The position numbers were made by a program, and so were the translations under genes. Positions 1 through 33,501 of a DNA stretch of 33,501 bases are shown one piece after another. Source of the stretch: Comamonadaceae bacterium (lineage in GTDB: Bacteria; Pseudomonadota; Gammaproteobacteria; Burkholderiales; Burkholderiaceae_C); contig CANGCI010000004.1 in the NCBI GenBank assembly GCA_947451995.1, positions 1 to 33,501 on the forward strand, written 5' to 3'. Numbering within the stretch: position 1 is the stretch's first letter; each line of letters starts with the position of its first letter. A model generated the notes under the pieces. That model saw nothing but the letters and a program-made list of their open reading frames with translations, did not search any database and was not told the DNA's origin.

Positions 1-845
1 AACAACTGCATGTCACCTCTGTCGAGTTGCATGGAATAGCAAAACTTGTCATCTGGCAGCAGCTCATCCAGAAGGTCCAACAACTCAATTTGCGCTGGGG
101 TTAACCGAGGAACTTCAGGAAAATCGCGTTGCGCAGCCGTGACATTTTTTCGATTGGCACGCAACGAGAAAAACTCTGGGTCATCACCCAAAATGGGGCA
201 TTTGTAAAAAGGCGGCTGACTGGCGTCATTGGTGCCTTGGTAGCTGTAATAGAAGGGTTGCTGCATCACAGGAATCAAGTCAGGTCGCAATCGCTTCACT
301 TCATCAACCACGGCAATCGAGCTAGTCACCTTGCTGGTACCACCAGATTTTGCTGTTTGCAAGCACAACAAGGCCACCACATCACAGGAGTCAACGTGAA
401 AATCCAAACCTGCATTGGTGTTGTAGCCGCGGCCATTTTTAACTTTGTAACTGCCGCCTTCATCGCGAACATCGTTCATCACTTGGCTTGCAATGTTTTG
501 TGTTCTGGCCACGCCAACATTAAGGCCAATGCCCCAATGCGCTAAGCGCGCGTCCTCTACCGACCAACGTTCAACTGGAAAACCCTTGAGCAAGCACATG
601 CCATACGCCGTCTGAGTAACCGCAAAGGCTTGATCGATGGCTTGCTTGGCGTGTCGCTTCAAGGGAAAGTCGTTGGCTGTCATCTCTAGCCAATTTTTCC
701 CCGTCGCTTTGGCATGCTGAAGCGCTTCCTCAATTTCAGTCACAGCCTCACGACTTAGAAAATGGATCCAAGAAGAATCTCGCGACAGTTCTGGTGGAAA
801 CCATGCGCGAGGTTTCTCTAGATTGGTTTGGATGAATGTACTCAA
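1..845 (-). CDS. TauD/TfdA-family Fe(II)/2-oxoglutarate dioxygenase, C-terminus beyond the left edge
   Basis: This long minus-strand reading frame is absent from the ORF track, probably because its stop lies outside the window. I translated it by hand and it is open from the TGA at 870-872 down to base 1. The protein contains AGLDFHVDSCDVVALLCL, whose HxD pair (about His150 and Asp152) fits the 2-His-1-carboxylate iron site, followed by SGGTSKV, as in TauD/TfdA-type clavaminate-synthase-like enzymes. The distal His and Arg are expected in the missing C-terminal 50-60 residues. The likely start is TTG at 845, with GGAG nine bases upstream (855-858); no ATG exists between the upstream stop and the conserved region. 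The substrate cannot be told. A Bug receptor gene is divergent from it. Known for the family: hydroxylation of sulfonates, carboxylates or related small molecules using 2-oxoglutarate. Confidence 0.85.
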   Translation of the reverse strand, partial: MSTFIQTNLEKPRAWFPPELSRDSSWIHFLSREAVTEIEEALQHAKATGKNWLEMTANDFPLKRHAKQAIDQAFAVTQTAYGMCLLKGFPVERWSVEDARLAHWGIGLNVGVARTQNIASQVMNDVRDEGGSYKVKNGRGYNTNAGLDFHVDSCDVVALLCLQTAKSGGTSKVTSSIAVVDEVKRLRPDLIPVMQQPFYYSYQGTNDASQPPFYKCPILGDDPEFFSLRANRKNVTAAQRDFPEVPRLTPAQIELLDLLDELLPDDKFCYSMQLDRGDMQL

Positions 846-1024
846 AACGCATAACTCCAATTCGATCAATCAAGTGACCACTGATGACTGACAATTCCCA
901 GGGACAATGAACTTGTTTGCCCATCTTACTGAAGAATGCATGAAGAAAATTCATCCTAGGGTCAATACCAATGAATACGCCTTGCGTGTGACCTTCAAGA
1001 GTCTCTAAACTTAAAAGCTGATCA

Positions 1025-2005
1025 ATGACTATGAACGGGTTGCGTATGCGTCGAATTTGGGCCGTTGTTTTGGCATGTTTTTCAATGACCAGTTACGCGC
1101 AAGACAGCAGCTATCCTGTCAAGCCCATTAAGCTGTTGGTGGGCTATGCACCAGGGGGCGCTACGGACATCGTTGCCAGAAGCATCGCCATCAAGATGCA
1201 AGAAACGCTAGGCCAACCCATCATTGTGGAAAACCGCGCGGGTGCCAGTAGCAACATTGCTTCCGAATTTGTAGCACGCAGTGCCCCCGATGGTTACACC
1301 CTTCTCCTGGGCACCATTGCCAATGCCACCAACATGACCGCCTACAAAAACATGGGCTACGACACGATGCGTGACTTTGTTCACATCACGCAATTCATGA
1401 CGGCACCTTCGGTGCTGACGCTGCATCCTTCCGTCCCTGCCAAGAACCTTCGAGAGTTCATAGCGGTCGCTAAACAAAATCCTGGCAAATTTGCATTCTC
1501 TTCGAGTGGCAATGGCGGCTCCCCTCACCTGGCCGGCGAATTGTTGAAAATGCGAGCCAACATTGATTTGATTCATGTGCCCTACAAAGGCGCAGCACCT
1601 GCCATAGCCGATCTTTTGGGCGGTCAAGTTCAAATGAGTTTTCAGACGGCCTTGTCGGCCATTCCCCATTTGAAAAGCGGCAAATTGAACGTGATTGCGG
1701 TGGCCAGTAAAAAGCGCATGGGCACGATGCCCAATGTCCCCACCATGGCCGAAGCAGGCTTGCCTGACTTTGAGGTGTCCAGTTGGAACGGTTTGTTTGC
1801 GCCCGCCAAAACGCCTCCGCACATCGTTGCAGCACTTTACAATGCTGCAACCAAAGCACTTCAAACCCAAGACATCAAAGACAAAATGGAAGCCCAAGGT
1901 GCAGAGCCCGTGGGCAACAGTCCTGAAGAGTTCCGTGCTTTTGTCAAAACAGAAATTGACAAATGGGAACAGGTGATTGTGAAGTCTGGCGCCAAGATGG
2001 AATAA
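1025..2005 (+). CDS. Bug-family (TctC-like) periplasmic solute-binding protein
   Basis: The 326-residue protein has a signal peptide (basic start MRRIWAVV, hydrophobic core, cleavage near SYAQ-D) and the usual Bug signature YPVKPIKLLVGYAPGGATDIVAR near the N-terminus. It also has GQPIIVENRAGASSNIA, APDGYTLLLGT and HVPYKGAAPAIADLLGGQVQMSF. Length is typical for the family (about 320-330). Such proteins capture carboxylates or other small acids in the periplasm. In Burkholderiales most are orphans without a linked TctA/TctB permease, as here. The start is uncertain among ATGs at 1025, 1031 and 1046. The truncated haemoglobin gene follows after one base, so the two are probably co-transcribed. 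The ligand cannot be predicted. Confidence 0.93.
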   Translation: MTMNGLRMRRIWAVVLACFSMTSYAQDSSYPVKPIKLLVGYAPGGATDIVARSIAIKMQETLGQPIIVENRAGASSNIASEFVARSAPDGYTLLLGTIANATNMTAYKNMGYDTMRDFVHITQFMTAPSVLTLHPSVPAKNLREFIAVAKQNPGKFAFSSSGNGGSPHLAGELLKMRANIDLIHVPYKGAAPAIADLLGGQVQMSFQTALSAIPHLKSGKLNVIAVASKKRMGTMPNVPTMAEAGLPDFEVSSWNGLFAPAKTPPHIVAALYNAATKALQTQDIKDKMEAQGAEPVGNSPEEFRAFVKTEIDKWEQVIVKSGAKME

Positions 2006-2006
2006 A

Positions 2007-2393
2007 TTGGAAAAATCAATCACCCCCTACGAACTGATCGGCGGCGAGCCTGCTGTCAAACAACTGGTCCATCGCTTTTACGAGTTGATGGACGAGTTGC
2101 CGGAAGCCTATGCTGTTCGTCAGCTACACCCTGAAAGTTTGGCCGGCAGTGAAGAAATGCTCTTTGAGTATTTGTCGGGCTGGCTAGGTGGGCCCAACCT
2201 GTACATCGCAAAGAAGGGGCATCCACGACTGCGCATGCGGCATGCGCCTTACGCCATTGGCGCTAGAGAACGTGATGAGTGGATGCTGTGCATGACACAA
2301 GCTTTAACCGAACAAGTCGGCGATGAAGGATTTCGGCAAGCTTTGCTGAACCAGTTTAGCGAGCTGGCCAGTCACATGATCAATTCACATTGA
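2007..2393 (+). CDS. Group II truncated haemoglobin
   Basis: The 128-residue protein matches group II (TrHbO-type) truncated haemoglobins. It has TPYELIGGEPAVKQLVHRFYELMD at the N-terminus, with Tyr25 as the likely B10 residue, then the LSGWLGGP turn. GHPRLRMRHAPYAIG carries His79 as the probable proximal haem ligand, and ERDEWMLCM carries the typical Trp (G8). Start is TTG at 2007, one base after the TAA of the Bug gene; no other start would keep the pre-A/A helix. Expected role (family knowledge): cytoplasmic O2/NO binding and redox chemistry. The tight coupling to a Bug receptor is probably operonic convenience. It converges on acr3 with only 24 bases between them. Confidence 0.93.
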   Translation: MEKSITPYELIGGEPAVKQLVHRFYELMDELPEAYAVRQLHPESLAGSEEMLFEYLSGWLGGPNLYIAKKGHPRLRMRHAPYAIGARERDEWMLCMTQALTEQVGDEGFRQALLNQFSELASHMINSH

Positions 2394-2417
2394 TCCCCAG
2401 GCCTCATCCATCACAGC

Positions 2418-3479
2418 TCAAGGATTGGCTTCATTGTTCTTCTCGTACCAATTTTTTGAGTTGTTCACGACGTAAACTACCAGCAACATCACCGGTACTT
2501 CAATCAGCACCCCCACCACAGTGGCCAGTGCCGCACCAGAATCAAATCCAAACAAACTGATGGCGGCAGCGACAGCCAACTCAAAGAAATTAGAAGCACC
2601 AATCAGAGCTGACGGACACGCAATGTTGTGCTGCTCGCCAACAGCACGGTTCAGCCAATAGGCAAGCCCCGCATTGAAAAACACTTGAATCAAAATGGGG
2701 ACAGCCAACAGTCCAATGATCAAAGGCTGTTTCAATATAGCTTCACCCTGAAATGCAAACAGCAGGACCAGAGTTGCAAGCAAGGCGGCAATAGACCAGG
2801 GTCCAATTTGCGCCATCAGATCGTCAAAGACCTCTTGGCCCTTAGACAGCAAAATTTTCCGAAGCCATTGCGCCAGAGCAACGGGAAAGATGATGTACAA
2901 AACAACTGAGGCAAGCAAAGTATCCCAAGGAACAGTGATGGCCGAAATGCCCAGCAAAAAAGCAACCAAGGGTGCAAAGGCAATCACCATGATGCTGTCG
3001 TTCAGCGCCACTTGCGACAAGGTAAACAAGGGGTCACCACCTGTTAGCCGGCTCCACACAAACACCATGGCTGTACAAGGTGCGGCAGCCAACAAAATCA
3101 AGCCAGCAATGTAACTGTCAATTTGATCAGGGGGGAGCAAAGGTGCAAACCAATGTCGAATGAACAACCAACCCAACAAGGCCATTGAGAACGGCTTGAC
3201 CAACCAATTCACAAACAAGGTAACGCCAATGCCCTTGATGTGCTTGCGAACTTCATGCAAGGCACCAAAGTCTACTTTCACCAGCATGGGAATGATCATG
3301 ACCCAAATGAGCAAACCGACCGGCAAATTGACTTGGGCGATTTCCATACTGCCAATGGCGTGGAAAACCTGCGGGAAAAATTGTCCCAGTGCAATACCAG
3401 CCAGGATGCATAGAAAAACCCATACCGTCAGGTATTGCTCAAACACACTCATTGGCGCAACTGTTTTGTCTTGTGTCAT
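2418..3479 (-). CDS. acr3: Arsenite efflux permease, ACR3 family
   Basis: The 353-residue integral membrane protein belongs to the ACR3 (BART superfamily) arsenite exporters, with about ten hydrophobic segments. The N-terminal block SVFEQYLTVWVFLCILAGIALG, the segment AAAPCTAMVFVWSRLTGGDP with the family's conserved Cys (Cys135), and SNFFELAVAAAISLFG with the conserved Glu are all visible. The ORF-track start at 3524 would overlap the end of arsC. ATG 3479 gives the normal family length and begins 11 bases after the arsC stop codon. It lies directly downstream of arsC on the same strand, so the two probably form an operon that reduces arsenate and then exports arsenite across the inner membrane. 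Confidence 0.95.
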   Translation of the reverse strand: MTQDKTVAPMSVFEQYLTVWVFLCILAGIALGQFFPQVFHAIGSMEIAQVNLPVGLLIWVMIIPMLVKVDFGALHEVRKHIKGIGVTLFVNWLVKPFSMALLGWLFIRHWFAPLLPPDQIDSYIAGLILLAAAPCTAMVFVWSRLTGGDPLFTLSQVALNDSIMVIAFAPLVAFLLGISAITVPWDTLLASVVLYIIFPVALAQWLRKILLSKGQEVFDDLMAQIGPWSIAALLATLVLLFAFQGEAILKQPLIIGLLAVPILIQVFFNAGLAYWLNRAVGEQHNIACPSALIGASNFFELAVAAAISLFGFDSGAALATVVGVLIEVPVMLLVVYVVNNSKNWYEKNNEANP

Positions 3480-3489
3480 TTTTAAAACT

Positions 3490-3996
3490 TCAATCTTGGG
3501 CCAAATTTCGTGCCGTCTTTTCAATTGACAAGCGCGACAAACTGTTCGCAGGCAAGTTCACAAATATTTCCAAACGCTTGCGGATCAAATGCAAAGTTTG
3601 CACAAAAGCTTCTCTCTTTTGCGCATCGCCACCCTGCACTTCTGATGGATCTGCAAACCCCCAGTGCGCAGTGGCCGGTTGTCCAGGCCAATATGGACAG
3701 ACCTCTCCGGCAGCGTTGTCGCACACCGTAATGATCAGGTCCATCTTGGGTGCATCGGGTTGGGCAAACACATCCCAACTTTTGCTGCTCAAGCCGTCAA
3801 TCGATATGCCAGCATGACGAAGCGTTTCAAGGGCGATGGGATTCGGTTGTTGGTTTTCACGGGGGCTGCTGCCCGCAGAAAAGGCTTTGAAGCGCCCTTT
3901 GCCCAAATGATTCAACATGGCTTCTGCCAAGATGCTTCGGGCTGAGTTGTGCGTACAAAGGAATAGGACGTTCAGCGGATTGGTTTCTGATGACAT
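3490..3996 (-). CDS. arsC: Arsenate reductase, low-molecular-weight phosphatase (thioredoxin-coupled) type
   Basis: The 168-residue protein has the P-loop CTHNSARS (Cys14 to Arg20, CX5R) of the LMW tyrosine-phosphatase fold. It also has the redox pair in VCDNAAGEVCP (Cys92 and Cys100) and WGFADPS, which carries the catalytic Asp. This is the thioredoxin-linked ArsC class, which reduces arsenate to arsenite by a cysteine relay. ATG 3996 is chosen over 4014 because AAAGGAG lies six bases upstream. The acr3 exporter follows immediately. No arsR gene is visible in the window. A possible ArsR-type operator lies about 100 bases upstream. Confidence 0.96.
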   Translation of the reverse strand: MSSETNPLNVLFLCTHNSARSILAEAMLNHLGKGRFKAFSAGSSPRENQQPNPIALETLRHAGISIDGLSSKSWDVFAQPDAPKMDLIITVCDNAAGEVCPYWPGQPATAHWGFADPSEVQGGDAQKREAFVQTLHLIRKRLEIFVNLPANSLSRLSIEKTARNLAQD

Positions 3997-4090
3997 GAAA
4001 ATCTCCTTTAACAATCACAATTCGTAGCCTATCAATCAAGGCAAGACTCGGCTTAACAGCAATTTGGAGTCAGGAAAGTCAACAAATTAT

Positions 4091-4107
4091 TTCAATCGTA
4101 TTGAAAA
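4091..4107. promoter_or_regulatory. Perfect inverted repeat upstream of arsC, candidate operator
   Basis: TTTCAAT-CGT-ATTGAAA is a perfect 7-bp inverted repeat with a 3-bp centre, about 95 bases upstream of the arsC start in an AT-rich intergenic region. Its size and place suit a dimeric repressor such as ArsR, but this is inference because arsR is not present here. The 274-base region 3997-4270 holds no credible gene. Confidence 0.45.
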
Positions 4108-4197
4108 TATATGTCCAAATTATGACAAGCCATGTTTTCAAGACCATGCAGGCGAAGTGAAGAAAACTCTTATTTCAATGGAAGATACCTAACCTGC

Positions 4198-4214
4198 CTA
4201 GGGTTTACACCCTG
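4198..4214 (+). promoter_or_regulatory. CTAGGGTTTAC motif upstream of the amidohydrolase gene
   Basis: The sequence CTAGGGTTTACACCC lies about 60-70 bases before the amidohydrolase start. A near copy (CTAGGGTTTTCC) lies upstream of the NCS2 permease gene in the same orientation relative to its gene. This suggests a shared regulator site, possibly of a response regulator; the assignment is inference. Confidence 0.3.
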
Positions 4215-4270
4215 CGTCTTGCCGGTTGATCCAGCAATAGTGCTTTGTCACTCATTGAAGGCCCCATCAC

Positions 4271-5908
4271 ATGACTACTCCGACACTTCGCTTTCTAACT
4301 CTCAGCTTGTTAACTGCCACAACAGCATTTGCGCAACCAGCTGAAACCATTTTACAAAACGGAAAAATCATCAGTGCTGATGACAAAGCCCACGTTTACC
4401 AAGCGTTGGCCGTAAGAGATGGAAAAATCATTGCACTGGGTCGATCCAACGACATGAAAAAGTGGCAAGGTGCACAGACCAAAGTGATTGACCTTCAGGG
4501 CAAGACGGTCATTCCTGGTTTGATTGACTCCCACATGCATGCCATCAGAGCAGCACTGAGTTACAGCAAAGAAGTTCATTGGTTTGGCCTGACATCCATC
4601 GAAGCCGCATTGGCCAAATTGAAACAGGCAGCAGCACAAGCCCAACCCGGTGAATGGCTCATCGTGGCGGGCGGTTGGACAGAAGAACAGTTCAAGGAAG
4701 GACGCCGTCCCACACAAGAAGAACTGATTCAAGCTGCGCCCAACAATCCTGTTTACGTTCAATGGATGTACGACTGGGTCATGCTGACTCCGGCAGCCTA
4801 TCAAAAACTGAACATTCAATCTGAATCTGACTTACCTGGAGGCGGCAAGTTTCAACTGGATGCCAATGGCAAACCAACTGGCGCAATTTTGGGTGGCATT
4901 GTCCCTTTGTTCGACAAGCTACCCAAGCCCACTTTCGAGGACAAAGTAGTGGGCACACAAAAGTTCTTCAAAGAGTTGAACCGTGTCGGTGTGACAGGTG
5001 TCATTGATCCAGGTGGCTTTAACATGGCGCCCAGCGAATACGCGCCCTTGTTCAATGTATGGCGCAACCAAAATTTAACTGTGCGCGTCAACTACAGTTA
5101 CTTTGCACAAAAACCCAACAAAGAATTTGAAGAATTTAAAGAACTGACACAACTGTTGCCTATGAAGTTTGGGGATGACATGCTGCGCTTCAATGGCATT
5201 GGCGAACGCGTTACCTTCAGCATGTACAACAATGACAAAGCAACACCCGAAGATCAAGACAAGTTTTATCAAGTGGCTCGATGGGCGGCTCAAAATGGTT
5301 ACACCCTGACACAGCACTGGCAAGAAAATGCATCGGCAGCATCATTGCTAGAGGTTTTTGAGAAGGTCAATCAAGAATTTCCCATCGCCAAACTGCGGTG
5401 GTCGATTGCACACTTGAACAATGGCACCGAGGCCACTTTCAAACGGATGAAAGCCTTAGGTGTGGGTTGGGCTATGCAAGATGCCATGTACTTGGATGGT
5501 GACAAAGCACTGCATCGTCATGGCGAAAAAAACCTGGAACGCATGCCGCCCATCAACACGGCATTCAAAATGGGCATTGCCATTGGCGCAGGGACTGATG
5601 CGCACCGCGTTGCTGACTACAACCCATTCATCGCACTGCGGTGGATGCTGGATGGAAAGTCTGCCTCAGGTCGAAAACTTCGCGGCAATGAGGAAATTCC
5701 TACCCGCATGCAAGCTTTGAAAATGTACACATCCGGCAGTGCATGGCTTGCGCACGATGAACATCGCCGCGGAACCTTGGAAATTGGCAAAATGGCCGAT
5801 TTAGCCGTTCTCAGTGAAGACTACTTAGAAGTACCCATTGAAAAAATGGCCAACATTCACGCCAAACTCACCATGGTGGGTGGAAAGATTGTTTACATCG
5901 AAAACTGA
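4271..5908 (+). CDS. Exported amidohydrolase, YtcJ-like (amidohydrolase family 3)
   Basis: The 545-residue protein starts with a cleavable signal peptide (LRFLTLSLLTATTAFAQ). It then shows the typical amidohydrolase plan: a small beta-sandwich segment (TILQNGKIISADDK...ALAVRDGKIIALG) followed by the metal-binding strand VIPGLIDSHMHAIRAA with HxH at His88/His90. A long TIM-barrel follows with a His-containing QHWQENASA and SIAHLNNG, and the late Asp in GAGTDAHRVADYNP. The C-terminal GTLEIGKMADLAVLSEDYLEVP closes the sandwich. It resembles YtcJ-like metal-dependent hydrolases, whose substrates are mostly unknown; the location should be periplasmic. It is a single gene, divergent from arsC and convergent with the rubredoxin gene. 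Confidence 0.92.
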   Translation: MTTPTLRFLTLSLLTATTAFAQPAETILQNGKIISADDKAHVYQALAVRDGKIIALGRSNDMKKWQGAQTKVIDLQGKTVIPGLIDSHMHAIRAALSYSKEVHWFGLTSIEAALAKLKQAAAQAQPGEWLIVAGGWTEEQFKEGRRPTQEELIQAAPNNPVYVQWMYDWVMLTPAAYQKLNIQSESDLPGGGKFQLDANGKPTGAILGGIVPLFDKLPKPTFEDKVVGTQKFFKELNRVGVTGVIDPGGFNMAPSEYAPLFNVWRNQNLTVRVNYSYFAQKPNKEFEEFKELTQLLPMKFGDDMLRFNGIGERVTFSMYNNDKATPEDQDKFYQVARWAAQNGYTLTQHWQENASAASLLEVFEKVNQEFPIAKLRWSIAHLNNGTEATFKRMKALGVGWAMQDAMYLDGDKALHRHGEKNLERMPPINTAFKMGIAIGAGTDAHRVADYNPFIALRWMLDGKSASGRKLRGNEEIPTRMQALKMYTSGSAWLAHDEHRRGTLEIGKMADLAVLSEDYLEVPIEKMANIHAKLTMVGGKIVYIEN

Positions 5909-5910
5909 AA

Positions 5911-5939
5911 AAAAAGGGGGGGATGGTGGTGGCACCACC
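5911..5939 (-). terminator. Rho-independent terminator for the rubrerythrin-rubredoxin operon
   Basis: Read on the minus strand, GGTGGT-GCC-ACCACC forms a hairpin that is followed by a C-run and then eight T residues (the A-run at 5908-5915 on the plus strand). It lies just past the rubredoxin stop codon and also abuts the end of the convergent amidohydrolase gene. Confidence 0.6.
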
Positions 5940-5950
5940 CTGCCCATACT

Positions 5951-6130
5951 TCAGATAGCGACAACCTCAAAGTCAGCCTTGGCAACACCACAATCAGGGC
6001 ATGTCCAGTCTTCCGGCACATCGGCCCACAAAGTACCCGGTGCAATGCCATCTTCGGTGCGACCTTCAGCTTCGTCATAGACAAAGCCGCAAACGATACA
6101 GATGTAAGTTTTGAAATTGATATTGCTCAT
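5951..6130 (-). CDS. Rubredoxin (stand-alone)
   Basis: The 59-residue protein is a complete rubredoxin: [15 protein letters not shown] holds the first CxxCG knuckle and [17 protein letters not shown] holds the second, with the usual spacing and [14 protein letters not shown] between them. The track start at 6226 is rejected because it overlaps the rubrerythrin gene and adds a non-rubredoxin leader; ATG 6130 gives the standard length. It lies 46 bases downstream of a diiron rubrerythrin that lacks its own rubredoxin domain. The likely role is to pass electrons to that partner in peroxide or oxygen reduction in the cytoplasm (inference). Confidence 0.96.
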
Positions 6131-6176
6131 AATTTTGACGATATTGATTTTGGCTGATTGAACTGAATTATTAACT

Positions 6177-6665
6177 TCAAGCACTTGCAGTAATTCTGTC
6201 GAGCTGCGCCTTGTAATGCTTGGCATGCCGCTCTTCTACATTGGTCAGGGCTGCAAAACGTTTTTGTGCTTTCACCAAAGTCGCTGTGAATTGTGCAGCA
6301 TGAATTTTAGACTCTTCAATTTGTTCGTTCATTTCGGCTACCGCTGCAGCATTGCCTTCTAATTCTGCGGTCTTTCGGAAGCCAGGATACATTTCGGTGT
6401 ACTCGTAGGTTTCGCCATCAATTGCAATTTGCAAAGCCTTTGCGGGCGTCATGGTCGCTTTCGGATAAAGCAAATCAAGGTGTCCAAAAGCATGCATGAC
6501 TTCTTGGTTGGCCGTTTCTTCAAAGGTTTGCGCTGTTTCTTCATCACCCATCTCTCGGGCAAGCTTGGCAAAGTAACGGTATTTGATATGGGCCATCGAT
6601 TCGCCAGCAAAGGCAGCCTCTAAATTGGCCATGGTTTTGATTTCGGGTCGAATTGTGGTGGTCAT
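6177..6665 (-). CDS. Rubrerythrin, diiron ferritin-like domain only
   Basis: The 162-residue protein has the rubrerythrin four-helix bundle: [14 protein letters not shown] with Glu22, [15 protein letters not shown] with Glu55/His58, [20 protein letters not shown] with Glu85/Glu88, and [11 protein letters not shown] with Glu118/His122. A further [12 protein letters not shown] helix (Glu145/His147) ends the chain, where classical rubrerythrins carry the rubredoxin domain. That domain is encoded by the next gene instead. Start ATG 6665 has AAGGAAA a few bases upstream. Family role: peroxide reduction under low oxygen. An FNR-like palindrome sits about 70 bases upstream in the divergent promoter region. 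Confidence 0.94.
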
Positions 6666-6734
6666 TTGAATTTCCTTGCTTGGTTGAAATGAATCAAGAC
6701 AAACGCAATGGTATGGGTCTGGACTAGATCAAGA

Positions 6735-6748
6735 TTGACATACGTCAA
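6735..6748. promoter_or_regulatory. FNR/Fnr-type box TTGACATACGTCAA in a divergent promoter
   Basis: TTGAC-ATAC-GTCAA is a perfect inverted repeat with the 4-bp spacer of FNR/FixK/Anr-type sites (TTGAYnnnnRTCAA). It lies between the rubrerythrin gene (minus) and a conserved hypothetical gene (plus). Possible -10 hexamers sit on both sides: TAGATT at 6770-6775 for the plus gene and TACCAT (minus strand, 6708-6713) for rubrerythrin. Both would place the box near -41 of each transcript, as in class II FNR promoters. The sequence match is direct; the regulation is inference. Confidence 0.7.
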
Positions 6749-6806
6749 GACAAAACCGACCAAAGCGTGTAGATTGAGATGCACTCACCCACTCAAAAGC
6801 GCCTGT

Positions 6807-7265
6807 ATGCCAACGAACCATCAAATCGGTCTCATTGCACTGATCAAAAGATCGCGCCCCATCAACCTCATCACGGGACCGATCATTTACAGCATGGTTT
6901 TCCCCATCATGCTGCTTGATCTTTGTGTCTCGTTTTACCAATCGACCTGTTTTCCCATTTATGGCATTCCAAAGTTCAACCGAAAAGACTTCATTATTTT
7001 TGACAGACAAGAGTTGAAGTACTTGGACTGGGTGTCTAAGTTTCACTGCACCTACTGTGCTTATGGCGTAGGTGTGGCAGCTTATGTTCAAGAAATTATC
7101 AAAGCCACAGAAGCTTACTTTTGTCCTGTTAAACACAAAGAGAAAAACCTCATGGCAACGCACAAACATTGGCAGGCCATTGCCTTTGAACAAGGACCCG
7201 ATTTTGATTTTGAGGCCTACTTGGAAAAAGTCCGAAACCAAATGACTCAAAAACATGAGCCTTGA
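6807..7265 (+). CDS. Conserved hypothetical protein with CxxC and CP cysteines
   Basis: The protein is about 152 residues long. From memory it resembles a family of proteobacterial conserved hypotheticals with no settled function. A hydrophobic segment (LITGPIIYSMVFPIMLLDLCVSFYQ) looks membrane-embedded. It is followed by CFPIYGIPKFNRKDFIIFDRQELKYLDWVSKFHCTYCAYGVGVAAYVQEI and EAYFCPVKHKEK. The four cysteines in FHCTYC, YFCPVKH and TCFP could bind metal or a cofactor. ATG 6807 is preferred over the track start at 6708, which would run through the putative promoter and adds a low-complexity basic leader. The FNR-like box 58 bases upstream and the divergent rubrerythrin gene suggest a role in low-oxygen or redox physiology (inference). 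Confidence 0.75.
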   Translation: MPTNHQIGLIALIKRSRPINLITGPIIYSMVFPIMLLDLCVSFYQSTCFPIYGIPKFNRKDFIIFDRQELKYLDWVSKFHCTYCAYGVGVAAYVQEIIKATEAYFCPVKHKEKNLMATHKHWQAIAFEQGPDFDFEAYLEKVRNQMTQKHEP

Positions 7266-7280
7266 ATGGAGCGCTTTTTT

Positions 7281-7922
7281 TTAAATTCGTTTGACAGGTG
7301 CAGGCTCTGCAAACAGTGGCGGCATGTGCTGCCATGACATCAATTTTGCCGCGCTTTCTGTGGAGGAGGTTAGCCAAGAACTGTGCAGATTCGGCGGAAT
7401 GATCACAGGCGTTCTCTTTTCATCACCTTGCTTGTGAAACTGCTTCATCACTGGGTGCGCATCGGCATTGACCGTGAGCATCGAAAAACTCACCACCAAT
7501 TCACCAGAAGTGGGATCTGTCCATCGATCCCACAAACATGCGATGCCAAACGGATCACCCGAGGCTAAACCAATCTTCCAACGCACTGCCCTGCCCGATT
7601 CGTAACTCGGCTCATAGAAATTTTCAACAAGGGCCAAACCGTATTGACGTTGACGCCAAGCTTTTCGATAGCTGGGTTTTTCTGCCACAGTTTCGCTGCG
7701 TGCGTTGTAGGTGTGTCGACTGATTTTGTCGTCTTTGGCCCAAGCGGGTATCAAGCCAAACTTTGCAAAGCCACAAGCCAGACGCCCCGTTTGATGGCTT
7801 TGCACAATAATTGGCGCGGCAAAACCAGGGTAAGTTTCAGCAGCGTAGCCTGCGGGCAGGTCAACACCCAACTCATTCTTCACCCACTGTGGCTTTTGAA
7901 TCGGTGTGAAATTGGTGCACAT
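7281..7922 (-). CDS. SRAP-domain protein (YedK/HMCES family)
   Basis: The 213-residue protein has the SRAP features: Met-Cys start (Cys2, which becomes the catalytic residue after Met removal), TYNARSET with Asn73, ENFYEPS with Glu104, and FHKQGDEKRTPVIIP with the His-containing C-terminal motif. GFAKFGLIPAWAKD matches the usual WGLIPxW region. Family role: it binds abasic sites in single-stranded DNA through a thiazolidine crosslink and shields them. Its ATG overlaps the TAA of the upstream Bug gene (TAATG), so translation is probably coupled. No SOS-type operator was seen immediately upstream, since the gene lies inside an operon. Confidence 0.93.
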   Translation of the reverse strand: MCTNFTPIQKPQWVKNELGVDLPAGYAAETYPGFAAPIIVQSHQTGRLACGFAKFGLIPAWAKDDKISRHTYNARSETVAEKPSYRKAWRQRQYGLALVENFYEPSYESGRAVRWKIGLASGDPFGIACLWDRWTDPTSGELVVSFSMLTVNADAHPVMKQFHKQGDEKRTPVIIPPNLHSSWLTSSTESAAKLMSWQHMPPLFAEPAPVKRI

Positions 7923-8905
7923 TACTCTGGTTTGATACCTGCTGCCAAAACTGCTTTGCCAAATCGATCATTTTCACTGGCAATGACTTTGCCATGTTCT
8001 GCAACGCTGCCACCAACAGCTTCCACACCCGCATTGCTCAAAATTTGGATCGTTTCAGGCATTCGCGCGACTTTTGCAAGATCGGCACTCATTTTGTCAA
8101 TCACCGATTGGGGTGTTCCAGCAGCCGCAAACACGCCAATGGTGGGTGAAAAATCGTAACCGGGAATGACTTCTGCGATGGCGGGCACATTGGGTTCTTG
8201 AGAAGAGCGCTTGGCAGCATTGTTGCCCAACAAGCGTACCTGCCCCGTTTTCACAAAACCAGACAGCGATGGCAATGCAGAGAACAGCATGTCGACTTGC
8301 CCTCCAATCAAGGCGGGTACCGATTGACCAGAACCTTTGAATGGAATGTGCTGAATGTCAAGTCCAAGGGCTGACTTCATTGCCTCCATGGACAGATGGT
8401 GGGTACTGCCAATTCCAGATGATCCATATGTCAGCTCTCCTGGTTTGCTTTTGATGTATGCAATGAGTTCACGCAAGTTGCTGACTTTAATCCGAGGATG
8501 AGCGGCCAAATACAAAGGCGCACTGGCTGCCAAAGAGACTGGCAGAAAATCTCTGCGATAGTCGTAGCTCAGTGATTTGTACAAATGAGGATTGATTGAG
8601 AACATCGAGCCATCGGCCACCAAAAATGCTGAACCGTCTTTGGGACCATTGGTCAATACTTGCGCGGCAATCATGCCATTCGCCCCTGGCCGGTTGTCCA
8701 CAATCACGGTTTGACCCAACTTTTCTGTCATCTTTTGCGCAAAGACCCGCGCGACTGTGTCGGGCAAACCTCCAGCTGGATTGGGCACCACAAACTTGAC
8801 GGTACGTTCGTCGGCGAAAGCCAAACCTAGACCTGCACCAGCCATGCCTATCGCGCTAATTCCCTGAATAAATTGACGTCTGTCTGGACGTGTTTGATTT
8901 GTCAT
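7922..8905 (-). CDS. Bug-family solute-binding protein with a twin-arginine-like signal
   Basis: The 327-residue protein is a second orphan Bug/TctC-type receptor. It has VKFVVPNPAGGLPDTVARVFAQKM, GQTVIVDNRPGANGMIAAQVL, YGSSGIGSTHHLSMEAMK and HIPFKGSGQSVPALIGGQVDMLF. The N-terminus reads RPDRRQFIQGISAIGMAGAG, in which Arg9-Arg10 and the following Phe fit a Tat-type signal rather than the Sec-type signal of the first Bug protein. ATG 8905 is chosen because it places this signal at the N-terminus; the track start at 8932 adds nine residues. It is divergent from a two-component pair that could sense the same or a related solute (inference), and it is coupled to the SRAP gene downstream. Confidence 0.92.
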   Translation of the reverse strand: MTNQTRPDRRQFIQGISAIGMAGAGLGLAFADERTVKFVVPNPAGGLPDTVARVFAQKMTEKLGQTVIVDNRPGANGMIAAQVLTNGPKDGSAFLVADGSMFSINPHLYKSLSYDYRRDFLPVSLAASAPLYLAAHPRIKVSNLRELIAYIKSKPGELTYGSSGIGSTHHLSMEAMKSALGLDIQHIPFKGSGQSVPALIGGQVDMLFSALPSLSGFVKTGQVRLLGNNAAKRSSQEPNVPAIAEVIPGYDFSPTIGVFAAAGTPQSVIDKMSADLAKVARMPETIQILSNAGVEAVGGSVAEHGKVIASENDRFGKAVLAAGIKPE

Positions 8906-9024
8906 GTTCAAAACTTTCTGGTAACGAAGCAATTTGTGCGAAACTATTTGGTGAAGTATTTTGCACCATCTATAACCTAAGTTTCATTGAAAAACACAGG
9001 GCAACGGCTAAGATCAAAAGAGCT

Positions 9025-9654
9025 ATGACGAATCTACACTCCAATGCACTTCTGATCATCGACGACCACCCAGTCTATCGAGAAGCATTGGGCGAGATTC
9101 TCACTCGAGAATTCAGCAGCTTAGGCATCGGTGTCTATACAGCCAGCAATGCCAGTGAAGGCCTTGACTTGGTCGATGCCATGGACAAAACATGGGTTGT
9201 GCTGCTCGATGTCAAAATGCCCGGGCTAAGCGGACTGGCTGGCATTAAGGTATTCAAGCAAAAAACCAATGTAGAGCATGTCGTTTCCATTTCGGGACTT
9301 GAATCACCAACGTGGGAACCACGTGCAGTGGCTGCAGGTGCAACATTGTTTGTTTCAAAGAACAACACGTCCATCAGCATTTACAACAAACTGCTCAAAC
9401 TTTTTGAAGTGAGTAGCATGTCAACTGTCGTTCACACGGCAGAAGAACAACCAGATTTCCGACTGACCCAAAGGCAATTGGAAGTGCTGCACCTGATATC
9501 GCTGGGCCATCCCAACAAAATCATTGCTGACTATCTGGAAATCAAAGAGCAGACAGTCAAAATTCACATCAATCAAATCTTCAAAGAATTGCGAGTTTTC
9601 AATCGCACGCAGGCGGTTCTCAAAGCTCAAAAATATCAGTTGTTGAGCAATTAA
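9025..9654 (+). CDS. NarL/FixJ-type response regulator
   Basis: The 209-residue protein has an N-terminal receiver domain: acidic pair in LLIIDDHPVYREAL, phosphoacceptor Asp62 in VVLLDVKMPG, and Lys in LFVSKNN. It also has a C-terminal LuxR-type HTH: LTQRQLEVLHLISLGHPNKIIADYLEIKEQTVKIHINQIFKELRV. ATG 9025 starts just before the receiver; the track start at 8890 would overlap the divergent Bug gene and add a leader with no family match. Its TAA overlaps the ATG of the hybrid kinase gene (TAATG), indicating coupled translation and a cognate pair. Targets are unknown; the divergent Bug promoter is a natural candidate. Confidence 0.94.
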   Translation: MTNLHSNALLIIDDHPVYREALGEILTREFSSLGIGVYTASNASEGLDLVDAMDKTWVVLLDVKMPGLSGLAGIKVFKQKTNVEHVVSISGLESPTWEPRAVAAGATLFVSKNNTSISIYNKLLKLFEVSSMSTVVHTAEEQPDFRLTQRQLEVLHLISLGHPNKIIADYLEIKEQTVKIHINQIFKELRVFNRTQAVLKAQKYQLLSN

Positions 9655-11483
9655 TGCCACTTGCATCACTGCCCAGTTATAACGACATGACGCAAGAAAA
9701 TCTACAAGCTGAGTTCCCCAATTTTGAGCAGCTTGTGGCAACTGAGAAGCTGCAATACATGCACAGCTTCGCCAAATCAAGCACCATTGCCACGGTACTG
9801 GCGCCCATTTTGTGCATCCCGCTTTACTGGAAGACTAGTGACAACCTGCTGGTCAATGCTTGGTTTGCGTTAATGGCCGTGGTGGTCATCGGGCGTTTCT
9901 TTCTGATCAAAAAAATTGATCCCAAGGCCAATGTTCAAAAAAACTTGCTGCTCCTTAACATTGCATTAGGAACAGTGACATTTGTTTGGGGCATGGGCTG
10001 GTTTATTTTTGTCGACACAGCAGAACCGGCCAATTATTTGATTTATCAAATCATCAGCTTAACGATTCTGTTTGTAGGCATGGTGGGCTACTGTGTCAGT
10101 TGGAAATCTTTCACATACTTTGTGTTGCCGCTCAAACTACCCGAGTTGCTTTTCATCGTCACGCACTACGAATTCATTTTTTGGCCCATTCCAATTGGCT
10201 CCATGGTGGCCTTCTATTTGGCCATCAAAATGGCCATGCTTTTCTCTCAATCATGGGAGAAATCATTTTCATTGCGACTCAAGAATGACGCCATGATTGA
10301 TCAACTGGTCGCTGAAAAGAATGCCTCCATTGCGGCCAACATTGCCAAATCTGAGTTCATTGCCACCGCCAGCCACGATTTGCGTCAACCCATGCAATCT
10401 ATCAATATCTTTGTAGACATGATTGACGGCAAGAATCTACCCGATTACGAAAATCGGGTGTTTGCACGCATGCGCAATAGCATTGCCGTCCTCAATAACA
10501 TGTTCAATACACTGTTAGACATCAGCAAACTAGATTCTGGTGTTTCTACACGAAACATTGAGTTTTCAATTGCGCAATTGGCGCACGATCTAGAAGTTGG
10601 GTTTTCTGATTTGTGCAAAGAGAAGAACCTCTCTTTAACTGTCAAACATGAAGACATTTTTGCGAAAGGTGACCCCCAACTTCTGGAGCAAATTCTCAGA
10701 AATTTATTGTTCAATGCCATTCAATATACAGATGCTGGAAGTATTGTTGTTGCATTTGACAGTGAACAGGGCCAACTTAAATTCAGTGTCAAAGACTCGG
10801 GGCATGGCATTCCAGCCGAAGATTTGCCCGTGATATTCAAAGAGTTTTTCCGTTCTGAACACTCGCGCTCACATCACGATGGCTTGGGCTTAGGGTTGTC
10901 GATTGTCAACCGCATTGTTCAAAAGATTGGTGGCGAGTGCACTGTCAACTCGGAACTTGGGGTTGGCTCTCTTTTCAAAATTCAAACGCGCTACCCCGTA
11001 TCGCAAGGCAACGCGTTGCTCAAACATAGAGTTCGTTCACAGACAGAAATTCAGAGCAGCGCTGTGCCGACGACATTGAGCGACGAACCCCCTTACTCTT
11101 CGGTTGGGGTGAATCTGGGCATCATCGAGAACGACTACTCTCTCAAAAATGCTTACGCGCAGTATTTCACACGTGCAGGCTATTCCGTGTATTTGATTCC
11201 GCATGACGAGAATGAGTTTACAGAATACCTCGCAGAGCTTCCTGAGTTGCACTTTATATTGAGCGATTTCCGACTGGGTGAAAGAAATGGCATCTTCTTC
11301 ATTCAAAAATTACGTGAAGAATTCAACGAAGACATTCCTGCTTGCATTGTGACCGCCGACACTTCACCGCAGCATTTGCAGCTGTTTGACAAACTGAACA
11401 TTCAAGTGTTGTACAAACCAATCGACATTCAGTCGATTGAATCATTCATCGCAAAGAGCCTACAGCCGAAGCAGAAGTTGTAA
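9654..11483 (+). CDS. Membrane hybrid sensor histidine kinase with C-terminal receiver
   Basis: The 609-residue protein has roughly six hydrophobic segments between residues 35 and 200 as an integral-membrane sensor region, without a recognisable periplasmic domain. A short linker leads to a HisKA domain with His241 in ATASHDLRQPMQSI. A HATPase follows with an N-box (LRNLLFNAIQYT), G1 (VKDSGHGIP) and G2 (GLGLGLSIVNRIVQKIGG). The C-terminal receiver (from about residue 485) has acidic residues in GIIENDYS, Asp538 in ILSDFRLG and Lys in VLYKPID. Its start overlaps the stop of the response-regulator gene. The signal is unknown. The 3' end overlaps the convergent HTH gene by 38 bases. Confidence 0.94.
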   Translation: MPLASLPSYNDMTQENLQAEFPNFEQLVATEKLQYMHSFAKSSTIATVLAPILCIPLYWKTSDNLLVNAWFALMAVVVIGRFFLIKKIDPKANVQKNLLLLNIALGTVTFVWGMGWFIFVDTAEPANYLIYQIISLTILFVGMVGYCVSWKSFTYFVLPLKLPELLFIVTHYEFIFWPIPIGSMVAFYLAIKMAMLFSQSWEKSFSLRLKNDAMIDQLVAEKNASIAANIAKSEFIATASHDLRQPMQSINIFVDMIDGKNLPDYENRVFARMRNSIAVLNNMFNTLLDISKLDSGVSTRNIEFSIAQLAHDLEVGFSDLCKEKNLSLTVKHEDIFAKGDPQLLEQILRNLLFNAIQYTDAGSIVVAFDSEQGQLKFSVKDSGHGIPAEDLPVIFKEFFRSEHSRSHHDGLGLGLSIVNRIVQKIGGECTVNSELGVGSLFKIQTRYPVSQGNALLKHRVRSQTEIQSSAVPTTLSDEPPYSSVGVNLGIIENDYSLKNAYAQYFTRAGYSVYLIPHDENEFTEYLAELPELHFILSDFRLGERNGIFFIQKLREEFNEDIPACIVTADTSPQHLQLFDKLNIQVLYKPIDIQSIESFIAKSLQPKQKL

Positions 11484-11838
11484 AAGTACGTGACTTTTCA
11501 ATCAGTTTGGTATTTTTTAAAACTTGCTTTTTAATTTGCAAAATTTGAGCGGACAGCTCTTTTTGGCTTTGACGCATTGCTTTTAAATAATGCTTGGCTT
11601 CGACGGTCAGCTCGGCTGCTTTGCCACTTTGACCCCACACAACCAAATTCGCGTCCAGCTGCAGCTCCCAAAACTTGAGCTCTCCCCAGACATGTCTGTA
11701 TGAGCGGCCTAGATGTTTGGCTGCCTCTCCAATCGAACCCTGAGATTGCAAACTTTCAAGCAACTCAACCAAAGGATGCCCCAGTTGAGTGCCTGTAGGC
11801 TTGTCTGAGTATTTGTACTCTATCGCAATGTATCGCAT
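11446..11838 (-). CDS. ModE-like winged-HTH protein lacking a ligand-binding domain
   Basis: The 130-residue product carries a ModE N-domain-like HTH: LGHPLVELLESLQSQGSIGEAAKHLGRSYRHVWGELKFWE, then LVVWGQSGKAAELTVEAKHYL. Related Burkholderiales proteins, from memory, continue into a periplasmic-binding-protein-like domain of more than 200 residues. Here the chain ends after a helical linker (QSQKELSAQILQIKKQVLKN) and a short Ser/Thr tail. The stop falls inside the convergent kinase gene, so no remnant of the missing domain can lie downstream. ATG 11838 is preferred to the track start (a TTG at 11913), because homologs begin close to it. It is divergent from the HDAC-like gene, which it might regulate (inference). 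Confidence 0.78.
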   Translation of the reverse strand: MRYIAIEYKYSDKPTGTQLGHPLVELLESLQSQGSIGEAAKHLGRSYRHVWGELKFWELQLDANLVVWGQSGKAAELTVEAKHYLKAMRQSQKELSAQILQIKKQVLKNTKLIEKSRTFTTSASAVGSLR

Positions 11839-12010
11839 CGTTTTTGAGTTGGTTAACCATTCGACGAACCGATCAATTGAGCTTGCGCAAGAAGCGTTTG
11901 CGCCATAATTCAACCGATATTTGACATGCTAAGGATGTCAGCCTCGCGCCACAATCACCCAAACGCTCTAGAACCAAAGCTCTGACACCCGCATTGAATG
12001 AACGCCCACC

Positions 12011-13066
12011 ATGAAAATATTCAGCAACCAGCTTCACCATTTGCACAAGGGTCGACAAGAAATGTTCAGGGGCCGGCTGGTCGATTGTCATGAAGTTCCC
12101 CAACGCCTAGAACATGTTTTAAGCGAGCTTGCGCGTCGTCCCGTTGGTGAGGTGCTAGCGCCATCCGTCAGTCTGCCACTCGATGCCGCGCTTCTCAGTG
12201 TGCATTCACCAGAGTACTTGGCCTTTCTTTCAACAGCATGGGATGAATGGGTCAGTTTGAGTCCCGACAATGTCACCCGCGATGCACTGCCCTCTGTTTG
12301 GCCTTTGCCTGGCAATCAGGCTTTCCGAATGGACAGACCTCCCCTCAATTTTGCAGCCAAGTTAGGGCAATATGCCTTCGATGCAGGTACGCCGCTCATG
12401 TCAGGCAGCTGGATGGCGGCGCGAGAAGGTGCTGCTTGCGCCCTCGCCGCAGCTCAGGCAGTGAGCACGGGAGAATCATCCGCCGTGGCTTTAACGCGGC
12501 CACCCGGACACCATGCTGGCAGAGCATACATGGGTGGTTACTGCTTCCTGAACAATGCCGCCATTGCGGCGCAACACTTGCGCTCTCAAGGTCTGCAACG
12601 GATTGCTGTGATGGACATCGATTACCACCATGGCAATGGTACTCAAGCTATCTTTGATGAACGCTCTGATGTTTATACCGTTTCAATTCACGGTGATCCG
12701 CAAACCGAGTACCCCTTCTTTTTAGGGCATGCCGATGAGCGCGGGACGGGTGCTGGCGAGGGGTACAACTTGAACTTCCCCTTGCCCAAAGGTACGGCCT
12801 TTGAAACTTGGTATGACATTTTGCAAAAGGCTTTGCAGGTTATCGCTGATTTTTCTCCTCAAGCTTTGGTTGTGCCTCTGGGCTTGGACACATACGAAGG
12901 CGATCCCATCAGCGGTTTCAAATTGAAATCAGTGCATTACCTGCAGGTGGGCCGTGCCTTTGCCTCTTTGCGCTTGCCCACGGTGTTCACCCTCGAAGGC
13001 GGCTATGCTGTTGCAGACTTTGGCCGCAACACAGTCAATGTCTTGGAAGGGTTTCAGTCGATTTGA
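12011..13066 (+). CDS. Histone-deacetylase-fold amidohydrolase, acetylpolyamine type
   Basis: The 351-residue enzyme has the arginase/deacetylase fold signatures: RPPGHHAGRAYMGGYCFLNNAAIAA with the catalytic His167-His168, MDIDYHHGNGTQ with zinc ligands Asp204 and His206, GLDTYEGDP with Asp293, and TLEGGYAV with the catalytic Tyr. The segment SIHGDPQTEYPFFLGHADERGTGAGEGYNLNFPLP is characteristic of acetylpolyamine amidohydrolases, which release acetate from acetylated polyamines. Substrate preference is inferred, not shown. A strong terminator follows the gene. Confidence 0.92.
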   Translation: MKIFSNQLHHLHKGRQEMFRGRLVDCHEVPQRLEHVLSELARRPVGEVLAPSVSLPLDAALLSVHSPEYLAFLSTAWDEWVSLSPDNVTRDALPSVWPLPGNQAFRMDRPPLNFAAKLGQYAFDAGTPLMSGSWMAAREGAACALAAAQAVSTGESSAVALTRPPGHHAGRAYMGGYCFLNNAAIAAQHLRSQGLQRIAVMDIDYHHGNGTQAIFDERSDVYTVSIHGDPQTEYPFFLGHADERGTGAGEGYNLNFPLPKGTAFETWYDILQKALQVIADFSPQALVVPLGLDTYEGDPISGFKLKSVHYLQVGRAFASLRLPTVFTLEGGYAVADFGRNTVNVLEGFQSI

Positions 13067-13081
13067 CTTAGCTATGACCCG

Positions 13082-13113
13082 AAAAAAAGGCCAGCAAATG
13101 CTGGCCTTTTTTT
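13082..13113. terminator. Bidirectional rho-independent terminator
   Basis: GGCCAGCA-AA-TGCTGGCC is a perfect 8-bp stem flanked by A7 on the left and T7 on the right. It lies between the convergent deacetylase-like gene (ends 13066) and NCS2 permease gene (ends 13131), and can stop transcription from both sides. Confidence 0.93.
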
Positions 13114-13130
13114 CTCTGACATCTAAGCGT

Positions 13131-14621
13131 TCAATGCGAATCCACTTGCTTGGCCGCTTCAACAGCATCTCGCGTATCGCCATTTGCACCATTGAAGAAC
13201 AAGTTCAAAAGTACTGCGCTGATAGAAGCCAGCAAAATACCTGACTCAATCAAGGGGTGCAAGTTATGGGGCATCCATTGTTTGAAATTAGGTGCAATCA
13301 ATGGAATCATGCCAATGCCAATGGAGATGGCCACAATCATGGCGTTGTAGGAATTGTTCTTGAAATCGACATTGCTCAAGATGCGAATTCCGGTCGCAGC
13401 CACCATGCCAAACATCACCAAGCCAGCGCCTCCCAACACCACAGTTGGCAAGGATTCAATCAAGGCCGCCATTTTGGGTAGCAAACCGAGGGCCAACAAA
13501 ATCAAACCTCCTGCGACACAAACAAATCGGCTCTTCACACCTGTCACGGCAACCAGACCTACGTTTTGTGAAAAGCTGGTGTAGGGAAAGGTATTGAAGA
13601 TACCGCCCAACAAAGTGCCCAAGCCATCGGTGCGCAAACCTCGCGTCAGTGCAGCCTGGTCAACTTTTTTATCGGTCATCTCGCCAAGCGCCAAGAACAT
13701 GCCGGTAGATTCAATCATCACCACAATCATGACCAGCGTCATGGTCAAAATCAGCACAGGATCAAACACAGGCGCGCCAAAGTGGAACGGCATCACGACG
13801 TCAAACCATGCGGCCTTGCCCACTTTGTCAAAGTTCATCAAGCCCATCGCTGCGGCCACAATGCCACCCACCACAATGCCCAACAAAACGGAAATGTTGG
13901 CCACAAAGCCTTTGGCATACTTAGAAATCAACATGATGGTGACCAGCACCAAGCCAGCAATGCCAACGCCCGTTAAATCTGCATACTTGGGGTTGGGCAT
14001 TTTGGGCAACAAAGCCAGATCTTTGGGAACGGCAGGCAATGTTGAACCTGGCGCGCTTGCGGCGGCCGCAGCTGCATCCAGCCATTGCTTGTGTTCTGGG
14101 TTGACGATGCTTGGTGCTGTGGGGCCAACCGGGTTGCCAAAAATCCAATTGATGCCGATGCGCATCAAACTGATCCCAATGACAGCGATGATGGTGCCAG
14201 TGACCACGGGTGGAAAGAATTTCAGCATGCGACTGACCACTGGCGCGATGAGGATGGAGATCACGCCTGCACCCATGATGGCCCCAAAGATCAATTGAGC
14301 ACCCATTTCTCCAGGGTTTGCATTGGCCATGGCCACCATGGGGGCCACGGAGGCAAAGGTCACGCCCATCATGACGGGCAAGCGAATGCCAAACCATTGT
14401 GTAGCACCCAGAGACTGAATCAGTGTCACCAATCCGCAGCAAAACAAGTCCGCAGAGATGAGGTACGCCACATCCTGAGGACTGAGCTTGAGGGCACGTC
14501 CCACAATCAGCGGCACAGCGACTGCGCCTGCATACATGACCAATACATGCTGCAAACCCAATGCAGCCAGCTTGCCTGTTGGTAGTTTTTCATCCACCGG
14601 ATGATTGCTCACGTCACTCAT
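13131..14621 (-). CDS. NCS2-family nucleobase permease (xanthine/uric acid/uracil type)
   Basis: The 496-residue membrane protein matches the NCS2 family. TM1 has LGLQHVLVMYAGAVAVPLIVG with the conserved Gln-His. TM8 has VMIESTGMFLALGEMTDKK with the substrate-binding Glu, and TM10 has TSFSQNVGLVAVTGVKSRFV with the NxGxxxxT motif. The sequence looks closer to the xanthine/urate branch than to UraA, but the exact base cannot be fixed. ATG 14621 is chosen because GGGAG lies seven bases upstream, giving MSDVSNHPVDEKL. Upstream are a perfect palindrome (AACTGTATACAGTT) and a leader hairpin. No purine-degradation enzyme is present in the window. Confidence 0.93.
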   Translation of the reverse strand: MSDVSNHPVDEKLPTGKLAALGLQHVLVMYAGAVAVPLIVGRALKLSPQDVAYLISADLFCCGLVTLIQSLGATQWFGIRLPVMMGVTFASVAPMVAMANANPGEMGAQLIFGAIMGAGVISILIAPVVSRMLKFFPPVVTGTIIAVIGISLMRIGINWIFGNPVGPTAPSIVNPEHKQWLDAAAAAASAPGSTLPAVPKDLALLPKMPNPKYADLTGVGIAGLVLVTIMLISKYAKGFVANISVLLGIVVGGIVAAAMGLMNFDKVGKAAWFDVVMPFHFGAPVFDPVLILTMTLVMIVVMIESTGMFLALGEMTDKKVDQAALTRGLRTDGLGTLLGGIFNTFPYTSFSQNVGLVAVTGVKSRFVCVAGGLILLALGLLPKMAALIESLPTVVLGGAGLVMFGMVAATGIRILSNVDFKNNSYNAMIVAISIGIGMIPLIAPNFKQWMPHNLHPLIESGILLASISAVLLNLFFNGANGDTRDAVEAAKQVDSH

Positions 14622-14653
14622 GTTTGTCTCCCGCATTGAGGCTTGTCAGATGT

Positions 14654-14671
14654 GGCAATCGTTTGATTGCC
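14654..14671 (-). repeat. Leader hairpin upstream of the NCS2 permease
   Basis: GGCAATC-GTTT-GATTGCC is a perfect 7-bp inverted repeat with a 4-base loop, about 33 bases before the permease start codon. It could form a hairpin in the 5' leader. There is no U-tract, so it is not a classical terminator, and no purine riboswitch core was recognised. Confidence 0.5.
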
Positions 14672-14686
14672 TTTAATTGCACACCG

Positions 14687-14700
14687 AACTGTATACAGTT
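14687..14700. promoter_or_regulatory. Perfect palindrome AACTGTATACAGTT, candidate GntR-type operator
   Basis: This 14-bp perfect palindrome lies 66 bases upstream of the NCS2 permease start. The TGTATACA core is like operators of GntR/FadR-type regulators (general knowledge; the regulator itself is not in the window). Confidence 0.5.
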
Positions 14701-14718
14701 TAAAACGTTCAAAGTCTA

Positions 14719-14731
14719 TGGAAAACCCTAG
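14719..14731 (-). promoter_or_regulatory. Second CTAGGGTTT motif, upstream of the NCS2 permease
   Basis: Read on the minus strand, CTAGGGTTTTCC resembles CTAGGGTTTACACCC upstream of the amidohydrolase gene. Both are in the same orientation relative to the gene they precede, roughly 60-110 bases from the start codon. Function is not known to me. Confidence 0.3.
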
Positions 14732-14767
14732 CTTTGACGTAAGGCTTGCCTCTGACACTGAAAACAT

Positions 14768-15424
14768 TCAAGGTTCATAGAAAGAAAAAATATCCCGAAT
14801 CGCGTGCGAGTCAGGCAGGATGTAAACAATGCCGTAGGTGCCCTTGAAAGTTGGCATCACGACTTTTTGAAAAAAAGCTGCAGTCACATTGATGCAGCCA
14901 AAGGAAATTCGGTTGTCTTCACTTGAACTGCTTGCCAAGCGCTCTGCTCGGTGTTCTTTGAGATCACTCGTGATAACCGGGTGCATGGACAGCGACGTTT
15001 CATAATCCACCCACAGAATTTGATGGCCCGAAAGGTTTAAATCTAAGCTCGCAACAAAGCGCCCCGCTGGCGTGGTTTTTTCTGCCATTTGAATGCTGGA
15101 TAACTTGCGTTGACCAATCTCTGGCACCGATTCATCCCCAACCGCTAGGCCAATCAAGGCCGGTGCCGCCCCCTTCAGTTGACCCTTAGCGTCAAATACA
15201 AATACTTCTGGATGTGTTTTGTCCAACACCACAAAAGGCAATGACTGATGGTTCTGAGTGATCAAAATTCGCTATACCAAGCGTTTGACTTCTGGCGCAG
15301 CAATGACGTTTTTGAATCGATCACCTATTACAACTGTGTCAGTGCGAGTGCTTGAATCGGCAGCAGTAAAAGGAGATGAGAGACATCCCAAAACACACAA
15401 AACCAGAGAGTGCCCTTGATGCAT
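14768..15424 (-). pseudogene. L,D-transpeptidase-like protein interrupted by an in-frame TAG
   Basis: A minus-strand frame starts at ATG 15424 with a signal peptide (MHQGHSLVLCVLGCLSSPFTAA) and reads 50 codons to VKRLV. It meets TAG at 15272-15274 and continues in the same frame as RILITQNHQSLPFVVLDKTHPEVFVFDAKGQLKGAAPALIGLAVGD. The C-terminal part ends with a YkuD-like catalytic motif: His in SLSMHPV and Cys in NRISFGCINV. The ORF track shows only the downstream part, from TTG 15265. Both sides are well preserved and no frameshift is needed, so this is a recent nonsense mutation, a sequencing error, or readthrough. If translated, it would act on peptidoglycan in the periplasm. The downstream part alone has no export signal and would not reach it. 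Confidence 0.8.
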
Positions 15425-15560
15425 CACAGTCTTCAAGAAAGACATCAAGGGCGATCACAAAGGCGCGGAAGCACAAGCCAAAATTGCGCACGAGCACACT
15501 GCACAGGCCAAAGAACACATGGCCGAAGCAGCCAAAAAACCTTTGATTGCAACTAAGTAA
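15420..15560 (+). pseudogene. 5'-truncated Ala/Lys/Glu/His-rich small protein
   Basis: From the stop at 15417 the plus frame is open to TAA 15558 and reads ...FKKDIKGDHKGAEAQAKIAHEHTAQAKEHMAEAAKKPLIATK. This is a helical, charged composition like small stress or periplasmic proteins. There is no ATG, GTG or TTG at its 5' end (the only internal ATG would leave 13 residues), and its beginning overlaps the start codon of the divergent L,D-transpeptidase gene. A good terminator follows 21 bases after the stop. I read it as the 3' remnant of a gene that lost its start and promoter by deletion. Confidence is moderate because the fragment is short. Confidence 0.5.
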
Positions 15561-15581
15561 TTGAAACTGTCGTAAGACTGA

Positions 15582-15611
15582 ACTGTCAACTTTTCAAGTT
15601 GACAGTCTTTT
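15582..15611 (+). terminator. Rho-independent terminator after the truncated small ORF
   Basis: ACTGTCAACTT-TTC-AAGTTGACAGT is a perfect 11-bp stem followed by CTTTT. It supports past transcription of the truncated ORF at 15420-15560 and insulates the DUF1328 gene. Confidence 0.85.
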
Positions 15612-15660
15612 GCACACTCTCTCTCACGAAATATTTCACAACAGCCTTTGGAGAAACATC

Positions 15661-15825
15661 ATGCTGAACTACGCCATCGCATTTTTCATCATTGCTTTGA
15701 TCGCCGGGCTTTTTGGCTTCAACCACATCAGCTCAAGTGCCGCCGGTATTGCCGAAATACTTTTTTATGTCTTCATTGCTTTGGCGATCGCCAGCTTCCT
15801 GTTGGGACTGATGCGCCGTTCTTGA
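15661..15825 (+). CDS. DUF1328 (YtjA-like) small membrane protein
   Basis: The 54-residue peptide [53 protein letters not shown] matches DUF1328/YtjA membrane peptides: two hydrophobic helices joined by a short polar turn. ATG 15661 is preferred to the track start at 15610 because TTGGAGAAAC provides a ribosome-binding site 7-10 bases upstream and the family starts with MLxYA. The function is unknown; such genes are often found among envelope or stress-response genes in Burkholderiales. Confidence 0.92.
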
Positions 15826-15843
15826 TAGATGCGATGCGTGGAT

Positions 15844-16923
15844 TTATTTAAAACCCACGCGATCCAACATCTGCTGTACTTTGATTTGATTCATACCCAC
15901 AGCGCTGATGGGCAACACTTCGCTTTTGAAGCTACCACCCGACATGGCTTTCAGGGCAGGATTGTCAAAGCTCACACCTTTCGCAGCAGGCCATTCATTG
16001 TTGCCATTTGCAAAATGGTTTTGAGCTGACGTACCGGCCAAATATTCCAGGAATTTAATTGCGTTGTCGGAATTTTTTGAATTTTTAGCAACCGCACCGC
16101 CAGCAACGTTCAAATGAGTGCCCCAGCTGCCCTGATTGGGAAACACAACACCCACTTTTTCAGCCATCTCCTTCTCTGCGGTATTGGTGGATCGCAGCAA
16201 GCGGGCCATGTAATAAGTGTTGGTGACGGCCACACCGCACTCGCCAGAGGCAACGCCTTTGATCTGATCAGTATCGCCACCAGCTGGATTGCGTGCCATA
16301 TTGGCCACCAAGCCTTTTAACCATGCCTCTGTTTGTGTGGGCCCCAAATGTTCTGTCATGGCACCAAACAAACTCAGGTTGTAGGGGTGCGAACCAGAAC
16401 GAATGCAGAGTTTGCCCTTGAACTTTGGATCTGCCAATTTTTCGTAGGTCTCGACATCCGACTTTTTGTACTTCGACTTGTCGTAAACGATGACCCGTGC
16501 GCGTGTTGACAACCCAAACCAAGCAATTCCTCCGGTGTCAGTGCGTTTGGCTCTGAGATTGTCGGGAATCGCTTCCTCCAACAACTTCGATTTGATGGGC
16601 AAAAACAAGCCATCGACTTCTGCTCGCCACAATCTGGCTGCGTCCACCAACAAAATCACATCGGCTGGTGATGCATTGCCTTCGGCTTTCAGTCGCGTCA
16701 GGATGCCGGCATCGTCCGCATCGACACGGTTGATTTTGATGCCGGTGCTTTTGCTGAAATCGCTGTACAAGGCTTCATCGGTTGGGTAATGACGCGCCGA
16801 ATAAATGTTGATCGAAGCACTGCCCGTTTGTGCCTCTGATGTGAGAAAAGTGCCGCTCAAAACCGCGAAGGCCAGAAGTGCAATCGGGTGGCGAAGACCT
16901 TTTTTGAATGATTTATTGCTCAT
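15844..16923 (-). CDS. fbpA: Iron(III) ABC transporter periplasmic binding protein
   Basis: The 359-residue protein has a signal peptide (IALLAFAVLSGTFLTSEAQ) and the FbpA/FutA fold: ASINIYSARHYPTDEALYSDFSKSTGIKIN, DVILLVDAARLWRAE, GIAWFGLSTRARVIVYD and GVAVTNTYYMARLL. The Tyr-Tyr pair in the last motif is the usual ferric-iron ligand, and the early Tyr/His in YSARHYPTDE also fits. It lies downstream of fbpC on the same strand, with its own Fur box upstream, so it can be expressed at a higher level than the transporter. Periplasmic ferric-iron capture is expected. Confidence 0.94.
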   Translation of the reverse strand: MSNKSFKKGLRHPIALLAFAVLSGTFLTSEAQTGSASINIYSARHYPTDEALYSDFSKSTGIKINRVDADDAGILTRLKAEGNASPADVILLVDAARLWRAEVDGLFLPIKSKLLEEAIPDNLRAKRTDTGGIAWFGLSTRARVIVYDKSKYKKSDVETYEKLADPKFKGKLCIRSGSHPYNLSLFGAMTEHLGPTQTEAWLKGLVANMARNPAGGDTDQIKGVASGECGVAVTNTYYMARLLRSTNTAEKEMAEKVGVVFPNQGSWGTHLNVAGGAVAKNSKNSDNAIKFLEYLAGTSAQNHFANGNNEWPAAKGVSFDNPALKAMSGGSFKSEVLPISAVGMNQIKVQQMLDRVGFK

Positions 16924-16964
16924 ATTGACATTTCAAAATGCTAATTTGAGCAAATTCTACATCA

Positions 16965-16983
16965 AATAAGAATGATTCTCATT
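16965..16983. promoter_or_regulatory. Fur box upstream of fbpA
   Basis: AATAAGAAT-G-ATTCTCATT is an inverted repeat with eight of nine matching positions, close to the Fur consensus (NATNATGATAATCATTATC in three-hexamer form). It is about 40 bases upstream of the fbpA start. Iron repression by Fur is expected. Confidence 0.85.
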
Positions 16984-17000
16984 TGCAAAAAAGCTTTTCT

Positions 17001-18059
17001 TCAATCAAAGGTCACCACATGGTCCACTTCCGCTCGAATGCCAATCCACTCACCTAACTTGTGGTCGTGGTGACTGGGCACATGCGCCAACACAATGTCA
17101 CCGGACTGCAAACGCAATGTGTACAGAAATTCAGATCCCCTGAATGCTTTTCGAATAATTTCGGCTTTCACCTGTGCTTCGTCGTCGTGGACGATGTCAT
17201 CTGCGCGAAGCAAGACATCGCATGCACGATCATCCAGACCACCCACTTGAGAAGCGTCAAGGTCGTCTGTCAGCAAGCCCAAAACCGTTGCTACTTCAAC
17301 CCTTGCACCCACCACCTTGCGGTGACCAGGAATAAAGACCCCATGACCAATGAACTCGGCCACGAAACGTGAGGCCGGACGGTGATACAGGTGATAGGCA
17401 TCATCCCATTGCGCAAGGCGCCCCTCTTGGATGACACCAATGACATCACCAATGGCAAAGGCCTCCATTTGGTCGTGTGTCACAAACAAAGCAGTGGCTT
17501 TGGCCGCTTTCAAGATGCCTCTGATTTCCAATGCCAGTCGCTCTCTCAAGTCCACGTCCAGGTTTGAAAAAGGCTCATCCAATAAAAGCAAATCGGGTTG
17601 AGGTGCCAATGCACGCGCAAGTGCAACGCGTTGCTGCTGCCCGCCCGACAATTCATGGGGATAGCGGTCTTGTACATCTGCAAGCCCAACCAACTGGAGC
17701 ACCTCGCTGATGCGCGATGACTTGAATGCGGAACTTTGTCCGTGAAGACCAAAAGCAATGTTGCCCGCCACCGTGAGATGAGGAAACAAAGCGTAATCCT
17801 GAAAGACCATGCCCATGCGGCGATTTTCTGGCGCGGCAGAAAAGCCGAAGCGGCTGACGACGCGATCTGACAATTGAATTTCACCAGCCGCCACTGGCTC
17901 AAGTCCGGCAATGGCCCGAAGTAAACTGGTTTTACCGCAGCCAGAGGGACCAATCAAGACGCCAATTTGGCCGGCCTCAAGCTTTAAAGAAACACCTTGA
18001 ACCGCAGACTTTGGCTGGCCTGCGTAGCGAACATCAACATGTTGAAGGGTCAAATACAT
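17001..18059 (-). CDS. fbpC: Iron(III) ABC transporter ATP-binding protein
   Basis: The 352-residue ATPase has Walker A GPSGCGKT (residues 37-44), Q-loop VFQDYALFP, signature LSGGQQQRVALARAL, Walker B LLLLDEPFSNLD and the H-loop in LFVTHDQMEA. A C-terminal regulatory (TOBE-like) domain of about 120 residues follows. ATG 18059 (MYLTLQHVDVRYAG) is chosen; the track start at 18149 would extend across the intergenic inverted repeat. fbpA follows downstream, and the fused permease gene fbpB is divergent. The three together form a ferric-iron importer of the FbpABC/FutABC type. Confidence 0.94.
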   Translation of the reverse strand: MYLTLQHVDVRYAGQPKSAVQGVSLKLEAGQIGVLIGPSGCGKTSLLRAIAGLEPVAAGEIQLSDRVVSRFGFSAAPENRRMGMVFQDYALFPHLTVAGNIAFGLHGQSSAFKSSRISEVLQLVGLADVQDRYPHELSGGQQQRVALARALAPQPDLLLLDEPFSNLDVDLRERLALEIRGILKAAKATALFVTHDQMEAFAIGDVIGVIQEGRLAQWDDAYHLYHRPASRFVAEFIGHGVFIPGHRKVVGARVEVATVLGLLTDDLDASQVGGLDDRACDVLLRADDIVHDDEAQVKAEIIRKAFRGSEFLYTLRLQSGDIVLAHVPSHHDHKLGEWIGIRAEVDHVVTFD

Positions 18060-18063
18060 GGTC

Positions 18064-18123
18064 GAATTGTAAGGACAGGCACATCCCTTGGCATTCATGA
18101 CCTCATGATCATCCTTACAATTC
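18064..18123. promoter_or_regulatory. Perfect 12-bp inverted repeat in the fbpC-fbpB divergent region
   Basis: GAATTGTAAGGA (18064-18075) and TCCTTACAATTC (18112-18123) are exact inverted copies separated by 36 bases. Each places the same TCCTTACAATTC upstream of one of the two divergent genes. Each includes TACAAT, a plausible -10 hexamer: for fbpC it ends seven bases before the ATG, so that mRNA might be leaderless. A dimeric regulator site pair is the alternative reading. Confidence 0.55.
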
Positions 18124-18181
18124 ATAAGAAGATGTGCTTGTTCCGACAAGCTTTGCCCTTGACTTTCATTGGATTCTCCGA

Positions 18182-19810
18182 ATGCCCACCCTCCGAATTC
18201 GTTCGGTTTTACTCAGCCTGTTGGCGTTGATCATTTGTTTACCCCTGGTGGCATTGGTCAGTTCATGGCTCGAGTGGAATGCCAGTTCTGCGGGCGTCCT
18301 GACGGCGATGATCGAGACTGTTTTGCCAGGCTATGCGATCACCAGCCTGTTGCTCTGCCTTGGCGTTGCGGTGGGTGTCACCTTGCTGGGCACCAGCACA
18401 GCCGCAGCGGTGACCTTGTTCAAGTTTCCCGGAAAATCTTTTTTTGAATGGGCATTGCTGCTGCCCATGGCCATACCCGCTTATGTGGTTGCCTATGCCT
18501 ATACGGACTTTTTGCAATACAGCGGACCCTTGCAAAATTTCATTCGCAGCCAAACTGGCCTTGAGGGCCGTGTTTTGCCAGAAGTGAGAAGTTTGGGTGG
18601 GGCCATCCTTGTCTTTTCTCTGGCACTGTACCCCTATGTTTACCTGTTAGCGCGAACAGCGCTGAGTGAGCGTGCATCGCAATTGATGGAGGCAGCGCGC
18701 ATGCTGGGGGCGCCCCTTCAACGTCGAATTTTAGAAGTCGCAATGCCTTTGGCCAGGCCGGCAGTTGCCGCAGGAGTTGCACTGGCTTTGATGGAAACGT
18801 TAGCGGACTATGGCGTTGCAAGCTATTTTGGTATTCAAACCTTGACGGCTGGCATTTATAAAGCTTGGTTGGTCATGGACAACCGAATTGCCGCAGCGCA
18901 ATTGGCCACTTTGTTGCTGGGCACAGTTCTTGGATTGCTACAACTTGAAAAAATGGCGCAGGCCCGAATGCGTTTTTCAAGCTTGCGTTCTAATGCACCC
19001 TCATCAGATGCGCAGCCAACTTCTTTAACTGGCCTGTCCGCAATCGGCATGAGCACTTGGTGCGCCCTGCCCCTGTTCTTTGGATTTGTGCTACCAGTGC
19101 TGTTGATGCTGAGACCCTTGATGGCCTCTGATCTCGATGTGCCATGGGCTCGATTCATCGATTGGGCGTTGAACAGTCTTCGATTGGGACTCATGACTGC
19201 ACTGCTCGCCGTGGCCTTGGCCCTGGTGTTGTCGTACAGTTTAAGAACCAAGAAAGACCTCGCCACCAGCATGGCAACAGGATTGATCGGACTGGGATAC
19301 GCGGTTCCAGGGGCTGTGGTCGTGGTGGGCTTGTTATTGCCCGTCACGTGGCAACAACAACGCTGGCCAGATTCCCAAATTGGTTTCTGGCTCACGGCAA
19401 CGGTGTTGGGTCTGATTTGGGCCTACATGATTCGATTTTGTGCTGTCGCCTTGCAAACTGTGCAAAGTGGCTACACCCGCATTCCCAAAAGCCTAGATGA
19501 CTCTTCGCGCATGCTGGGCATCTCTGGGGTCAAACTGCTCACCTATGTGCATGTACCTTTGTTAAAGCGTTCTATCTTTGCTGCCACACTGCTGGTGTTT
19601 GTGGATGTGATGAAAGAGCTGCCGGCCACTTTGGTGTTGCGCCCCTTCAACACAGACACACTGGCCGTGATGGCTTATCAATTGGCAAGAGACGAGCGAT
19701 TGGGCGAAGCCGCATTGCCCAGTTTGGCTTTGGTTTTGGTGGGCTTGTTGCCTGTGATGTATCTCAGCCGTGCCATGAAAAAATCAAGTTCAGCCTCATC
19801 AATCTGTTGA
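18182..19810 (+). CDS. fbpB: Iron(III) ABC transporter permease, fused two-domain type
   Basis: The 542-residue membrane protein holds two MetI-like permease domains in one chain, as in FbpB/SfuB-type iron transporters. Domain 1 has the EAA-like loop EAARMLGAPLQRRILEVAMPLARPAVAAG. Domain 2 has DDSSRMLGISGVKLLTYVHVPLLKRSIFAATLL, followed by VDVMKELPATLVLRPFNTDTLAVMAYQLARDERLGEAALPSLALVLVGLLP. ATG 18182 (MPTLRIRSVLLSLLALI) is preferred; 18134 is an alternative that adds 16 residues and would fit a nearly leaderless mRNA. It is divergent from fbpC and overlaps the end of the convergent radical SAM gene by 12 bases. Confidence 0.92.
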   Translation: MPTLRIRSVLLSLLALIICLPLVALVSSWLEWNASSAGVLTAMIETVLPGYAITSLLLCLGVAVGVTLLGTSTAAAVTLFKFPGKSFFEWALLLPMAIPAYVVAYAYTDFLQYSGPLQNFIRSQTGLEGRVLPEVRSLGGAILVFSLALYPYVYLLARTALSERASQLMEAARMLGAPLQRRILEVAMPLARPAVAAGVALALMETLADYGVASYFGIQTLTAGIYKAWLVMDNRIAAAQLATLLLGTVLGLLQLEKMAQARMRFSSLRSNAPSSDAQPTSLTGLSAIGMSTWCALPLFFGFVLPVLLMLRPLMASDLDVPWARFIDWALNSLRLGLMTALLAVALALVLSYSLRTKKDLATSMATGLIGLGYAVPGAVVVVGLLLPVTWQQQRWPDSQIGFWLTATVLGLIWAYMIRFCAVALQTVQSGYTRIPKSLDDSSRMLGISGVKLLTYVHVPLLKRSIFAATLLVFVDVMKELPATLVLRPFNTDTLAVMAYQLARDERLGEAALPSLALVLVGLLPVMYLSRAMKKSSSASSIC

Positions 19811-21445
19811 TGCTGCTGTGACCCCATGACGGTCTTGTCGCCCACGCAATTTGTGCGCAGTGCTGACTGATTGCTCATGTGAGCTCTGATTTGTAGGCTC
19901 ACCCCCCAAGGGCAAGCGTTCCTGCGCCAAACATTTTGGCCGTGCCCTGGCACCACTTGCCAAATAGTCTTGGAGCAGCGATGCACGAACAGGCGATGAA
20001 TCCATCTCTCTTACCACTGTCAAATAATGAAAGACAGCGTCCACTAAATCCTCGGGTGTCAACCCATAAGTTTTTCCAGTAGACAGCCAAACATGATCTG
20101 AAAAATGCATGAAGGATCGGAACGCAGAAGCAGGCTGTCCAATAGGCGTCAATATCAAGGGCAAGCTAGTTTTGAAGCGTCCCGAATTGGCAATCAAGTC
20201 CCAATACTTGGCCATGCGGGTGAAGCGCTCCAAGCTTGACGCATCCAAGTCCTTGGTTTTTCGCACCACATAAGGTGGTTGATCGTCATAGACCATTTCA
20301 AAAGGCACGGTGTGCCTTGCAATCGGCGTTCCACGCAAACGCTTCAAAATACCCAATTGAATTTCTTGCGGACCAATGGCCATCAGTCGGTCAAAGCCTT
20401 CCGCAAAGCTGTCCAATGTTTCACCAGGCAAACCAAAAATCAAATCGGTGTGAAGGTGTGCATGCGATTCATTGATCAACCATCGCAAATTGGCTTCTGT
20501 CTGGATGTTGTCTTGCCGCCTAGAAATCAGTTTTTGAACGGTTTCATTGAAACTTTGAATGCCTACCTCAAATTGCAGCACCCCAGGCGGATACTTCGCA
20601 ATCAAAGCCTTTAACTTGTCTGGCAAATGGTCTGGGATGACCTCAAAATGCACCAACAAACCTTCTGCACCGGGTTCATTCAATCGATCCAAAAAGAACT
20701 GGAGAATTTGAACAGATGCTTCAATTTTCAGATTGAAAGTGCGATCGACAAATTTGAAGTTTCGCGCGCCACGTTCATACAAAATTTTGAGCTCATGCAA
20801 GAACGGCGACAGCTCAAAAGCCCACGCCGTTTTGTCTAAAGAGCTGAGACAAAACTCACATTTGAATGGACATCCCCTTGAAGCTTCCACATACAACAAA
20901 CGGTTGGCCAAATCGGCGTCCGAAAAGTGTTGGTATGGCAAAGCAATTTGATCCATTGGCGGTTGTTCGCCAGGGATCACCTTCATGAGCGGGGGCGGCC
21001 CCTGAACCAATTGCAAACAAAGTTTCGGAAAGCTCACATCCCCCCAACCTGTGATCACATGATCAGACATTTTCACAATGTCTTGTTGGTCGGTTTCGTG
21101 ACTTACTTCGGGACCGCCCAAAACAATTTTCAAGCGGGGACGCTGAAATTTAAGCAGCCGAATCAGTTCGGTAGTCTGCAGCACATTCCAAATGTAAACA
21201 CCGAAACCAATGACTTGTGTTTGACCTGGTCGCTCCTCGCCCAAGGTGTTCAACAATTGCGACACCATGCCTGGCAATGGCTTCGACAAGGTGAATTCAA
21301 GCAATGCTGTTTGATCTGCCAGTGATTGGCTGCCGTGACGTGCCATGTTGGCCATCAGGTAGCGCAGGCCCAAAGACGCGTGGATGTACTTCGCGTTCAG
21401 AGTGCAAAGGATGATGGTGGGCTTCGAAGTCACAGAGTCAAGCAT
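19799..21445 (-). CDS. B12-binding-domain radical SAM protein (DUF4080-like C-terminus)
   Basis: The 548-residue protein starts with a cobalamin-binding-like Rossmann region (IILCTLNAKYIHASLGLRYL, VIGFGVYIWNV, KIVLGGPEVS, DHVITGWGDVSFPKL). A radical SAM core follows with EASRGCPFKCEFCLSS (Cys192, Cys196, Cys199 binding the 4Fe-4S cluster), then FKFVDRTFN, FEVGIQSFN and HTDLIFGLPGET. The C-terminal part resembles DUF4080. The tail after about residue 500 is polar and poorly conserved-looking. From memory, this family is common in Proteobacteria and uncharacterised; the substrate is unknown. ATG 21445 is preferred to the track start at 21511. Confidence 0.9.
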   Translation of the reverse strand: MLDSVTSKPTIILCTLNAKYIHASLGLRYLMANMARHGSQSLADQTALLEFTLSKPLPGMVSQLLNTLGEERPGQTQVIGFGVYIWNVLQTTELIRLLKFQRPRLKIVLGGPEVSHETDQQDIVKMSDHVITGWGDVSFPKLCLQLVQGPPPLMKVIPGEQPPMDQIALPYQHFSDADLANRLLYVEASRGCPFKCEFCLSSLDKTAWAFELSPFLHELKILYERGARNFKFVDRTFNLKIEASVQILQFFLDRLNEPGAEGLLVHFEVIPDHLPDKLKALIAKYPPGVLQFEVGIQSFNETVQKLISRRQDNIQTEANLRWLINESHAHLHTDLIFGLPGETLDSFAEGFDRLMAIGPQEIQLGILKRLRGTPIARHTVPFEMVYDDQPPYVVRKTKDLDASSLERFTRMAKYWDLIANSGRFKTSLPLILTPIGQPASAFRSFMHFSDHVWLSTGKTYGLTPEDLVDAVFHYLTVVREMDSSPVRASLLQDYLASGARARPKCLAQERLPLGGEPTNQSSHEQSVSTAHKLRGRQDRHGVTAASTD

Positions 21446-21557
21446 GCCTAGATTATCGTGCGCAAAATGAATGCCAAACAAGCTCAGGGTAATCGCGATA
21501 GCCATGTTCAAACGAATGACTCAAACTTGATGTTTGATGATCATCTGAAAGTACCTC

Positions 21558-22661
21558 ATGAAATCAGTTCTTAGATGGGTAGGCGTGCCTATTCTGGCGG
21601 TGGTCGTTTACTTGTTCACCTGGCCCGTACCCATAAAACCGGTGTCGTGGGTTGCACCCAAGGCCCCAGGTTACGTAGGCCCTCACGCGGTCAACGACAA
21701 ATTGAACCATCTCAACATGCTCGACTTGAAAGGCGAAGAAGGGCCTGAGCACATCGCAATTGGACCTGATGGCAAGTTGTACACCACCGTCGCAAGTGGA
21801 AAAATTTTGCAAATGACACCCGAGGGCAAGGAACAAAAAGAGTTTGCCAACACCGGCGGACGAGTTCTGGGTTTTGATTTTGATGCGCAAGGAAATTTGA
21901 TTGCGGCAGATGCCATCAAAGGACTTTTGTCCATCAGCCCTCAAGGTGCCATCAAGGTTCTGACCAACCAAGTCAACAAAGATCCAATTAGGTATGCGGA
22001 CGCCGTGGTGGTCGCCAAAAACGGAAAGATGTATTTCAGCGATGCATCAACTCGCTTCAGCCCTCAAGAATGGGGTGGCACTTTTGAGGCCAGCATTTTG
22101 GACATCTTGGAGCAATCTGCAACTGGCCGTATCTTAGAGTACGACCCTAGCAACCAAACAACCCGCGTCTTGGCGCATGGCTTGAGCTTTGCCAACGGTG
22201 TGGCATTGAACCAAACTGAAACCAGTCTCTTTGCCAATGAAACAGGCAAATACAGAGTTTGGAAAATAGAGCTCAGCGCTCAAAATCTTGAATTGGGTGA
22301 TGGCAAAGTACCTGCAGGCGCAAAGATCTTGTTTGAAAATTTGCCAGGTTACCCAGACAATTTGATGCGAGGTATGGATGGCAAAATTTGGCTGGGTTTT
22401 GCAAAACCTCGCAACCCCACCATTGATGGCTTTGCCGACAAACCATGGCTGCGGTCTCTGACCTTAAGACTGCCACGATCACTTTGGCCCATCCCAAAAG
22501 CTTATGGCCATGTCATGGCGTTTGACGAAGAAGGTCGCGTATTGAAAGACATGCAGGATCCCACCGGAAGCTATCCAGAGTCGACAGGCGTCACCGAAAC
22601 CAAAGATCGCTTGTATATTCAGAGCTTGCATGCAAAAGGTTTGGGCTGGCTTGCCAAATAA
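21558..22661 (+). CDS. SMP-30/strictosidine-synthase-like beta-propeller protein, membrane anchored
   Basis: The 367-residue protein has one N-terminal hydrophobic segment (VGVPILAVVVYLFTWPVPI), probably an uncleaved anchor. A six-bladed propeller follows: GPEHIAIGPDGKLYTTVASGKI, GFDFDAQGNLIAADAIKGLLSI, YADAVVVAKNGKMYFSDASTRF, LSFANGVALNQTETSLFANETG and GYPDNLMRGMDGKIWLGF. These repeats fit the strictosidine-synthase/gluconolactonase superfamily, and the FSDAS and ANGVAL segments are typical. The likely fold places the active site in the periplasm; the natural substrate is unknown. The thioredoxin-like gene follows after 14 bases, so they probably form an operon. Confidence 0.88.
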   Translation: MKSVLRWVGVPILAVVVYLFTWPVPIKPVSWVAPKAPGYVGPHAVNDKLNHLNMLDLKGEEGPEHIAIGPDGKLYTTVASGKILQMTPEGKEQKEFANTGGRVLGFDFDAQGNLIAADAIKGLLSISPQGAIKVLTNQVNKDPIRYADAVVVAKNGKMYFSDASTRFSPQEWGGTFEASILDILEQSATGRILEYDPSNQTTRVLAHGLSFANGVALNQTETSLFANETGKYRVWKIELSAQNLELGDGKVPAGAKILFENLPGYPDNLMRGMDGKIWLGFAKPRNPTIDGFADKPWLRSLTLRLPRSLWPIPKAYGHVMAFDEEGRVLKDMQDPTGSYPESTGVTETKDRLYIQSLHAKGLGWLAK

Positions 22662-22675
22662 ACAGGAGTCACACG

Positions 22676-23140
22676 ATGTTAAAAACATTCACATGGGCAT
22701 TGCTGGCAGTTGCGTTCAGTGCCAACGCTGCGACGGCCCCTTACGACGAATCAGCCAATGCACCGGCACAGATTCAGACAAGCCTTCAAGAGGCCAAAGT
22801 CACCAACAAACCCGTACTGGTGGTCTTTGGTGCCAACTGGTGTGGCGATTGCAAAGTGTTGGACATGTCTTTCAAAACAGGGCCCAGTGCCCCATTGATT
22901 CAGCAGCATTTCAAAATGGTCAAAGTCAATGTTGGCAAATTTGACCGCAACCTCGACATTGCAGAAGCCTTTGGTGTGCCGCTCAAAAAAGGAATTCCCG
23001 CCATTGCAGTGCTGTCACCTGCCGGCAAAGTGATTTATGCCACGCAATCTGGAGAATTGGCCGATGCGCGCAACATGGGCGACACCGCCATCTTTGATTT
23101 TTTAGCCAAGGTGGCAAGCACAAAACCCGCTACACCTTGA
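22676..23140 (+). CDS. Secreted thioredoxin-like protein (WCGDC)
   Basis: The 154-residue protein has a signal peptide (MLKTFTWALLAVAFSANAAT) and a thioredoxin fold with the redox motif NWCGDCKVLD (Cys56, Cys59). The cis-proline lies in KKGIPAIAVLSPAGKVIY. The CGDC centre differs from CGPC of thioredoxin. Start ATG 22676 has AGGAG eight bases upstream. It should work as a periplasmic thiol reductase or oxidase; a partner cannot be named. It is co-oriented with the beta-propeller gene. Confidence 0.91.
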   Translation: MLKTFTWALLAVAFSANAATAPYDESANAPAQIQTSLQEAKVTNKPVLVVFGANWCGDCKVLDMSFKTGPSAPLIQQHFKMVKVNVGKFDRNLDIAEAFGVPLKKGIPAIAVLSPAGKVIYATQSGELADARNMGDTAIFDFLAKVASTKPATP

Positions 23141-23164
23141 TTGCTTACACGGGCACAAACAGTC

Positions 23165-23479
23165 TTACCCGTTCAGGTCCAAGAACACTCGGCCATTTTC
23201 AATTTTGACAGGCCACGATTTGACGGGCTCGGATGCAGGTCCACATTGAACGGAGCCGTCGCGCACATCGAACAAGGCCTGGTGGAAGGGGCACTCCACA
23301 TGATGACCCTCCACAAACCCATCGCACAATTTGGCGTTGCCGTGGCTGCATTCATTGTTGATCGCATACACGCCCTCCTCCAATTTAAAGACAGCGATGT
23401 CATGGTTTTGAGGGGTGACAGCAATGCCTGCCCCTTCAAACAAATCGGCCACTGCGGCCACGTCAATCCAGTTGTTCAT
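23165..23479 (-). CDS. nagAb: Rieske-type ferredoxin of an aromatic hydroxylase system
   Basis: The 104-residue protein has the Rieske 2Fe-2S motifs NECSHGNAKLCDG (Cys44, His46) and VECPFHQALFDVRDG (Cys63, His66) with the correct 16-residue gap. It follows the small and large oxygenase subunits, the same relative order as in the nag (salicylate 5-hydroxylase) and and (anthranilate) operons. ATG 23479 (MNNWIDVAAV) is chosen; the track start at 23533 overlaps the beta-subunit gene. It should carry electrons from a ferredoxin reductase, which is not encoded here, to the oxygenase. Confidence 0.9.
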   Translation of the reverse strand: MNNWIDVAAVADLFEGAGIAVTPQNHDIAVFKLEEGVYAINNECSHGNAKLCDGFVEGHHVECPFHQALFDVRDGSVQCGPASEPVKSWPVKIENGRVFLDLNG

Positions 23480-23481
23480 GG

Positions 23482-23955
23482 TTAGATGGGGTAGATCACA
23501 GAATTGGGAATCATCTCGCTGTCGTACACGCACAGACGTTCAGCGAACTTAAATCCTTCGGGTGTGGACACAATGATGTCAAGATAACGTCCCACGTTGT
23601 AGACGGTGCTTTCTTTGTCCAACTTGGTACGAAACACCGCGTAGTTGGCCTCACTGTAAATGCGGCCTTCTTCTACTTTTCGAACGATGGGTGCGCCCAC
23701 CACGTGTCGCTGATAGTAGGGGTCGTGAAAGATGGTTTCACTGATGCCGTACACCCGATCTTTCAACATCCCCTTGCTGGTCAATGTCAACGTAGCCAAG
23801 GGAAATCCGCGCTCATGATTTTCACGCGGTTGCAATTTGTAAACACACTGCTCTGTGAAGAACTCAGGCCATAAATTCCATTGGCCACTGTCGACGGCAC
23901 TGGCGTAATCGGCATAAAGTTGCTGGATGCCAAACCAAGTTTGCATGTCCACCAT
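23482..23955 (-). CDS. nagH: Salicylate 5-hydroxylase-like oxygenase, small (beta) subunit
   Basis: The 157-residue protein has the cystatin/NTF2-like fold of ring-hydroxylating dioxygenase beta subunits: [63 protein letters not shown] and [34 protein letters not shown]. It lies between the alpha subunit gene (overlap region, 2 bases apart) and the ferredoxin. GGAGG upstream of ATG 23955 decides the start. The subunit has no cofactor and stabilises the alpha3-beta3 hexamer. Confidence 0.92.
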
Positions 23956-23957
23956 GA

Positions 23958-25211
23958 TCAATCCTCCATCACATTTCGCCAGTATTCGTACATCCCTCGG
24001 ATCAGGGTTTCAGTCACCATGTGATCGGTGTCGCCTACATCTTTACCGCCCAACTCAGCAAGCGCACGGTGCTGAGATTTAGATTCAAAAGCCTGCTGCG
24101 AAAATTCAATCACTTCACCATCATCGGCTGACACAAATCCTGCAGGACCAAACAAGTTGGCTTGTCGCAAGCGGCGTTCAGTCATCTCTGGGGTGTCGTC
24201 TTCAAAGCCGAAATGTGTCCACACGAAATCAAATGCGCCATGCCCGTCAGGCTGAATGTGGCGCGTAGAAACACTGTTGACCTGCTGCTGAAAAATCACA
24301 CTGGGAAATAGCGTCATCATGACAGCCGTAGGCCCCTCCCACCAAGGCTCGGGCACGATATCTAAGAAACTGGGGTCGTTGAGTTCCATGCTGGCTTTGA
24401 AACTACTGACCTGTGTCACATCTGAAGCCCCACCCGTTGCTTGTCCTGCAGAGCCGCGCGTGGAAATCATGGCGGCATGACGATGCTTGTCGTCCATGCG
24501 CAATTCACTTTTATTGTCAGCGCGCCAAAGTCCAAAGGTCACAAACCAAGTGTGCAACAAGCCTGGGTGATAAGGATCTTTGATGTTCTCTTGCATCAAT
24601 TTCCAGTTACCTGGAATACGCTGGCGGTTGTAGCCCAATATCTTGAGCTGCCGGCCATTGAACAATCGGTCAAAGTACTTCAAGATCACCGGCCCCATGT
24701 AGTCTTCCAAAGACTCAACCTGGTGATCAAAAGAAGCAAACACAACGCCACCCCGTAGGGCCACTTTCAACGAAGTTAAGCCATGGTCTTTGGGGTCAAA
24801 ATCGGCAGGCATGCCGCCATTGACCTTGCCATCTTGCCGCACACCGCGTCTAAAGGGGACCCCTTGTAACTTGCCATCCAAGGCATAGCTCCATTGATGG
24901 TAAGGGCATACCAATTCTTTTTGATTGCCATGCCGCTCTCGGCAAAAAGCCATCCCACGGTGTGCGCACACATTTTCGACCACATGAATTTGACCATCTT
25001 GCGCGCGGGTCATGATGACAGACCGCTCGCCGATGACGGTTCGTTTGAAATCACCCACATTGGGGATTTCAGCCTCTAGGCCCACATAACTCCAGTGAGC
25101 CTTGTAAAAAAACCGCTCAAGCTCTTTGTGATGCGTGGCCTGTTGGGTATAGACGGCAAATGGGATCCGGCTGGTGCCAGGCGTTTCCCAATGTATTGGC
25201 TGTTCTTGCAT
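23958..25211 (-). CDS. nagG: Salicylate 5-hydroxylase-like Rieske oxygenase, large (alpha) subunit
   Basis: The 417-residue protein has the N-terminal Rieske domain [12 protein letters not shown]...[13 protein letters not shown] (Cys82/His84, Cys102/His105). The catalytic domain has [18 protein letters not shown], giving bridging Asp212 and iron ligands His215 and His220; the third carboxylate is in [11 protein letters not shown]. Stretches such as [23 protein letters not shown] and [16 protein letters not shown] match NagG-type salicylate 5-hydroxylases better than AndAc anthranilate dioxygenases (from memory). Predicted reaction: salicylate to gentisate with O2. ATG 25211 follows GGAG; the track TTG at 25229 is less likely. 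The ferredoxin and beta genes follow; a NagR-like regulator is divergent. Confidence 0.9.
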
Positions 25212-25295
25212 GTGTGCGGGTCTCCACAAGATGGTTGCCGCTCATCATGCCAGCCGCTTTAAATTAGTAAATCGGATTTTAAATATAATGATTAT

Positions 25296-25312
25296 TTGAA
25301 TATCGAATATCA
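25296..25312. promoter_or_regulatory. Tandem GAATATC repeat in the nagG-nagR divergent region
   Basis: GAATATC occurs twice in direct tandem (25298-25311), ending 10 bases before the start of the LysR gene in an AT-rich 110-bp divergent region. The opposite strand reads ATTCAAATAATCAT nearby, loosely like the left half of NahR-type sites (ATTCA...). A LysR autoregulatory site is possible; evidence is weak. Confidence 0.3.
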
Positions 25313-25321
25313 CAAAGATCC

Positions 25322-26257
25322 ATGGAACTGGCCAAACTCGACCTCAATTTGCTCTTGGTATTTCACCATTTGCTCATTTTGAAACGCGTCTCAGCGGTTG
25401 CCAATCTGTTGGACATGAGCCAGCCCGCTGTGAGCAGTGCGTTGGGCAGGCTCCGAACCAGTTTGAATGACGAGTTGTTCATCCGCACCCAGGGCGGCAT
25501 GACCCCAACGCCTTACGCCTTGCAGCTGGCAGAGCCAATTGCCACTGCGCTGAATGGCTTGCAACAAGCTCTGAATGTGCGCGGCGCTTTTGATCCAAAG
25601 ACCAGCCGCCGAAACTTCACAATTGCCCTGACGGATGTTGGCGAAATGTATTTCTTACCTGTACTGGTCAATGCCTTGGCCAAAGTAGCGCCCGGTGTCA
25701 CTTTGCAAATTGTGAGCGTGGCGCAATCGGCGCTCAAAGAAGACATGTCAACGGGCCGAATTGATTTGGCCATGGGACTGCTACCGCAACTCCAAGCAGG
25801 CTTTTTTCAACAATCCTTGTTCAAGCAAAAATACGTTTGCCTGATGCGCAAAAAGCATCCGTTGGCACAGACGACAAGCATCTCAGTGGCAGCCTTGTTT
25901 GCCTCAGAGCATGTTCGCGTTTTGGCGACTGGCACAGGCCATGGCAAAGTAAATGGGGCCATGGACCAACAAAAATATTCGCGACAAGTGAGGCTCACAG
26001 TGCCCCACTATGTTGCTTTGGGCGACGTGCTGCAAAATGCCAACTTGATTGCTGTGGTGCCCGAGCGATTTGCACAACGCATTGTCAAACCCTTTGATCT
26101 GGTCATGCGCGACTTGCCCATCGAAGTAGAAGACAGTGCCATCCAGCAGTGTTGGCACGGGCGCCTACACCGCGACCCTGGTCACCAATGGTTGCGGCAA
26201 TTGATGCGCGAACTCTTTGGTGACCGTTCCACAGGTGGCGAGGAGCTTGCGATCTGA
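25322..26257 (+). CDS. nagR: LysR-family regulator of the NagR/NahR/DntR group
   Basis: The 311-residue protein has a LysR HTH at the N-terminus (MELAKLDLNLLLVFHHLLILKRVSAVANLLDMSQPAVSSALGRLRTSLNDELFIRTQGGMTPTPYALQLAEPI). Its effector domain has FTIALTDVGEMYFLPVLVNALAK, GLLPQLQAGFFQQSLFKQKYVCLMRKKHP, HVRVLATGTGHGKV and a terminal CWHGRLHRDPGHQWLRQLM. The pattern is close to NahR/NagR, which activate salicylate genes with salicylate as inducer (from memory). The divergent position opposite nagG supports that job. It ends four bases before the convergent pobA end. Confidence 0.9.
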   Translation: MELAKLDLNLLLVFHHLLILKRVSAVANLLDMSQPAVSSALGRLRTSLNDELFIRTQGGMTPTPYALQLAEPIATALNGLQQALNVRGAFDPKTSRRNFTIALTDVGEMYFLPVLVNALAKVAPGVTLQIVSVAQSALKEDMSTGRIDLAMGLLPQLQAGFFQQSLFKQKYVCLMRKKHPLAQTTSISVAALFASEHVRVLATGTGHGKVNGAMDQQKYSRQVRLTVPHYVALGDVLQNANLIAVVPERFAQRIVKPFDLVMRDLPIEVEDSAIQQCWHGRLHRDPGHQWLRQLMRELFGDRSTGGEELAI

Positions 26258-26261
26258 TGGA

Positions 26262-27434
26262 TCAGAAAGGCAGTCCCACGTAATTTTCTGCCAGAGAACT
26301 TTGGGCTGCATCGGATGAGAACAAATAGGCCATCTCAACTTCTTGCAGCTTTTGGTCATATTCGATTGAATCTGGGAATGTGTGCAACAAGGTTGTGAGC
26401 CACCATGAAAAGCGCTGCGCTTTCCAAACGCGGGACAGCGCCTTTTCGGAATAGTTGTCCAAACCTGTGCTGTCACCCTTTTGGTAGTGGTCCACAAAGC
26501 CATGGTACAAGTAGTAAATGTCAGACCCAGCAGTGTTCAAACCCCGTGCACCAGTGGGTGGCACAATATGGGCCGCATCACCTGCCAAAAACATGTTGCC
26601 GTAACGCATAGGTTCAGCCACAAAAGAGCGCAGCGGTGCAATGGACTTTTCGATGGTGGGACCTGTGATCAATTGCGCAGACACTTCTGCGGGCAAACGA
26701 CGTTTCAACTCCGCCCAAAAAGCCTCATCCGACCAATCTTCAACTGAATCAGTCAGTGGCACTTGGATGTAGTAACGGCTTAAAACTTGTGAGCGCAAAG
26801 AGCACAGAGCAAAACCACGCGGGTGCTTGGCGTAAATCAGCTCAGGCGAAACTGGTTTGGTTCGAGACAAGACGCCCAGCCAACCAAAGGGATACACTTT
26901 TTCGTATTCTTTGATGACGTCGCTTGGGATGGACTTACGGCTCACACCGTGGAATCCGTCAGCACCAATGATGAAATCGCAATCAACGCGTTTTTCCTCA
27001 CCGCCCACACTGTAGGTGACGTAAGGCTTGTCGGACTTCACATCGTGCGGTTGAACGTTTTCTGCGCTGTGAATCACGATGCCGTTCATGCGGTCCCGCG
27101 CTTCATACAAATCGCGAGTCAACTCCGTTTGACCGTACACCATCACGGAATTGCCACCGCTGTATTTGTGCAAATCAACACGATTCAGTTTGCCGGCATG
27201 CGCCAAGAAAAATCCATCGTGAATTTCACCTTCTCGGTCCATGCGCTCACCGCATTGGGCTTCACGCATGAGTTTGGCAAAGCCATTTTCCAGAACACCG
27301 GCACGAATGCGACTGAGCACGTAATCCCGTGTTTGGCGCTCCAAAACCACCGTTTCAATGCCTTTGAGATGAAGCAACTGGGAAAGCATCAGGCCAGATG
27401 GCCCGCCACCGATGATGCAAACTTGGGTTTTCAT
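26262..27434 (-). CDS. pobA: 4-Hydroxybenzoate 3-monooxygenase
   Basis: The 390-residue flavoprotein is a class A aromatic hydroxylase. MKTQVCIIGGGPSGLMLSQLL holds the FAD GxGxxG motif, DFIIGADGFHGVSRKSIP holds the DG motif, and GNMFLAGDAAHIVPPTGARGLNTAGSDIYYL holds the GD motif. SRIRAGVLENG and the tail FSSDAAQSSLAENYVGLPF are typical of PobA, including the normal length of about 390. ATG 27434 has GGAG upstream and removes 15 extra residues of the track call. It converts 4-hydroxybenzoate to protocatechuate using NADPH and O2. A PobR-like AraC regulator is divergent, as in other pob loci. Confidence 0.96.
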   Translation of the reverse strand: MKTQVCIIGGGPSGLMLSQLLHLKGIETVVLERQTRDYVLSRIRAGVLENGFAKLMREAQCGERMDREGEIHDGFFLAHAGKLNRVDLHKYSGGNSVMVYGQTELTRDLYEARDRMNGIVIHSAENVQPHDVKSDKPYVTYSVGGEEKRVDCDFIIGADGFHGVSRKSIPSDVIKEYEKVYPFGWLGVLSRTKPVSPELIYAKHPRGFALCSLRSQVLSRYYIQVPLTDSVEDWSDEAFWAELKRRLPAEVSAQLITGPTIEKSIAPLRSFVAEPMRYGNMFLAGDAAHIVPPTGARGLNTAGSDIYYLYHGFVDHYQKGDSTGLDNYSEKALSRVWKAQRFSWWLTTLLHTFPDSIEYDQKLQEVEMAYLFSSDAAQSSLAENYVGLPF

Positions 27435-27548
27435 TTGTTGTCTCCGTAAAACTTGATCTAAGGCAATTTGCCAAAACAAATCGAAAGATACCTCTTAAGC
27501 GACCCGACAGGAATGGCTGAAACTGGCAAAAACTTGTACATTTCGAAC

Positions 27549-28400
27549 ATGGAAAAAACACTTGCCCATGTACAGAGCTACAGTCTATTTGGCGAATCGA
27601 CACATTTGCCAGACGTGTTGCACTGCGAAACCATTGCTGACCGCTCGGAACTGCACGATTGGGAGTTGGCACCCCATCGACATGCACGTTTGCATCAAGT
27701 CTTACTGATAGCGAACGGCGGTGGTTGGGCCACCTTGGATGGCAAAACCCATGCGTTACCTACAGGTTCCCTGGTCAATGTGCCACCTGAACATGTCCAC
27801 TCTTTTCGATTTGAAAAAGACACGCGCGGTTGGGTCACCACCTTGGCCGACGAATTACTGGACGAGCTGCTGGTGGGCGTAGGCACCCTTCGTTCTGAAC
27901 TTGATCAGGCCTGTGTGCTGTCCGCTGATACCTTCATCACCCAAACTGTTCATCAGATATGGCTTGAGTTCTCCGCGCAAGAAAAAGCCCGCGCGCTGGT
28001 GCTGCGAGGACTGAGTGGCGTGTTGTTGGGCTGGGTTGCACGACAGCTTGCCCAGAGCACATTGGCGGACGCCAAATTCAATGACTCGGAATTGGTTCAG
28101 CGGTTTAAAGAGTTGATTGAGCTCAACTTCAAATCCCATTGGACTGTGAGCCAGTATGCCAAAGCCTTGTCTATCTCTCCAACCCATTTGAGTCGGCTAA
28201 CGCGCGCTGCCAATGGGAGCAGCGCACTGCGAATGATTGAAGCGCGACTGATGCGCGAGGCTCGCCGAAATTTGGCTTATACGAACCTCAGCATCTCCAG
28301 CATTGCCTACACATTGGGCTTTACAGATCCCGCCTATTTCTCTCGCGTTTTCACACGTGACGCAGGCATTTCACCCAAGGCATTTCGAGCGCAGATTTAA
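27549..28400 (+). CDS. pobR: AraC-family regulator, PobR-like
   Basis: The protein is about 283 residues. An N-terminal cupin (WELAPHRHARLHQVLLIANGGGWATLDGKTHALPTGSLVNVPPEHVHSF) should bind the effector. The C-terminal tandem HTH reads WTVSQYAKALSISPTHLSRLTRAANGSSALRMIEARLMREARRNLAYTNLSISSIAYTLGFTDPAYFSRVFTRDAGISPKAFR. The start is uncertain: ATG 27549 (MEKTLAHVQSYSLFG) fits the usual PobR beginning, 27513 is possible, and the track's TTG at 27468 is unlikely. Divergent position against pobA implies activation of pobA by 4-hydroxybenzoate (inference from other pob systems). Confidence 0.87.
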   Translation: MEKTLAHVQSYSLFGESTHLPDVLHCETIADRSELHDWELAPHRHARLHQVLLIANGGGWATLDGKTHALPTGSLVNVPPEHVHSFRFEKDTRGWVTTLADELLDELLVGVGTLRSELDQACVLSADTFITQTVHQIWLEFSAQEKARALVLRGLSGVLLGWVARQLAQSTLADAKFNDSELVQRFKELIELNFKSHWTVSQYAKALSISPTHLSRLTRAANGSSALRMIEARLMREARRNLAYTNLSISSIAYTLGFTDPAYFSRVFTRDAGISPKAFRAQI

Positions 28401-28477
28401 TTTGGTAATTCGAAAGAATCTCGTGGAACTCACACATCACTGGTTCAATATGATAATCCGCAACTAATCTAAATAAG

Positions 28478-30073
28478 ATGAATTCAATGAGCCTCCTCCG
28501 TCCATCGCGCATTGTCGCCACCCTGATTTTTTTGAATTTATTTGCATCGCAAGCGACCCCAAACTTACCAAGTGGCAAAACTTTCGAGACACGTGAAAAG
28601 GACTGGCGCAATGGCGCCATCGTTTATCAAATTCTTATCGATCGGTTTGTACCTTCCGCTCATTTAGAAGCCAAAAAACACCTCTACCCAACACCCAAGG
28701 TCCTCAAAGAATGGCATGAACAGCCTCAGCGCGGCATCGAACTTGAAGCGCAAAAACTCAACAGTCAAGAGCTTGAATTTTGGGGAGGCGACATTCAAAG
28801 CGCTAGGACCAGACTCGACCATGTCAAGCAACTGGGTGCCACCGCCATTTACTTGAACCCTATTCACTTAGCATGGACCAATCACAAATACGACGCACTG
28901 GACTACAAAGCCATTTCGCCAGAATTTGGTAATCGCAAGGACTTCAAAGAATTCGCGAAGCATGCCCATCAGTTAGGTTTGAGAGTGGTGTTAGATGGTG
29001 TTTTCAATCACATGGGCCGCAACTCATCACAGTTTAGAGACGCCATGGCCAACCCTGATAGCCCTTGGCGCAATTGGTTTGCAATCGGCGCGCAGTACAA
29101 AGGAGGCGCTCGCGTTTGGACAGGCTTTCAAAATTTAACTGAATTGAATTTAGAAAACCCTGCAGTTCGCCAATATTTGTATGAAGCCCCCGACTCCGTG
29201 GTTCGCGGTTACCTCCGCGATGGAGCAGACGGTTGGCGTTTGGACACGGCATACGAACTGGGCCTACCCTACATGCGCGCCCTCACAAAAGCAGCACGCA
29301 AAGAAAAATATGACGCATTGATCGTTGGCGAAATAGTCAATTACCCCGATCAGTGGCTGACCGCGATGGATGGCGTCATGAACTTCACTTTGCGAGACAT
29401 GATTTTGAGTCTAGCAAAAGGTGAGATAAGTCCTGTGACAACCGCTCGAATGATCGAACGCATGATCCAAGATGCAGGCATTGAACCCATGTTGAAATCA
29501 TGGAACCTCATTGACAACCACGACATTCCAAGAATTGCCACGCAATTACCTGAAGTCAAACAACGTCGATGGGTTCAATCTTTGCAATTTACTTTGCCAG
29601 GCTCTCCCAATGTGTATTACGGCAGTGAAGTGGGAATGACTGGCGGTGGTGATCCAGAAAATCGAAACCCAATGCGATGGGATTGGGTTCGCACTGACCA
29701 CCCAGAAATGATTTGGCTCAAAAAACTTATCGACCTGCATCAGCAAAACAGAGCGCTGCGCGTCGGCAACTATCGCCGAATCGAAAGTGAACGACTGTTT
29801 GCCTTTGAAAGATACACCGACAAAACGCTTGAGACTCGACTGATTTTGGCCAATCCCAGTAAAACAGATGTTTCTGAGACGATCATGGTTGCAAATGCGG
29901 GCTTGATGGACGACACCCCCTTTGTCGACTTGATGGGCGCAGACATACAAAAACACATCACCACCATGGGGCCAGGCCTCATGCGCATTACTGTCCCTGC
30001 TCAAACAGTGATGGTCCTGAAGCCTGTTGAGCGGGATTTAGGTGGGTACAGCAGATACAAACGATATCCATGA
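28478..30073 (+). CDS. Exported GH13 alpha-amylase-family glycoside hydrolase
   Basis: The 531-residue protein has a signal peptide (RIVATLIFLNLFASQATP) and a GH13 barrel. WRNGAIVYQILIDRF comes first. DGVFNHMG (region I) is next, then DGADGWRLDTAYE (region II, nucleophile Asp), ALIVGEIVNYP (region III, acid Glu) and LIDNHDIPRI (region IV). The first strand and the insertion GGDIQSARTRLDHVKQLGATAIYLNPIH resemble cyclomaltodextrinase/neopullulanase-like or periplasmic amylase enzymes. A C-terminal beta domain is present (about residue 430 on). It should cleave alpha-glucans in the periplasm. No maltose transporter or glycogen gene is adjacent, so its pathway is unclear. Confidence 0.92.
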   Translation: MNSMSLLRPSRIVATLIFLNLFASQATPNLPSGKTFETREKDWRNGAIVYQILIDRFVPSAHLEAKKHLYPTPKVLKEWHEQPQRGIELEAQKLNSQELEFWGGDIQSARTRLDHVKQLGATAIYLNPIHLAWTNHKYDALDYKAISPEFGNRKDFKEFAKHAHQLGLRVVLDGVFNHMGRNSSQFRDAMANPDSPWRNWFAIGAQYKGGARVWTGFQNLTELNLENPAVRQYLYEAPDSVVRGYLRDGADGWRLDTAYELGLPYMRALTKAARKEKYDALIVGEIVNYPDQWLTAMDGVMNFTLRDMILSLAKGEISPVTTARMIERMIQDAGIEPMLKSWNLIDNHDIPRIATQLPEVKQRRWVQSLQFTLPGSPNVYYGSEVGMTGGGDPENRNPMRWDWVRTDHPEMIWLKKLIDLHQQNRALRVGNYRRIESERLFAFERYTDKTLETRLILANPSKTDVSETIMVANAGLMDDTPFVDLMGADIQKHITTMGPGLMRITVPAQTVMVLKPVERDLGGYSRYKRYP

Positions 30074-30154
30074 AGCATGCTCTTTATGAGGATCTATCAA
30101 ACACACTTGACCAAGTGCTAAAGTTCAAACCTAGTGCAAACCTTTTAGACATAC

Positions 30155-30490
30155 ATGACCCTACCCAACTGCCCTCAGTGCCAATCAGAATTCACTTATG
30201 AAGAGGGCGAAAATTTCATCTGTCCAGAATGTGCGCACGAATGGCCTCAACATGTTCAAGCGGAAGTTGAAACCAGCAAGGTTTTCAAAGATGCCTCCGG
30301 CAATGTCTTGCAAGACGGCGACACCGTGACCTTGATCAAAGACCTCAAGCTCAAAGGCTCTTCCAGTGTGATCAAAGTGGGCACCAAAGTGAAAAACATT
30401 CGTTTGATCGATGGCGACCACGACATCGATTGCAAAATTGAAGGTTTTGGTGCCATGCAACTCAAAACGGAATTTGTTCGCAAAGCCTGA
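30155..30490 (+). CDS. yjdM: YjdM/PhnA-family zinc-ribbon protein
   Basis: The 111-residue protein has an N-terminal zinc ribbon, [28 protein letters not shown], with two CxxC pairs. The PhnA/YjdM C-terminal domain follows: [68 protein letters not shown]. Length and motif order match YjdM. Despite the old PhnA name it is not a phosphonate enzyme in E. coli; its role is unknown. ATG 30155 is retained. It stands alone between the GH13 gene and the FKBP lipoprotein gene. Confidence 0.93.
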
Positions 30491-30526
30491 TTCCTTCACA
30501 AAACTGAATCCTATTTTTACGCCGCC

Positions 30527-30961
30527 ATGAAAAAAATCATTTTCTGCTTGACCTTGACGCTTGCAACTTTGTTAACCGGCTGTGGGGGTGGCAGTGACAA
30601 CACACCTTCAGGCCCCACACTCTTACAAACCACAGACACTTTAGTAGGTACCGGCGCAAGCGCTGTTGCAGGCAATACCCTCACAGTCAACTACACCGGC
30701 TGGCTTTACGATGCAACAGCCGCACAAAATCACGGCAAACAGTTTGACTCTTCCGTTGGCCGTGCCCCCTTTAGCTTCAAACTCGGGACAGGCCAAGTCA
30801 TTGCGGGTTGGGACCAAGGCATGGTGGGCATGAAGGTGGGCGGAAAACGGACTCTGATCATCCCCAGCGCCCTGGGGTATGGCAGTTCTGGCGCTGGTGG
30901 CGGCCTGATTCCGCCCAATGCGGCCTTGGTGTTCGATGTGGAGCTGATTGCCATCCAATAA
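30527..30961 (+). CDS. FKBP-type peptidyl-prolyl isomerase lipoprotein
   Basis: The 144-residue protein has a lipoprotein signal with lipobox LLTGC (Cys19) followed by a GGGS-rich linker. The FKBP domain follows: NTLTVNYTGWLYDA, GKQFDSSVGRAPFSFKLGTGQVIAGWDQGMVGMKVGGKRTLIIPSALGYGSSGAGGGLIPPNAALVFDVELI. The active-site residues in FDSS, FSFKLG, VIAGWD and LGYG are conserved. It should be membrane-anchored and assist folding in the periplasm. A hairpin terminator follows. Confidence 0.95.
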   Translation: MKKIIFCLTLTLATLLTGCGGGSDNTPSGPTLLQTTDTLVGTGASAVAGNTLTVNYTGWLYDATAAQNHGKQFDSSVGRAPFSFKLGTGQVIAGWDQGMVGMKVGGKRTLIIPSALGYGSSGAGGGLIPPNAALVFDVELIAIQ

Positions 30962-30982
30962 AACCACGTCGCAACCCAGGCG

Positions 30983-31021
30983 CAAGCCATATTTCACTTT
31001 GCGAAATTTGGCTTGAATTTT
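30983..31021 (+). terminator. Rho-independent terminator after the FKBP gene
   Basis: CAAGCCATATTTC and GAAATTTGGCTTG pair over 13 bp with one mismatch around a 7-base loop (ACTTTGC). AATTTTT follows, 22 bases after the FKBP stop. Confidence 0.75.
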
Positions 31022-31118
31022 TCGACTTTCTCTCAGATCAGCACAGTGTCAGACTTCTCTTTTAGGATCTAATACTGGCTTTCGAGATTTACTGTTGCAC
31101 AACAAAAACGAGGACACA

Positions 31119-33356
31119 ATGTCTAATCAAATATCCAAAATCATCTACACCCTGACCGATGAAGCCCCATTGCTGGCCACATCGGCATTTCTGCCTGTTG
31201 TTCGCACGTTTGCGGCACCGGCTGGGATTGAAGTTGAAGCCAGCGACATTTCGCTTGCAGGACGCATCTTGGGTGAGTTCTCTGACATGCTCCCAGAAGA
31301 GCAGCGCATCCCCAACAACTTGGCCATTTTGGGCAAATTAACCCTCCGCCCCGAAGCCAACATCATCAAGCTGCCCAACATCAGCGCGTCGGTTGGCCAA
31401 TTGAACAGTGCCATCAAAGAATTGCAGTCCAAAGGCTATGCCCTGCCCGACTACCCAGACAATCCTAAAAACGAGCAAGAAAAAGAAATCAAAGCCCGTT
31501 ACTCCAAGTGCACTGGCTCTGCAGTCAACCCTGTCTTGCGTGAAGGCAACTCAGATCGCCGTGCACCACGCGCTGTGAAAGAATTTGCGCGCAAAAACCC
31601 ACACAGCATGGCCGAGTGGAGCCAAGCATCCCGCTCACACGTGTCGCACATGCATCATGGCGACTTCTACCATGGCGAAAAATCCATGACTGTTGAGCGT
31701 GCACGTGACGTGAAAATGGAACTCATCACCAAGAGTGGCAAGACCATTGTGCTGAAACCAAAGGTCTCCCTGGTCGACCGCGAAGTGATTGACAGCATGT
31801 TCATGAGCAAGAAAGCTTTGGAAGCTTTCTACGAGCGAGAAATTGAAGACGCGCACAAAACTGGCGTGATGTTCTCCTTGCACGTTAAAGCCACCATGAT
31901 GAAGGTCTCACACCCCATCGTGTTTGGTCACTGCGTCAAGATCTTCTACAAAGATGCCTTCAAAAAGCACAAAGAGCTGTTTGACAGCCTTGGCGTCAAC
32001 GTCAACAACGGCATGGTCGACCTGTACAACAAAATTGCGACCTTGCCCGATTCCAAGCGTGAAGAAATCATGCGCGATCTGCACGCCTGTCATGAGCACC
32101 GCCCTGGCTTGGCCATGGTTGACTCTGCCAAAGGCATTACCAACTTCCATTCCCCCAATGATGTGATTGTGGACGCTTCAATGCCCGCCATGATTCGCAA
32201 CGGCGGAAAAATGTGGGACGCTGCCGGCCGATTGCAAGACGTGAAGGCCGTGATGCCTGAGTCCACCTTCGCTCGCATTTACCAAGAGATGATCAATTTC
32301 TGCAAATGGCATGGCGCGTTTGACCCCAAAACCATGGGCACTGTTCCCAACGTGGGCTTGATGGCCCAACAAGCCGAAGAATACGGTTCACACGACAAGA
32401 CTTTCGAAATCAGCGAAGACGGCGTCGCCAACATCACAGACTTGGAAACAGGTGAAGTGTTGCTCAGCCAAAACGTCGAAGCGGGTGACATCTGGCGCAT
32501 GTGCGAAGTTAAAGACGCACCCATCCGTGACTGGGTGAAGTTGGCCGTCAACCGTGCGCGCAATTCAGGCATGCCCGTGGTGTTCTGGTTGGATGCATAC
32601 CGTCCGCACGAAGCCCAATTGATCCGCAAAGTGAAGATGTATCTGCACGAGCATGACATCAACGGTTTGGACATTCAAATCATGAGCCAAGTGCGCGCCA
32701 TGCGTTACACACTTGAGCGTGTTGTTCGCGGCCTGGACACCATCAGTGCCACCGGCAACATTTTGCGCGACTACCTGACCGACTTGTTCCCCATCATGGA
32801 ATTAGGCACCAGTGCCAAAATGCTGTCCATCGTGCCCTTGATGGCAGGCGGTGGCATGTACGAAACAGGCGCCGGTGGCTCTGCCCCCAAACATGTGCAG
32901 CAACTGGTGGAAGAGAATCACTTGCGCTGGGATTCTTTGGGCGAGTTCTTGGCTTTGGCTGTTTCGTTTGAAGACTTGGGCATCAAAACCAACAATGACA
33001 AAGCCAAACTTTTGGCCAAAACTTTGGATGCGGCCACAGGCACTTTGTTGGCAAACAACAAGAACCCATCGCCCAAAACAGGCGAATTGGACAACCGTGG
33101 CAGTCAGTTCTACTTGGCCATGTACTGGGCTCAAGAACTTGCAGCGCAAACTGATGACAAGGAATTGCAAGCCAAGTTTGCACCGATTGCAAAAGCTCTG
33201 ACAGAAAACGAAAAGAAAATCGTTGAAGAGTTGAAAGCGGTTCAGGGCAAGCCTGTCGACATTGGTGGCTACTTCAAGCCCTCTGTTGAGTTGCTGGAGA
33301 AGGTCATGTGCCCAAGCCCAACATTCAACGCCATCATTCAATCCGCCAAAGCTTGA
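31119..33356 (+). CDS. icd: NADP-dependent isocitrate dehydrogenase, monomeric type
   Basis: The 745-residue protein matches the monomeric (IDH-II) family in length and sequence: [88 protein letters not shown]-like [13 protein letters not shown], and [20 protein letters not shown] near the C-terminus. It oxidises isocitrate to 2-oxoglutarate with NADP+ in the cytoplasm. ATG 31119 follows GAGG nine bases upstream; the track start at 31095 is rejected. A long leader of about 100 bases, AT-rich, precedes it after the FKBP terminator; no operator was recognised. Confidence 0.97.
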
Positions 33357-33370
33357 TTGCAGCTCACAAA

Positions 33371-33402
33371 AACCAACACTCGAACCTCGTTCAGTGTTGG
33401 TT
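33371..33402 (+). terminator. Large hairpin after icd
   Basis: AACCAACACT (33371-33380) pairs exactly with AGTGTTGGTT (33393-33402). The inner GAAC-CTC-GTTC extends the stem. No U-tract follows directly, so it may act as an mRNA 3' stabiliser together with the next terminator. Confidence 0.6.
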
Positions 33403-33408
33403 GAGTTC

Positions 33409-33436
33409 AAAAAAAGCCGCAGATGCGGCTTTTTTT
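33409..33436. terminator. Bidirectional rho-independent terminator
   Basis: GCCGCA-GA-TGCGGC is flanked by A7 and T7. It ends icd transcription on the plus strand and could also end the minus-strand gene at the right edge. Confidence 0.9.
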
Positions 33437-33452
33437 AATGGCACTGACAGGT

Positions 33453-33501
33453 TTATTCGAAGAGATCGGTTTGATTCAGATTCGAATCCTTGGCTTTCAG
33501 G
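33453..33501 (-). CDS. C-terminal end of a minus-strand gene, cut by the right edge
   Basis: The minus strand reads LKAKDSNLNQTDLFE followed by TAA (33453-33455), just beyond the bidirectional terminator. This is a plausible protein tail, but it is too short to identify. Confidence 0.4.
   Translation of the reverse strand, partial: LKAKDSNLNQTDLFE

Follow-up and report, generated by a model that had tools for sequence, protein, structure and literature searches.

A single FNR-type palindrome between two divergent transcription units of a Comamonadaceae genome is strongly supported, by its sequence and conservation, as a class II activator site of a gene for an uncharacterised Cys4/His protein. 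The balance of evidence favours a reading in which Fnr at this site would activate that gene and, in this lineage, probably the rubrerythrin and rubredoxin genes on the other side as well. The site lies in a stretch of 33,501 nucleotides (the window). The initial annotation had proposed that one dimer here serves two divergent promoters; the palindrome and both -10 hexamers are real and located where it placed them. The features concerned are as follows.

5951 to 6130, minus strand: rubredoxin (PF00301, 77.6 bits)
6177 to 6665, minus strand: rubrerythrin without a rubredoxin domain of its own, 162 aa (PF02915, 54.4 bits)
6684 to 6697, no strand assigned: second TTGAN6TCAA, in the rubrerythrin 5' leader; ATGATTCATTTCAT in G478, CTGATTGATTTCAG in G350 and G279
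6708 to 6713, minus strand: TACCAT, -10 element of the rubrerythrin promoter
6735 to 6748, no strand assigned: FNR-type palindrome TTGACATACGTCAA
6770 to 6775, plus strand: TAGATT, -10 element of the promoter of the uncharacterised gene
6807 to 7265, plus strand: uncharacterised protein, 152 aa, with 13 close orthologues; start corrected from 6708

The intergenic region measures 141 bp and separates the rubrerythrin-rubredoxin genes (minus strand, 6665-5951) from the uncharacterised gene on the plus strand. The palindrome, centred at 6741.5, fits TTGA(T/C)-N4-(A/G)TCAA and is followed after 21 nt by TAGATT on the plus strand and, after 21 nt as well, by TACCAT (6713 to 6708) on the minus strand. 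If the hexamers are taken to span -12 to -7, they imply starts at 6782 and 6701, with the palindrome centre at -40.5 from both, a mirror-image class II geometry. The earlier starts were 6783 and 6701, of which the latter is unchanged and the former was recomputed. On the plus side, the start is implied by a -10 element that is conserved in relatives, and the spacing counted from this implied start would be in line with a centre near -41.5 ± 4.

The bare motif TTGAN6TCAA is common, with 212 sites in the genome and, when one mismatch is allowed, 40 in the window versus 27 expected, so the palindrome alone proves little and the case is carried by geometry and conservation. The more demanding class II pattern TTGAYN4RTCAA-N20-22-TANNNT gave 10 matches on both strands of the 2.4-Mb assembly versus 1 in a backwards control, and 498 versus 29 across 90 genomes of the genus. 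Downstream of it in the window's genome are uspA genes, a gene for a ccoI-like ATPase and one for an MBL-fold hydrolase; judged from sequence, the pattern picks up typical targets genome-wide (uspA, the ccoI-like ATPase). Palindromes with a -10 element on both sides occur only twice in the genome, at 6735-6748 and between uspA and the ccoI-like gene, while 0.04 are expected by chance from the base composition of the whole window, a value that would be higher in AT-rich intergenic DNA.

Conservation of the palindrome follows the uncharacterised gene. A perfect TTGAN6TCAA lies at most 230 nt upstream of the gene in 24 of the 32 clade loci, which are related sequences rather than 24 independent events, versus about 0.6 expected (background of about 0.019 per 230 nt). 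The perfect site is missing from the other 8 clade relatives and from all 13 loci of the next clade. When -10 scores were averaged over 26 sites, the class II gap of 21 nt was the best among 57 gaps scored, and -10-like hexamers in relatives peak 21-22 nt downstream of the site (TAAATT, TACATT, TAAACT, TTTAAT, TCTAAT and others). Some relatives (L097, L105, L106) carry the site and no good -10 element at this gap. That the palindrome is a chance match is extremely improbable: the frequency of the bare motif speaks for it, but the excess among clade relatives and the peak of the -10 score at the class II gap speak against it. The upstream neighbours, named by reading their sequences, vary (LysR, dienelactone hydrolase, pyruvate dehydrogenase E1-like, CaiB-like and others), and some are co-directional and end just before the site. 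With neighbours this varied, some of them reading in the same direction, the site belongs to the uncharacterised gene. The closest relative of this gene (L002, in G005) has rubredoxin and no rubrerythrin beside its FNR site.

The uncharacterised gene itself is assigned the ATG at 6807, because homologues align from M-x-TNHQ; the first ATG of the open reading frame (6708) was rejected as the start. Its product has one hydrophobic segment at about residues 19-52. C81, C84, C106 and H110 are present in 59 of 59 relatives and C48 in 58 of 59, which suggests that the conserved residues form a metal or redox centre. The protein matches no Pfam family, NCBIfam gave nothing above cut-off, and the PDB yielded no convincing sequence match and no fold match; structure models reached a pLDDT of 53 in a first prediction and 79.8 in a second with 59 sequences. 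Relatives with an extra N-terminal region constitute long forms. Among the genomes searched, each gave one match at E ≤ 0.001, of either the short or the long form, and genomes of the genus seem to carry one or the other and not both (L001-L007 vs L010-L030). In long forms of the same genus, a perfect TTGAN6TCAA lies 60-61 nt before the ATG in 4 of 19, and three more have a motif with one mismatch at 47-52 nt; these motifs mostly have no -10 element at the class II gap. None of the 26 long forms from other genera has a perfect site. Within the genus, FNR control of the family may therefore extend beyond the short form.

A regulator fitted to the site is encoded in the genome. One of the three Crp-family proteins found is Fnr by NCBIfam NF008365 (236.8 versus a cut-off of 228). 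Its gene (L046, 928-1677) encodes an N-terminal CSNCNLRELC cluster, a further cysteine in HSCDA and an ETVSR helix, so that both the 4Fe-4S cysteines and the FNR recognition helix are present. TTGACTTAAATCAA at L046 818-831 precedes the fnr start by about 100 nt and could be a site of autoregulation. As the assembly is 81% complete, a further regulator may have been missed. Dnr-type proteins, which sense nitric oxide, read half-sites similar to those of FNR, and the presence of three Crp-family proteins gives some room for a Dnr-like reader of the palindrome; the other two, however, fall below every model cut-off and are distantly like CRP or FtrB, and the FNR cysteines occur in one protein only, making this reading very unlikely. 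The named members of the window's genus among the genomes used here are Limnohabitans (Comamonadaceae), with G030 being Limnohabitans sp. Rim11 and G001 being MMS-10A-178; a literature search found no paper joining Limnohabitans and FNR.

On the minus side, rubredoxin is probably co-transcribed with rubrerythrin across a 46-nt gap. Rubrerythrin promoters of other genera carry TACCAT, TATCAT, TAGCAT or TAACAT at a fixed place, and the rubrerythrin -10 element is invariant in five aligned sequences. Because TACCAT is the -10 element conserved in these genera, the minus-side hexamer picked by the initial annotation is the conserved one. The promoters of other genera read roughly GATAG-N3-CTATCAATNGATTAG-N6-TCAATTGG, followed after about 20 nt by TACCAT or TATCAT; this LysR/OxyR-like box is strongly conserved ahead of rubrerythrin across genera (L136-L159). 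The box is present upstream of rubrerythrin in other genera and absent from the window, where the FNR palindrome occupies its position with the 21-nt gap to the -10 element. When six genomes were scanned for the box with 0-1 mismatch, it was found, where present, only at rubrerythrin, and the scan gave no rubrerythrin match in the window's genome or in G478. At one locus of the window's genus that was checked (L083), a divergent LysR gene adjoins rubrerythrin; it is nearest to OxyR and scores below the cut-off (234.6 versus 329).

The second TTGAN6TCAA, at 6684-6697, was considered as a further FNR site and rejected: it lies just past the implied rubrerythrin start, relatives retain only TGATTNATTTCA there, and it is probably not an FNR site. 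In several other genera (L136, L140, L158), the rubrerythrin leader has a possible hairpin near the implied 5' end of the mRNA, and the hairpin in the window's leader (6666-6701, minus strand) is weak.

Comparison across related genomes, proposed earlier as a check on the palindrome, bears it out for the uncharacterised gene and not for rubrerythrin. Only one other genome, G478 (L079/L093), pairs the two genes, and there the box is partly kept (CTATCAAGCAATTAG, TCAATTGG) and the FNR site is more distant by about 60 nt, standing 137 nt from the rubrerythrin ATG, which by its position is too far for class II activation. At 29 rubrerythrin loci of other genera and 6 further ones of the same genus, the latter having a different upstream region, the roughly 250 nt ahead of the gene contained no perfect FNR site. 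A palindrome at the class II gap from rubrerythrin is not conserved in relatives, and the double arrangement at rubrerythrin is known from one genome only. The comparison speaks against one dimer for two promoters as a general rule; the plus-side half of the proposal is supported, with a class II site kept beside changing neighbours in most clade relatives and Fnr encoded in the genome, and the minus-side half is supported for this genome only, where the conserved TACCAT is at the class II gap. Fnr control of rubrerythrin is plausible as a lineage-specific feature, not a conserved one.

The same facts leave room for a narrower account, in which the FNR site serves the uncharacterised gene alone, transcription of rubrerythrin from TACCAT is Fnr-free (basal or driven by some other activator) and a shorter intergenic region has produced the 21-nt gap as a side effect. 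It accords with conservation of the site with the plus-strand gene alone, whatever lies upstream, with the position of the site in the comparable genome G478, where it is ill placed to activate rubrerythrin, and with the lack of perfect sites ahead of rubrerythrin elsewhere. Nevertheless, both the ancestral box and the CAATTGG element are gone from the window and no good -35 hexamer was seen, so that TACCAT would be weak alone; furthermore, a palindrome placed anywhere in the 141 bp would fall at a gap of 20-22 nt in about 2% of cases. This account is somewhat unlikely, though substantial.

In the preferred reading, that of activation on both sides, the genome's Fnr would bind the palindrome at 6735-6748, and under low oxygen the dimer at -40.5 would activate the uncharacterised gene in class II fashion, the role in which the site would be conserved. 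That dimer would, in this lineage, also face the retained -10 element of rubrerythrin-rubredoxin in mirror image and probably activate that operon as well, the FNR site having replaced an ancestral activator box of the LysR/OxyR type. A point against this is that polymerases at both promoters might be mutually exclusive within 141 bp. A fuller history is offered tentatively, at just short of even chances: rubrerythrin-rubredoxin would have moved from LysR/OxyR-like to low-oxygen Fnr control through an intergenic rearrangement that kept its -10 element, brought the neighbour's FNR site to the class II position and would thereby let one dimer co-activate a peroxide scavenger and a Cys4/His membrane-type protein.

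In E. coli, the site falls at -41.5 ± 4 in 19 of the 23 FNR-activated promoters whose start is known, and at -40.5 in focA-pflB and yfiD (PMC3688515). The present arrangement resembles the class II FNR promoters of that organism (dmsA, narG, nirB, focA-pflB, yfiD), in which a palindrome near -41.5 is followed by a -10 element about 21-22 nt beyond (PMC3688515), but here one palindrome faces two divergent -10 elements, with the genes for an unnamed protein and a rubrerythrin as targets. A parallel exists within the genome: at G000:C125:3045-3058 (L171/L172), a single palindrome with class II -10 elements on both sides separates a universal stress protein gene, uspA, from a heavy-metal-associated-domain gene that reads like ccoI. 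Most of the genus's genomes with listed matches again show an overlapping plus/minus pair like the one at this palindrome, whereas the double arrangement at rubrerythrin occurs in one genome; the uspA/ccoI-like palindrome is an internal precedent for one site facing two divergent genes. The proposed mechanism would be ordinary, and what appears new is that an unnamed Cys4/His family would be under FNR control and that rubrerythrin has probably undergone a lineage-specific promoter switch. Such control would link to low oxygen, in freshwater Comamonadaceae, a family in which four cysteines and a histidine are conserved, and give a first handle on its function; the FNR site belongs to this family in many freshwater bacteria, and the link to rubrerythrin to this genome only. 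The rubrerythrin resembles those that lack a rubredoxin domain (ferriperoxin; the 'aerobic-type' lineage) in being single-domain (PMC3317640, PMC5114695), but differs from them in that a separate rubredoxin gene follows. Elsewhere in the rubrerythrin family a LysR/OxyR-like box precedes the gene, whereas here an FNR site does, which illustrates at the level of sequence how control of a stress gene may pass from one regulator to another, with the same -10 element and a different activator site.
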